Below, in pieces: positions 1 through 48,111 of a DNA stretch of 48,111 nt; positions within the stretch are counted from its first letter, which is position 1, and each line of letters opens with the position of its first letter. Both the position numbers and the translations under genes were made by a program. Location: assembly GCA_009784515.1 (NCBI GenBank), contig WRBN01000002.1, forward strand, positions 1 through 48,111, given 5' to 3'. This stretch comes from Spirochaetaceae bacterium (GTDB lineage: Bacteria; Spirochaetota; Spirochaetia; WRBN01). The notes under the pieces are model-generated. The model was given only the letters and a program-made list of their open reading frames with translations, was not told the DNA's origin and did not search any database.

Positions 1-93
1 GTAGATTTAGCCGGCGACATACGGCAGATGGTAAGCGAGATGCCCGATGATTTAAGAGAGTATTTAACGGAAACATTAGTAACAAAAAATTAA
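1..93 (+). CDS. C-terminal end of an unknown protein (partial)
   Basis: The first 31 codons are open in frame 1 and end at TAA (91-93), reading VDLAGDIRQM...TETLVTKN. Codon use matches the neighbours. The piece is acidic, probably helical, and too short to assign a family. The gene starts upstream of the window. It converges on the gene that ends at 132; the 38 nt between them hold no clear terminator. Confidence 0.55.
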   Translation, partial: VDLAGDIRQMVSEMPDDLREYLTETLVTKN

Positions 94-131
94 AAACTTT
101 TATCTTCCAGTTATTAATTGTTAATTTTCTA

Positions 132-1349
132 TCACCTATTTATAAAGCGTACGCCGGGAAAGCCCTGCCGTTGGTAAAGGCTAATTAACGGCTCGGGTAA
201 ATCGTTTGGGCCATTAGCAATAAAAAATAACACTTGTCCCAGCCCGGCCGACATATATAAGCTGCTTTGGAAGCCGCCTAACTTAATATGCGGGTAAGCC
301 CAAATAAATACCTCCATCGGCATACGGGCCGGCAGTATCTCTACCACCCCTAACGAACGGTAGTGGGCTATTTGCGCGGCTGTAGGGGCGGCATTGGGGT
401 GCGGTTTTAAAAAGATAGCGTAATCTGCGTAGTCGCGTAATATTTGGGCTAAAATGGTATTAAAGTTAGCCGGGATAGGGTCGCTCATAGTTACCACTAA
501 AGGCGGGCGGTTGGCGCTGTTTTGGCCAAGCAAGTTGTCAAAGTAGGTGCGGTCAAAGTTTACCAGCTGTAAAAAAGATTCGGTTTGAGCCCTGTTAAGC
601 AAGCTAAATAAAAATTGCGGCGTAACCTCGCGGGCATTAATAAGCATACGGGCAAGGCCCATACGGTAATCGGCCGAGAGCAGTAAATCGGGGTGGCTTA
701 GCCATAATTCGGCAAAAGGGTAGGTAGCAAGGGCAAACATTTGGTTAGCAAGGTCGGCCCAATTATTGTTGGTGCGCGGCAGGTGGGCGGCGCTGCCGGT
801 AACGCCGGCCCGGTAAAATAAATTAAAATAAAAAAGCATAGCGTTATTAAAAACCTCGAAGCCGGCGCCGGTGCGGTTAAAAAGGTTGCGGTAAAAGTTG
901 TAAGTGCCCGTGCCATCGGAGAGGATGCGCACAAAGTAGTTGCCGTCTTTTACCCCATTAGCTATAAGCAGCTCGATGAAGATACGCCCGGCTTGCATAT
1001 CATCGGTGTATAAAGTAAAGCTGGCGTTAGGGTTTTGCTGGATTATCCGGGCCACTTCGCGGCCCATCAGGGCTACATCGGCGGTGGCGCCGGGCGTGCC
1101 TACTAAGGTAAGGTGGCTGGGCTGGGCCTCGTTATTTAAAGTGCCGACCCTAAAGTACCACAAAAAAGATGGGGTGTTGTGCAGCTGGGCGTGCAAAGCT
1201 ACGTAAAGGGTGGGTAAAGTGCCCCAGGGTATGTAAATAACATAATCGGTGGCCGGTAAAACGGCGGCACGGTTGGCCGGCAAATTAATATGCTGCGCCC
1301 ACAAGTTGGTAGTTAGCAGCAGGCAACTTAGCAAAAGTTTATATTTCAT
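132..1349 (-). CDS. exported GT80 (PM0188-type) sialyltransferase-like protein
   Basis: The 405-residue product begins with a signal peptide or membrane anchor (hydrophobic 4-17, then WAQ). The rest follows the motif order of GT80 sialyltransferases such as Pasteurella PmST1: an N-terminal GTLPTL segment (43-48, like ASLPAL); LSDGTGTY at 143-150 (like YDDGS, general-base Asp = D145); FLKPHP at 313-318 (like FKGHP, H317); MPMEVF then GGFQSSLYMS at 358-367 (like GGVASSLYFS, nucleotide-binding Ser pair 362/363). Known GT80 enzymes transfer sialic acid from CMP-sialic acid to galactosides. The family call is my recollection of motifs, not an alignment; D, H and SS are kept. It stands alone, divergent from the beta-barrel gene, with a promoter that places the ATG at or next to the transcription start and no Shine-Dalgarno. 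Activity and acceptor are unknown. Confidence 0.6.
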   Translation of the reverse strand: MKYKLLLSCLLLTTNLWAQHINLPANRAAVLPATDYVIYIPWGTLPTLYVALHAQLHNTPSFLWYFRVGTLNNEAQPSHLTLVGTPGATADVALMGREVARIIQQNPNASFTLYTDDMQAGRIFIELLIANGVKDGNYFVRILSDGTGTYNFYRNLFNRTGAGFEVFNNAMLFYFNLFYRAGVTGSAAHLPRTNNNWADLANQMFALATYPFAELWLSHPDLLLSADYRMGLARMLINAREVTPQFLFSLLNRAQTESFLQLVNFDRTYFDNLLGQNSANRPPLVVTMSDPIPANFNTILAQILRDYADYAIFLKPHPNAAPTAAQIAHYRSLGVVEILPARMPMEVFIWAYPHIKLGGFQSSLYMSAGLGQVLFFIANGPNDLPEPLISLYQRQGFPGVRFINR

Positions 1350-1356
1350 ATTTAAT

Positions 1357-1385
1357 ATGATACGCTGCGGCTAGTTAATAGTCAA
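1357..1385 (-). promoter_or_regulatory. sigma70-type promoter of the GT80-like gene, leaderless
   Basis: On the minus strand TTGACT (1385-1380), a 17-nt spacer and TATCAT (1362-1357) stand 7 nt before the ATG at 1349. Transcription should start at or within a base or two of the ATG, and no Shine-Dalgarno is present. The -35 box lies in the left arm of the inverted repeat 1379-1471. Confidence 0.55.
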
Positions 1386-1471
1386 CTACTTATAAGGCGT
1401 TTTACGGCCGGCAGCTTGTTATAAATAGTTAGCTATATTTACCGTAAAAAAGCATTATAAGTAGTTGACTA
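1379..1471. repeat. 29/30-nt imperfect inverted repeat between divergent genes
   Basis: The arms are 1379-1407 and 1442-1471. The outer 17 bases (TAGTCAACTACTTATAA and its complement) match perfectly; after a small mismatch the inner TTTTACGG/CCGTAAAA also match. The 34-nt centre is unrelated. Each arm carries an outward-facing TTGACT. A hairpin, an operator for a dimeric regulator, or the remnant of a small palindromic element are all possible. Confidence 0.7.
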
Positions 1472-1493
1472 ATTTTTGGCCATATGTTAGTGT
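1465..1493 (+). promoter_or_regulatory. possible promoter of the beta-barrel gene
   Basis: TTGACT (1465-1470) in the right arm of the inverted repeat is followed after 17 nt by TAGTGT (1488-1493), a poor -10 preceded by TGT (extended -10). Transcription would start near 1500 and give a 36-nt leader with a strong Shine-Dalgarno. Mirror position to the minus-strand promoter 1357-1385. Confidence 0.35.
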
Positions 1494-1535
1494 TACCTCA
1501 TTACAAATTGCACATTTTTTAGAGGAGAAATGTAA

Positions 1536-2228
1536 ATGAAAAAAATAGCTTTATTAGCTATGGTTGCTATGTTAGCCGTAAATGCTTACGCTGTAGAAAT
1601 TGGTTTTGGCGCTAAATTAGGCGCCGGTATTGCCATGAACCATGACACTACCGACGTGGATAGTGCTGGCCTTTTCCAAAACCGTGAATTAGCCATACCA
1701 ATGGGCGGCGAAATTTTTGTAAACTTAGGTTTTAGCGAACTTATTGCCTTACAACTTGGTGTAGCTTTAAGTTACAGCATTGGTATTGGCGATTTAAACG
1801 CTCGTACTCAACCAGATGGCGGTGATTGGACCGATTGGGCAAGCACCGATCGCGGCGATTTCAGCACCGGCGCTTTTACCGTTGGTTTAGATATTTTGGC
1901 CCGCATTAGCCTGCCTATCGATTTTCCACTTTATGTAGCTATTGGCCCTAACGTAAGTTATACTCGTTTTAGCGCATCGTATGATGGCGATTCTCTAGGC
2001 GGTTTCCACTACTTAGACATTACCGGTGTATTAGAAGTTGGTACCGAGCTTCCTTTAGGCCCAGGTAACTTATTAATTGGTTTACGCAGCCGTATTGGCG
2101 GTGGTTTTGCTATCGGTGAATTTGATGATGATGGTAACAGTGTTGATAACTGGGACGATGGCGTATCGTACCGCCGTTTTATCGGTGAATTTGCTGCCCT
2201 ACGTGTAGGTTATAGCATTAACTTTTAA
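1536..2228 (+). CDS. outer-membrane beta-barrel protein
   Basis: The 230-residue protein has a clear Sec signal peptide (MKKIALLAMVAMLAVNAYA, cut after about residue 19). The mature part alternates short amphipathic strands with Gly/Asp/Asn turns (FGAKLGAGIAM, EIFVNLGF, LIALQLGVALSYSIG, DFPLYVAIGPNVSYTRF, LLIGLRSRIGGGFAIG) and ends in a C-terminal strand with terminal Phe (ALRVGYSINF), the usual signal for insertion by the BAM complex. This fits an 8-stranded porin-like or OmpA/OmpW-type barrel. The Shine-Dalgarno AGAGGAGAAATGTAA before ATG is the strongest in the area, suggesting high expression. A strong intrinsic terminator follows, so it is monocistronic. The ligand or pore function cannot be told. 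Confidence 0.75.
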   Translation: MKKIALLAMVAMLAVNAYAVEIGFGAKLGAGIAMNHDTTDVDSAGLFQNRELAIPMGGEIFVNLGFSELIALQLGVALSYSIGIGDLNARTQPDGGDWTDWASTDRGDFSTGAFTVGLDILARISLPIDFPLYVAIGPNVSYTRFSASYDGDSLGGFHYLDITGVLEVGTELPLGPGNLLIGLRSRIGGGFAIGEFDDDGNSVDNWDDGVSYRRFIGEFAALRVGYSINF

Positions 2229-2264
2229 TAATATCTCCATTAAAAAAGATATTAACATAGCAGT

Positions 2265-2298
2265 AAATAACCCCCTTGCGCTAACAAGGGGGTTATTT
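2265..2298 (+). terminator. strong intrinsic terminator after the beta-barrel gene
   Basis: A perfect 14-bp stem (AAATAACCCCCTTG, 2265-2278, with 2285-2298) has a 6-nt loop and is followed by a T-rich run. Confidence 0.9.
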
Positions 2299-2307
2299 TA
2301 TTTTATG

Positions 2308-2357
2308 ACCACAAAAGGCACAAAATAAAAAACTTAATTTTTTGTGGTTAATTTTTT
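2308..2357 (+). terminator. second, tandem terminator-like hairpin
   Basis: ACCACAAAA (2308-2316) pairs with TTTTGTGGT (2340-2348), followed by TAATTTTTTC. With the terminator just before it, this isolates the micropeptide locus downstream from read-through. Confidence 0.5.
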
Positions 2358-2401
2358 CTTACTTATTTTTTTAATTAAACTGACGTGTTAATTTTAGTGC
2401 C

Positions 2402-2430
2402 TTGACAATAAACCAAAACAATATTATGAT
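2402..2430 (+). promoter_or_regulatory. near-consensus promoter of the micropeptide mRNA
   Basis: TTGACA (2402-2407), a 17-nt spacer and TATGAT (2425-2430) predict a start near 2437. The leader (about 2437-2510) includes AAGCC-GCAA-GGCTT (2441-2454), a hairpin with a GNRA loop, and two copies of CTTATAGGGA, the second merging into the Shine-Dalgarno. Confidence 0.8.
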
Positions 2431-2510
2431 AACATTTAAGAAGCCGCAAGGCTTTGGTAAACAGGGCGCGCTAACTTATAGGGAAAAATTCTTATAGGGA
2501 GGTGTAAAAA

Positions 2511-2594
2511 ATGTGGGTAAGTGAAAAAACACTACTACGAGCATTACTATTTGCACTGTTTATGCTCGTAATAGCACTACAAAGGTTACATTAA
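2511..2594 (+). CDS. 27-residue single-helix membrane peptide, candidate type I toxin
   Basis: ATG at 2511 follows the Shine-Dalgarno GGGAGGTG by 6 nt; the frame ends at TAA 2592-2594. The peptide starts MWVSEKTLLR, continues with a hydrophobic helix of about 14 residues (ALLFALFMLVIAL) and ends QRLH: charged ends around one membrane span. It has its own promoter and terminator and nothing else is coded on the transcript. An antisense unit runs through its 3' half. Small hydrophobic peptides such as TisB, Fst, TxpA or BsrG share this size and shape; no sequence match is claimed. Alternatives: a non-toxic small membrane regulator, or a regulatory RNA in which the reading frame is incidental. 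The good Shine-Dalgarno argues that it is translated. Confidence 0.65.
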   Translation: MWVSEKTLLRALLFALFMLVIALQRLH

Positions 2595-2645
2595 AAACGT
2601 AACTTTACATTTCTGAGGCTGGTTTTGCTAGCCTCAGTTTTTTAT
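2524..2645 (-). ncRNA. predicted antisense RNA (candidate antitoxin), about 120 nt
   Basis: The promoter 2680-2652 predicts a start near 2645, directly beyond the sense terminator. The RNA would carry the complement of the sense terminator hairpin at its 5' end, run antisense to the 3' UTR and second half of the micropeptide frame, and stop at a hairpin formed by 2574-2562 and 2544-2532 (13 bp including one G-U pair, 17-nt loop) followed by TG and six T (2529-2524). On the sense strand the same stem has a C-A mismatch, so it is better formed in the antisense RNA. It would be wholly complementary to the mRNA 3' half, as in txpA/ratA or bsrG/SR4. This is inference from signals only. Confidence 0.55.
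2613..2643 (+). terminator. intrinsic terminator of the micropeptide mRNA
   Basis: CTGAGGCT (2613-2620) pairs with AGCCTCAG (2630-2637) across a 9-nt loop, followed directly by TTTTTT (2638-2643). Confidence 0.85.
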
Positions 2646-2651
2646 AGTTAG

Positions 2652-2680
2652 ATAATATCCTATTTTTTAACTAAAGTCAA
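2652..2680 (-). promoter_or_regulatory. promoter of the antisense RNA
   Basis: On the minus strand TTGACT (2680-2675), a 17-nt spacer and TATTAT (2657-2652) face the micropeptide gene. The rpmF operon has exactly the same hexamers and spacing (17827-17799). Confidence 0.65.
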
Positions 2681-2733
2681 GGTAAATTAACCGCCGGTTA
2701 ATAAAAAGTAACCAACTTTTAACAAACCAAAGA

Positions 2734-2762
2734 TAGACAAAGCCGGGCAAAGCTAGTATTAT
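2734..2762 (+). promoter_or_regulatory. promoter of the 2813-7631 gene group
   Basis: TAGACA (2734-2739), a 17-nt spacer and TATTAT (2757-2762) predict a start near 2769 and a 44-nt leader before ATG 2813. Confidence 0.5.
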
Positions 2763-2812
2763 TAAGCCAAGTAGCCGAAAATTTAAAAAAGTACTCTTTG
2801 GGATAAGTTAAA

Positions 2813-4474
2813 ATGCTAAAATTAATGGTTTTGTTTATCTTTACTACAGCTGCCTTGCTGCCGGCTCAAAATAGCCTTAACAGCGAGCTGGCTTTGCTGC
2901 ATGTGCGTACGGCTTTGGCGGCTTACCATAATAACTCGGTAAACGAGGCCGCTGCTATTATCCAGCAAGCCGGCCCCTTTGCCCGTGCCTATGCCGGTTA
3001 CTTTGTGGTAAGCGGCCTTATTGCTCAACGGCAAGGCCTTTACGGCGAGGCGATAGAGCGCTTTGAAGAGGCTTTAATTACCGGCAATAGCGATAATCTG
3101 TTTACCCGCAATCAAGTTATCGCTTGGCTATTACCGCTTTATTACCGGGCCGGCCGTTACCAAGAGGCGGTTAGCCTATATCAGGTTAATTCGTTGGTAA
3201 ATGACGATTCTAATGCCCTCTTTTACCTGCTTAGTTTACAGCGGCTGGGCAGCAGCCGGCTATTTGAGGAAGCCGATAGTTTAATTTCGCTTTATCCAAC
3301 TAACTTTAGTCTTTACTTTGCTTTATTAAACGAAGCCGGCTTTAGCGGCCGTTATTTAGCTAACTTAAGATTTTTAGCCTTAAACCAACCGCAGGTAGTA
3401 AGCGATGAAGTAACCCGCTCTTTAATGGTGGCGGCGTTAAGAGGGGTGCAAAACGAAGATTTACGGCGCGAGCTGATAAGCTTGAGCCAAAATTGGCTGC
3501 GCACCGATATTAACTTTCGTAACCTTAGCCTGTTAGAGGGCGGCCTAGTTCCTTTATTAGCCGATGATGAAGAAGCCACCAGTTTGTTTATAGAGATAGA
3601 TTTACTGCCGGAGCCCCCTAGTTTTACCGAAGGCAGCGAGGTTTTTATTTTAGGGCGCGACCGTACCCTAGATGGCTTTGCCGATGAACTTGGCCGGCTA
3701 ACCTTAAACGAGGCCGTTTGGCATTCTTATCTTAACCAAAGCGGCCGTCCTCATTACAGCGTTAATATTGTAAATGGTTTAATTACCAGCATTAACGAAA
3801 AACGCGGCCACAACGAAATTTTATGGGAGTTTATCAGCTACCCTTATGTTAGCCGGGTTACCGTTAGCTTTCCGCAGCTTAATCAAGTAGGGGCGCGGCG
3901 GTTAGTTTATACCATTGTGCCGGGCAGCATCACTTTTGCGCCGCCGGCTAACCATAGCCTAAGGGCCGATTGGGCTGCTGTGCCTGTTTTTAACGCTACA
4001 ACGGCCCTGCCGGAGCAATGGCAGCTGCTGGCCAATAGCAGCCAGCTAGATGAATATTACGGCAGTTTTCACTTTAGAAGCATGCGGCTGTTAAACGGCG
4101 AAGTAGTTACCATCTTGGAAGATTCCAGCGGGCGCGGCCGTTTTGATTATTTGCTGATGGTGCAAGATTGGCAAGTGCAATATGCTCGGCGCGATGTAAA
4201 CGGCACCGGCAACTTTAACTTATTTGAATATTACCGCGATGGCGTATGGGTAGGGTTAGCTTATTTTGGTGATGACCGCGAAATAGCCGTTTATTTTGAA
4301 GATTGGCAAACTATCCCTATTAAGTTGTGGGATTTTGACCGCGATGGTTATATAGATGCCTATTACTTTGAAGGGCCTTTGGGCCGCGAATTTAACTTAT
4401 CGGCCAATTTGTTAAGGCCGGTTACGGCTGCCGAAATTTTGGCGTGGCATCGGCTGGGCAGCTTAATACCTTAA
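2813..4474 (+). CDS. exported TPR-like protein with EF-hand-like loops
   Basis: 553 residues with a signal peptide (LMVLFIFTTAALLPAQ, about 4-19). Residues 25-260 are helical and TPR/Sel1-like (GEAIERFEEALITGN, RAGRYQEAVSLYQ, FEEADSLISLYPTN). The C-terminal half is strand-rich and carries Ca-binding-like loops: D283-D291 (DRTLDGFAD), D437-D445 (DSSGRGRFD), D461-E472 (DVNGTGNFNLFE, a full 12-position EF loop) and D507-D515 (DFDRDGYID, DxDxDGxxD). The likely place is periplasm or surface. It is first of three exported proteins on the same strand (gaps of 15 and 64 nt), before an HtrA-like protease, so a common envelope job is likely. ATG 2813 has only a weak GGGAT Shine-Dalgarno; ATG 2825 is an alternative start that would still leave a signal peptide. 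No specific function recognised. Confidence 0.7.
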   Translation: MLKLMVLFIFTTAALLPAQNSLNSELALLHVRTALAAYHNNSVNEAAAIIQQAGPFARAYAGYFVVSGLIAQRQGLYGEAIERFEEALITGNSDNLFTRNQVIAWLLPLYYRAGRYQEAVSLYQVNSLVNDDSNALFYLLSLQRLGSSRLFEEADSLISLYPTNFSLYFALLNEAGFSGRYLANLRFLALNQPQVVSDEVTRSLMVAALRGVQNEDLRRELISLSQNWLRTDINFRNLSLLEGGLVPLLADDEEATSLFIEIDLLPEPPSFTEGSEVFILGRDRTLDGFADELGRLTLNEAVWHSYLNQSGRPHYSVNIVNGLITSINEKRGHNEILWEFISYPYVSRVTVSFPQLNQVGARRLVYTIVPGSITFAPPANHSLRADWAAVPVFNATTALPEQWQLLANSSQLDEYYGSFHFRSMRLLNGEVVTILEDSSGRGRFDYLLMVQDWQVQYARRDVNGTGNFNLFEYYRDGVWVGLAYFGDDREIAVYFEDWQTIPIKLWDFDRDGYIDAYYFEGPLGREFNLSANLLRPVTAAEILAWHRLGSLIP

Positions 4475-4489
4475 AAGGAGAAGATTCTT

Positions 4490-6178
4490 TTGTTTAAAAT
4501 AGTACGGCCGTTATTACTAACTGCTTTAATTTTAATTTTGCCTGTAACTTTGGCGGCTCAAAATATCAATACCGACCCAATCGGTTTTTACGCCGCCGCC
4601 ATACGGGCCGGCCGGCCGGTAGATATGGCCGAACTTATCGCCAGTTTAAATAACCGTTTAACCTTAGAGCTTAACAGCGGCGATTTTCAGCAGGCTTTAG
4701 TTTACGGCGAAAGCCTTAATGCCTTTAATGCTATTACCGCCAGCCGGCTTAATACTCTATATGCCCAATTTTCGCGCCATGTGGCCGAAACCAGCAGTCC
4801 CGGTGTGGCCTTAGCTACTTTGGGTAATCAAGTAAATATTAGTTTGTTAGATAACGATATGCTGCTTTATTTTTTAGGCTTAGCCGAGCAAAATTTAGCG
4901 GCCGTAACTTTTAATTTGTTACAAAGCGAGGCTCAAAGGCGCGGCCTTGCGCACAACCATAGGCTAACGGTGGTTAATAACCCGGCCAACTGGCTAAGCG
5001 GTACGGTAGTGGTTTATGTAGATAGGGGCTTTATCCGCCGTGGCGGTATGGTGGTGCCTAATGTTAATTTGGGCTCGGGCTTTTTTATCGATAAGGCCGG
5101 CTACATACTTACTAATTACCATGTCATTGCTCCCTTAGTGGAGAGCAGCGGCCGCAATACACCGGCGGCGCGTCTTTCGGTAGAGCTGGCGGGGGCGCAA
5201 GGTGAGCGCGTGCCGGCCGAGCTTATTGGCTTTAGCCGTATTAACGACATTGCTTTGCTGCGCAGCAGCGTTAGCTCTCATTATGTTTTTTCGTTTGCCA
5301 ACAGGCGGCCGGTTACCGGCGAGCAAATTTTTGCTTTAGGTTCGCCCGGCGGATTGGCCTCTACCCTTACCAGCGGTCTTGTCAGTAACGCTAACCGCAC
5401 TTTAATGCCTATAGGCGATATTATCCAAATAGATGCAGCGGTAAACCCCGGTAATTCGGGCGGGCCTTTAGTGGGCAGCAACGGCGAGGTACTGGGGGTA
5501 GTTTTTGCCGGTATCGAGCAATTTCAGGGCGTTAATTTTGCCTTACCCAGCGATTTAATTGTTTCTTTGCTGCCTAAACTGGCGGCTAACCGCACCGATG
5601 CCGCTTTGCCCTTTTTGGCTTTAGCCTTGCACGAATGGAGCAATATGCAAGAGGTAACTTACGTGGCCGGCAACTCGTTAGCAGCTTATAATAATTTAAA
5701 AGTTGGCGATAGGTTGGCAGCGCTTAACGGCCAAACGCAAAGCAGCCGGGCGGCTTACCAAAAATATTTAATGAGCAAACCGATAGGGGCTCTCATTAGG
5801 GTAAACTTTCAAAGCGCCGCTGACGGTACGGCCGGTGAGGCGATTACTTTAATAGAGCGCCGGGCCAGCAACTTTGGCCGCAGTTTAATGGACAGAAGCA
5901 CGATAGAAGAGTTATTCCCGCCGCTTACCGGCATGAACATAGAAAGAATAAGCCGGCGCGACTATGTAGTTCGCCAAGTTTATCCGGCCACTTTAGCCGG
6001 TGTTAATCGCTTTAGCAGCGGCGATAGTTTTACTTTGCTGCGCCAGCGGTTTGTTGAGCAAAACGGCCACGAATTTTTAGTACTTAACATTCGCTCGTTA
6101 GTGAGAGCGCAGGGGCTATTAGAGGGGCCAAACGGCTTGCAATTTGCCGTACCTTTTAATAGTAACGTTTGGTTGTAA
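4490..6178 (+). CDS. exported HtrA/Deg-like trypsin-fold serine protease
   Basis: 562 residues starting at TTG 4490, 8 nt after AAAAGGAG. Signal peptide about 1-23 (LLLTALILILPVTLAAQ). A helical segment (30-160) precedes a trypsin-fold domain with full triad: GSGFFI...YILTNYHVI (H211), INDIALLR (D253) and AVNPGNSGGPLV (S323). Residues 370-560 contain PDZ-like pieces (YNNLKVGDRLAALNGQ at about 400; TLAGVNRFSSGDSFTLL near the end), degenerate compared with DegP. HtrA proteases degrade or monitor misfolded envelope proteins. The N-terminal helical domain of about 140 residues before the protease is not standard for DegP/DegQ. It lies 15 nt after the TPR/EF-loop gene, so probably in one operon. 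Family assignment is firm, substrate unknown. Confidence 0.85.
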   Translation: MFKIVRPLLLTALILILPVTLAAQNINTDPIGFYAAAIRAGRPVDMAELIASLNNRLTLELNSGDFQQALVYGESLNAFNAITASRLNTLYAQFSRHVAETSSPGVALATLGNQVNISLLDNDMLLYFLGLAEQNLAAVTFNLLQSEAQRRGLAHNHRLTVVNNPANWLSGTVVVYVDRGFIRRGGMVVPNVNLGSGFFIDKAGYILTNYHVIAPLVESSGRNTPAARLSVELAGAQGERVPAELIGFSRINDIALLRSSVSSHYVFSFANRRPVTGEQIFALGSPGGLASTLTSGLVSNANRTLMPIGDIIQIDAAVNPGNSGGPLVGSNGEVLGVVFAGIEQFQGVNFALPSDLIVSLLPKLAANRTDAALPFLALALHEWSNMQEVTYVAGNSLAAYNNLKVGDRLAALNGQTQSSRAAYQKYLMSKPIGALIRVNFQSAADGTAGEAITLIERRASNFGRSLMDRSTIEELFPPLTGMNIERISRRDYVVRQVYPATLAGVNRFSSGDSFTLLRQRFVEQNGHEFLVLNIRSLVRAQGLLEGPNGLQFAVPFNSNVWL

Positions 6179-6183
6179 CACAC

Positions 6184-6218
6184 TAACCCGGCATTACAGC
6201 AGTTATAATGCCGGGTTA
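6184..6218 (+). terminator. hairpin between protease and lipoprotein genes
   Basis: A perfect 13-bp stem (TAACCCGGCATTA 6184-6196 with 6206-6218, 9-nt loop) lies just after the protease stop. There is no T-run on either strand, so it may only weaken read-through or stabilise the upstream mRNA. Confidence 0.5.
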
Positions 6219-6242
6219 ATTATGATGCAAAAAAGGAAATGA

Positions 6243-7631
6243 ATGAAAAAACTCACTTTATTCTTTATTATTATCGGCTTAACGGCCTGTACTCGTGAGC
6301 CGCGTACCGTAAGATTAGACGATTTTACCCCGCCGGAGAGTTTTACTCTACAGCAGCCTCCGCCCATAAATGAAGTTAGCTGGAGCGAGCCGCCGGTAAA
6401 TTTAATTAACTGGCAGCTTTCGCATGTTTTTTCTTCGTTAAATGGTGAAGAAAGCGCTTATTTAAAACAAGTGGGTAACCAGCATACCGTTTTTCCTTTT
6501 GTTTGGGATAGGTTTCCTAACATCGACCGCGACCCTACCGAAGACGAAACCGGTATTGTGGTGCCTATTAATAATTACAGAGCTATTTGGTTAGATGCTA
6601 TCTCTTTACCCGGTTATGCGTTACCGGCCATTTTTTTAAAGTTAATCGCCGCTAACGGCCAGCAGCTGGCTTATGTTTACCGTAATATAGATAACGTAGC
6701 GGTAGAGATTTTTGCCCTAGAAAGTTTGGGCGAGATTAACCTATCTATGGTAGCCGGCGAGCTTTTTATCGACCGTGAAGAAACAGTAGCCACCGGGCTG
6801 GAGGTGCATCGTTACGGTTTTAGCGGCAGCAGCTTTCAGTTAAACAGTGTTTTTATTCGTAACGAAAGTACATTGTTAAATAACCCCGAAGCGCGAGCTT
6901 TAAGGGCTTTAGATGTAAGGGCCCAAGAGGCTTTTTTGCACGGCCCGTGGATACGCAGCGAACTAGACAGCGGCTCGTTTTTGGCTACCAACAGCGGACA
7001 GGTGTTGGTACAGTTTAGGCCCGAAAGCCGGGAAATAGTTTTTGGCGAGCACGATATGCTGGAGGTTTTTAACTGGAATTTTTCTACCCGTTTACAAACC
7101 GGTTTATTATTAAGCACCCGCAATAGCCAAATAGATTACATTACCAGTAACATTACCATTGTTTACCACAGCAACAACGAAATTTTGCTGCGTTTTAACG
7201 GCGATTCGCCGTGGCGGGGCACTTACCGCCGTATGACGGCCAGCCAAATGGAAAGCACCTTACCCCGAAGCCGCAGCATAGAGCTTTTCCCTTTACAGCT
7301 AAACGGCAGTTATTTTTCGGCAAGTGGTAGCGAGTGGTATTTTAATGCTACCCGTTTTACCCTTAACGAAGGGGCTAACCAAAGGCAAGGCAACTATGCT
7401 GTTTTTAGGGTAAACAACCAACTAATTTTAACCCTTAACTTTGTTAATAGTCGGGGTATAACTCTTGAGCGGGAGGCTTTTTTAGCCGATTTTAATGAAA
7501 GGCACGAAGGCGGCCGTACCGTACGCAGCTTAACTTTAACCCCCGGCGAGTTATTGGTGTGGGGGATAGAGCCGGCCGGTGTATCGCCGTTGTTTATAGA
7601 ACAAATAGAACTAACGTTAACTAATAATTAA
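6243..7631 (+). CDS. lipoprotein of unknown function
   Basis: 462 residues. A lipoprotein signal peptide ends in LTAC (Cys 16), so it should be acylated and membrane anchored. The mature part is mostly beta strand with many aromatic residues; the C-terminal 110 residues (ELFPLQLNGSYFSASGSEWYF onward, with QGNYAVFRVNNQLILTLNF) look like a small beta-barrel/lipocalin-like domain of the kind seen in treponemal lipoproteins. Shine-Dalgarno AAAAAGGAAATG before ATG 6243. It is third in the exported-protein group after the protease, 64 nt away across a hairpin. No enzyme motif was found. Confidence 0.65.
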   Translation: MKKLTLFFIIIGLTACTREPRTVRLDDFTPPESFTLQQPPPINEVSWSEPPVNLINWQLSHVFSSLNGEESAYLKQVGNQHTVFPFVWDRFPNIDRDPTEDETGIVVPINNYRAIWLDAISLPGYALPAIFLKLIAANGQQLAYVYRNIDNVAVEIFALESLGEINLSMVAGELFIDREETVATGLEVHRYGFSGSSFQLNSVFIRNESTLLNNPEARALRALDVRAQEAFLHGPWIRSELDSGSFLATNSGQVLVQFRPESREIVFGEHDMLEVFNWNFSTRLQTGLLLSTRNSQIDYITSNITIVYHSNNEILLRFNGDSPWRGTYRRMTASQMESTLPRSRSIELFPLQLNGSYFSASGSEWYFNATRFTLNEGANQRQGNYAVFRVNNQLILTLNFVNSRGITLEREAFLADFNERHEGGRTVRSLTLTPGELLVWGIEPAGVSPLFIEQIELTLTNN

Positions 7632-7679
7632 GAAGTAAGAATTAAGAAATAAAAACTAAAAAATGTTTACTTCTTAATT
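7626..7679. repeat. AT-rich dispersed hairpin, copy 1
   Basis: AATTAAGAAGTAA (7626-7638) has its perfect complement at 7667-7679 and overlaps the lipoprotein stop codon; T-rich sequence follows. The same arm recurs at 24589-24634 in another intergenic gap. It may serve as terminator. Confidence 0.6.
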
Positions 7680-7706
7680 TTTAATTTTTAATTTTCGGAG
7701 AATATT

Positions 7707-9935
7707 ATGTTATCTGCCAGCGCAATGAAGCAAGGGCGTAAGTTTTTTAATTTGTATCAGGTTATTACCTGCTTTTCTTTCCCGCTGGTAAATGGTACCA
7801 TCATTACCTTATATGCCATACGCATAGGGGCTTCGGCTTCGTTAATCGGTATTTTATCGTCGTTTAATTTTATTGCTTTTTTGATAGTGCCTTTAGGTAA
7901 AATGCTGCAAGAGCGCATTGGGGCGGCTAAAGCTTTAGCTTGGGGGCAGGTGCTTAGGTACGTAGCTATTTCGCCGTTATTGTTTTTACCCATCTTTTAT
8001 GGGGTGGGTAATTTGGAGTTGGCCTACCTTATCTTAATAATTGCCATCTTTGGGTTTAATTTTTTTAGAGGTATTTCACTGATTGGCCTTAACCCGGTGA
8101 TAGATAGCCTTGTGCCCGGTAAGCAGCTTAGCCGCTATTTAATGGTGCTGGCTATGCTTAATTTTATCTTTACGCCGCTGGCCTTAATTTTGTTGGTGGT
8201 AGGGCTGCATGTTTTTAATGCCAGTATTTTAAGTTATAACCTTTTTATTATTTTGGGGATAGCTACCGGTTTTTGGTCGGCTTATTATCTATTTAAAGTT
8301 CCCAGCAGCCAGCGACAAGTTGAAAAAACCTCTTTATTACAAAGTTTTAAAACGGCTTGGGGGCGGTGGTCTTTCAAACGTTTTATCGTTAGTTATTTTG
8401 TTTTATCATTTTTTTTAGGGTTAAGCCGCCCTTACATTGCCGTTTACACGCGGCAAATTTATAACCAAAGCGATAGTATGACCATTTTACTTACCACCAT
8501 CGGTACGTTAGGCTCGCTTATGATGGCCCTTTTTAGCCGTACTATCGTTAATTTAGTGGGCAGTAAAACTTTGTATATCTTTTTTATGACGGTGGCTACT
8601 CTTAGTTTATTGCCTGCCATTATAACCCCCGCTTTAGTGGGCGGAGCGCTTTTTACCTTTTTGGCTATCTTTCATTTTACTTCTACCTTTGGTATGCAAG
8701 GGGTGGAATCTAACTCGCAAACTTACCTTTTTACCGTTATCCGCAAAGAAGAAGTAGGCTCTCTCGCTATTATTTGGTATATGGTTTTTGGTGTGGCCGG
8801 TGCTATAGGCTCTACACTGGGCGGTTATTTAATCGATTTATTCCCTGTACTTTTTAATGTAAATCTGCAAACTGCTTTTCAGTTATTATTTAGTATTGCT
8901 TTAATTGGTTATGTTGTTACCTTAATTTTTTTAACCCGCCTGCAAAATAGCAGTAAGCATTCGGTGAGCGATGGACTGGGGTTTATTTTAAACTTTAAAG
9001 ATATTAAAGCTATTTCGCTGGCTAACCAGCTGGAAAATAGTTTAAAGCCCGATGACCAAATAAGATTGTTACAGCAAATTGCTCATTCCCAATCCGATGC
9101 CCCTACCGAACTGCTTACCGAAACGTTATATTCGCCTAAAATGTCTATCCGCCGGCAAGCTCTTTTTACCTTAGAGAGTATCCCGCCCACTAAAGACAGC
9201 GAACTGGCGGCGGCCTTAATAACACAGCTTAACGAGCGCACGCATACCACAGCTTATATGGCGGCGCGCTTACTTGGCAGCCGTAAAGTAGAAAGCGCCA
9301 TTCCTTACCTTAGGCGTGCTTTAACGGTAGGCGATAACTTTTTACTGCAAGGCGAGGCCATACGTGCGCTGGCCAGCCTTAACGATAAAGCCAGTATCCC
9401 CGATATTTATAGTTTTATTTTACCGCAAAAAAATATTTTTATTACCATTCAGGCCATTAATGCGCTGGAAATTTTACTGGAGCCCGAAGCGGTAACGATG
9501 CTTTTTAAGCCTTTTAAATGGCCGCGTTTGTTTTCGGACAGTGTAGGCAGCGAAGCCATTTTAGCTATAACCGGTCTGCTTGGCCTTAACGATTGGTTTT
9601 ACCCTATTTATGTTAGTTACACACGTAACCCAAACGATGGCTACGAGCTTTTATACGACCTGTACAGCAGTAACAAACGTAAATATGGCGCTAACCAAAA
9701 GCTAGAAGAACTGCTTTTAAGGCCATCGTTAATTATTTTTCGGCGTATGGCCGGCGAGCTTAGCACCGAACAGCCTTTTAAATTTACTGCCAGCGAGATA
9801 GTACAAAGGCAGCTAACAACGGCCTGCGCTAACCCGGTGGTTATCCGCTATGCTAAGGTGCGCTTTTTATTTACCGCCCTTTTTGTGGCCAGTCATATTA
9901 GGGTAGAGACAAAGAGGAAGGTTAATAGAAAATGA
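7707..9935 (+). CDS. MFS transporter fused to HEAT-like repeats
   Basis: 742 residues. The first about 415 form 10-12 hydrophobic segments in MFS order (VITCFSFPLVNGTIITLYAI; IGASASLIGILSSFNFIAFL then a loop with QERIGAAKA; a later half starting near FIVSYFVLSFFLGLSRPYIA). The rest is soluble: residues about 440-740 are short helical pairs typical of HEAT/PBS-lyase-like repeats (KMSIRRQALFTLESI, TTAYMAARLLGSRKVESAIPYLRRAL, LLQGEAIRALASLNDKASIPDIY). Substrate unknown; the repeats probably form a cytoplasmic docking or regulatory arm. Start ATG 7707 follows CGGAG by 7 nt. A MFS-HEAT fusion is twice the size of an ordinary MFS protein. Confidence 0.75.
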   Translation: MLSASAMKQGRKFFNLYQVITCFSFPLVNGTIITLYAIRIGASASLIGILSSFNFIAFLIVPLGKMLQERIGAAKALAWGQVLRYVAISPLLFLPIFYGVGNLELAYLILIIAIFGFNFFRGISLIGLNPVIDSLVPGKQLSRYLMVLAMLNFIFTPLALILLVVGLHVFNASILSYNLFIILGIATGFWSAYYLFKVPSSQRQVEKTSLLQSFKTAWGRWSFKRFIVSYFVLSFFLGLSRPYIAVYTRQIYNQSDSMTILLTTIGTLGSLMMALFSRTIVNLVGSKTLYIFFMTVATLSLLPAIITPALVGGALFTFLAIFHFTSTFGMQGVESNSQTYLFTVIRKEEVGSLAIIWYMVFGVAGAIGSTLGGYLIDLFPVLFNVNLQTAFQLLFSIALIGYVVTLIFLTRLQNSSKHSVSDGLGFILNFKDIKAISLANQLENSLKPDDQIRLLQQIAHSQSDAPTELLTETLYSPKMSIRRQALFTLESIPPTKDSELAAALITQLNERTHTTAYMAARLLGSRKVESAIPYLRRALTVGDNFLLQGEAIRALASLNDKASIPDIYSFILPQKNIFITIQAINALEILLEPEAVTMLFKPFKWPRLFSDSVGSEAILAITGLLGLNDWFYPIYVSYTRNPNDGYELLYDLYSSNKRKYGANQKLEELLLRPSLIIFRRMAGELSTEQPFKFTASEIVQRQLTTACANPVVIRYAKVRFLFTALFVASHIRVETKRKVNRK

Positions 9936-9942
9936 AAAAAAT

Positions 9943-10002
9943 AATATACAAATTTGTACTTTTATGATAAAGTGTAAAAACGGGTAGTCGTCTTTGTATA
10001 TT
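9943..10002. repeat. operator-like palindrome and inverted repeat before the low-GC gene pair
   Basis: TACAAATTTGTA (9947-9958) is a perfect 12-bp palindrome. Overlapping it, AATATACAAA (9943-9952) has its complement at 9993-10002. It could bind a dimeric regulator of the gene at 10078. Confidence 0.4.
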
Positions 10003-10077
10003 AGCCTGTTTTATATGTTAATTATTTTATAATTACAGTATAAGCAATTAAGAGCTGCTATAAAGGAAATAAAAAAT

Positions 10078-10794
10078 ATGAACACACAAAATAATAAAGA
10101 TGATGATTTAAATAAGTGGATTGGCGGCGGGGTTATTCGCAAAGGCCGTAAAGAAGATAACTTTATTGTTAAACAAAATAGTAAAGGTATTTTTATCTTT
10201 CAATCGTGTAACTATAATATTTTTGCAGCTGACCGCAAACAGTGGGTTGCCTACATAATTTATACTATGCGGTTACTAAAGGCTTTTAATAACCCTTTAT
10301 ACCTTTGGTATAATAAATTGCCGAAAGATGTAAGAAAGGCTTATATCAATATCTTTAATAATTTTACCTATTATGAGGCTAAAAACTCTGAGGCTTTTAA
10401 AGCGCAACTCTCTAATGCTTTTAGTGAAGTAGTTTTACGCTTGAAAATAAAAATAATAATGAATTACATAAATAATCCACCATATTGGGCAAGAATATTG
10501 TTTGGAAAAGTATTAATAAGTACGGGAAAAGATTTAAGTAAAAAACTAGATAGCTTATTAGAGCAACTTATAACGGATGATAATGCTAATTTAGCTGATT
10601 ATAGAGAGAAAATAGACATAGCGATAATGGAAGCGGCAGATGAGGCTAAAAAAGAAATAGAAGAACGCAGACGACTAGAACTTAATAAAAAATTTATATC
10701 TAATATTAATGTACCAAAAAGTTCAGATGTTTATAGTATTTATGATGCTACGGAAAGGATTATTGATGTGGGTAAAAAACCTTTATTTGCTTAA
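10078..10794 (+). CDS. unknown protein, low-GC island gene 1
   Basis: 238 residues, not recognised. Start ATG 10078 with AAAGGAAA 8-9 nt before it. No signal peptide. It begins hydrophilic (MNTQNNKDDDLNKW), then a Gly-rich, strand-like part (GGGVIRKGRKEDNFIVKQ...IFIFQS), amphipathic helices around 60-150 (WVAYIIYTMRLLKAF; MNYINNPPYWARILFGKVLI) and a charged coiled-coil-like C-terminus (EAADEAKKEIEERRRLELNKKF). Codon use is clearly more AT-rich (ATA, AGA, AAA) than in the flanking genes, which suggests recent transfer. The next gene overlaps it in the +1-shifted frame. An effector/immunity or phage-type pair is possible but unproven. Confidence 0.6.
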   Translation: MNTQNNKDDDLNKWIGGGVIRKGRKEDNFIVKQNSKGIFIFQSCNYNIFAADRKQWVAYIIYTMRLLKAFNNPLYLWYNKLPKDVRKAYINIFNNFTYYEAKNSEAFKAQLSNAFSEVVLRLKIKIIMNYINNPPYWARILFGKVLISTGKDLSKKLDSLLEQLITDDNANLADYREKIDIAIMEAADEAKKEIEERRRLELNKKFISNINVPKSSDVYSIYDATERIIDVGKKPLFA

Positions 10795-11137
10795 TAGTAA
10801 TGAGAAAATTGATATAGACAATTTAACGAATAGTTATGCTTTTACAGATTGGAAATTTGATACTGTTGAGGGGAAGGGTTGTCTAACAAGAGGTAGGGGC
10901 TGTGTCTCTGAAAGTAAAGTATTAGCAGACTGTAGAACAGCTGATTATAAATGTGTAATTATTGATGGTTTAAGGGTTTTAAGCCCTAAAACATGGGCAG
11001 GAACTAAGCGGTTTTGTCTATTTAATTTATATAGGCCAGTTTATGATAACGGCTCTATAGCTGTTACTGATTTTTATGCAAGGTTTAAAAAATTAAGTAC
11101 TATCCAAAGAGCGCAAATTGAAAATGCCATGTATTAA
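10766..11137 (+). CDS. unknown protein, low-GC island gene 2, or frameshifted end of gene 1
   Basis: 123 residues from ATG 10766, which has AAAGGA about 8 nt before it; the frame is open further upstream to 10709 but within gene 1. It overlaps gene 1 by 29 nt. Six Cys occur, four of them in a mid-part (KGCLTRGRGCVSESKVLADC...YKC), plus FYARFKKLSTIQRAQIENAMY at the end. Low-GC like gene 1. An A6 run (10774-10779) lies just where the frames cross, so a one-base change or programmed slip would fuse both into about 350 residues. Two overlapping genes is my first choice because of the Shine-Dalgarno; a broken single gene is the alternative. Confidence 0.5.
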   Translation: MWVKNLYLLNSNEKIDIDNLTNSYAFTDWKFDTVEGKGCLTRGRGCVSESKVLADCRTADYKCVIIDGLRVLSPKTWAGTKRFCLFNLYRPVYDNGSIAVTDFYARFKKLSTIQRAQIENAMY

Positions 11138-11142
11138 CTAGA

Positions 11143-11188
11143 GAACAAGGGAAAGAAAAAATTTTCAGCTATTATCTATTCCTTGTTC
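11143..11188. terminator. hairpin between convergent genes
   Basis: GAACAAGG (11143-11150) pairs with CCTTGTTC (11181-11188), with further partial pairing outside; A- and T-rich flanks. It lies between the low-GC pair and the NIF3 gene, which converge, and could end both. Confidence 0.4.
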
Positions 11189-11199
11189 CCTGTTACTTA

Positions 11200-12174
11200 T
11201 TAAAGTCTGCTGTGCTGTAAAAAGCCCGCTACCGGCAATACCGTAAAGTTTTGTTTGGTGCGTCTTTGTATTTCATCAAATAAAAGATTAAGCCCTAAGC
11301 TATCGCTGGCCATGTGGCCCACCATTACTACGTTAAGGTTTTGCTTTTCGCATTCTTCGCGGTGGTTATCGGGCAAGTGCATTACAATTAAGGTGCTGTA
11401 ACCGGCACGTACTAAGTTTTCGTAAGTTTTTATGCTGCCTGTCGTGCCGCCGGCCATCTGCACAATAATTTTGCCGGCCCGGTTATCTTTAGCGCCGGCA
11501 TAAATAGCCGCCGGCGCATTATTACAGGCCGCCTGTTGGTATTCGGGAATATTATAAATATCTTCCATAATATCACTTAGGTAATAATATTTATCTTCTT
11601 GGTTACGGTAACGGTTGTTAAGGTAGTTTTCTACCATTAAATCGGCCGGAGTATGGATACACCCAAAAGAGATATTAAGCAGCTTGCTAAAACTGTCGGC
11701 ACGGGTATGGTTACCGGGGTGGATACGGCGGTCTAGCTCGGCGACCCACTTTTTCATCGGTATTTCGGCTTGGCTGATGGGTACGCCTAATTGCTCTAAA
11801 AAGTCGTTTTGGCTGCTCATAACACCGGTTACACCGGGCCGGCTTTTCCCGGATGGGTGGTGGGTAAGTACTAAATCGATGGCTTTGCCGCGCTCGTTTA
11901 GCTGGTCGGCCAGTAAAAGCTCCGGCCCTTCACAATCGATACCTACCATAAGTTGTTTAATTTCTTTACCGCTGTCGTTAATAATGCGGCTATCGCTGTA
12001 GGGGTGCACTAAACGGTCTTTGTCAAAGCGTTCCTTTTCGGCTTCGGTTTTAAGGGCATCGTAATCTTTTTGGGCCTTTTCGCGTAGTTTAGCGATGGCG
12101 GCTTTATCGCGCGGGTCGTTATCGATGGCTATCTCGATAGCGGTATCAAAAAATTGTTTAAAAGTTAAAGGCAT
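11200..12174 (-). CDS. NIF3-family metal-binding hydrolase-like protein
   Basis: 324 residues. The NIF3/DUF34 fold is shown by VGIDCEGPELLLADQL (77-92), DLVLTHHPSG (100-109, metal-binding His 105/106) and the C-terminal VVMVGHMASDSLGLNLLFDEI, the counterpart of the conserved GHxxSE metal site. An N-terminal extension of about 70 charged residues precedes the fold, and the insertion between 120 and 230 is longer than in the 250-residue bacterial members. NIF3 proteins are binuclear metal proteins, sometimes annotated as GTP cyclohydrolase type 2; their reaction is not settled. Good Shine-Dalgarno (GAGAGGAGA) 9 nt before ATG 12174. It stands alone between a convergent pair and cdd. Confidence 0.85.
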   Translation of the reverse strand: MPLTFKQFFDTAIEIAIDNDPRDKAAIAKLREKAQKDYDALKTEAEKERFDKDRLVHPYSDSRIINDSGKEIKQLMVGIDCEGPELLLADQLNERGKAIDLVLTHHPSGKSRPGVTGVMSSQNDFLEQLGVPISQAEIPMKKWVAELDRRIHPGNHTRADSFSKLLNISFGCIHTPADLMVENYLNNRYRNQEDKYYYLSDIMEDIYNIPEYQQAACNNAPAAIYAGAKDNRAGKIIVQMAGGTTGSIKTYENLVRAGYSTLIVMHLPDNHREECEKQNLNVVMVGHMASDSLGLNLLFDEIQRRTKQNFTVLPVAGFLQHSRL

Positions 12175-12262
12175 AAATCGGTCTCCTCTCTAATTATAAT
12201 TATTAATTATAGCACGACTATTTAAGGCTAGCAAGGCTAATGAGTCGTTTTTAAAATAATTA

Positions 12263-12664
12263 TTACTCATTAATTTTAAATGGCTTAGGAAAAAGCTGGC
12301 TAAAAGCTACTTTAGTAAATTGTCCTTGCTTATTACCTAGATAAAAAGGAAAATCTTCGCCTACAAATTCGCTAAGAACTTGGCGGCAAGCCCCACAGGG
12401 GAGCAGATAATCGGCGGCGTTAGGCGAATAAATAGCAATGGCTTTAAAGCTCCGCTTGCCTAAAGCAACGGCAGTAAATAAAGCCGTACGTTCGGCACAA
12501 TTACTTAAGCCGTAAGAAGAATTTTCGACGTTACAGCCGCTGATAATTTCGTCTTTATCATCATCGCCGCAAAGTAAAGCGACCCCTACAGCAAAACCGG
12601 AGTAGGGCACATAAGCCCGAGTGGCTGCCTTAGTAGCGGCATCTTGTAAAATATTAATATCCAT
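12263..12664 (-). CDS. cdd: cytidine deaminase
   Basis: 133 residues, the normal length of the homotetrameric class. Zinc site: C56-A-E58 in SNCAERTALF (E58 = proton shuttle) and P-C90-G-A-C93 in LLPCGACRQVLSEF. Substrate-binding features are also seen: YVPYSGFAVGVAL (19-30) and SGCNVENSSYG (42-52). It converts cytidine/deoxycytidine to uridine/deoxyuridine for pyrimidine salvage. Shine-Dalgarno GGGAGG before ATG 12664. It follows the NIF3 gene on the same strand at 88 nt but probably has its own start. Confidence 0.95.
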   Translation of the reverse strand: MDINILQDAATKAATRAYVPYSGFAVGVALLCGDDDKDEIISGCNVENSSYGLSNCAERTALFTAVALGKRSFKAIAIYSPNAADYLLPCGACRQVLSEFVGEDFPFYLGNKQGQFTKVAFSQLFPKPFKINE

Positions 12665-12706
12665 TTAATCCTCCCTTTATATTACAAAGTATTACTTTAC
12701 TCTCTA

Positions 12707-12751
12707 AAGGCGGTAAGCCGCCTTGATTTTTTTACTATTTATCTTTATTAT
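12707..12751 (+). promoter_or_regulatory. hairpin abutting a promoter of the beta-propeller gene
   Basis: AAGGCGG-TAAG-CCGCCTT (12707-12724) forms a tight hairpin followed by GATTTTTTT, like a terminator. Its last TT is also the start of TTGATT (12723-12728), which with a 17-nt spacer and TATTAT (12746-12751) makes a promoter. The -10 ends 9 nt before ATG 12761, so the leader is 0-3 nt and lacks a Shine-Dalgarno. Confidence 0.55.
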
Positions 12752-12760
12752 ATCAAGCGT

Positions 12761-13825
12761 ATGAAAAAGCGTATCATATTTTTGGCGATTTTGGCTATAC
12801 TGCTGCATTTTTTTGTTTTTCCCCTGCCTTTACAGCGTGAGCATTATTTTAGGGCCGATAGTGCGCTTAACCTTAACGAAGTTGATACCCATTTAACATC
12901 TACTAATGCCGATAATTTAGTTATCCCCTTTAAAACCTCGCATTTTTTTGGTTATTTAAATCAAAATTTTCAGCCGCAATTAGTTATAAACACCACCGGC
13001 CGGGCTGCCAGTTCGGGCGATTTTTTTATTTTATTTGATGAAGATACCGCCAGTCCTCTTACCTTAACTACAGCGTCCGGCTTAGTTATTAACGAAATTA
13101 ACGCCAGCGGTGTGCCGTTTATTTTTGGCCGTAACCTTATTTTTGTTGATGATAACGGTACTATTAGCAGTTACTCTACCACCGGGCAGCCATTATGGAG
13201 CTTTGATACAAATTCGCACGTTACGGCTATTGCCTTAGCGGCGGGCATAACTATGGTTGGCCTATTAAATGAAAATATTTTGTTTATCGATGGCAATGGG
13301 CAGCTTATATCGCAGTATCGGCCCGGCGGCAGCCGTTACGGCCTGATTTTGGCGGCGGCTTTATCGCCCGATGGCTCGCATGCGGCGGTTATCAGCGGCC
13401 TTTACCCGCAGCGGTTTATCTTATTTAGGCGCGGGATTAACGATTACACCCCCATTTTTCATACCGAATTAGCCGGTTCGGCCCGTTTTCCTTTACGCAT
13501 AAATTTTAGAGACAATAATTTTGTTAGTTATGAAGAATTAGGATTTTTGCATACCTATAATCTTAATCGCCGCAGCTTAAGTACGGTGGCCCATACAGGG
13601 CGTTTACGCGCTATGACTATGCATAGTTTTGAGCGCTTTCAGGCTGTCCTTAGTAACCAAGATGACGAGTGGCAGCTGCAAATTTTTGCCTTAAATAGTC
13701 CGCGTTTTATTTTAAATAACCGCTTTATCGCCGTCAATGCTAATTTAATTACTATTAACACTAATCGTTTAGTGTTGGTGGCCGGTGATACCTTACACTT
13801 AATAACTTACCAAGAGGCTTATTAA
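12761..13825 (+). CDS. membrane-anchored beta-propeller (WD40/PQQ-like) protein
   Basis: 354 residues. An N-terminal hydrophobic segment (4-22) is a signal anchor or uncleaved signal peptide. The rest repeats a blade pattern of strand-turn-strand with D-G/N-G turns: IFVDDNGTISSYSTTGQPLWSFDTN, ILFIDGNGQLISQYRPGG, AAALSPDGSHAAVISG, FLHTYNLNRRSLSTVAHTG. This is a 5-7-bladed propeller exposed outside the inner membrane, probably a scaffold. The next gene, a degenerate M23 protein, starts 3 nt later and is surely co-expressed, so the two may act on the cell wall or division. The gene has almost no leader. Not an enzyme as far as seen. Confidence 0.7.
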   Translation: MKKRIIFLAILAILLHFFVFPLPLQREHYFRADSALNLNEVDTHLTSTNADNLVIPFKTSHFFGYLNQNFQPQLVINTTGRAASSGDFFILFDEDTASPLTLTTASGLVINEINASGVPFIFGRNLIFVDDNGTISSYSTTGQPLWSFDTNSHVTAIALAAGITMVGLLNENILFIDGNGQLISQYRPGGSRYGLILAAALSPDGSHAAVISGLYPQRFILFRRGINDYTPIFHTELAGSARFPLRINFRDNNFVSYEELGFLHTYNLNRRSLSTVAHTGRLRAMTMHSFERFQAVLSNQDDEWQLQIFALNSPRFILNNRFIAVNANLITINTNRLVLVAGDTLHLITYQEAY

Positions 13826-13827
13826 AA

Positions 13828-14670
13828 TTGAAAAAATATTTATTTATAATTTTGATATTATCGGTTAATTTAGTGGTAGCTTATCAATGGCCTAGTACTG
13901 GCGGCGAAATTTCTTCTTTGTTTGGCAGCTTTAGGCAGGGGGTTGTGGCCAAGAGGATAACCATTAGCAGTCAAGAGCCACTAACTATTAACCCTATCGA
14001 AGACGGCAGTTTACTTTTTGTGCAAACGGCTGATGATGCTATTATGCCGGTAAGGGCCGGTAGCACAGTTATCATTCAAAATAATAACCAAATCCGCTCT
14101 ATCTATTCTCATTTAAATAATGTTAATATTATTAACAACATTAATGTAAGCGATACCTTTGCTGCGGCCGCTGCCGGTGATAATGGTTACTCTTTTAACC
14201 TTGCTTTATACGATAATGCTCTTAATCAGTTTGTTAATCCTTTACTATTTTTGCCTTTACCCGGCCAATTAAATATTAGGCCTACTATTCATAATGTTTC
14301 GTTTTTAAGCGCTAATGGCAATTTAATTACAGCTACTAATAATATGCAGCTAAGCAGCGGGCACTATCAGGTATTAATTAATGCCACACAGCCCAGTACT
14401 TTGGGCCGCTATAGCTTAATAGCCTACAGTTTCAATCTAGAATTTATGGGGAATATAGTCAACCGTTTTGCCTTTAATGCTTTTAGTACCGGTGAAGGTA
14501 TGGCTACTTTGCACTCTACTAATTTAACCGGCCAAAGCCTTTATGCCGACAATGGTATGCTTATTTTAGGCAGCCTTAACCTTGCGCCGGGCCAATTTTT
14601 TATTACGGTACGGGCGGCGAATATTTTTGGGAATGAGCACGAACAAACTTTATTAGTGATAGTTAATTAA
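13828..14670 (+). CDS. degenerate M23 (LytM-like) exported protein
   Basis: 280 residues from TTG 13828. Signal peptide MKKYLFIILILSVNLVVAYQ. Residues 20-150 follow the order of an M23 endopeptidase domain: QWPSTGGEISSLFGSFRQG (cf. P-x-G-x-I-S-S-x-F-G-x-R), GSLLFVQTADDAIMPVRAGSTVIIQNNNQIRSIYSHLNNV (cf. GxVxxVxxxxxxGNxVxIxHxxGxxSxYxHL). The zinc ligands HxxxD and HxH are missing except for the single His in YSHL, so it is probably not a peptidase but a binding or activator protein, as known for EnvC/NlpD-type degenerate LytM. The C-terminal half (165-280) is Ig-like. It is coupled to the propeller gene and overlaps the convergent PHP gene by 18 nt. Confidence 0.65.
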   Translation: MKKYLFIILILSVNLVVAYQWPSTGGEISSLFGSFRQGVVAKRITISSQEPLTINPIEDGSLLFVQTADDAIMPVRAGSTVIIQNNNQIRSIYSHLNNVNIINNINVSDTFAAAAAGDNGYSFNLALYDNALNQFVNPLLFLPLPGQLNIRPTIHNVSFLSANGNLITATNNMQLSSGHYQVLINATQPSTLGRYSLIAYSFNLEFMGNIVNRFAFNAFSTGEGMATLHSTNLTGQSLYADNGMLILGSLNLAPGQFFITVRAANIFGNEHEQTLLVIVN

Positions 14671-15486
14671 CTGTCCCAATAACTCATCGGCAATGGTAAG
14701 TTTTTGGCCGCAGGTATAACCCAGCTGCCTATCTTTGCGTATATTGCCGTGATAATCCGAGCCGCCGGTGATAATTAAATTAAACTGCTCGGCTAAAGTT
14801 TTAAGCTGCCCAGCTTTGCCAACGGTAACTTGCGAATGGTAAGCCTCTAGGCCATCTAAGCCTTGTTGTTTTAGGGTAGCTACAACTTCCGCTAATTTAC
14901 TTAAAGAAAGATACAGCGACATAGGGTGGGCTAAGATAGCTTTGCCGCCGGCCTCTTTAATTAAGCTTACGGCTTCGGCAAAGGGGAGGCCGTCTTTGCC
15001 TTCGTAGCAGGGGCGGCCAATGGCTAAATATTTATCGAAGGCTACTTTAACATTTTTTACTTTGCCTAGTTTTACCAGCAAATAGGCAAAGTGTAAACGG
15101 CCAACTACGCCGCCGGCCAAGCCAGTTACCTCGCTGTAGTTAAGGCTAAGCTTAAAGTGGCGATTAATTTTATCTAAAATAATTAAGTTACGTTCTTCCC
15201 GTTGCCGGCGTTGTAAAGTCAGTCGTTCCTCAAGCTTGCCGGTATTAGTGGTTAAATTTAGGCCAAGTAAATGAAAATCGCCGCGCGGCCACTCTATCTG
15301 TAGCTCTACGCCCCTGATAAAGGTAAGTTTACCGGCGGCGGCCAAAGCGGCCTCGTCTAGGCCGGCTAGGGTATCGTGGTCGGTTAAAGCTACGGCGGTT
15401 AAACCCAGCTTGGCGGCTTTGGCAATAAGCCCGCTGGGGCTAAGTTCGCCATCGCTGGCGTTGGAGTGAGTATGTAAATCTATCAT
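14653..15486 (-). CDS. PHP-domain phosphoesterase (RNase AM/YciV-like)
   Basis: 277 residues with all PHP motifs: MIDLHTHSNASDG (H5, H7), ALTDHDTLAG, RGVELQIEW, AILAHPMSLY and ITGGSDYHG. Length and motif spacing fit the YciV/TrpH group, which in E. coli hydrolyses 3',5'-bisphosphonucleotides and trims 5' ends of small RNAs (RNase AM). Three divalent metals are bound by the His/Asp cluster. The gene follows flgM on the minus strand but is cut off from it by an intrinsic terminator. No clear Shine-Dalgarno is seen before ATG 15486. Confidence 0.88.
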   Translation of the reverse strand: MIDLHTHSNASDGELSPSGLIAKAAKLGLTAVALTDHDTLAGLDEAALAAAGKLTFIRGVELQIEWPRGDFHLLGLNLTTNTGKLEERLTLQRRQREERNLIILDKINRHFKLSLNYSEVTGLAGGVVGRLHFAYLLVKLGKVKNVKVAFDKYLAIGRPCYEGKDGLPFAEAVSLIKEAGGKAILAHPMSLYLSLSKLAEVVATLKQQGLDGLEAYHSQVTVGKAGQLKTLAEQFNLIITGGSDYHGNIRKDRQLGYTCGQKLTIADELLGQLINYH

Positions 15487-15494
15487 AGTAAGTT

Positions 15495-15526
15495 AATAAA
15501 AAGAGAGGGCTAATAGGCCCTCTCTT
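15495..15526 (-). terminator. intrinsic terminator of flgM
   Basis: A perfect 10-bp stem (15526-15517 with 15510-15501, 6-nt loop) is followed on the minus strand by TTTTTATT. Confidence 0.8.
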
Positions 15527-15558
15527 AACGGCTACTTCCCTTGCTAAATTAATATAGC

Positions 15559-15843
15559 TTATAAACGATAAAATTCTATAATTTTATCGGCAGTGTCATT
15601 AATAAGTTTTTCATTAAGATAATTAGGGTCGGCCAATTTAGCCTTTACCTCTGCCACTCTATCGGCCCTTACATCGGGGCTGGCCAGCACCATGTCGCGG
15701 ATATTTTGCAGCTCGGCAGCTTCACGCGCTTCGGCGGATACAGTTATAGATTCGGTACGGCTAGCTTTACCGGCCTGTTGTATTTTACCGTTATTAGTAG
15801 CCTGATTAATAGCATCTAATGGGTTAATCCGATTTATGTTCAT
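15559..15843 (-). CDS. flgM: anti-sigma-28 factor FlgM
   Basis: 94 residues from ATG 15843; GGAG sits 6 nt before this ATG but directly touches the TTG at 15849, so the longer form is unlikely. N-terminus MNINRINPLDAI, a disordered middle, then the conserved C-terminal FlgM pattern: SITVSAEAREAAELQNIRDMVLASPDVRADRVAEVKAKL..., ending with YLNEKLINDTADKIIEFY. FlgM binds and inhibits the flagellar sigma factor FliA and is normally exported by the flagellum once the hook is complete. It supports a flagellated organism. A weak sigma-28-like box (CTCGATAA, 15879-15872) precedes it. It follows rsmI at 53 nt on the same strand. Confidence 0.85.
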   Translation of the reverse strand: MNINRINPLDAINQATNNGKIQQAGKASRTESITVSAEAREAAELQNIRDMVLASPDVRADRVAEVKAKLADPNYLNEKLINDTADKIIEFYRL

Positions 15844-15896
15844 TAGCAACTCCTATAGCTCGTCTCTTTAATTATCGAGTAGTTAAGCAATAACTA

Positions 15897-16565
15897 TTAA
15901 TCATTTTTCGCAATCATAATTGCTAATTCGCCCATTATCTTTTTTTGCCCGCTTGCGTTAAAAATTTCGGCCGCCGTGCCGCGCCAAAATTCGGCGTAAA
16001 GTTTAGTCATTTCACGGCCTACTACCAGCTGACGTTGCGGACAAAGCCGGTTTAACTCCTCCAGTAACTTAATTATACGATGCGGCGATTCGTAAAGCAC
16101 CACATTAAAAGGTAAAGCCAAATATTCGGCCAGTTTAGTCAGGCGTTTAGCCCCTTTAGGCGGTAAAAAACCGGCAAAAAGGGTTTCGCCCATAAAACCA
16201 CTGACACTAACCAAACAACTAAAGGCCGAAGCTCCCGGCAGCGGCTCTACCTCGAAGCCGGCCTTAATTACGCTGTCTACCAGCCGTGCTCCCGGGTCGC
16301 TTAAAGCCGGTGTGCCGGCATCACTACAATAAGCAACATTTTTATCTTGGCTTAATAATTTAATTAACCCGGCAGCGCTTTGCCGTTCATTATGGGCGTG
16401 GCAGCTAAGCAGCGGTTTGCTAATTTTATAGTGGTTTAGAAGTTTTTGCGTATGGCGGCTGTCTTCACAGGCGATATAATCTACCTCCTGCAAGATAGTT
16501 AAAGCGCGTAAAGTAATATCGCTTAAATTGCCGATAGGGGTGGCTACTATATAAAGTTTAGCCAT
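15897..16565 (-). CDS. rsmI: 16S rRNA 2'-O-ribose C1402 methyltransferase RsmI
   Basis: 222 residues of the tetrapyrrole-methylase fold. Signature segments: LYIVATPIGNLSDITLRAL (N-terminus), YIACEDSRHTQKLLNHY, LLSCHAHNE, VAYCSDAGTPALSDPGARLV, PLPGASAFSCLVSVSGF, FAGFLPPKGAKR and LYESPHRIIKLLEEL. RsmI uses SAM to methylate the 2'-O of C1402 in the ribosomal decoding centre. It is somewhat shorter than E. coli RsmI (286 residues), missing the C-terminal extension. It overlaps the rnc end by 8 nt and so is translationally coupled to RNase III. Confidence 0.93.
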   Translation of the reverse strand: MAKLYIVATPIGNLSDITLRALTILQEVDYIACEDSRHTQKLLNHYKISKPLLSCHAHNERQSAAGLIKLLSQDKNVAYCSDAGTPALSDPGARLVDSVIKAGFEVEPLPGASAFSCLVSVSGFMGETLFAGFLPPKGAKRLTKLAEYLALPFNVVLYESPHRIIKLLEELNRLCPQRQLVVGREMTKLYAEFWRGTAAEIFNASGQKKIMGELAIMIAKND

Positions 16566-17283
16566 AGGCGCCTACCAACTGTTCGTAAGCTTTAGCGGCC
16601 GCCTGTTGCTCGGCCATTTTTTTATTACCGCCGCTGCCGGCAGCAATTACTTTATTATTAATTAAAAGTTCGATAGTATAAATTTTTTTGTGCTCGGGGC
16701 CGCTGCTATCAACTAAACGATAAAGCGGTAAATCTTTATATTTTTTTTGGCAAAACTCTTGCAGTAAAGATTTATAATTTCTTTCGTAAGTATTGGTTTT
16801 TACTGCCGTAAATTGGGCGGCCAGCTGCGTTAAAATAAAACTTTCGGCCTCGCCAAAACCTTTATCTAAATAGATGGCGGCAATGATAGCCTCCATTGCA
16901 TCGGCTAAAATAGAAGGACGGCTGTCGCCGCCGGTAATTTTTTCACCTCTGCCCAATAGTAAATAATCGGCTAGTTTTAAATTAACGGCGCTTTGCAGCA
17001 AAGATTCTTCACTAACTAAAAAAGATTTATATTTGGCTAATTCACCTTCACTTGCTTGCGGAAAGTTAAGATAAAGGGTATAACTTACCACCATATTTAA
17101 AATACTATCACCTAAAAATTCTAGCCGCTCATTACTTTGCGGCAGGGTATTTTCGTTGGCATAGCTGCTATGGGTTAAGGCTAAAGCCAATAGTTGCTGG
17201 TTATTAAAAGAAATATTTAAAGCCTCTTCTAATTTAAATAAAAGCCGCCTAGTAGTTACACCGGCGGCTTTAGGTTTACTCAT
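16558..17283 (-). CDS. rnc: ribonuclease III
   Basis: 241 residues. Catalytic signature NERLEFLGDSIL (51-62) and DAMEAIIAAIYLDKG (128-142, D128 and E131 as metal ligands); GRGEKITGG lies between. The C-terminal dsRNA-binding domain (about 165-238) keeps the pattern YKSLLQEFCQKK...GPEHKKIYTIEL...AAGSGGNKKMAEQQAAAKAYEQL. It cuts double-stranded RNA in rRNA maturation and antisense/mRNA duplexes, and so would also process a sense/antisense duplex from the 2.4-2.7 kb locus. Order rpmF-acpP-rnc is the one known from Treponema. It lies 14 nt after acpP and overlaps rsmI. Confidence 0.96.
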   Translation of the reverse strand: MSKPKAAGVTTRRLLFKLEEALNISFNNQQLLALALTHSSYANENTLPQSNERLEFLGDSILNMVVSYTLYLNFPQASEGELAKYKSFLVSEESLLQSAVNLKLADYLLLGRGEKITGGDSRPSILADAMEAIIAAIYLDKGFGEAESFILTQLAAQFTAVKTNTYERNYKSLLQEFCQKKYKDLPLYRLVDSSGPEHKKIYTIELLINNKVIAAGSGGNKKMAEQQAAAKAYEQLVGAYG

Positions 17284-17297
17284 AATAGATAAAACCC

Positions 17298-17540
17298 TTA
17301 TTTTACTTGGCTTTCGATAAAGGCTAAAGCATCACCCACCTTTTCAAACTCGGTAGCGCGTTCTTGAGGAATGGTAATGTTTAATTGTTCCTCAATGGCG
17401 TAAACCAGTTCGTAAGTATCTAGGCTGTCGGCGTTCAAATCTTCTCTAAAACGCGCCTCAGGCGTAATTTTAGAAGGGTCGTCAATCTCTAGCTTATCAA
17501 TAATAATTGCTTTAAGTTGCTCGTATAACTTTTCGTTCAT
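17298..17540 (-). CDS. acpP: acyl carrier protein
   Basis: 80 residues, acidic, with the phosphopantetheine attachment motif DLNADSLDTYELVYAIEE (Ser 39) and the typical helices LYEQLKAIIIDKLEID and AIEEQLNITIPQE. It carries growing acyl chains in type II fatty acid synthesis. AGAGGT precedes ATG 17540 by about 8 nt. It lies between rpmF and rnc. Confidence 0.96.
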   Translation of the reverse strand: MNEKLYEQLKAIIIDKLEIDDPSKITPEARFREDLNADSLDTYELVYAIEEQLNITIPQERATEFEKVGDALAFIESQVK

Positions 17541-17588
17541 AAAAACCTCTTTTTTTTATATTAAAATTAAAGTTGCCATAAATTATAT

Positions 17589-17765
17589 TTAAACTTCGAT
17601 AATTTGCCTGCCACGGTACGAACCGCATTTAGCACACAAATGGTGCCGCGTAATTACGTTGCCGCAGGTGCTGCAAGTAGCGAGAGTGGGGGCTATTAGC
17701 CGCATATTAATGGTGCGCCTTCTTCGGCTGCGCGCCTTACCCGGTTTATACTTTGGTACTGCCAT
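17589..17765 (-). CDS. rpmF: 50S ribosomal protein L32
   Basis: 58 residues. MAVPKYKPGKARSRRRRT is the standard bL32 start (MAVPKxKxSKxRxxxRR), followed by a zinc ribbon CSTC (C31, C34) and CAKC (C44, C47). Shine-Dalgarno AAAGGA before ATG 17765. First gene of the rpmF-acpP-rnc-rsmI unit; a complete promoter lies just upstream. Presence of all four Cys indicates the zinc-containing form. Confidence 0.96.
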   Translation of the reverse strand: MAVPKYKPGKARSRRRRTINMRLIAPTLATCSTCGNVITRHHLCAKCGSYRGRQIIEV

Positions 17766-17798
17766 TTATTTGTTTATCCTTTTACGTTGTTTTTAACT

Positions 17799-17827
17799 AT
17801 AATATTAACGTTAAGCCATTAAGTCAA
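17799..17827 (-). promoter_or_regulatory. promoter of the rpmF-acpP-rnc-rsmI unit
   Basis: TTGACT (17827-17822), a 17-nt spacer and TATTAT (17804-17799) predict a start near 17792 and a 26-nt leader before rpmF. Confidence 0.75.
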
Positions 17828-17838
17828 GTACTAAACTG

Positions 17839-17873
17839 AAAACTGAAAGGTGAAAATTAAAAATTTCAGTTTT
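17839..17873 (-). terminator. hairpin after the chemoreceptor gene
   Basis: AAAACTGAAA (17839-17848) pairs with TTTCAGTTTT (17864-17873), directly downstream of the receptor stop. No long T-run follows on the minus strand, so termination strength is uncertain. Confidence 0.45.
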
Positions 17874-17880
17874 TACTTAG

Positions 17881-19977
17881 TTATAGGTTAAAAGCCGACA
17901 CCGTCGAATTTAAGGCATCTACCTTTTCGGTGCTGGTTTTTAAGCTTTTACTAATACGGTTCATCTCGGTTTGTAAGGTTTTACCGTATTCGGCTTGCTC
18001 CAGCACTACTTCGATGAGCGATTTAGAGCTTACTTCTAGGCGGGAGATAGCCTCTTGGGCGTGCTTAGTTTCGTTCTTTTGGCCGCTTACATGGCTGCCC
18101 ATCGTCATACTGGCCTCATTAAGGTGATTAATACTATTAACCATTTCGGTGGTACCGTTACGCTGATTTTCCATTTGTTTGGCAATTTTAATAACAATAT
18201 CGTTACTATTTTCGATACCGTCAAGAATTTGTTTTAAACTTTCCTGCACGTTAGCCGAAGCCTCGAGTCCTTGTTTAATTTTAGCGTTCATACCTTTAAT
18301 TTCGCTGCGGATAAATTTACTTTGCTGGCCGCTGTCTTCGCTTAAGCTACGCACTTCGTCGGCAACTACGGCAAAACCGCGCCCGGCCTCTCCGGCGTGA
18401 GCCGCCTCGATAGCGGCGTTCATCGAAAGCAAGTTGGTTTGGCTGGCAATACGCGTAATGGCGCTCATGGCATCACTCATATTTTTAGAGGCATCACTAA
18501 TTAAATTCATGGCTATCTTACTGGCCTCTACGGCTTTTTCACCGGCCTGCGCAATATCTACTAAGCCGTGACTAACTTCTTGAGCTTCGCGGGTCATACT
18601 GTATACTTCATCAACACCGGTGGCAAATTCTTCGGTAGCTACGCTGGTTTGGGCGGCTAAAAGCACTTGGCTGTTTACATGGCCGTTAATCACGTTGGTA
18701 GAAGAAAAAAGCTTTTGCAAACTTTCGTTCGTGTTGCTAATTTCGGCTTCGCTACGCATAGCTTCGCCCCTGCTGTGCTCGGCGCGTTCGGCCAGCTTTT
18801 CCATCGTGCCCATCATACTATAAACGGTAGAAGAAATTTCTTCGGTACTTTTTACTACATCGCCCGATACATTACGCACATTGCTTACCAGCTCGTTAAA
18901 ATATTTAAGCAGCAAGTTGACATACCCCAGCATATAACCCATTTCGTTAAAGTTAATAATATTTATACGCGTGGTTAAGCTGGCCTCGCCTTTAATAATG
19001 CCCCTAATGGTTTGCGACACGTTATCTATTTCGTCTAATAAAATTCTGGTCCGTGCACTTTCTATAACAAAACCAATAATAAACAAAAAGGAAAGGGTAA
19101 TTAAAAATAAAATAAATTTATAAACGCGTACTTGTGTGTTACTTAAATCGGTCAGTAAGTTAAGGTCGCTGGCATTAGCGGGGGTTACATTAAACAGACT
19201 GTTACGCATAGTATCGTATTGGGCCTCTCTAAAGTTGACAATGGCTTGGTTCATATTAATGTTGCCGGCGGTTACCTGCCGCATATTGTGGTAATACCTA
19301 ACATCGCGCTGCAAAACCACATCGTTTATAAACATAACCGATATACCGGCAAAAGCTACTAAAGTTATGTTGATAGCCAAGTTACGCTTACGGGTAGATT
19401 CCATACGCATATCTTGCATTGTGGTAACATTTAAAGCAGCTTTTAACCGGCCAAAATTACGGTCTAATATCATTCTTTGCATAAAGTTAAGCAAAGCAGC
19501 TACCACCACCAGCCAAATTAAATAATTTAAGTTATCGTAATAGTGGGTTAAATTAAAAATTTTACCCATAGCGATGGTGCGCACAAAAAAGATAGCCGGT
19601 AAAATAATAAACGCTACACCGGCAACCACAAATTTAATAAGAGCAAAGTTGGCAATAAGTTTATGTATTACATTTAACGGAATGGTTTTTTGCCCAATAA
19701 CACTACTTTTAAAGGTGTTTACAACAAGCCGTTGAATAAGAAAAGTAAAAAGAACTATAAGCACAACATTAGCGGTAAAATTTAACATAAAAAAGTTAAC
19801 AACAGCGCGTATAAAAGAAGCTACCTGATGAGTACCTACAAGCAGCATAGTATCGCGCAAATAAAATAAACTAAAAAAGCTGGTAAGCAGCAATAAATTT
19901 AAACCTACACTGGTAAGAGCCGTTTTAAACGCATACAGAGGAGGTATAATCGATAAAGATTGTTCACTGGTTTTCAT
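17881..19977 (-). CDS. methyl-accepting chemotaxis protein with six membrane spans
   Basis: 698 residues. The N-terminal 310 contain about six hydrophobic segments (near 20-40, 58-85, 107-132, 150-166, 200-217 and 288-306) instead of the usual two; the only sizeable outside loop lies between the last two (about 220-285). A HAMP-like linker ([30 protein letters not shown]) and a helical signalling domain follow, with the conserved hairpin tip [34 protein letters not shown] (split here: [20 protein letters not shown], then [17 protein letters not shown]), which docks CheA/CheW. It senses an unknown membrane or cytoplasmic signal and steers flagella. A sigma-28-like box lies at 20084-20058. Monocistronic. 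Confidence 0.88.
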
Positions 19978-20057
19978 AATTAGTTCCTAATAACTTTAAC
20001 AGTACTATTATTATATATCATTTGCTGTGTTTGCACAATATACTACACTATATTAAC

Positions 20058-20084
20058 CCATCGGCAAATAAGGTGCAGTAATTA
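20058..20084 (-). promoter_or_regulatory. sigma-28 (FliA)-like promoter of the chemoreceptor
   Basis: On the minus strand TAAT (20084-20081), 15 nt, then GCCGATGG (20065-20058). The enteric FliA consensus is TAAA-N15-GCCGATAA. It would give a leader of about 70 nt before ATG 19977. Fits a motility gene in a genome with flgM, but two positions of the -10 deviate. Confidence 0.4.
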
Positions 20085-20230
20085 AGCAAAACAAGCAACT
20101 GCTTTTGTAAGATACCACCCCAAACTCTCCTTCGTTGGCAAAACGGGGTTTTAAATAATCTTTAAACGGGCGGCCGCTCTTGTTTATTATACTAACTTAT
20201 GCTATTACTATTATTATAAAAGGGGTAAAG

Positions 20231-21667
20231 ATGTTTTGGCTTATCTTACTTGTTGCTTTTGCGGCAAGCTGCATTTTAGTGTATTTATTTAAAGATAAGC
20301 TAACTTTAAAGCATGGCTTGGTAGAGGGCTCCATCGTTGGCGGTATCTTGCGCTTTTCGCTGCCGTTATTTGTAGGTAACATTTTTCAGCAATTTACCAG
20401 CTTTACCAGTGCGATGATTGTGGGCCAAAACTTAGGCAGCCGCTCTGTAGCCGTAATGGGTCAAGCCAATATGGTATACTTTTTTTTAGTATCTTTAGCT
20501 ATCGGTCTTGCGTTGGGTATAGGCATTTTGGTGGCCCAAAATTTTGGGGCTAAACGTTGGCAGCAGCTAAACGATATTATCGGCACCGGTTATCTCTTTA
20601 CCATTGCTATTGCCTTAGTTATTACTATCGTAGGCATTACCTTTACCCCGCAAATCTTAAGTTGGTTAGGCACCTCGCCCGAGATTGTGCCGATGGCCAT
20701 TGTTTACTTGCGTATCTTTTTCGTGGGCACCATCTTTAGTTTTGGGTATAATGCCATTGCCAGCGTGCTGCGCGGTGTGGGTGATAGCATTACACCGCTT
20801 ATTTTTTTAATAGTTGCCGCCGGCGTGGCCGTAGGCTTTAATTTACTTTTTATTGTTGTTTTTGGTTTAGGTATTGGCAGTGTGGCCGTAGCCACCGTTT
20901 TATCGCAAGCGGTAGCGTGCTTTGGGGTAATTATTTACAGCCGCACCCTAAGCGATAGTTACTTGCATGTAAGGTTTAGGCAGCTGCGTTTTAATGCTAA
21001 GGCCTTTGGCACTATTTTGTATTTGGGTTTGCCATCGGGCTTGCAGCAAAGTTTAATTACTTTAAGCGTATTGGTGCTGGTAAGATTGGTTAATGCGCAC
21101 GGCCTAGAGGCCGCCGCCGCTTACAGCGCTATTGTAATTATTGATGGTTTTGTCGGCTTGCCGGCGATGACGCTTGCGATGGCTGCCAGCACCTTTGTGG
21201 GGCAAAATTTAGGGGCCGGCCAGCTACAGCGTATCACTAAAGGCGTTAATTATACCAGTTTTATTTTAATTGCTTTTGTAGGTTTTGTGTGTTATGCCAT
21301 TATTATCCCCTTTAGGTATGCAATACTGGGGCTGTTTATCCCTGCTCACGAAACGGAGGTGCTGCGTATCGGCGCCGGCTTTTTTATTACCGTTGCGTGG
21401 TTTTACCCCTTAGTGGGTTTAATGTTTATTTTTAATAGCGCTTTGCGCGGTTTGGGTATGGCCATTACTTCGCTGTTACTATCGCTTACCGTTTTGGTGG
21501 GCTTTCGTATCCCTATTGCCCACTTTTTTGATAACCGTTTTGGGCTGGTAGGCGTTTGGGCCGTTTATCCTACCACTTGGGCGTTAGGTTTAATCACTAA
21601 CTTTATCGTTTGGAAACTTACCGATATTAAAAAGATTTACCACAAATTACAAATGGCTAAAAGCTAA
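20231..21667 (+). CDS. MATE-family multidrug/cation exporter
   Basis: 478 residues from ATG 20231, chosen because AGGGGT lies 4 nt upstream; the frame is open 17 codons further up without a better site. About 13 hydrophobic segments, the first (MFWLILLVAFAASCILVYLF) being extra and the next twelve forming the MATE core: FSLPLFVGNIFQQFTSFTSAMIVGQNLGS (matches the MATE P-x-x-x-x-x-x-x-x-x-x-D/A-x-x-x-V/I-G pattern), LALGIGILVAQNFGAKR, and in the second half AMAASTFVGQNLGAGQ. MATE proteins export cationic drugs or metabolites against Na+ or H+. It precedes the Gdt1-like pair by 8 nt, so it is probably in one transcript with them. Confidence 0.9.
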   Translation: MFWLILLVAFAASCILVYLFKDKLTLKHGLVEGSIVGGILRFSLPLFVGNIFQQFTSFTSAMIVGQNLGSRSVAVMGQANMVYFFLVSLAIGLALGIGILVAQNFGAKRWQQLNDIIGTGYLFTIAIALVITIVGITFTPQILSWLGTSPEIVPMAIVYLRIFFVGTIFSFGYNAIASVLRGVGDSITPLIFLIVAAGVAVGFNLLFIVVFGLGIGSVAVATVLSQAVACFGVIIYSRTLSDSYLHVRFRQLRFNAKAFGTILYLGLPSGLQQSLITLSVLVLVRLVNAHGLEAAAAYSAIVIIDGFVGLPAMTLAMAASTFVGQNLGAGQLQRITKGVNYTSFILIAFVGFVCYAIIIPFRYAILGLFIPAHETEVLRIGAGFFITVAWFYPLVGLMFIFNSALRGLGMAITSLLLSLTVLVGFRIPIAHFFDNRFGLVGVWAVYPTTWALGLITNFIVWKLTDIKKIYHKLQMAKS

Positions 21668-21675
21668 GGAAATTT

Positions 21676-22401
21676 ATGTTATTAACATTATGGGCTATTT
21701 TAAATGTATTTATTTTAGTTTTTATCACCGAACTGGGGGATAAAACCCAGCTGGCTGCCTTTAGTTTGGCCAGCAGTACTAAAAAACCGTGGGTTATTTT
21801 TGCCGCCAGCAGCTTAGCCTTTTTGCTTTCCAGCACGGTGGCGGCAATTTTAGGCAGCCTGTTGGCTAACCAAATGGCTTTTGTAAGCAGTTACGTGGCC
21901 CCGTTTTTATTTATTGCTTTTGGTTTTATTATTTTATTACGTAAAGAGCCGCCGGCTATTTACCACGCTTTTGCCGCCGTAGCTAAACAAGAAAATTTAT
22001 TGGTTAAAAAGTTTTTGGCCGAGTTTAAAAAACGCAGTCTTTTAACGCCGCAGCTGGCTAAAGTTTTTAACGAAGAAGACCATCATGAAAAATTATTTAA
22101 AAAATTTATTAGCCGCAAATTTTTATTTAAAGACGATATTAACAACGATTTACCGGTGATAAGTTTTAACGATAAAATAAATTTTAAAACTATCTCTAAT
22201 CAACAGTTGGTGGAAGAGGCTTTAGCGATAGAGGAGAGCTCTAATCGGTTTTATAAAACGGTGCTGGCGCATTTAGAGGCTAACGCCAACCATAAGGACG
22301 ACCCAATGATAGACGTTATACGCGCTATGATAAAAGACGAAGAAGAACATATTGGGGTATTTAAAGCTATTTTAACCAATTTAAAAGAGGGGCAAGCTTA
22401 A
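21676..22401 (+). CDS. Gdt1/UPF0016 half-transporter with C-terminal ferritin-like domain
   Basis: 241 residues. Residues 1-90 hold three membrane segments and the family motif ELGDKTQLAAF (E-x-G-D-K-T), as in Gdt1/TMEM165/MneA proteins that export Mn2+ or Ca2+. A charged linker (100-170) leads to a helical domain (about 175-237) with QLVEEALAIEESSNRFYKTVLAHL and VIRAMIKDEEEHIGVFKAIL: two helices with the E...E and EExH spacing of rubrerythrin/ferritin-like di-iron proteins, although only one half of a four-helix bundle is present, so it would need to dimerise. The partner half starts in the same ATG/TAA overlap. Analogy: MbfA joins a ferritin domain to a VIT iron exporter. Metal is inferred. 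Confidence 0.8.
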   Translation: MLLTLWAILNVFILVFITELGDKTQLAAFSLASSTKKPWVIFAASSLAFLLSSTVAAILGSLLANQMAFVSSYVAPFLFIAFGFIILLRKEPPAIYHAFAAVAKQENLLVKKFLAEFKKRSLLTPQLAKVFNEEDHHEKLFKKFISRKFLFKDDINNDLPVISFNDKINFKTISNQQLVEEALAIEESSNRFYKTVLAHLEANANHKDDPMIDVIRAMIKDEEEHIGVFKAILTNLKEGQA

Positions 22402-22673
22402 TGAAATTATTTTTTTCTACCTTTGTGCTTATTTTGCTCTCGGAGCTGGGTGATAAATCGCAAATTACCAGCTTTAGTTTTGCCAGCCGCGGCTACAATT
22501 TGGCGGCCATCATTATAGGCTCTACGTTGGCTTTGGCCACCTCTACTTTGTTGGCGGTACTGATTGGTGATAAAATTAGCAAAAAAATTTCCGGAGCAGT
22601 AATGAAGAAGGTCGCTGGCTTCTTATTTATTGTTATGGGCGTAGTATTTTTAACTGGTTCGCTCCTAACTTAA
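22401..22673 (+). CDS. Gdt1/UPF0016 half-transporter, second subunit
   Basis: 90 residues, three membrane segments and motif ELGDKSQITSF. It begins with ATG overlapping the previous stop codon by one base (TAATG), so the halves are translationally coupled and should pair to the usual six-span unit with two ExGDK(S/T) motifs. Known members exchange Mn2+/Ca2+ for protons. No fused extra domain here. Confidence 0.88.
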   Translation: MKLFFSTFVLILLSELGDKSQITSFSFASRGYNLAAIIIGSTLALATSTLLAVLIGDKISKKISGAVMKKVAGFLFIVMGVVFLTGSLLT

Positions 22674-22722
22674 TAACTATTAGCATAAAGTAAAAATTAC
22701 CTAAAAAGACGGCGAGCCGCCC

Positions 22723-22751
22723 TTGCTTTATTGCGCATTGCCATATATAAT
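22723..22751 (+). promoter_or_regulatory. promoter of the oligoendopeptidase gene
   Basis: TTGCTT (22723-22728), a 17-nt spacer and TATAAT (22746-22751) predict a start near 22758. A small hairpin (AAG-AC-GGCG, AGC, CGCCCTT, 22706-22724) ends on the -35 box. Confidence 0.7.
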
Positions 22752-22802
22752 AAAACTTAGCTAAATATTTTAGTTAAACTTTATAAGATAAGGAGTACCT
22801 AA

Positions 22803-24575
22803 ATGACTAAAACACGAGCCGAAGTGGCCGAAAAAGATACTTGGAATTTAGAAGGTTTATATAAAAACGACGACGCTTGGTTAGCCGGTTATAATAAACT
22901 TAATAAAGATATAACGATTATCAGCCGTTATCAAGGTAAATTAGCCGCAAGCGCTGCCGGCTTAAAAGCGGCTTTAACGGCTAAAATGGAGCTGGAATTA
23001 CAGCTGGAGGCCCTAGCCAGTTATGCCTTTATGCGTTTGCAAGAAGATTTAGGTGATAACCGGCATAACACTAACTTTTTGCAGGTGCAAAGCCTGTTGG
23101 CCAACTACAGCGCCTTAGCCAGTTACTTTGCTCCCGAGCTGCAAGCTATCGATAGTGAGGTAATGCAAGGTTATCTTGCCGGCACCGAGCTAAAAGAATA
23201 TACCATTTATTTAAATAAAATATTACGCAATAAAGAGCATATTTTATCGGCTAAAGAAGAAGCTTTGCTGGCCCCGCTGGAAGAACTATTTAGCACCGCT
23301 ACCGGTACTTTTAGCGCCTTAACCGATGCCGATATGAACTTTGGCGAGGTGGAAGGCAGGCCGCTTACTCAAAGCAGTTTTACCGTCTTTTTAAAGGACA
23401 GTAACCGCCATATTCGCGAAAAGGCTTACAAACAATTTTACGGCCAATACAATAATTACAAAAACACCATTTCCAGCCTTTACGGCGGCAGCGTAAGACA
23501 AGATATTTACAGCGCCCGCACCCGTAACTTTAACAGCAGCTTAGAGGCCGCTTTGTTCCCCGATAATGTGCCGGTTGCCGTTTACGATAACTTAGTTAAG
23601 GCCGTTAATAATGGCTTGCCTACCTTGCATAAATATTATGATATACGTAAAAAAATGTTAGGAGTAAACGAATTAAGGCACTACGATGTTTACGCTCCGC
23701 TTTTACCGGAGGCACGCAGCCAAAAGATTAGCTGGGAAGAAGGGGTCAACCTTATTTGCGAAGCTTTAAAGCCGCTAGGGGACGACTATATTAAAGTTAT
23801 GCGGCACGGTTTGCTTGATGGCCGCTGGAGCGATAGGTACGAAAACAAAGGGAAACGCTCGGGGGCTTTTTCTAACGGCAGTTACACCGGTGAGCCTTAC
23901 ATTTTGATGAACTATAAAGACGAAGATATTCGTGCCCTTTTTACTTTAGCCCACGAAGCCGGCCACAGTATGCATAGTTATTACAGCGTAAAGAGTAATC
24001 CTTTTCAGCATTACAACTACACCATCTTTGAGGCCGAAGTAGCCAGCACCTTTAACGAAGCTTTGCTCTTTGATTATTTAATGAAAAGCAGCAAAGATGA
24101 GCAGCTTAAACAAGTCCTGATTGGCGAACGCATCGGCGATATTACCGCCACCCTTTTTAGACAAACAATGTTTGCCGAGTACGAGCAGCTTGTCCATGCC
24201 CGGGCCGAAGCCGGCGAGGCGGCCAGTTTAACTTTGTTTAGAGAGATTTATGACGGCCTTTTAAAAAAATATTTTGGCCCGCAGCTCATTTTTGAAGAAA
24301 CCAGCAGCCTAGAGGCTTTACGTATCCCGCACTTTTACCGTGCCTTTTATGTTTACAAATACGCTACCGGTATTTCGGCCAGTCTTGCCTTAAGTAAAAT
24401 GGTACTGGAGGGCGGTGCGGCCGAACGTGAGCAATATTTAAGTTTTTTAAAGAGCGGCGGCAGCCGTTTCCCCATCGATAGCTTAAAGCTGGCTGGGGTA
24501 GATATGGCCAGCGAAGCCCCTGTGGCCGATGCCATTAAAGTGTACGCCGGTTTATTAGAACAACTTAAAGGATAG
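22803..24575 (+). CDS. pepF: oligoendopeptidase F (M3B metallopeptidase)
   Basis: 590 residues, the usual length. Zinc site: TLAHEAGHSMHSYYS (H384, E385, H388) and the third ligand Glu in FEAEVASTFNEAL (about 410-412). Family landmarks WNLEGLY at the N-terminus, AALFPDNVPVAVYDNLV, LRHYDVYAPL and a C-terminal RIPHFYRAFYVYKYATGISASLAL, which closes the substrate channel. PepF cleaves short peptides (about 7-17 residues) in the cytoplasm for peptide recycling or nutrition. No signal peptide. Shine-Dalgarno AAGGAG 8 nt before ATG 22803, and its own near-consensus promoter. Monocistronic; an AT-rich hairpin repeat follows. Confidence 0.95.
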   Translation: MTKTRAEVAEKDTWNLEGLYKNDDAWLAGYNKLNKDITIISRYQGKLAASAAGLKAALTAKMELELQLEALASYAFMRLQEDLGDNRHNTNFLQVQSLLANYSALASYFAPELQAIDSEVMQGYLAGTELKEYTIYLNKILRNKEHILSAKEEALLAPLEELFSTATGTFSALTDADMNFGEVEGRPLTQSSFTVFLKDSNRHIREKAYKQFYGQYNNYKNTISSLYGGSVRQDIYSARTRNFNSSLEAALFPDNVPVAVYDNLVKAVNNGLPTLHKYYDIRKKMLGVNELRHYDVYAPLLPEARSQKISWEEGVNLICEALKPLGDDYIKVMRHGLLDGRWSDRYENKGKRSGAFSNGSYTGEPYILMNYKDEDIRALFTLAHEAGHSMHSYYSVKSNPFQHYNYTIFEAEVASTFNEALLFDYLMKSSKDEQLKQVLIGERIGDITATLFRQTMFAEYEQLVHARAEAGEAASLTLFREIYDGLLKKYFGPQLIFEETSSLEALRIPHFYRAFYVYKYATGISASLALSKMVLEGGAAEREQYLSFLKSGGSRFPIDSLKLAGVDMASEAPVADAIKVYAGLLEQLKG

Positions 24576-24588
24576 GTAATTAAGTGAA

Positions 24589-24634
24589 AATTAAGAAGTA
24601 AGAATTAATAATTAAAAGCTCTTACTTCTTAATT
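24589..24634. repeat. AT-rich dispersed hairpin, copy 2
   Basis: AATTAAGAAGTAAG (24589-24602) pairs perfectly with 24621-24634. Thirteen bases of the arm are identical to those of the hairpin at 7626-7679. It ends 13 nt before the chromate-type transporter ATG, which has no Shine-Dalgarno. Confidence 0.6.
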
Positions 24635-24647
24635 ATTAATTCTCAAA

Positions 24648-25193
24648 ATGATTTACTTAAATTTATTTGTAACTTTTTTTAAAATTACCATCACCACCTT
24701 TGGCGGTGGTATGGCTATGCTGGCCCCGCTACAACACGGCTTAAAAGATAAACTTACCCCGCACGAAATTAACGATTATTTTAGCTTAGCCCAAAGCTTG
24801 CCGGGCGCTATTCCCATTAATGCGGCGGTTTTAATTGGCAGCCATTTGGCGGGTAAAGGTGGAGCTATAGTTTGTGTGTTGGCCGTTATAGCGCCTTCGT
24901 ATTTAGTGGTAAGCTTAATTGTTGTTGGCTATAACTTCTTTTTAAGTAATCCCATTCAGGCCGCTTTAATGGGCATTAGGGCGGCGGCGGCGGCCCTAAT
25001 TATCCATAGCGCCTGTAAAATGTTGGTTACCGTTATTAAAAAGGAGCCAAATTTTAAAGCCAGCCTCTTTAAAGTTAGCGCCTTTATTTTTGCCGTTTTA
25101 ATGATGTTACTGGGCTTTAGCCCCTCTGTTATTATTATTTTAATTATTGCCCTAGCCAGCAGTTATTATCTTTACAAAAGGCGTTTAGCGTGA
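24648..25193 (+). CDS. chromate-transporter family (CHR) half-protein 1
   Basis: 181 residues, about five to six hydrophobic segments. Short-chain CHR pattern: FFKITITTFGGGMAML near the N-terminus, QSLPGAIPINAAVLIGSHLAG in the middle, then LMGIRAAAAALIIHSA. Short CHR proteins work as pairs of opposite topology, here with the next gene (4-nt overlap). Known members export chromate; many bacterial pairs have no tested substrate. The first gene of an apparent operon with the second half and rnhB. No Shine-Dalgarno before ATG 24648; the hairpin repeat lies just ahead. Confidence 0.88.
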   Translation: MIYLNLFVTFFKITITTFGGGMAMLAPLQHGLKDKLTPHEINDYFSLAQSLPGAIPINAAVLIGSHLAGKGGAIVCVLAVIAPSYLVVSLIVVGYNFFLSNPIQAALMGIRAAAAALIIHSACKMLVTVIKKEPNFKASLFKVSAFIFAVLMMLLGFSPSVIIILIIALASSYYLYKRRLA

Positions 25194-25723
25194 ATTATCT
25201 TTGGTTATTTTTAATTTTTTTACGAACCGGCGCTTTAAGTTTTGGCGGCGGTTATGTTATTTTATCGCTGCTTAGCGATGATTTTTACTACTATCTTACT
25301 CCCGCCCAAACGGCAAACTTAATAGCTATTAGCAGTGCGGCTCCGGGCGCTATATCTATTAATGCCGCCACCTATTTTGGTTTAATGGTGGGCTCACAGC
25401 CGCAACTGGCCGCTTTAATGGCCGTTGTGGGTTTAGTTATACCAAGCGTGGCCGCATCTTTGATTGCTTATAAATTTTTTAGTAAATTTAAAAATAGCCG
25501 CTACTTAACTACTTTGCTTATGGCTTTAAAACCTGTCGTGGCCGGTATGGTTTTTTTTGTGGGTATACGTATATTGTGGGACGAAGCTTTTATCGGCCGT
25601 AATTTACAAGCTTTAGGTATTTTTTTATTAGTTATGGCTTTGCTGATGGTGCGCACTAAAATAATGGTGGTTATTTTGGCGGGGGCTATGCTGGGTTTGT
25701 TTAGCCACCTATTAATGGGATAA
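25190..25723 (+). CDS. chromate-transporter family (CHR) half-protein 2
   Basis: 177 residues from GTG 25190, overlapping the first half in GTGA. Motifs FLRTGALSFGGGYVILSLL and AISSAAPGAISINAATYFGLMVG, then VVGLVIPSVAASLIAYKFF and LMALKPVVAGMVFFVGIRIL. It should pair with the previous protein to form the anion transporter. Three bases after its stop the rnhB ATG follows, so both are on one transcript. Confidence 0.88.
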   Translation: MNYLWLFLIFLRTGALSFGGGYVILSLLSDDFYYYLTPAQTANLIAISSAAPGAISINAATYFGLMVGSQPQLAALMAVVGLVIPSVAASLIAYKFFSKFKNSRYLTTLLMALKPVVAGMVFFVGIRILWDEAFIGRNLQALGIFLLVMALLMVRTKIMVVILAGAMLGLFSHLLMG

Positions 25724-25726
25724 ATT

Positions 25727-26317
25727 ATGAACGTACTTTTTGATATGGATAATATCAACCTGCCGGCTAATCATTGCGGTTTAGACGAAGCCGGGCGCGG
25801 CTGCCTTGCCGGCCCGGTTTATGCGGCGGCCGTTATTTTACCGGCCAGTTTTAAGTGGCAGTTGGCCGACAGCAAAAAACTTAGCCCCGCTCAACGGCAG
25901 CAGCTTTATCATATTATTATTAATGAAGCCGATTATAGCGTGGCTACCGCCGGTGTGGCCGAGATTGATAACCTTAATATTTTGCAGGCCAGCTTATTAG
26001 CAATGGGCCGGGCTTTTGCCGGCTTAAAAGGCCGGCCGGAATTAGCTTTAGTTGATGGCAACCAGCTGCCTAAGCTGCCTATTAAAGCTTATGCCATTAT
26101 AAAAGGTGATGATAAAATACCTAGTATTATGGCCGCTAGTATAGTAGCTAAGGTAGAGCGCGACAGTTACATGCTTAAGCTAGCCCAAGAAGATAACCGC
26201 TACGGTTACCAAAACCACAAAGGTTATCCTACCGCCGAACATAAGCAGGCTCTTAAAAAATATGGTTTAAGTGAGCACCATCGCTTAAGTTTTAAAGTGA
26301 AAGAAAACAGAGAATAG
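25727..26317 (+). CDS. rnhB: ribonuclease HII
   Basis: 196 residues. Active-site motifs GLDEAGRGCLAGPV (D20, E21), ELALVDGNQLP (D110) and KIPSIMAASIVAKVERDSYM (D146); also ADSKKLSPAQR and the C-terminal YGYQNHKGYPTAEH. It removes ribonucleotides from DNA and RNA primers in RNA-DNA hybrids. Co-transcribed with the chromate-type transporter genes (3-nt gap), a chance association with no evident functional tie. No separate promoter seen. Confidence 0.96.
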   Translation: MNVLFDMDNINLPANHCGLDEAGRGCLAGPVYAAAVILPASFKWQLADSKKLSPAQRQQLYHIIINEADYSVATAGVAEIDNLNILQASLLAMGRAFAGLKGRPELALVDGNQLPKLPIKAYAIIKGDDKIPSIMAASIVAKVERDSYMLKLAQEDNRYGYQNHKGYPTAEHKQALKKYGLSEHHRLSFKVKENRE

Positions 26318-26377
26318 ACAATAGGCAATAATTAATTACCAAATAAGGCTTTACTCTTATATTTGAGGGTTTTAAAT

Positions 26378-27091
26378 TTATTTTTTAAACTTAGCTAATT
26401 CGGCTTCTAGTTGACTAATATAACTGTTTTTATCTTTTATTTCTTCGTCTCGCTGGTTTAAATTGGTTACCAGCTGTCTGTTTATATTATTCATTTCGGT
26501 GGCGGCTTTAGCGGCTGCTTTCATCGTTAAATCGGTAAAATCGGCCTCTTCGGCTAACCCAGCCAGTATATTTTGGTCTAGCATACTTATAATATCTAAC
26601 TTATTGTTTATGGCCATGTGGTCGTAAACCCTTACACCCGCCAGCTTACTAGTTCTTAACAAGGTAATGGTAGTTTCTTTATCGGCTTCGCTAAAAACCG
26701 GCGGCTGGTCGCTCACATGGTTGTGTACAAATACGGCGTAAGCGGCGGCATAGTAAGCAAACCCCCTGTAAGCCATACGCGGGTTCACGTTTACCGTTAA
26801 TAAATTACCTATAGCCACTAAATCGACAAAAGTAAGCTGTTTGTCAATATCAAAACCCAGTGTCCAAAAATGTTCGGTGCTGCCATCAAAGGGGCCTTCG
26901 CCTAGCTGCAAAGTAACGGCACGTTTCTCTTTAGTTGGTTTAAAACCTAAAGCGGCCTCTCTCGCAGGTAACTTTAAGGCCGATACCTTAAGCTCGCGGC
27001 TTAAGATAGATTTTATAATGTTACCAATATCTTGGGTAGAGCCCATCGGCCACTGCCTTTCGGCTTCGGTTAAGTGTATATTGTAAGGCAT
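26378..27091 (-). CDS. RadC/JAB-like metalloprotein-fold protein with coiled-coil tail
   Basis: 237 residues. Residues 60-150 match the RadC JAB/MPN core: FDIDKQLTFVDLVAIGNLLTVNVNPR (cf. L-x-x-x-x-G-x-x-x...V-x-P-R-x-V), AYAVFVHNHVSDQPPVFSEAD (H123, H125, then S134-x-x-D137, the JAMM zinc ligands; RadC has HNHPSGDPxPSxxD), and TSKLAGVRVYDHMAINN (cf. LGIRVLDHIIIG). The N-terminal helix-hairpin-helix part of RadC is absent. A polar coiled-coil (about 195-237) follows, which RadC lacks. RadC proteins have no settled function. It could be a diverged antirestriction/peptidase-type JAB protein. It stands convergent to rnhB. Confidence 0.65.
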   Translation of the reverse strand: MPYNIHLTEAERQWPMGSTQDIGNIIKSILSRELKVSALKLPAREAALGFKPTKEKRAVTLQLGEGPFDGSTEHFWTLGFDIDKQLTFVDLVAIGNLLTVNVNPRMAYRGFAYYAAAYAVFVHNHVSDQPPVFSEADKETTITLLRTSKLAGVRVYDHMAINNKLDIISMLDQNILAGLAEEADFTDLTMKAAAKAATEMNNINRQLVTNLNQRDEEIKDKNSYISQLEAELAKFKK

Positions 27092-27146
27092 AACTTATTA
27101 TAGCATAGTTTGCTACAGTTAGCAAACAATTTATTTTAGTTTTAAG

Positions 27147-27554
27147 TTAAAATATAGAGGCTAGCCGTTCCAGTACCTTTTTACGGTCTAGGGGTTTAAC
27201 AATATAGTTTTTGGCCCCAGCCATTAACGCTTTTTTTACTAAGTCTTCGCGCCCAAGTGCGCTAATCATTACCACTTTAACGTTAGGGTTTATCTCTATA
27301 ATTTTAGTTAGGGCCGTAATACCGTCCATATTAGGCATGGTTATATCCATAGTTACTACATCAATTTTATCTTTAAGCTGGCGGTATTTCTCAACCCCTT
27401 CGGCCCCATCGGTAGCGGTTTCTATTACCTCAAAGCCTTCGGCTAGTAAAATTTGGCGAAGCTGTTTTTGTACAAATATCGAGTCATCAACAATTAACAC
27501 TTTATAGGGAACACCGTTTTTATTTACGCCGTAACTTGCTCCAGTTTCGTCCAT
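27147..27554 (-). CDS. CheY-like single-domain response regulator
   Basis: 135 residues with one receiver domain: KVLIVDDSIFVQKQL (acidic pair D23, D24), VVTMDITMPNMDG (phosphorylation site D70), VVMISALG (S98) and NYIVKPL (K120). No output domain. A 17-residue N-terminal tail precedes the fold. It most likely passes signals from a histidine kinase such as CheA to the flagellar switch or works as a second CheY; there is no kinase gene in the window. ATGGAG Shine-Dalgarno lies 8 nt before ATG 27554. Monocistronic, 55 nt downstream of it the RadC-like gene begins on the same strand. Confidence 0.9.
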   Translation of the reverse strand: MDETGASYGVNKNGVPYKVLIVDDSIFVQKQLRQILLAEGFEVIETATDGAEGVEKYRQLKDKIDVVTMDITMPNMDGITALTKIIEINPNVKVVMISALGREDLVKKALMAGAKNYIVKPLDRKKVLERLASIF

Positions 27555-27653
27555 TACTAATCTCCATTAACAGTAACTATAACATATTATTGCAACTTTA
27601 ACTAGTCTTTTTTATAAAATGCTACAAATTTTCATATTTTTTAAAGAAAAAGA

Positions 27654-27682
27654 TTGCTTTATCGTTATTATGGTGTTACAAT
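27654..27682 (+). promoter_or_regulatory. promoter of the DksA/TraR-type gene
   Basis: TTGCTT (27654-27659), a 17-nt spacer and TACAAT (27677-27682) predict a start near 27689 and a 30-nt leader. Confidence 0.6.
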
Positions 27683-27718
27683 AGGTAGATATATCTTAGC
27701 AGTGTGCGGAGAAAGATA

Positions 27719-28075
27719 ATGGAACTATTTTACGAACAAATAAAAAAAATTTTGCTTACGCAAAGAGAAGAAACCCTTAATGCCCTGCGTGCCGAAGACC
27801 AAGAATTTACCGAAGCTATTAACAGTAAAGATACCTCCGACCCCGGTGATGTCGCCAGCGGCGATGTAGATATGCAAATGATAGATTTAAGACGCGGCCA
27901 AAGCAGTTTAGCTTTAGCTAAAATAGAAGCCGCTTTAGCACGCCTAGAAAATGGTAACTACGGTATTTGCGCCAAATGCGGCACAATGGTAGATAAAGAA
28001 CGGCTTCTGGCTGTACCGGAAGCCGCTTTATGCATTAATTGTCAGGCTAAAGCTGAACGCGGCCGCCTAAATTAA
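27719..28075 (+). CDS. DksA/TraR-family zinc-finger protein
   Basis: 118 residues from ATG 27719; GCGGAG at 27706-27711 gives normal spacing, while the upstream GTG 27704 would overlap it. N-terminal coiled-coil arm with DTSDPGDVAS (acidic tip motif DxxDxA, D41/D44), then the C4 zinc finger CAKC (84, 87) and CINC (105, 108) with the family spacing. DksA-type proteins enter the secondary channel of RNA polymerase and, often with ppGpp, alter promoter choice, for instance at rRNA genes. It is shorter than E. coli DksA (151) but keeps the tip. It converges on the OB-fold gene, whose stop lies 8 nt away. Confidence 0.88.
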   Translation: MELFYEQIKKILLTQREETLNALRAEDQEFTEAINSKDTSDPGDVASGDVDMQMIDLRRGQSSLALAKIEAALARLENGNYGICAKCGTMVDKERLLAVPEAALCINCQAKAERGRLN

Positions 28076-28083
28076 TTAATGTT

Positions 28084-28524
28084 TTACCATCTGCCAAAGG
28101 AGCAACCACCGGCGGCAAAGCCTCGGCCGCCAAAACCACCCATAGCCGGAATAACATAGTTGTTGTTACCAATGGTAATGCTGGCAACGCTTACAAAACC
28201 GCCGTCTACGCTTTCAAACCCGGTAATGGTAATTACATCGCCATCGTTAATAGGAATACTGCCGTCAAATAAGAACATTGGCGGAATATGCAGGTACACG
28301 GTACCGCTTGCTGTTTGCATCTCTACAAACCTGCGGTTACTTACCATTATCCGCCCTTGATAGCTAACTTCGGTCAGCTGTACTTGTGGCTGCTGCCACC
28401 CTAAGGCTTGCTGCGGGCCTCTGCCGCGCACGTTGTTAGCAGGGCCTCGGCCAAAGCCGGCCTGCGCCATTACCACATTGGCCGAGAGTAACCCTATAGC
28501 AATTAATATTAAAAGTTTTTTCAT
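28084..28524 (-). CDS. secreted small OB-fold-like protein with Gly-rich ends
   Basis: 146 residues. Signal peptide MKKLLILIAIGLLSANVVMAQ, then a Gly/Arg/Gln-rich stretch (AGFGRGPANNVRGRGPQQA). Residues 50-125 are strand-rich (VSYQGRIMVSNRRFVEMQTA, GTVYLHIPP, DGDVITITGFESVDGGFVSVASITIG), compatible with a small OB fold such as YgiW/BOF-type periplasmic proteins. A Gly-rich tail ends CSFGRW. AGGAGGAAAATAAGTT is a very strong Shine-Dalgarno, so expression may be high. Function unknown. Confidence 0.65.
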   Translation of the reverse strand: MKKLLILIAIGLLSANVVMAQAGFGRGPANNVRGRGPQQALGWQQPQVQLTEVSYQGRIMVSNRRFVEMQTASGTVYLHIPPMFLFDGSIPINDGDVITITGFESVDGGFVSVASITIGNNNYVIPAMGGFGGRGFAAGGCSFGRW

Positions 28525-28726
28525 AACTTATTTTCCTCCTTGTTTGCTATGATGCTCATATTATCAACCCCTTTTTCAAAAATGTAAAGCCGCTTAGGTT
28601 GTAATTAACTTCTTTGTAATCAATTCTTAAAATATATATAATTAATTGGCCTAAAAGTAAGATGTTATTGTACCTAAAACAGTATTAATTAATTATATTT
28701 AATAACTGTAAAAATTACCGGCGGCC

Positions 28727-28755
28727 TTGCCAAAAAAAGAGTTTACCTGTACAAT
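28727..28755 (+). promoter_or_regulatory. leaderless promoter
   Basis: TTGCCA (28727-28732), a 17-nt spacer and TACAAT (28750-28755), then six bases and ATG 28762. Predicted transcription start equals the A of ATG. The rest of the gap 28525-28726 is AT-rich with no gene. Confidence 0.65.
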
Positions 28756-28761
28756 TAACTT

Positions 28762-29109
28762 ATGCATTCATCACGCGCCTTCGAGCTAAAAATAAAACAA
28801 GCCGAAAAACACCAACGGCAAAACCCTAACTTCGATTTTGAAGCTAGCCTTAACGATAGCTTTGCCCGTATTATTAATGTGCCGCGTTTATTAGCCGACG
28901 AATATTTTGCTAACTTTAACCCGTATTACGAAAAATTATATACCTTAATAGACCTTTACAACAACGATTTAACGAAAGAAGACGGCATAGCCTTAAGCAG
29001 CGACGATTGGCAGCTGGTAATAGAGCTTAACAACCGCTATGCCAGCGAGATAGATTTAGATGTGTTGCAAGCCGTAATGCAATATTTGTTAGATATAAAA
29101 GAGCTTTAA
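28762..29109 (+). CDS. small cytoplasmic protein of unknown function
   Basis: 115 residues, not recognised. No signal peptide or membrane span. It looks fully helical and acidic: RAFELKIKQAEKHQRQNP, SLNDSFARIINVPRLLADEYF, YYEKLYTLIDLYNNDLT, and a C-terminal helix EIDLDVLQAVMQYLLDIKEL. Codon use is like the neighbours, so it is native. It has a complete promoter and no Shine-Dalgarno and should be translated from a leaderless mRNA. It converges on the LRR gene 17 nt away. Confidence 0.6.
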   Translation: MHSSRAFELKIKQAEKHQRQNPNFDFEASLNDSFARIINVPRLLADEYFANFNPYYEKLYTLIDLYNNDLTKEDGIALSSDDWQLVIELNNRYASEIDLDVLQAVMQYLLDIKEL

Positions 29110-29126
29110 AAGCTTAGCTACATAAA

Positions 29127-30107
29127 TTACCTAAGAACAATATTAGGCAAAGAAGCCAAGCTAATAATATTTTGCCTTGTGAGTACGGTGCCGCTTACCC
29201 ATATTTCGGTTAAGTTAGTAAGACCGTGCACATTAAGGCTGGCTAGCCTAGTGTTTTGCACATAAAGGAAAGATAAGCCGGTAAGAGTGCTTATATCTAG
29301 GCTGGTTAAGGGGTTATTGCGTATATCTAAGCTGGTTAAGTTAATAAGACCGTTTACATTAAGGGTTGTTAGCTGGTTACCATCAACATCTAAATGGTTT
29401 AAAGCCGTAAGGCCGTTTAAATCGAGCTGTGTAAGGCGGTTGCCCCACACATTAAAGTTGGTTAAGTTACTGTTCCCGCTTACATTAAGGCTGGTTAGCA
29501 TATTATGGTTTACATGCAGAGAGGTTAAGTAAATGTTATTACTTATATCAAGGGTGGTTAAACGGCTGTCGTTTAACCTAAACTCTGTTAAATGGTTACT
29601 GCTAATACTCAGAGCCGTTAAATATGGGTTATCCCATGTATTAATATTAAGGCCGGTTAGCCTGTTGTGGTCTAGGTAAAGCGCTTCTAAAGAGCGAAGG
29701 CTTCTTACATCTAAGCCGGTTAAATGGTTACCGCTGGCATTAAGCCAAATTAAATTATCATTGCCGCTTACATTAAGCCGGGTTAAGTTGCCATTACTTA
29801 CATCTAAGGATACCAAATTATTGTGGCTGATATTAAGGCTGGTTAAGCCGATTAAATACTCAAGACCGGCGGCATTGGTAATACCCCTATTACTTACATC
29901 AAGCTCGCCGGTTACCCTAGCTAAGGCATCGCTTAACCTTTGGCCGGTAAGGCCGGCATCGCGGCTCAGCCTAAGCATTACGGCATGGCGCAAAGCTTCA
30001 TCGGGGAAAAGGCTGTTAAGGGTCGCGCTAGCCGGCACCACTACCCCTTGCCCATAAGCGGCAGCTAAAATGACTAATAATAAAACTAAAGTTAAACTCT
30101 TTGGCAC
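29127..30107 (-). CDS. exported leucine-rich repeat protein
   Basis: 326 residues from GTG 30107, with AGAGGG 5 nt before it. Signal peptide about 1-20 (LTLVLLLVILAAAYGQG). A helical cap (30-65, FPDEALRHAVMLRLSRDAG) resembles that of internalin-type and other bacterial LRR proteins. From about 70 to the end there are some eleven to twelve repeats of 20-22 residues of type LTSLNVSGNxxLTxLdvxxN, with conserved Leu and Asn positions. LRR surfaces bind proteins; in Treponema such proteins mediate adhesion to host cells or other bacteria, which is inference here. Not the TpLRR class (LPxxLxxIGxxAF). No LPXTG or membrane anchor. Confidence 0.85.
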   Translation of the reverse strand: MPKSLTLVLLLVILAAAYGQGVVVPASATLNSLFPDEALRHAVMLRLSRDAGLTGQRLSDALARVTGELDVSNRGITNAAGLEYLIGLTSLNISHNNLVSLDVSNGNLTRLNVSGNDNLIWLNASGNHLTGLDVRSLRSLEALYLDHNRLTGLNINTWDNPYLTALSISSNHLTEFRLNDSRLTTLDISNNIYLTSLHVNHNMLTSLNVSGNSNLTNFNVWGNRLTQLDLNGLTALNHLDVDGNQLTTLNVNGLINLTSLDIRNNPLTSLDISTLTGLSFLYVQNTRLASLNVHGLTNLTEIWVSGTVLTRQNIISLASLPNIVLR

Positions 30108-30179
30108 TATAACCCTCTGTAGCTTTTTAAGCTATTTTAGCATACCCTTAGAGTAAAGTCAATTTTTGGGCAGCAGCTC

Positions 30180-30692
30180 TTACCGTTTATCCAGCTGCAT
30201 TAAATCGTGGTAATTTTTAGTTATCAGTTTATCTTTACTAAAGCCCAGCTTACTAAAAGCCTCGCGCACCAGCTCTATTGCTAAATGGGCTTCATCTTGG
30301 CTGGTTTTTAAGGCTTCAATCTCTAAAAAATCGCCCAAGCCTTCAATATTTACCAGTTCGTATTTCAGGCCTTTGGCGGTAAATAGTTCCACTTTTTTTA
30401 CCTTTTTAAAGCATTCACTAAAACCAATGGCCTCCATAAATTGCCTAAAATCTTCTTTATTATTAATGCCAAACTCTACCTCTTTGGTGATGGGCACATC
30501 GCCACCGTACTCTTTTAGAGTAACATAAAGACCTTTGGCGCTTTCGCGCATACGCACCATTTTATTTTGGTCGTTTTTAAAGTAGGTATCGTACTTTACC
30601 TCTGTGCCATTCTCTAAAAATTCGCTGCGCAGCTTGGCGCGTATTTCGTCAGCATTGTTTATTTGTACTTTTTCTTCAATTTCGTAAATCAT
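30180..30692 (-). CDS. CYTH-domain protein (class IV adenylate cyclase/ThTPase-like)
   Basis: 170 residues, the size of a single CYTH domain. The signature ExExK is at the very N-terminus (E4-I-E6-E-K8 in MIYEIEEKVQ), followed by the tunnel strands YDTYFKN, KMVRMRESAKGLYVTLKEYGG (R and K for the triphosphate), EVEFGINN, KVKKVELFTAKGLKYELVNIEGLGDFLEIEAL (E ligands) and the C-terminal LITKNYHDLM. Such proteins bind a triphosphate with Mg2+: CyaB makes cAMP, others hydrolyse thiamine triphosphate or inorganic triphosphate. The N-terminal tail and the end KNYHDLM are closest to CyaB-type proteins. AGGAG precedes ATG 30692. Confidence 0.85.
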   Translation of the reverse strand: MIYEIEEKVQINNADEIRAKLRSEFLENGTEVKYDTYFKNDQNKMVRMRESAKGLYVTLKEYGGDVPITKEVEFGINNKEDFRQFMEAIGFSECFKKVKKVELFTAKGLKYELVNIEGLGDFLEIEALKTSQDEAHLAIELVREAFSKLGFSKDKLITKNYHDLMQLDKR

Positions 30693-30793
30693 TTGCTTTA
30701 TCTCCTATAATGTCGGGACAGCCGCTAGTTTGGTTAATCCCTTCTTTAGTATAAAACACAAAATATTTTTTTGCTAGTTATTTTTTAAAAAGC

Positions 30794-30822
30794 TTGACCA
30801 TATTTTTGTAATATGTTATTTA
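30794..30822 (+). promoter_or_regulatory. promoter of the OPT transporter gene
   Basis: TTGACC (30794-30799), a 17-nt spacer and TATTTA (30817-30822) predict a start near 30829 and a short leader (about 17 nt) with TGGAG. Confidence 0.45.
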
Positions 30823-30845
30823 TTTTATTTACAAATGGAGATATT

Positions 30846-32423
30846 ATGTTAAAAAAACTAGATGGCCTAACGACTCGTGGTTTAATTATTGGCAGTTTAG
30901 GCTCTGTAATTATAGCCGGCAGTACAGTTTATGTAGCCTTAAGGTTAAGCAGCGCCCCGTGGACGCTGGTATTTGCAGCAATATTAAGTTTTATGTTAAT
31001 AAGACGTTTAGGTAAAGGCAGCCTAGACGAAGTAAACGTTACCAGCACCGTAATGACGGCCGGCAGTATGACCGCCGCCGCTACAGCCTTTGTGCTGCCG
31101 GCCCTATGGCGGATAGAAGGTGATACCGCCAGCTTAAGCGCCATTAGCGCCGTACTGGCATTGGCGGCCGGAGCGATTATCGGCTTACTTTCTACCCAGT
31201 TATGGCGGGTAATTTTTATCGAAAAATTAGATATGCCCTTTGTTATTGGCCGTGCGGCCTACGATGCCATTATCGCCAGCGAACAAGGCAAAGCCGGCGG
31301 TAAACTTTTAGCGGCTGCTACGGCTTTTGCTATGGTTATAGCTACTTTACGTGATAAAATTGGTTTAATACGGCCGCTCTATCAAGGGCAATTTGGGGTT
31401 ATTCCTTTTGCTCCTATGACGTTGGCGATGGGTTTTATGTTAGGCCCTAAATTTTCTTTAACTTGGGGTATAACCACGTTAAGTACTACCATTATTGTTA
31501 TACCGCTGCTGGTAAGCAATGGGGTTTTTGCCGGTATGGCCGAGGTTAATATCTTTAGAGGGAACTTTGGGTTAGGCTTAATGATAGGCGCAGCTTTTGC
31601 CACTTTACTGGCCGCCCTTTTTAAAGCGCGCAGTTTTTTACCTTTAATGGTTAAAGCGTTAATCGAGCTGTTAAATAAAAAATTTTTACTTTTGCTGGCC
31701 ATAAGTTTATTGGCAGCCACCGCTTTGCTTAGTTTAGCCGGCGTGCCGGTTATGGCGGCTTTTTTACTGCTATTGGCCAGCCTACTGGCCGCTATGCTGG
31801 CTAGTTTACTGGTAGGCCATGCCGGGATTAACCCGCTGGAAGTTTTAGGAGCAGTAGCTTTTTTATTGGTGGTAGCCCTGTTTAGTTTAGGTACGCAGGC
31901 CGCCGTATTTATGGTAGCGGCCGCCAGTATCGCCGCCGCCTTAAGCGGCGATATGATGAACGATTTTAAAACGGCCAAACTTTTAGGTACCAACCCTACC
32001 GCTATGCTGATAGGCGAAAGTGTAGGCAGTTTAGTGGGCATTATAGCCTCTGTGGTTACTTTGTTTATTTTGCAAAGCGCCTTTGGCGGCGGGGCCGCTA
32101 TGCTTAATGGCTCGGTGTTTAGTGCGGCCCAAAGTAATATGGTGGCAGCCATCGTAGCCGGCACCAGTCATACCGGGCTGCTGTTAGCCGGAGTAGCCAT
32201 TGGCTTACTATTTATTTTTTTACCGGTTCCGGCACTGGCTATGGCTTTGGGTTTTTATCTTTCAGCCATTTTAGGGCTGGGTACATCTATCGGGCTGGGC
32301 GGTTTGCTTGCCCTTATCCTTAAAAAGTATCAGGCGCAAGGCAAGTTAGTAGGGGCCGGTTTTGTGGCCGGCGAAGGCTTGATGGGTGTGGTTTTTGCTT
32401 TATTAATGATGATAAATAGATAA
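30846..32423 (+). CDS. OPT/YSL-family transporter
   Basis: 525 residues from ATG 30846, chosen because GGAG lies 5-6 nt upstream; the frame is open 11 codons further. About 14 hydrophobic segments. The OPT pattern is seen at the start (LTTRGLIIGSLGSVIIAGSTVYVALRLSSAPWTLVFAAIL), in NVTSTVMTAGSMTAAATAFVLPALW (like the N-x-x-Q-T-x-x-S-x-G-x-x-A-x-G-x-x-F/L-P-A motif of the prokaryotic group), and near the end in LMGVVFALL. OPT proteins import oligopeptides or metal-chelate complexes by proton coupling. The prokaryotic members are mostly untested. Alone in its transcript. Confidence 0.85.
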   Translation: MLKKLDGLTTRGLIIGSLGSVIIAGSTVYVALRLSSAPWTLVFAAILSFMLIRRLGKGSLDEVNVTSTVMTAGSMTAAATAFVLPALWRIEGDTASLSAISAVLALAAGAIIGLLSTQLWRVIFIEKLDMPFVIGRAAYDAIIASEQGKAGGKLLAAATAFAMVIATLRDKIGLIRPLYQGQFGVIPFAPMTLAMGFMLGPKFSLTWGITTLSTTIIVIPLLVSNGVFAGMAEVNIFRGNFGLGLMIGAAFATLLAALFKARSFLPLMVKALIELLNKKFLLLLAISLLAATALLSLAGVPVMAAFLLLLASLLAAMLASLLVGHAGINPLEVLGAVAFLLVVALFSLGTQAAVFMVAAASIAAALSGDMMNDFKTAKLLGTNPTAMLIGESVGSLVGIIASVVTLFILQSAFGGGAAMLNGSVFSAAQSNMVAAIVAGTSHTGLLLAGVAIGLLFIFLPVPALAMALGFYLSAILGLGTSIGLGGLLALILKKYQAQGKLVGAGFVAGEGLMGVVFALLMMINR

Positions 32424-32569
32424 CAATTAATAATTTAAGAAGATATGACGGTTAATTTTACGCTGTTAATAAGGAAGTAAGATACAAAATAAACATCATA
32501 TAAAAGCGGCATAGGTATCTTTACCTGCACTATAATTTGAGTAATAAAACTTAAGCATAAGCTTGCCTA

Positions 32570-32615
32570 AAGCTCACTAAGTGGGCTTGAAAAATTTATT
32601 AAATTAGTGTATAAT
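32570..32615 (+). promoter_or_regulatory. leaderless promoter with hairpin at the -35 box
   Basis: AAGCTCAC-TAA-GTGGGCTT (32570-32588; one U-G pair) is a tight hairpin whose last TT begins TTGAAA (32587-32592). A 17-nt spacer and TATAAT (32610-32615) follow, then six bases and ATG 32622. Predicted start is the A of ATG; no Shine-Dalgarno. Confidence 0.7.
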
Positions 32616-32621
32616 AGTTAT

Positions 32622-33674
32622 ATGATAGTAGTAAATGCTCGGTTTTTAACCCAAAATGTTAGCAGTATGCAGCGTTTTGCCTTTGAGGTAGCGCGGCGTT
32701 TAAAAAAATTAAATTCTAACTACATTTTTGTTAGTCCGCCTAATATTATGCAAAAAGATTGGGCTGCCGAGCTGGAGGCTAAGGTTATTGGCGAAAACAC
32801 CGGCAGCCAATGGGAGCAAATTACCTTAAATAGTTTTTTGCGGCAAAATGGCTGGCCATTTTTGTTAAATTTAGCCGGTATGGGGCCGTTTAACTATCGT
32901 AACCAATTTATTACGGTGCACGATACCGCCTTTTTTAACTATCAAAGCTCCGAAAAACTTTCGGTTAAGTTATGGGGGCAATATTTAAGCCAAAGCTTAA
33001 ATAACAATGTTAAAGGTATTTTGGTCATTAGCCAAAGTTGTAAGGACGAGCTGCAAAAGACTATTCCTGCCGCCGTTAATAAAACTTATGTGGTTTACAG
33101 CGGTTACCCGCAGTTAAATAATTTTGATAGCACGCTTGAGCAAGACCTTGCCGGTAAATCTTATTTTTTAGCCATTAATAGTATAGACCCGCGTAAAAAT
33201 ATTGAGCGTATTATGGCGGCGTTTAATTTAGCGGCTTTACCGGGTTTTAAATTAAAAATTGCCGGCCATACTACCAATATTTTTGATGAAAACGAAGCTA
33301 AAGACCATAACATCGAATTTTTAGGGCAATGTAATGATAACCAAATGGCCAGCCTTTATAAACATGCGGCCGCTTTGGTTTTTCCATCGTTACACGAAGG
33401 CTTTGGCTTGCCTATGCTGGAAGCTATGTCGCTGGGTTGTCCGGTAATTGCTTCTAACATCGCTGTCTTAAAAGAAGTTGGCGGCGATGGGGCTTTATAT
33501 GTAAATCCGCTAGATGTTAAAGCGATAAGCGGCGCCCTTAAGCAAATAGTAAGCGATACACCGCTAGCCGACTCTTTAAAGGCTAAAGGGCTCCAGCTGG
33601 TTCAAGGTTATAGCTGGGATAACACCACACAAAAAATTAACCAATTAGTTACAGAGGCCCAGCTTGATGGCTAA
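32622..33674 (+). CDS. glycosyltransferase, GT4-like (GT-B fold)
   Basis: 350 residues from ATG 32622; a GTG 15 nt upstream in frame falls on the -10 box and is therefore unlikely. N-terminal acceptor domain begins MIVVNARFLTQNVSSMQRFAFEVARRL. The donor domain holds YFLAINSIDPRKNIERIMAAF (the GSxxPRKNxxxLLxAF pattern of mannosyltransferase-type GT4) and LVFPSLHEGFGLPMLEAMSLGCPVIAS with the E-x7-E motif. It uses an NDP-sugar to build surface glycan. The next glycosyltransferase overlaps its end by 8 nt, so both likely act on one glycan. Confidence 0.9.
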   Translation: MIVVNARFLTQNVSSMQRFAFEVARRLKKLNSNYIFVSPPNIMQKDWAAELEAKVIGENTGSQWEQITLNSFLRQNGWPFLLNLAGMGPFNYRNQFITVHDTAFFNYQSSEKLSVKLWGQYLSQSLNNNVKGILVISQSCKDELQKTIPAAVNKTYVVYSGYPQLNNFDSTLEQDLAGKSYFLAINSIDPRKNIERIMAAFNLAALPGFKLKIAGHTTNIFDENEAKDHNIEFLGQCNDNQMASLYKHAAALVFPSLHEGFGLPMLEAMSLGCPVIASNIAVLKEVGGDGALYVNPLDVKAISGALKQIVSDTPLADSLKAKGLQLVQGYSWDNTTQKINQLVTEAQLDG

Positions 33675-34755
33675 CTTAAAGGTAGCCATTGTTCACTATT
33701 GGTTGGTAACTATGCGCGGCGGCGAAAAGGTGGTAGAGGCTTTGTGCGAGCTTTTCCCGCAGGCCGATATTTATACCCATGTCGTCAATAAAAAAAATTT
33801 ATCGCCCACCTTATTAAAACACAACATTTATACCACCAGTATTAGTAAGCTGCCGCTGGCAACTAAGTTATACCAAAAATATTTAGCCTTCATGCCGGCG
33901 GCCTTAGCCGAACTAGACCTTTCCAGTTACGATTTAGTTATTAGCAGCGAAAGCGGCCCGGCCAAAAGCTTAATTTTGCCCAGCCGCCTGCCGCACCTTT
34001 GTTATTGCCATACCCCTATGCGTTATTTGTATGATTATTACCATTATTACCTTAAAGAAGCCGGCCCGCTTACCCGTTTTATTTTTAAGCAGGTTGCCCC
34101 TAAACTAAGGTTATGGGATTTAGCCGGCAGCAATAGCGTTAGCTACTTTATTGCTAACTCGGCTAATGTACAAAACCGTATAGCGCGTATCTACCGCCGT
34201 GAGAGCGAGATAATTTATCCGCCGGTAGATGTAAGTACTTTTATACCTACTAACAACAAAAAAGATTACTATTTATTTTTTGGCCAGCTGGTTAATTATA
34301 AGCGGGTAGATTTAGCGATAGAAGCCTTTAGGCAAAGCGGCAAAATCCTCGTTATTATTGGCGGCGGTAAAAAGCCCAAAAACTTACCGCCTAACGTTAA
34401 ATTTTTAGGCCATATCGCTAAGGAACAAACTTTAACTTATTTAGCAGAGGCACGGGCGCTTATCTTTCCCGGTGAAGAAGATTTTGGTATTATCCCGGTA
34501 GAGGCTATCGCCTGTGGCACACCGGTAATTGCTTATGCTAAAGGCGGCGCTTTAGAGACGGTGATTGAGGGGGAAAGCGGTATCTTTTTTAACGAGCAAA
34601 CTCCCTCTGCTCTTAACGCAGCCATCACCAAATTAGAAAGCGGCCATTACAACTTTAACGCTAAAGCTATGCATAAACTTGCCTTAAACTTTGATAAAAC
34701 CATCTTTAAAACTAAAATTACCAATGCCGTTAATAAGCTGTTAGCAAGTTATTAA
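33667..34755 (+). CDS. glycosyltransferase, GT4/WbaZ-like
   Basis: 362 residues from ATG 33667 (AGAGG 10 nt upstream; the in-frame TTG 33664 is less likely). Acceptor domain KVAIVHYWLVTMRGGEKVVEAL, typical of the mannosyltransferase WbaZ group, with SSYDLVISSESGPAKSL and LCYCHTPMRYLYDYYHYY. Donor domain YYLFFGQLVNYKRVDLAIEAF, VIIGGGKKPKNL and ALIFPGEEDFGIIPVEAIACGTPVIAYAKGGALETV (E-x7-E). Role in exopolysaccharide or glycolipid assembly is inferred. Translationally coupled to the preceding glycosyltransferase. Confidence 0.9.
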   Translation: MANLKVAIVHYWLVTMRGGEKVVEALCELFPQADIYTHVVNKKNLSPTLLKHNIYTTSISKLPLATKLYQKYLAFMPAALAELDLSSYDLVISSESGPAKSLILPSRLPHLCYCHTPMRYLYDYYHYYLKEAGPLTRFIFKQVAPKLRLWDLAGSNSVSYFIANSANVQNRIARIYRRESEIIYPPVDVSTFIPTNNKKDYYLFFGQLVNYKRVDLAIEAFRQSGKILVIIGGGKKPKNLPPNVKFLGHIAKEQTLTYLAEARALIFPGEEDFGIIPVEAIACGTPVIAYAKGGALETVIEGESGIFFNEQTPSALNAAITKLESGHYNFNAKAMHKLALNFDKTIFKTKITNAVNKLLASY

Positions 34756-34759
34756 GAGT

Positions 34760-34928
34760 TTATTAACAAGTTATTAACAGCTGTTTTTTAGGCTGCCGGC
34801 CGGGTTATTAAAGATGAACTAAAAATAATACCATACTATACATTAATATATGATAATATTATTTTTTAAAAATTGTTATTTTAGGATTGTTTTGCTTATT
34901 AACAAAAGTTATTAACAAGTTATTAACA
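34760..34928 (+). repeat. five direct copies of TTATTAACA around an AT-rich tract
   Basis: Copies at 34760-34768, 34771-34779, 34896-34904, 34909-34917 and 34920-34928, all on the same strand. Two pairs have an 11-nt period with AG between them and extend to an identical 21-nt block. Between the clusters lies a strongly AT-rich tract (about 34808-34885). TTATTAACA is 7/9 to the DnaA box TTATCCACA. Candidate DnaA-binding or regulator-binding iterons in the 221-nt gap before nth; no gene is seen here. Confidence 0.6.
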
Positions 34929-34942
34929 GGACTGTTTATGGC

Positions 34943-34971
34943 TGTACAGAGCCTCTTTTGTGTTATATAAT
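34943..34971 (+). promoter_or_regulatory. leaderless promoter of nth
   Basis: TGTACA (34943-34948, 4/6), a 17-nt spacer and TATAAT (34966-34971), then five bases and ATG 34977. No Shine-Dalgarno. Confidence 0.55.
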
Positions 34972-34976
34972 AAGTT

Positions 34977-35591
34977 ATGGTTAGCTACGATACACTTTTT
35001 ACCACCTTAAAACAATTATTGCCGCCGCCTGACTGGCCGTTTACTACGGCTTATCAGGTGCTGGTTTTTTGTATTATTTCGCTGAGGACAAAAGACGAAG
35101 TAAGCTACAGCCGCAGTAAGGCTTTGTTTGCCATAGCACCGACGGCTAGGCTAATGTGCACTTTAAGCGAGGCAGAAATTGCGGCTCTTATTTATCCTGC
35201 CGGGTTTTTTAAACGCAAAGCCGAACAAATTTTAACGTTATCGCAAAATTTAACGGCTAACGGCCAAGAACAGCCGCCGGCTAACCTTAATGAGTTATTA
35301 AATATTAAAGGGGTTGGTCTAAAAACGGCCAATTTAGTGTTAAGCAGGGGTTTTAATATTCCCGCTATTTGTGTAGATGTGCATGTGCACCGTATCTGCA
35401 ACCGTTTGGGCTTAATTAATACCACTACCCCCGATGAAAGCGAAGCGGCCTTGCGCTTAGTGATGCCTAAAGAATGGTGGATTGACAGTAATCAGCTATT
35501 GGTTAGCTTTGGTCAAACTATTTGTAAACCGCAAAGACCTTTATGCTCTAAATGCCCTTTTAATAAGTTTTGCCCAAAAATAATAATATAA
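34977..35591 (+). CDS. nth: endonuclease III
   Basis: 204 residues. Helix-hairpin-helix NIKGVGLKTANLVL with the catalytic Lys 116, and VDVHVHRICNRLGL with Asp 134. C-terminal [4Fe-4S] loop C183-x6-C190-x2-C193-x5-C199. It removes oxidised pyrimidines from DNA and cleaves the abasic site. The segment usually written LSAQTTD, whose Gln fills the gap of the flipped base, reads ISLRTKD here, so lesion preference may differ from E. coli Nth. Predicted leaderless. It lies alone downstream of the iteron region. Confidence 0.93.
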   Translation: MVSYDTLFTTLKQLLPPPDWPFTTAYQVLVFCIISLRTKDEVSYSRSKALFAIAPTARLMCTLSEAEIAALIYPAGFFKRKAEQILTLSQNLTANGQEQPPANLNELLNIKGVGLKTANLVLSRGFNIPAICVDVHVHRICNRLGLINTTTPDESEAALRLVMPKEWWIDSNQLLVSFGQTICKPQRPLCSKCPFNKFCPKIII

Positions 35592-35592
35592 A

Positions 35593-35664
35593 TAGATAAT
35601 AAATAACAGCTAATTAATAATTGAAGGAAGCCGCCTTTTGACGGCAATTATTAATTGTTATCTA
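35593..35664. repeat. AT-rich intergenic hairpin after nth
   Basis: AATTAATAATTG (35612-35623) pairs with 35645-35656, and further out TAGATAA (35593-35599) pairs with TTATCTA (35658-35664). The 21-nt centre contains GGAAGCCGCCTTTTGACGG. Probably an nth terminator-like element; same style as the hairpins at 7626 and 24589. Confidence 0.5.
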
Positions 35665-35726
35665 CTCTCTATTACCTAAACAAGTGTGTAGTTTTTAAAA
35701 TAAGCAAATAAAGCGATACTATAATT

Positions 35727-36695
35727 ATGAGCAAACAATTTAAAAATATGTTTAACCATCTTTTACAGACATGGTATAAAGCTATGAGCGGGCAGCAAGG
35801 TACTAAAGGTATTTTAGTAGCTTTAACCGTATTAGTGGTGTTGGTGGTGTTGGTTATTGTGGCCCTGCCTTACTTTTTTCAGGCCCTAGTTGTTATATCA
35901 CGGCTAGTTATTATTAGTGTGCTGGTGCTGATTGTCGCCTTAGTTTTAGGCCCGCCTTTAGCCCGCAGTATGGCTAAGCGCGGCTTTTTTGCCGGCCATA
36001 ACACCGTTGTAGTGAGTGAGAGTGAGCAAAAAATTTACGAAAAAGCCGTTAATTGTAAACAAATTAACCTTAATGTAACTTATGCCAACGTTACTTTAAG
36101 TTTTACCGATAAAGATGAGGTAGAAATTAGCTACCAAATTACCGAAGGGCAGCCGCACTTTTTAAGTTATGCTTTAAATTACGATGAATTAACCGAAACT
36201 TTAAGTTTTAATCAGGGCAGTAACCAAAATAAAAATATTTTAACTTACAACCTCTTTATAAATGTACCTAAAAGTTATAAAATCGCCTTAGGCGGTAAAT
36301 TAGTAGAGGGTAAACTTAATATAGAAGGCACCCATACTTTAGAAAAAGTTGATATTGATGCCGTTAATTTGCCCATTAGTCTTAAAGATTGTACGATAGA
36401 AAATTTAAAACTAACCGGTTTAAATTTAAAGTTAGATAGTAATAATATAGCTATTAATTATGCCAGCGTTATGGCTACCGGCAGCCAATTTAATTTGCAT
36501 TTAGCTGCCGGTAATAAAGGGGCTAAACTTAAAACTAACTCGGCTATTGCTTCGTTTTCGCTTAATAATAAACCGCTGGGTAAAATGTTTAACCACAGCA
36601 GCTTTTTACTGTGGGAGGCCGCAGGCGGCGACTATGCTATGTACGAATTTAATGTAATAACATCGCAAATTAATTTTTACACTACAAATAACTAA
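35727..36695 (+). CDS. membrane protein with C-terminal DUF4097-like beta domain
   Basis: 322 residues. Two adjacent membrane segments (about 28-52 and 55-75), then from residue 95 on a repetitive strand pattern (INLNVTYANVTLSFTDKDEVEISYQ, NLFINVPKSYKIALGGKLVEGKLNIEG, LKLTGLNLKLDSNNIAINYASVMATGSQFNLHLAAG) as in DUF4097/DUF2807-type beta-solenoid or adhesin-like domains. Place: inner membrane with the beta domain on one side. Function unknown. There is a TATAAT (35720-35725) almost touching ATG 35727, without a Shine-Dalgarno; a start at Met 8 (35748) is an alternative. A bidirectional terminator follows. Confidence 0.65.
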   Translation: MSKQFKNMFNHLLQTWYKAMSGQQGTKGILVALTVLVVLVVLVIVALPYFFQALVVISRLVIISVLVLIVALVLGPPLARSMAKRGFFAGHNTVVVSESEQKIYEKAVNCKQINLNVTYANVTLSFTDKDEVEISYQITEGQPHFLSYALNYDELTETLSFNQGSNQNKNILTYNLFINVPKSYKIALGGKLVEGKLNIEGTHTLEKVDIDAVNLPISLKDCTIENLKLTGLNLKLDSNNIAINYASVMATGSQFNLHLAAGNKGAKLKTNSAIASFSLNNKPLGKMFNHSSFLLWEAAGGDYAMYEFNVITSQINFYTTNN

Positions 36696-36736
36696 GGCGC
36701 CTATCTGCCGAGCGGTAGAGTAATTAACAAGATAAC

Positions 36737-36772
36737 AAAAAAGCAAGTATGATTATTAATACTTGCTTTTTT
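36737..36772. terminator. bidirectional intrinsic terminator
   Basis: A perfect 14-bp stem AAAAAAGCAAGTAT (36737-36750) with 36759-36772, 8-nt loop, A-run on the left and T-run on the right. It separates the convergent DUF4097-like and TetR genes. Confidence 0.9.
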
Positions 36773-36835
36773 TATTTTTAAAAATTATATACCGGCAAAA
36801 ACTTTGCCGGTATAGTTGTTTGGCTAAACCTTTGA

Positions 36836-37456
36836 TTATTTTCTAATCATATTTAGGCTGCCGTGTATCACATCTGAGAAGGCTTGCCTTGCATCGCCTA
36901 CAATTTGTGCAGGTAAAGCTGTTTTGCTGTTAAACATAATATTGGCCATACCAAGTGTGCCCGAAAATAAAACCATCATTAAATTATAAGGGTTACCATC
37001 GCGCAAAATGCCCGATTGCTGCCCCTGTACAATGGCTTTTTCTAGTATACCAAAAACGTTTTGTACCTTTTCGTTAATAGCTGGGTATTCGTCCCAACTC
37101 CTAATGGCATCACCCATAATTAAGGCTAAAAATTCGGTATTTTCGGCACAAAAATCGTAAAATACCTCAGCCGATTTAATTAATAGCTGCGCAACATCAT
37201 CTTTGTGTACCGCTACAACTTTTTCGTTTAGCTGTTGGTAAAGCTCTACCGCGCGCCTTTCCACAATAGCTACAAATAAAGCTGTTTTATCGGGATAATG
37301 ATGATACATAGCAGCGCTGGTAACACCAAGACTCCCTGCTAAGCTTTTTAAGGTTAGGCCATCAATACCTTTTTCACGGATAAGCTGAATACCTTTTTCA
37401 AGTAAATCTTGCTTTAAGTCGGCGGGGTAGTGATACTTCTTTTTTACTGGTTCCAT
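36836..37456 (-). CDS. TetR/AcrR-family transcriptional regulator
   Basis: 206 residues. N-terminal helix-turn-helix: DLLEKGIQLIREKGIDGLTLKSLAGSLGVTSAAMYHHYPDKTALFVAIVERR (helix 2-3 at about 28-47 by eye; written here only as KSLAGSLGVTSAAMYHHYPD). The C-terminal ligand domain (60-200) is helical and includes FLALIMGDAIRSWDEYP and LMMVLFSGTLGMANIMF. Usually a repressor released by a small hydrophobic molecule. No transporter is adjacent except the divergent region upstream without genes, so the target may be its own promoter. Very good Shine-Dalgarno (GAGGAG). The 5' leader would be about 165 nt if the promoter 37656-37629 is used. Confidence 0.9.
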   Translation of the reverse strand: MEPVKKKYHYPADLKQDLLEKGIQLIREKGIDGLTLKSLAGSLGVTSAAMYHHYPDKTALFVAIVERRAVELYQQLNEKVVAVHKDDVAQLLIKSAEVFYDFCAENTEFLALIMGDAIRSWDEYPAINEKVQNVFGILEKAIVQGQQSGILRDGNPYNLMMVLFSGTLGMANIMFNSKTALPAQIVGDARQAFSDVIHGSLNMIRK

Positions 37457-37773
37457 AGTTTTGCTCCTCTTTTTTTTAAATTTTAAATTATATTTTAATT
37501 TTTTTACTCTATGTTATTGCCACTCAATAAACTTTATCTTTACTCTAATTTCAAAGATAATATATCTTATTTAAATTTCATATACTCTGTTAGCCATAAA
37601 ACCGTTTTTTTTACCTACTTAATAGCTCATTATAAGCGTTTTACTAAATTTGTCAAATTTTTAAATTAAAAAACTTTGTATAAGCTATACTGGTAATTAT
37701 AATCTAAAGAAAATAGTTTGTAAATAGCTTTGCTAATTATGATTAATAAAAATTTGTAAATTTATATTTTGGC
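37457..37773. promoter_or_regulatory. 317-nt AT-rich gap with a tetR-ward consensus promoter
   Basis: No gene is seen on either strand. On the minus strand TTGACA (37656-37651), a 16-nt spacer and TATAAT (37634-37629) form a perfect promoter directed at tetR, starting near 37622 and leaving a leader of about 165 nt. The gap is otherwise A/T runs; an imperfect palindrome near AAGATAATATATCTT (about 37553-37567) could be an operator. The left end serves tetR and the right end follows the stop of the gene at 37774. Confidence 0.5.
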
Positions 37774-38529
37774 TTATGGATACCGGCTTACAAACCAATT
37801 TTTAAAGGCATCAAGCCTATTAAGAACCGATTCGTTCATGTTATTGCGTACCACAAAAGGAGCGGTACGGGTGTTAATAGCAAGGCCGTACAATAAAACG
37901 CCTTCGTTAATGGGCACCACAATAAAAGTAGTGTGCATGCTTTCGTTATCGGCTACCCTAAAAATAGATTGCCTAAGCACTTGCAAGTTGGTAATTGTAA
38001 TGGCTAACTGATTACTATGCGATAAAAAAGTAGCTCGGTAGTTGGCTACGCCAAAAGTTTCGTCATCTTGCACAAAATAAAGCACTAAACGGCTGGGTAC
38101 CGTAGTAACACTAGGTATGGTTATAGGTTGGCCGCCGGGGCCATCTACTACCGTAACCGTATGAATTAAGGTTTTAACTCTTCTTTCGCCGCGGCTAAAA
38201 AATTCTAACCCCGATAGGCTCTCTATATTTAATAGCGAATTAAATAAATTTAAGGTACTTGCTCCTCTTAACGGTAAAAAATAGGCGGCTTCGATTAAGG
38301 TGCGTGGGTGTTGCTGCGCTAAAATGTCTCTTACATTTAGGGCAAAGAGAGTTTGGGGTAAATAATCCAGCTGGTCAATGCTGCCTACTAAGTTATTTAG
38401 CCTATTGCCGGCTAATAACAGTTGTACATCGTCGCTGCTGTAACCTAAATCGTGAATGCTTAAGGTAAAGCCGGCACGGCTTAAAGTAAATAAAAAAAAC
38501 AAGGTGGTTAATAAAACTTTTTTTGTCAT
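37774..38529 (-). CDS. exported protein of unknown function
   Basis: 251 residues with signal peptide (KVLLTTLFFLFTLSRAGF). No enzyme motif. Segments: LLLAGNRLNNLVGSIDQL, AAYFLPLRGASTLNLFNSLLNIESLSGLEFFSRGERRVKTLIHT (given here in parts: SLSGLEFFSRGERRVKTL), YFVQDDETFGVANYRATFL, IVVPINEGVLLYGLAINTRT. The SLSG-E-FFS-R-R-TL pattern recalls a family of treponemal exported proteins (possibly DUF6675), but I am not sure. Mature protein mixed alpha/beta, ends FKNWFVSRY. No Shine-Dalgarno before ATG 38529. Confidence 0.6.
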   Translation of the reverse strand: MTKKVLLTTLFFLFTLSRAGFTLSIHDLGYSSDDVQLLLAGNRLNNLVGSIDQLDYLPQTLFALNVRDILAQQHPRTLIEAAYFLPLRGASTLNLFNSLLNIESLSGLEFFSRGERRVKTLIHTVTVVDGPGGQPITIPSVTTVPSRLVLYFVQDDETFGVANYRATFLSHSNQLAITITNLQVLRQSIFRVADNESMHTTFIVVPINEGVLLYGLAINTRTAPFVVRNNMNESVLNRLDAFKNWFVSRYP

Positions 38530-38700
38530 AATAGCTATAGTATAACATATTTTTTTATTTTTAAATAAGGGGATTATGATATTTTTATAATTAATTTTTG
38601 ATTATTAGGTAACAAATTGATTACGGCCATTTAAATTTGTTTATAATAGTTGATATAAAACATAAAAAGTAGGCTTAATGCCATAAAAACTATCATAACC

Positions 38701-38729
38701 TTGTTAAAACTTTTTTTTTAGGCTATAAC
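38701..38729 (+). promoter_or_regulatory. leaderless promoter of the VUT transporter gene
   Basis: TTGTTA (38701-38706), a 17-nt spacer and TATAAC (38724-38729); ATGs at 38733 and 38736. The second lies 6 nt after the -10 box and would be the 5' end. No preQ1 riboswitch is seen in the gap. Confidence 0.55.
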
Positions 38730-38735
38730 TATATG

Positions 38736-39386
38736 ATGAACAATTTAAAAATGGAGCAGACTGTTTCTCTGTTTCCCATCTTTTGTGCGGTTTTTTACGT
38801 ATGTACCAGTATTTTTGCCAACATACTCTCCACTAAGCTTGTTTTACTAGGCTTTGCGGGGAATATGGTGGTAGATGCCGGTACTATTATTTACCCCTTA
38901 GGTTTTGTAGCGCGCGATATGCTGCACAAAAACTTAGGGCGTAAGCTGGCTAACCAAGTAGTCATTTTAAATGGTTTTGTGATAGCTTTTATGGCCTTGC
39001 TTTTTTATATTGGGGCCTTATTGCCGCCGGCTTACCAAGATTGGCCGCATCAGGCCGCATTCGAAGCCGTTTTACTGCCGGTGCGCCGCATTATTATTGC
39101 CAGTATTATTGCCGAAATGGTGGCTAATTTACTGAGCGGCATTATCTTTGGCAAAATACTCAAAGCTAACTTAAAGCATGATATGCTAGCCAGCTTTGTT
39201 AGCAGCCTAGCCGCTATGCTGGTAGATAGTGTGCTGTTTACCTTAATTGCCTTTGCCGGAGTTTTCCCTACCCATGTGCTTATCAGTATTATGGTGGTAA
39301 ACTTAGTAGTTAAAGGTTTAGTGGCCGTAGCGGGCACACCGCTGATTAAGCTGGCTAAACTAAAGGTAAATAAAGAAGATTTATAA
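38736..39386 (+). CDS. VUT/YhhQ-family queuosine precursor transporter
   Basis: 216 residues (one more Met if the ATG at 38733 is used). About six membrane segments with family motifs: FCAVFYVCTSIFANILSTKLV (N-terminus, cf. SNxxAxKxV), GTIIYPLGFVARDMLHKNLGRKLANQVV (cf. the D-x-x-x-Y-x-x-x-x-A-R pattern), and LAAMLVDSVLFTLIAFAG (cf. D-S-x-x-F). YhhQ/QPTR proteins import preQ0/preQ1, queuine or related bases for tRNA modification; this would mean that the organism salvages queuosine precursors. Leaderless by its promoter. Downstream is a structured gap and then ispG. Confidence 0.87.
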   Translation: MNNLKMEQTVSLFPIFCAVFYVCTSIFANILSTKLVLLGFAGNMVVDAGTIIYPLGFVARDMLHKNLGRKLANQVVILNGFVIAFMALLFYIGALLPPAYQDWPHQAAFEAVLLPVRRIIIASIIAEMVANLLSGIIFGKILKANLKHDMLASFVSSLAAMLVDSVLFTLIAFAGVFPTHVLISIMVVNLVVKGLVAVAGTPLIKLAKLKVNKEDL

Positions 39387-39400
39387 ACTATTAAAATAAA

Positions 39401-39506
39401 CGTATTTTGTCTTTGCGGAGGAGCGGTAGCAACTATTAAGCATTTGGTAACCATAAAAAGATAGTTACCGGCTTGCAAAGTTTCTTGCTTTCGCAGGCAA
39501 AATACG
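39401..39506. other. nested inverted repeats upstream of ispG
   Basis: Three collinear stems: CGTATTTTG (39401-39409)/CAAAATACG (39498-39506); CTTTGC (39411-39416)/GCAAAG (39475-39480); GGTAAC (39446-39451)/GTTACC (39464-39469). The ispG -35 box lies inside. It could be a terminator-type structure at the VUT mRNA end or a DNA operator. Confidence 0.45.
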
Positions 39507-39513
39507 CTATAAT
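39485..39513 (+). promoter_or_regulatory. promoter of ispG
   Basis: TTGCTT (39485-39490), a 17-nt spacer and TATAAT (39508-39513). ATG 39526 is 12 nt downstream, so the leader would be about 6 nt and without a Shine-Dalgarno. Confidence 0.65.
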
Positions 39514-39525
39514 TATCGTAAGATT

Positions 39526-40584
39526 ATGTACAAACGCAGAGCAACAGGACAAGTTAAAGCAGGCAGCTTGATTATAGGCAGTAGTTCGCCTATTACTATA
39601 CAAACTATGTGGGATAAACCGCTGGATATTATAGACACCGGCTTAATAAACCGTATTAATGGTCTTAAAAAATTAGGCTGCGATATTATCCGTTTTGCCG
39701 TACCTACTATGCAGGCAGCCGAGCAGCTAGGCCTTTTAGCCGACCGGCTAGAGTTGGCGGTAGTGGCCGATATTCATTTTGATTACCGTATTGCTTTAAA
39801 ATGTTTAGATTATCCTATCGCTAAGTTACGCTTAAATCCCGGTAATATCGGTGGGGCTAAGCAAGTTAAAGAGGTGGCCCGCAAAGCGCTTGATAAAGCC
39901 ATACCTATACGTATAGGCGTAAATGGCGGCAGCCTAGAAAAGCGACTGGCGAGTTTGCCAAGAGTAGAGGCCTTAGTGGCCTCTGCCCTAGAGGAAGCTA
40001 ATTTGTTAGAGCAGGTAGGGTTTAAACAAATTGTTGTTTCTATTAAAGATAGTAACCCAAACTATGTGCTGGAGGCCAATCGCTTGCTGGCTAAGCAGTG
40101 TGATTACCCTTTACATTTAGGTATTACAGAGGCCGGGCCTCTTATCCCTAGCCTTACCAAAAGCGCTTTCTTTTTAGGTACCTTACTCAGCGAAGGTATT
40201 GGCGATACCATTCGTATTAGTATTAGCGATACTCCCGAGCGCGAAGTAATGGCTGGGCGCGAGCTATTAAGTACTTTAGGTTTAGCTAACCAACCTAAGC
40301 CTAAATTAATTAGCTGCCCGCGCTGCGGTCGTGCCAGCTTTGATGTACACGGTTTTAGCCAAAAGCTTGAGCCCATTTTGTACACTATAAATAAAGATAT
40401 TACCATAGCGGTGATGGGTTGTGCCGTTAATGGGCCCGGTGAAGCCGGCCATGCCGATTTAGCTATTAGCGGTATTGGCGATAAAGTATTTGTTTATAAA
40501 TATGGCCAAAAGGTATATAGCGGTAAAGCTATAGAAGCAGAAAGCTACTTTATGCAGCAATTAAATGAGCTGGCGGCAGGTTAA
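39526..40584 (+). CDS. ispG: 4-hydroxy-3-methylbut-2-enyl-diphosphate synthase IspG
   Basis: 352 residues, the short bacterial form without the central insert. TIM-barrel segments: SPITIQTMWDKPL, LAVVADIHFDYRIAL, KLRLNPGNIG, IRIGVNGGSLE, VVSIKDSN, HLGITEAGP, GIGDTIRISIS. The [4Fe-4S] domain has C264 and C267 (SCPRCGR), C299 and E306 (MGCAVNGPGEAGHAD). It converts MEcPP to HMBPP in the MEP isoprenoid pathway with reduced ferredoxin or flavodoxin. Monocistronic with its own promoter. QTM is followed by WDKPL rather than the usual TNTxT; otherwise normal. Confidence 0.96.
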   Translation: MYKRRATGQVKAGSLIIGSSSPITIQTMWDKPLDIIDTGLINRINGLKKLGCDIIRFAVPTMQAAEQLGLLADRLELAVVADIHFDYRIALKCLDYPIAKLRLNPGNIGGAKQVKEVARKALDKAIPIRIGVNGGSLEKRLASLPRVEALVASALEEANLLEQVGFKQIVVSIKDSNPNYVLEANRLLAKQCDYPLHLGITEAGPLIPSLTKSAFFLGTLLSEGIGDTIRISISDTPEREVMAGRELLSTLGLANQPKPKLISCPRCGRASFDVHGFSQKLEPILYTINKDITIAVMGCAVNGPGEAGHADLAISGIGDKVFVYKYGQKVYSGKAIEAESYFMQQLNELAAG

Positions 40585-40601
40585 GCCGTTACTATCTATA
40601 A

Positions 40602-40630
40602 TTGCCTAAAGCGCCTCTTTATGTTAAAGT
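40602..40630 (+). promoter_or_regulatory. leaderless promoter of the cyclase-like gene
   Basis: TTGCCT (40602-40607), a 17-nt spacer and TAAAGT (40625-40630), then AAGTT and ATG 40636; the same AAGTTATG context as at nth (34977). Confidence 0.5.
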
Positions 40631-40635
40631 AAGTT

Positions 40636-42372
40636 ATGGCCTTTAATCCTCTTTATGCTGTTCGTTCTCTAAAGCCGCCGCCGCTGTGGGCTAAACTTTT
40701 TGCTCTTACGGCCTTGCTGTTAATGGCAGCAACAATTACTATTAGTTTTGTTTCGCAAAGTTTATTTACCGAGCAACTGCATAATCAGCTGCGCAGCGAA
40801 GCTTTAACAAGCGCCCAAAATTTTAGTCATAACTTTTGGCAAAGTTTAAATTTTACCCATCAAAGTATTAATAACTTGCTGGCTATAACTACCGGTTTGC
40901 CTAATCAAGCTAGTTTAATTAACAACTTTTTTGCCGCTAACCCTAGCTTGGCTTTTTTTAATACAGCCGGCCATAGTTACCTTAATCCCCGTTTAGCCGC
41001 CAGCCTAGATAACGAACTGCTTACCCGTTATGTTAATACCACTATTGCTCACCCGCCGGTAACTTATGATAGGTTAATGCTGCAAAATATTTCGGTGGTT
41101 TTTAATCGCCCTTTGCTGGCCGTTCGCTTTAGCAGCGGCCCGCAAGATTTAGGGTTGCTTTTTATTATTTTGGCCGATGAGCTTTATCAAAGTTTAGCCG
41201 GCAGCGGACAAACTTTGGTGCTGGATACCAGCGGCCAACTGCTCGTGCAATTTACTTTAAATAGCAGCCAGCCCGATTTTTCGTTGTTGCCCGGCTGGGC
41301 AGAGTTTGTAATGGGCGATAATAACTCTTTATTTTATAGCTATAGTTTTGCCGGTACCAGCTATTTAGCCAGCCTTTACAGGGCTAACCAATTAGATATT
41401 GTAACTTTAACCACCACACCGCTTACGGCCGAGCTAACTTTTGTTGCTACCCTTACTCGCCTTAATCTTTTAATAAGCGCTCTGTTACTATGGCTAACTT
41501 TTCCTATTTTGTGGTTATTTAGCCGTACCATTACTACGCCTTTACGGCAGTTAATTACGGCCAGCGAACAATTAAGGCACGGTAGCTATGCCATTAATTT
41601 ACCTAATTACGGCCGTAACGAGCTGGGGCAGCTTAGCCATAGTTTTAAGGAGTTGGCTGCTAATTTAAGTGAAGAAGAACGGGCGAAAGCTAACCACCCC
41701 AAGCAATTTAACGAATTTATTAACGGCGAATTTAAAGAGGCCGCCATTATAGCTGCCAGCATTAAAGATTTTGAGCTTTTTGTCAATGAAATGAGCCCCT
41801 TAGAGCTGATGAGCTTTTTAAACGATTACCTTAAACGTATGTTTAATTGTCTTAAGGCTACCGGTGTTATCCTTACTAAAATAAATGCCGATAGTTTTGT
41901 GGCTGTTTATAGCTCGCCGTTAAGTAATAATGTTAAAAACGCTGTAGATGCCGCCATTTTAATGCGTGAAAGCCTTAATAGCTATAATTTAAAGCGGGTG
42001 AGTAAAGGCGAACGGTTAATAAAGATGAACTGTGGTATAAGTTATGGTAAGGTTATTGTAGGTAAATTAAACAACGAAAATACGGTAATTGGCGAGGCGG
42101 TAACCTTAGCTAAAAGCTTGCGCCGGCTTAACTATAATTTTGAAACAGATATTTTAATTAACCAGCTAAGCTACCAAAGAGTAGCCGGTATTTATTTAAC
42201 CAAAGTGCAAGAAAAAGTTAAACTGGCCGGCAAAGACGAAGCAGAGGCCGTTTACTTTATTGAAGGGCGCACTAAAAGTAACATTGCTAACCTTAGCCAA
42301 AACATTAACGATATTAGGCATACTCTCGATAAAAAACGCAGTAAGGTAAGGGTAAATAATGAGCAAAACTAG
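40636..42372 (+). CDS. membrane class III cyclase-like protein, probably catalytically dead
   Basis: 578 residues. Membrane segments at about 20-40 and 272-296 flank an outside sensor domain (45-265); a HAMP domain follows (296-348, TITTPLRQLITASEQLRHGS...ELGQLSHSFKELAANL). Residues 365-545 have the class III adenylate/guanylate cyclase layout, but key positions differ: the first metal Asp is Ser 375 (AASIKDFELF, normally FxDIxGFT), KINADSF keeps the second Asp (D419) without the preceding Gly, GEAVTLAKSL replaces GDAVNLAARL, so the transition-state Asn is Thr 490 and the Arg is lost. It may bind nucleotide or signal without cyclising. A pseudocyclase sensor is my reading. Confidence 0.75.
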   Translation: MAFNPLYAVRSLKPPPLWAKLFALTALLLMAATITISFVSQSLFTEQLHNQLRSEALTSAQNFSHNFWQSLNFTHQSINNLLAITTGLPNQASLINNFFAANPSLAFFNTAGHSYLNPRLAASLDNELLTRYVNTTIAHPPVTYDRLMLQNISVVFNRPLLAVRFSSGPQDLGLLFIILADELYQSLAGSGQTLVLDTSGQLLVQFTLNSSQPDFSLLPGWAEFVMGDNNSLFYSYSFAGTSYLASLYRANQLDIVTLTTTPLTAELTFVATLTRLNLLISALLLWLTFPILWLFSRTITTPLRQLITASEQLRHGSYAINLPNYGRNELGQLSHSFKELAANLSEEERAKANHPKQFNEFINGEFKEAAIIAASIKDFELFVNEMSPLELMSFLNDYLKRMFNCLKATGVILTKINADSFVAVYSSPLSNNVKNAVDAAILMRESLNSYNLKRVSKGERLIKMNCGISYGKVIVGKLNNENTVIGEAVTLAKSLRRLNYNFETDILINQLSYQRVAGIYLTKVQEKVKLAGKDEAEAVYFIEGRTKSNIANLSQNINDIRHTLDKKRSKVRVNNEQN

Positions 42373-42513
42373 CAAATTGATTGGCGGTGATTTTTATGTG
42401 TGTACAAAGCTTTAGCGGTACCTCCGCCTTGAGGGTAGCAGCAACTTTGTCGAGGCACCCTTTACCGTACGTGCCCCGCTTAATCGTGTATTTTGATAAG
42501 TAAAATATAAGTT

Positions 42514-43593
42514 ATGAGTAAAGTTAGTAAATTAGCAATTATTATTTTTATAACTATTTTTGTATTATTGGCAGGGCTGGCTTTTGGCCATTATCACTCG
42601 CTTAAAACTGATAATCAGTTAAATAAAGTTAGTTATTTAAACAATACCGAATTAATAAAATTATTTACCACCGAGTTTGCTTCTAGTTTAGTTGTCTTAA
42701 TCCCAATAGTAGAAGATACTCCCGGCAACGAAGCTTTAGCAGAGGCTATAACTGATACTGCCGAACCAGCTTTGCCAACGCAAGCAAATATTGTAGCAGA
42801 TGAGCCTAGTCCTTTGCCGGTTATCGGTGTAACCCCTAACGAAACACCGGTGCCAGAGGTGGTAACAGAGGTTGCCCCTATAATACCGGTTAGCTCATCG
42901 CCTGTGCTAACCACCGCTCCGCCCGTTAATCTGCCGCCGGCAGTAATAGAAGTCATTCAACCGCCGCCAGCTGCTTTAGCTGTAGCCGAACCTGAGTCGG
43001 CGGTAATTACCCACTTAGCGCCAGCGGTTATGCTATCACCTATAGCAGGGCAGGTGCTAGATTTAAGCGGTGAGCGCGCTCTAATTATTAACTGGCAACT
43101 GCCGGAGGAAGCTACCGATAGCAGCTTAGTACTTACTAATTTAAATACCGGCCGGGTTATTTTAACGCGTAACCAAATTAGGGGCAGCAGCTTTAGTTAT
43201 ACCAATTTAGCCCAGCTGGAAGAAGGTAACTTTAGCCTAAGCCTGCAAAGTTTTAGGCGCACCGCCGGCGCAGTACTTGGCAATGAGCCGGTGGTAATAA
43301 ATTTTACTTTAAGTTTACAGCCTATGCCGGCACCGGTTATGAGCAGCGCTAATAGCTTTTCTACACCCACTCAACGTATCGAATGGCAAGCCATAAGCCG
43401 TGCTAATAGTTACCGTGTAATAATTACTAACAACGATACGGGGGCTAGGCCGGTAAATATAGTGGCGCGTACCAACTTTGCTACCGTTAGGCTGCCGGCC
43501 GGCCATTATACCGTAACAATTATCCCTATTAACGAATTTAACCGCGAAGATAATGCCGGTAGCGTTAGCCAAACCATAATCATAAACTTATAA
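42514..43593 (+). CDS. membrane-anchored Pro-rich protein with Ig/FN3-like domains
   Basis: 359 residues. A single N-terminal membrane helix (LAIIIFITIFVLLAGLAFG, 7-25) anchors a long Pro/Val/Glu-rich linker (about 70-165, repeats of P-x-P, TPV, PPP), probably extended in the periplasm. The C-terminal half has two FN3/Ig-like domains: ERALIINWQLPEEATDSSLVLTN...NFSLSLQSFRR and TQRIEWQAISRANSYRVIITNNDTGA...RLPAGHYTVTIIPINEFN. Such FN3-type modules and Pro linkers span the periplasm to bind glycans or proteins. No Shine-Dalgarno before ATG 42514. Function unknown. Confidence 0.7.
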   Translation: MSKVSKLAIIIFITIFVLLAGLAFGHYHSLKTDNQLNKVSYLNNTELIKLFTTEFASSLVVLIPIVEDTPGNEALAEAITDTAEPALPTQANIVADEPSPLPVIGVTPNETPVPEVVTEVAPIIPVSSSPVLTTAPPVNLPPAVIEVIQPPPAALAVAEPESAVITHLAPAVMLSPIAGQVLDLSGERALIINWQLPEEATDSSLVLTNLNTGRVILTRNQIRGSSFSYTNLAQLEEGNFSLSLQSFRRTAGAVLGNEPVVINFTLSLQPMPAPVMSSANSFSTPTQRIEWQAISRANSYRVIITNNDTGARPVNIVARTNFATVRLPAGHYTVTIIPINEFNREDNAGSVSQTIIINL

Positions 43594-43693
43594 CTAAAAT
43601 AAAAATAATTTTATTACTAAATTATTGCTATGGGCTACGTTTAGTCCTTTATAAATAAATATAACATTTATTTTTTATTACCACTTATAATGC

Positions 43694-43722
43694 TTGATTA
43701 ATTATGGAAAATAATATACAAT
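43694..43722 (+). promoter_or_regulatory. promoter of the Gly-rich lipoprotein gene
   Basis: TTGATT (43694-43699), a 17-nt spacer and TACAAT (43717-43722) predict a start near 43729 and a 44-nt leader with TAGGAG. Confidence 0.65.
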
Positions 43723-43772
43723 AGCTGCTAGATATACATGTAGTCTAAAACTTTTTTATAGGAGTATTAGAT

Positions 43773-44324
43773 ATGAAAAATATAAAGTTATGGCTGCTCT
43801 TATTAGCGGCTTTAGCCTTTATAGGCTGTAATAATAGCAGGAGTAGCGGCAGTGGTAATAACGATGGGGGCGGGGAACAGCCGCCGGTTATTGGCGGCGG
43901 TAACGAAGGTGATGGCAGCCCCGATGGCGGAGGCGATGAAGGCCCGGTTATTAATTGGGTGGCTTTACCCACCGCAGACCAGCTTAGCACTATTAATGTA
44001 AGTATTGCAAACCAGCCGGGATTAATGATAAATGGCGGTAATGGTTCGGCTAGTGTAAGCGGCGCTGCTTTAACTTTAGGTAATACGGCAGGAGCAAGTA
44101 CTGTAGGCGGTGTACCTTCGGCTCCTAGTACTTCTAGGTTACAAATAGTGGTAACGGTTAATTTTACCCCTATTAGCGGTCTTCCTATAACACCGATAGA
44201 TGTGGTAAACTCATTAAGAAGTTGGGGGCCGTTTGGCAACAATGTTATCACACCTGTTAATAATCTTGCCGCTGCCGCCGGTTTTGCCGGAGCAGATATT
44301 ACCATTGTAGCTATCCCTAATTAG
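43773..44324 (+). CDS. Gly/Asp-rich lipoprotein
   Basis: 183 residues. Lipoprotein signal with lipobox FIGC (Cys 19). The mature N-terminus is a low-complexity Gly/Asn/Ser/Asp/Glu stretch to about residue 60 (SSGSGNNDGGGEQPPV, GGGNEGDGSPDGGGDEGPV), a flexible tether. The remainder is Gly/Ala/Ser/Val-rich and strand-like, with no Cys. Shine-Dalgarno AGGAG 8 nt before the ATG, a full promoter and a terminator: an isolated, probably well-expressed gene. No family recognised; a small surface lipoprotein is the likeliest. Confidence 0.7.
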   Translation: MKNIKLWLLLLAALAFIGCNNSRSSGSGNNDGGGEQPPVIGGGNEGDGSPDGGGDEGPVINWVALPTADQLSTINVSIANQPGLMINGGNGSASVSGAALTLGNTAGASTVGGVPSAPSTSRLQIVVTVNFTPISGLPITPIDVVNSLRSWGPFGNNVITPVNNLAAAAGFAGADITIVAIPN

Positions 44325-44351
44325 GAATAACCTTATTTAATAATTTTAATT

Positions 44352-44380
44352 AATAACCCCCATTGTAGCTGGGGGTTATT
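44352..44380 (+). terminator. intrinsic terminator after the Gly-rich lipoprotein
   Basis: AATAACCCCC (44352-44361) pairs with GGGGGTTATT (44371-44380), extended by one A-T pair inside; a short T-rich part follows. Same AATAACCCCC arm as the terminator at 2265. Confidence 0.75.
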
Positions 44381-44430
44381 TGTAAGCGGCCCATTAATAG
44401 TTAATTACCAGCCGCCCGATAATTTAAGTA

Positions 44431-45789
44431 ATGAAACCGCTTTTTTTATGGCTAATTTTACTTATAAGCTTTAATGGTTACGGCCTGCAACTTTACTTTA
44501 ACGATAGGCTTGCCCACATATATAATACCGATGAACTAACTACCATCGCTATGACCGATGAAGCCGGCCGCCAATACATTACCCTTAACGATATTATCCC
44601 TTTAGGCCAAAATAACCCAACTGTTGTTATTAACGGCAGTCTTAGGCTAGGGCAGCTAACAGCCGAGCAATTAATGAACGAGCATTTAGTGGTAACAAAT
44701 ACTATCAGGCTTGGCCGAAATAATGTAATCATAAATAGGATAGATGCTTATGCCGAGCTTTTAAATGATAATAACTTAACGGTTTGGCTTAGCAGCCCGC
44801 AGCCTGTTCTGCAGCGGCAGATAGAAAATTTTGGGCTTTTGCATAGGGTAAATATTAAAATGGTTATTGTACCTAATTTAGCTACAGCTATCGAAAGTTT
44901 ACCCTTAACTGGCGAGAGCCCGCCCGATGTTATTATTACCACAGCCGATAACTCTTTTATTTATAATTATCGCGACAATTTTATTCCTTTAAGCAGGGCC
45001 GTTTTAGCCGATGAGCAGCGGTACGGCAGTTTTTTTCGTTTAGCCCCTAGTTATTTGCAAGCTATAGCTTATCCGCTGCTGTTTAGTTACCAAGCTTTAC
45101 TTTACAATAGCGATGTTATGCATCACTCGCTTTTTGATGGCGCTGTTCCTACTGTACCTAGCTTGCATAGAGCAGCTGCGGCCGTGCAAAATTTTGTAAC
45201 TACACCTATTGCATGGAATGTAAGCGGAGCTACCGCTTTTTTGCCTTTTTTAAGAATAAACGGTCTTAATACTAGTCTTCAGGAAGAAAATTTACGGGCG
45301 GCGTTTAATTTAGGGCAAAGCTTATTTGCCAGCCCGCATATACGTAACATTTCCGGTGATATTAACAGCCGTGAAATTGCGCTGTTTTTTAGCGATACCG
45401 GTTGGGCCGGTACAGTTAATACCGGTTTAGTTGATTTAGCCTTTTTAGCTTTGCCGCAAGGTATGCAGCCGCTCTTTACGTATTATGTGGCTTTAAGCCC
45501 CATAGAGGCGCCAGCTAGCTTGGCCGGCCAAAGGTTAATTTTAAGTTTATGGGGAAATGCCGGCCAATTTAGAGTGGCCGCAGAGCGGGGGTTTTACCCT
45601 AACCGGCTTGGACAGTTAATGCGGCCTTTGCATATTGGCGAACGGGAAGCTTTAGAGGCTAGCTTAGCGAATGGAGCTATGTTAAGTGGAGTTGATGGCT
45701 GGCAAGCTTTGTTAAACCGTTTTACCGCTTTATTTTCGTTAGTTATGTCTGGGCTAATCACGATTGATGAAGCTATAAGTAATTTTTAA
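44431..45789 (+). CDS. exported solute-binding-like protein
   Basis: 452 residues. Signal peptide about 1-18 (LFLWLILLISFNGYG). Residues 19-110 form a separate strand-rich domain (LQLYFNDRLAHIYNTDELTTIAMTDEAG...). From about 115 on the pattern is that of an ABC-type extracellular solute-binding protein of the MalE class: NLTVWLSSPQPVLQRQIENF, PPDVIITTADNSFIYNYRDNFIPLSRAV (domain 1), AIAYPLLFSYQALLYNSDVM (hinge segment like yPxxxxxxxLyYNkdlf), FSDTGWAGTVN, and LSLWGNAGQFRVAAERGFYPNRL near the end (like aaefgxxPxr). Usually it would bring a sugar to an ABC permease, but no permease is nearby. A GATAAT at 44418-44423 lies 7 nt before ATG. Confidence 0.75.
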   Translation: MKPLFLWLILLISFNGYGLQLYFNDRLAHIYNTDELTTIAMTDEAGRQYITLNDIIPLGQNNPTVVINGSLRLGQLTAEQLMNEHLVVTNTIRLGRNNVIINRIDAYAELLNDNNLTVWLSSPQPVLQRQIENFGLLHRVNIKMVIVPNLATAIESLPLTGESPPDVIITTADNSFIYNYRDNFIPLSRAVLADEQRYGSFFRLAPSYLQAIAYPLLFSYQALLYNSDVMHHSLFDGAVPTVPSLHRAAAAVQNFVTTPIAWNVSGATAFLPFLRINGLNTSLQEENLRAAFNLGQSLFASPHIRNISGDINSREIALFFSDTGWAGTVNTGLVDLAFLALPQGMQPLFTYYVALSPIEAPASLAGQRLILSLWGNAGQFRVAAERGFYPNRLGQLMRPLHIGEREALEASLANGAMLSGVDGWQALLNRFTALFSLVMSGLITIDEAISNF

Positions 45790-45856
45790 TACGGTAAAAT
45801 ATAACTAATAAAAACATTTTGATTGGTTAGTTCTAGTTAAATTTGCTTTTTGTAAA

Positions 45857-46774
45857 TTAACGATGATCCCACTTTATTAAGGCAATAATTGGTCGAGACC
45901 CATCATTCTGGTCATACTGCATTACATTCCAATCATCTCTAAATTCAATAAAATTATAAGACATAATATAAGATACATTCTCTCTAACTCTGTTATAAGC
46001 ATCTACATATCTAACTAAAGCTCCATGAGGAATTATCATAACTTTATATTGTATATTTAGAGGGTCGTTTATTTGTAAGCTGTTAAATAACACTTGAGAA
46101 AATGTAGAATCTAGCCAAGCTAAATGAAAAATAAAATCATGGAAGCTTCGCCTATAGCTATTCCACCAACCATTAGGTTGGTTACGAGCAAGAGCTACAG
46201 ACTCTAACAAATTTATGGAATAATTTCTTAGAAAAGGTGAATCTGGTATGAAAGATAAAGAAAAAGAAGTAGAATTAGGAACTAAATGAAAAGAAACGTT
46301 AGGGTTTACATAATGCCTAAACAAAACAGCAGTAGAATTTATATAACCGCCGCCAAATACCATAGCCGGTCCGGCTCTAAAGGTTCTATATCTTACATCC
46401 GTAAACCTAGTGGTTCTAAGAATAAATTCACCCATTTCATTTAATAATTGAGAAATTCCTTGTTGAAGCCTTCGCTCATCAACTTCAGGCCAGCTAGAGC
46501 CATCTCTATAAATTAAAAATTGATAACCAAGCATAGCGTCATAAAAAAATGTGTATTCTAATTGTTCATTTAAATCTCTTATAGTAGGAAGAGAATAATT
46601 ATTTTCTATAATTAAAACTAAATTTCTATCTAGCAGAGCATGAGGTTTTTCTACAGTAGATAAGATTTGCTCATCTTCTATTATTTGATTATAAGAATCT
46701 TCTTTTTGGCCACAAGAATAATATAAAATAATATGGATAAATAATAAAATATAAATGAGCTTAGCTAGTTTCAT
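45857..46774 (-). CDS. AT-rich lipoprotein of unknown function
   Basis: 305 residues. Lipoprotein signal with YYSC (Cys 21). Aromatic-rich, mixed alpha/beta: LVLIIENNYSLPTIRDLNEQ, YTFFYDAMLGYQFLIYRDG, GPAMVFGGGYINSTAVLFRHYVN, GWWNSYRRSFHDFIFHLAWLDS. Not recognised. Codon use (AGA, ATA, TTA, few GCC/GGC) is much more AT-rich than in its neighbours and like the pair at 10078-11137, suggesting acquisition by transfer. It has a perfect consensus promoter and AAAGGAG Shine-Dalgarno 8-9 nt before ATG 46774. Divergent from the ligase gene. Confidence 0.7.
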   Translation of the reverse strand: MKLAKLIYILLFIHIILYYSCGQKEDSYNQIIEDEQILSTVEKPHALLDRNLVLIIENNYSLPTIRDLNEQLEYTFFYDAMLGYQFLIYRDGSSWPEVDERRLQQGISQLLNEMGEFILRTTRFTDVRYRTFRAGPAMVFGGGYINSTAVLFRHYVNPNVSFHLVPNSTSFSLSFIPDSPFLRNYSINLLESVALARNQPNGWWNSYRRSFHDFIFHLAWLDSTFSQVLFNSLQINDPLNIQYKVMIIPHGALVRYVDAYNRVRENVSYIMSYNFIEFRDDWNVMQYDQNDGSRPIIALIKWDHR

Positions 46775-46806
46775 AATAAAAACTCCTTTAAATATAAAGC
46801 ATTAAT

Positions 46807-46835
46807 ATTATATAAGTACACTAAATCTTTGTCAA
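46807..46835 (-). promoter_or_regulatory. perfect consensus promoter of the AT-rich lipoprotein
   Basis: On the minus strand TTGACA (46835-46830), a 17-nt spacer and TATAAT (46812-46807); start near 46800 and a 25-nt leader. Confidence 0.85.
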
Positions 46836-46963
46836 GTCCTTATAATACAAAATAGCTTGTTGCGCTTGCTTTTTTGCTTATAACGCCTTGACAAAGATGG
46901 TCTAGTAATAATTAATTGCTAACCGCCCGATACTATAAATATCGCCTAAATACCCTGTAACTT

Positions 46964-48111
46964 ATGAATAAGCAAATACTCCCATTAACCCAGCAAGCCA
47001 AACAGGCCATCACCATTAAACGCCTCGTAACTAAACTCCGGCAGGCCCGTACCAATTATTACAATAGCGGCGAGCTGCTTTTAACCGATAATAACTTTGA
47101 TGATTTAGAGGATAAATTAAGGGCTTTAGCCCCCCACCATAGCTACTTTAAAACAGTAGGCATAAATTTTGATAGCAGCGGTGAAGCCGGCAAGGTAAAA
47201 CATCTTGTACCTATGCTTAGCGCCGATAAAGCCAAAGATATGACCGAAGTAAGCAAGTGGTTGGGTAAGCTTAAGCTGGCTAGCTATCAATTAATTATAG
47301 AGCCTAAGATAGATGGCCTGTCGGCTAGCTGCCGTTATGTTAATGGTTTGCTTGATGTTGTAGCCACACGTGGTGATGGTAGAACAGGACAGGATATTAC
47401 AGAGGTAGCCGGCTACATAAGCGCTATCCCTAAAAAGTTAAGCCAGCCTTTAACCATCGAGGTACGCGGCGAATTATACCTGCCCCGCAATACCAGCTAT
47501 GATACTAAAGGTAAACCTTTGCGCAACAACACCGTAGGATTAATTAACCGTAAAGAAAATAAGGCAGAGGCTAGCTTTGTGCACTTTGCCGCCTATCGTA
47601 TTGAAGGGTATAGCTACGGTACAGAAGAAGAAGCCATTAAATTAATTACTGCGTTGGGTTTTAGCAGTGTGCCTTATCAGCTGGTGAGCAGTGAAGAAGA
47701 GATAGATAATTACTACCAGCAGTACCTTGAGCAGCTACGTGACCAGTGGGTTTATGAAACCGATGGTTTAATGTTAGTGATAAACAATAGCCGGCTACAG
47801 GCCGAGTTGGATAGACGTTGGGTGGTAGACCATCATCATCACTATGCCTTAGCGTTTAAGCCGCCCTCTGCCAGTAAAGTAAGTAGCCTGATAAATGTGG
47901 AGTGGCAGGTAAGCCGCAGCGGTTTTGCTATACCGGTGGCTATCTTTGCCCCTATACAGTTAGGCGGCGCTACCCTAGAGCGCGCCAGCTTACATAACGC
48001 CGAATATGTAGGTAAACTTAAATTAGCCGCCGGCGACCAGCTGCTTATTGAGCGGGCCAACGATGTTATCCCTTATGTGCGTGATAACTTAAGCGGTCAT
48101 GGCCGAGAAGA
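46964..48111 (+). CDS. ligA: NAD-dependent DNA ligase, N-terminal part (cut by window end)
   Basis: 382 codons are open from ATG 46964 to the window end. Order of LigA motifs: NYYNSGELLLTDNNFDDLED (domain Ia, NMN/NAD site), VKHLVPMLSADKA, EPKIDGLSASCRY (adenylated Lys 115, same number as in E. coli), TRGDGRTGQDIT, EVRGELYLP, ETDGLMLVIN, YALAFKPP and the start of the OB domain with GGATLERASLHN and ANDVIPYV. It seals nicks at replication forks. Several motifs are looser than in standard LigA (VSRSGFAIPVA for xGRTGxLTPVA; L-A-F-K-P for AYKFP), so it is a diverged LigA or a second ligase; the zinc finger, HhH and BRCT parts would lie beyond the window. No Shine-Dalgarno. Confidence 0.88.
   Translation, partial: MNKQILPLTQQAKQAITIKRLVTKLRQARTNYYNSGELLLTDNNFDDLEDKLRALAPHHSYFKTVGINFDSSGEAGKVKHLVPMLSADKAKDMTEVSKWLGKLKLASYQLIIEPKIDGLSASCRYVNGLLDVVATRGDGRTGQDITEVAGYISAIPKKLSQPLTIEVRGELYLPRNTSYDTKGKPLRNNTVGLINRKENKAEASFVHFAAYRIEGYSYGTEEEAIKLITALGFSSVPYQLVSSEEEIDNYYQQYLEQLRDQWVYETDGLMLVINNSRLQAELDRRWVVDHHHHYALAFKPPSASKVSSLINVEWQVSRSGFAIPVAIFAPIQLGGATLERASLHNAEYVGKLKLAAGDQLLIERANDVIPYVRDNLSGHGRE

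Follow-up and report, generated by a model that had tools for sequence, protein, structure and literature searches.

The cassette and its predicted transcripts

The cassette occupies positions 2402 to 2680 of the window (the whole 48,111-nucleotide stretch of DNA analysed here), and is flanked by a beta-barrel outer-membrane protein gene that ends at 2228 and a TPR-like gene that starts at 2813. Its plus strand carries a promoter, a leader of ~74 nt, a 27-codon frame and an intrinsic terminator, just past which a minus-strand promoter faces the sense promoter. All of the elements originally claimed for this locus (promoters, hairpin, Shine-Dalgarno, frame, and terminators) were found in place, and the RNase III gene that was also claimed is indeed encoded within the window, although unlinked to the cassette. 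The features are listed below, where A and B designate subfamilies of related cassettes.

2402..2430, plus strand: sense promoter TTGACA-17-TATGAT, 11/12 consensus bases, transcription start at ~2437
2441..2454, plus strand: 5' stem-loop AAGCC-GCAA-GGCTT of the sense RNA with a GCAA loop, read directly from the sequence
2453..2464, plus strand: leader motif TTTGGTAAACAG, which could base-pair with the loop of the hairpin inside the frame; a candidate only
2468..2505, plus strand: leader hairpin whose 3' strand includes part of the Shine-Dalgarno, from the minimum-energy fold
2498..2502, plus strand: Shine-Dalgarno GGAGG, present in all 10 A copies and in B copies
2511..2594, plus strand: 27-codon frame MWVSEKTLLRALLFALFMLVIALQRLH followed by a stop, predicted single-helix membrane peptide and candidate toxin
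2524..2578, minus strand: predicted antisense terminator inside the toxin frame, arms 2528-2544 and 2562-2578, T6 (A6 at 2524-2529)
2582..2606, plus strand: stem-loop around the stop codon, in both RNAs; present in A-copy folds on both strands with changed letters
2613..2643, plus strand: sense-RNA intrinsic terminator, stem of 11 bp (2613-2637), T6 2638-2643
2524..2645, minus strand: predicted antisense RNA (putative antitoxin) of ~122 nt with three stem-loops, able to pair with the 3' UTR and the 3' portion of the frame
2652..2680, minus strand: antisense promoter TTGACT-17-TATTAT, 10/12 consensus bases, start at ~2645
16558..17283, minus strand: RNase III gene (Pfam Ribonucleas_3_3 E 4e-39, dsrm E 4e-19)

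The predicted sense mRNA is ~205 nt long, and the two convergent genes have a predicted 3' overlap of ~120 nt. The sense RNA folds at -67.9 kcal/mol (z -5.6), better than all 200 dinucleotide shuffles, and the antisense RNA at -37.5 kcal/mol (z -4.8), which none of its 200 shuffles equalled. The peptide has a best 15-residue hydropathy of 2.66 and a net charge of +2. No credible family match was found for the peptides in Pfam, PHROGs, NCBIfam or the PDB (A-subfamily peptides gave a single below-threshold and unrelated match against the first three), and no Rfam match was found across the whole window. Homology to known type I toxin families was likewise not found, in searches to which 27 residues give little power and without a direct comparison to TxpA or BsrG, so that toxicity cannot be derived from homology. 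Moreover, a single-site promoter scan of the first 8 kb performed no better than on shuffled sequence (11 promoters found vs. 13.6 expected), and thus the window alone could not decide whether the promoters were genuine, while its relatives could.

Related cassettes and their conserved parts

Searching the genome that contains the window (G000; 129 contigs, 1.83 Mb, 95% complete) at the DNA level yielded nine further cassettes, and the pattern ACGAGC-N18-22-GCTCGT has exactly ten sites in this genome, all of them in these subfamily A cassettes (the reversed control pattern has none). A profile built from the ten peptides recovered weaker matches with the same architecture in other letters, and an enlarged profile recovered the rest, for a total of 16 loci. 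Fourteen of these lie in the window's genome (ten A, including the window's own, and four diverged B), and the other two (subfamily C) in G001, which belongs to a sister genus and is the only other genome from the same order in the searched set. Two tandem pairs occur, one of A cassettes (C13) and one of B cassettes (C20).

Beyond the sixteen, searching the class (395 genomes) with the profile gave only chance-level matches (outside the order with E-values of at least 0.003, judged collectively). Weak peptide matches in G201 and G034 were inspected and rejected because the cassette architecture is absent, and an RNA-model match in G331 was rejected as chance. No instance of the strict cassette DNA pattern was found in 84,980 species genomes or IMG/VR (which may omit the window's own genome), nor of the peptides in IMG/VR, nor of the cassette in a DNA search of plasmid and phage records.

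All 16 loci retain an intact frame of 25-27 codons for a one-helix peptide (start codon ATG in 15 and GTG in one G001 copy), and all peptides have one shared hydrophobic stretch and a net charge between 0 and +4. Between A subtypes the frame changes length by exactly two codons, and the ratio pN/pS among A copies is ~0.43 outside the repeat arms described below, indicating purifying selection on the peptide. Residues L19 and V20 are invariant in all sixteen aligned sequences, from A through C. A Shine-Dalgarno accompanies the frame in all ten A copies, and is nearly always present overall.

The minus-strand promoter is found in 15 of the 16 loci with 9-12 of 12 consensus bases (two are a perfect TTGACA-17-TATAAT), starting, counted from the stop codon, after 49-58 nt in A and C and after 79-91 nt in B, and it is this conservation across homologous loci that makes the promoters credible. 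When loci are aligned on the hexamers, identity reaches 0.91-0.94 for the -35 and 0.78-0.79 for the -10, but only a near-random 0.35-0.40 in the spacer and 0.31-0.34 in the upstream flank; between members of different subfamilies the values are 0.94, 0.78, 0.35 and 0.31, respectively. As far as sequence can tell, only those parts of the antisense promoter that RNA polymerase would read are conserved. Antisense RNAs of 115-122 nt are predicted for the other A copies with this promoter (for C19a by alignment). The original prediction was to be refuted if relatives retained the RNA without the frame or without the minus-strand promoter; we sought such cases among the 15 further loci, and the frame was kept in 15 and the promoter, at the equivalent place, in 14, with copy C41 as the single exception.

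Equivalents of the sense promoter exist in most paralogues and remain recognisable, but are looser than the antisense promoter (identity among A copies of 0.75 and 0.67). Four A copies have weak sense promoters, the form TTGTTA-17-TAnnnT occurring in several A copies. We infer that a stronger promoter for the antitoxin than for the toxin is the pattern expected of an antisense-silenced toxin. The sense terminator is kept with compensatory changes in nine of the ten A copies, and is made of other sequences in B and C.

In the leader, the 5' hairpin recurs with varying letters in the folds of most A paralogues, and immediately before the start codon a hairpin pairs part of the Shine-Dalgarno in the mRNA folds of A and B, although only some copies show a mean opening of the Shine-Dalgarno below that of shuffled leaders. 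Every A copy has a leader motif, TGGTAAACAG, with complementarity to the frame loop (p-values of 0.003-0.06 per copy against shuffled loops), and in three of the four copies of the TGGCGAACAG subtype the loop is altered and its match lies three bases away. This pairing signal weakens, and becomes mostly non-significant, when the whole leader is considered, and vanishes in subfamily C; we thus regard leader-loop pairing as a lead rather than a result. In the window, the loop of the antisense RNA resembles the leader motif (2453-2464 and 2543-2563).

Subfamilies A, B and C all have the inverted repeat within the frame, with different letters. All ten A copies encode R10 by CGA, L19 by CTC and V20 by GTA (A11 is GCA or GCC), and among pairs of codons for the same residue 164 are the same and 16 different within the arms, compared to 203 and 167 elsewhere in the frame. 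Such agreement beyond the rest of the frame implies a constraint on these bases besides the peptide. From A to B, the arms change in a compensatory way within the same register (CTACTACGAGCA/TGCTCGTAGTAG vs. GCTACTAGCA/TGCTAGTAGC): R10 CGA becomes a leucine codon, CTA, while L19 CTC becomes CTA, and the arms stay complementary.

In the window, the stem has 17 pairs on the minus strand when G-U is counted (-19.1 kcal/mol), as opposed to 9 pairs in the sense RNA (-14.4 kcal/mol). The claim that it is perfect only as antisense RNA stands for the window copy, as well as for C41, but does not extend to the family, as several paralogues pair perfectly in either RNA and the two G001 copies pair well only as sense RNA. 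Similarly, the antisense unit can be described as tuned to the minus strand in the window, but not in the family as a whole, since in subfamily C the sense stem is kept and the antisense terminator sits upstream of, rather than inside, the frame. At the sequence level, an antisense terminator is seen in A and C. The A copies keep a minus-strand T-tract after the repeat, which would make it a terminator, while B copies have only a short U-tract there, leaving the end of their antisense RNA unsure. The C arms, shifted in register by one codon, pair well only as sense RNA, and upstream of the frame the minus strand carries a separate hairpin and T-tract (GCCCCCTCAAATG...CATTCAAGGGGGCAATTTTT), so that the predicted antisense RNA is ~185 nt long and covers the whole frame and the ribosome site. 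It can be inferred that the function common to the three subfamilies is an mRNA hairpin whose loop the antisense RNA meets first.

Genomic surroundings and a possible orphan copy

Most copies in the window's genome lie among ordinary chromosomal genes. In the sister genus, one copy adjoins a phage terminase large subunit gene (PHROG E 8e-25), and the other is located on a 28-kb contig, which may be a plasmid or phage, between a type II pair (a ParE/RelE-like toxin with its DUF6290 partner) and a tyrosine integrase (G001 C3, L107:800-1335 and 1819-2769). A HicB-like antitoxin gene with a helix-turn-helix was also observed near the tandem A cassettes (C13, L050:1-378). Terminase, type II toxin-antitoxin, integrase and HicB-like neighbours are the company usual for addiction modules, and clustering of type I with type II modules is possible. 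The tandem B cassettes (C20:12600-13900, L120) adjoin a tRNA-Met gene, and each has a perfect TTGACA-17-TATAAT antisense promoter and a short U-tract.

The copy C41 (L039:380-640) keeps the promoter, leader, Shine-Dalgarno, frame and repeat, and is without the terminator and the antisense promoter: its 3' part is replaced by a convergent fusA (EF-G) gene, which ends on the other strand ~17 nt past the stop codon. The best predicted cross-partner for its mRNA is the C14 antisense RNA (-90 kcal/mol). By inference, C41 is either an orphan served in trans, or a copy for which fusA read-through provides an antisense RNA that ends at the in-frame repeat.

Proposed function and place among type I systems

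Homology of the cassettes, selection on the frame, conservation of promoter and repeat, and association with mobile elements in the sister genus are all observed. We interpret the cassette, with a probability of roughly 80%, as a chromosomal type I toxin-antitoxin locus, one of 14 in its genome, for which the transcripts, toxicity, neutralisation, RNase III dependence and kissing-loop start remain inferred. The plus strand would yield a structured mRNA of ~205 nt encoding a cationic membrane peptide (27 residues, one helix), whose role as toxin is inferred, and the facing promoter just past the mRNA terminator an antisense RNA of ~120 nt, complementary to most of the frame as well as the 3' untranslated region, and predicted to terminate at a hairpin encoded by the toxin's own codons. 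Pairing would probably begin at the loop that the in-frame hairpin exposes, the resulting duplex would be cut by RNase III as the likely processor, and translation from the partly masked ribosome site would stay off. If the antisense RNA were lost (with a mobile element) or silenced, the freed mRNA would be translated and the peptide would presumably damage the membrane. Several observations count against a type I system: the short U-tract of B, the four weak sense promoters among A copies, the absence of an antisense promoter from C41, and the lack of any match between the peptide and known type I toxin families.

It is tempting, if doubtful, to take this further: the codons of the toxin would serve as both terminator and recognition loop of the antitoxin, so that peptide and antidote share bases and co-evolve, with the loop setting specificity among the 14 cassettes, the leader competing for the loop, and C41 silenced by the 3' end of the EF-G mRNA. 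We hold this only as a tentative extension.

Alternatively, the cassettes could encode a family of non-toxic small membrane proteins, for instance regulators of some membrane complex, whose expression a cis antisense RNA adjusts. Such a family would be compatible with the purifying selection seen on the peptide and with the location of several copies among ordinary genes (PTS EIIC, EF-G, outer-membrane barrel), and toxicity data are absent. Fourteen diverged copies, nearly all with their own antisense promoter and some in tandem pairs, are however more reminiscent of addiction modules, and a position next to a terminase gene, or between a type II toxin-antitoxin pair and an integrase, is atypical for housekeeping, which makes this alternative unlikely without disposing of it. 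The repeated unit also runs from the sense -35 to the antisense -35 between unrelated flanks, as it would in a MITE-like short mobile or repetitive element with TTGACA/TGTCAA as terminal inverted repeats and an incidental frame. Yet the ends are conserved only as promoter hexamers at a 17-nt spacing (spacer identity 0.35-0.40), the sense end reads TTGTTA or TTGAAT in several copies, and a passive repeat would not keep a frame under purifying selection (pN/pS ~0.4) and a Shine-Dalgarno; we thus rejected this highly improbable explanation. Least credible is an RNA regulator of other genes (sense or antisense) to which the frame is secondary: strong structure on both strands and base-level conservation of the repeat arms would suit it, but not a frame kept in 16 of 16 loci with a Shine-Dalgarno nearly always present, synonymous changes favoured relative to replacements outside the repeat, and residues L19 and V20 that never vary across the three subfamilies despite wide DNA divergence.

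Within the type I interpretation, the cassette can provisionally be classed, by analogy and without any claim of family membership, as a convergent 3'-overlapping module like bsrG/SR4 and txpA/RatA. The bsrG/SR4 genes of the SPbeta prophage of Bacillus subtilis are convergent with a ~120 nt 3' overlap, encode a small hydrophobic peptide, and combine a partly paired ribosome site with loop contact and RNase III cleavage (PMC4147584, PMC6562991). The spirochaete cassette resembles them in its predicted overlap of ~120 nt, its hydrophobic peptide and a ribosome site predicted to be partly paired, and differs in a peptide of 25-27 residues for which no homology was found, an antisense terminator made of toxin codons (in A), 14 copies in one genome, and a host from another phylum. 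Convergent 3' overlap, RNase III control and association with mobile elements are also known for txpA/RatA (B. subtilis skin element) and sprG/sprF (PMC4147584, PMC3531473), with which the cassette shares predicted converging transcripts, the 3' overlap and the mobile-element association. The txpA/RatA overlap is only ~75 nt for a TxpA of 59 residues (PMC4147584), whereas the overlap predicted for the spirochaete cassette covers most of the frame in A, and in C the entire frame together with the ribosome site.

The aapA/IsoA systems of Helicobacter and other Epsilonproteobacteria are multicopy and chromosomal, pairing a small toxic protein with a cis antisense RNA, and their mRNAs form hairpins that mask the Shine-Dalgarno and long-distance pairings (PMC6733600). 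The spirochaete family is likewise multicopy and chromosomal with a predicted cis-overlapping antisense RNA, but its antisense promoter lies beyond the toxin terminator and no peptide homology was found; its version of the long-distance pairing, which is only suggested, would join the leader to the frame loop. Ibs/Sib of Escherichia coli is a repeated cassette of ~140 nt in several copies, with an antisense RNA over the whole frame and the ribosome site (PMC4147584), as predicted here for subfamily C, but differs in peptide, promoter geometry and host, and from the A antisense RNAs, which stop inside the frame. Finally, Fst/par of pAD1 has a shared bidirectional terminator and an overlap that stops short of the coding region, in contrast to the two separate terminators of the window cassette and its predicted antisense RNA, which enters the frame.

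FlaA marks spirochaetes. A FlaA match is present in the window's genome (E 7e-53) and absent from 14 control genomes, so that the host is a spirochaete. We found no type I system of spirochaetes in the open-access literature searched, and a 2025 paper lists such systems only from Proteobacteria, Firmicutes and Tenericutes, along with its own cyanobacterial candidate (PMC12390103). The original statement that no such system had been described in treponemes agrees with this literature (PMC12390103), except that "treponeme" goes beyond the evidence, FlaA supporting only a spirochaete. We favour reading the cassettes as a new family of type I toxin-antitoxin systems, the first found in Spirochaetes as far as we searched, whose function is inferred. 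Whether the apparent restriction of type I systems to few phyla reflects biology or search bias is an open point (PMC12390103), and a family that has 14 copies in one 1.8-Mb spirochaete genome and escapes Pfam, NCBIfam, PHROGs and Rfam speaks for search bias. In addition, these parallel cassettes provide a natural set in which to study the co-evolution of antisense specificity, terminator placement and peptide sequence.

A further RNA-model match, in a genome from another spirochaete family (G307, L060:1455-1690), was not counted as a family member and is retained only as an analogue. This locus encodes an unrelated 33-residue peptide (MSKKKKKPSNLAYYLAVLATIDSVFSVLTFFFK) with a TTGACA promoter, Shine-Dalgarno and terminator, as well as a minus-strand TTGACA, an in-frame CCGAG...CTCGG repeat with a T run, and then a second small hydrophobic frame, and is possibly an independent type I system.
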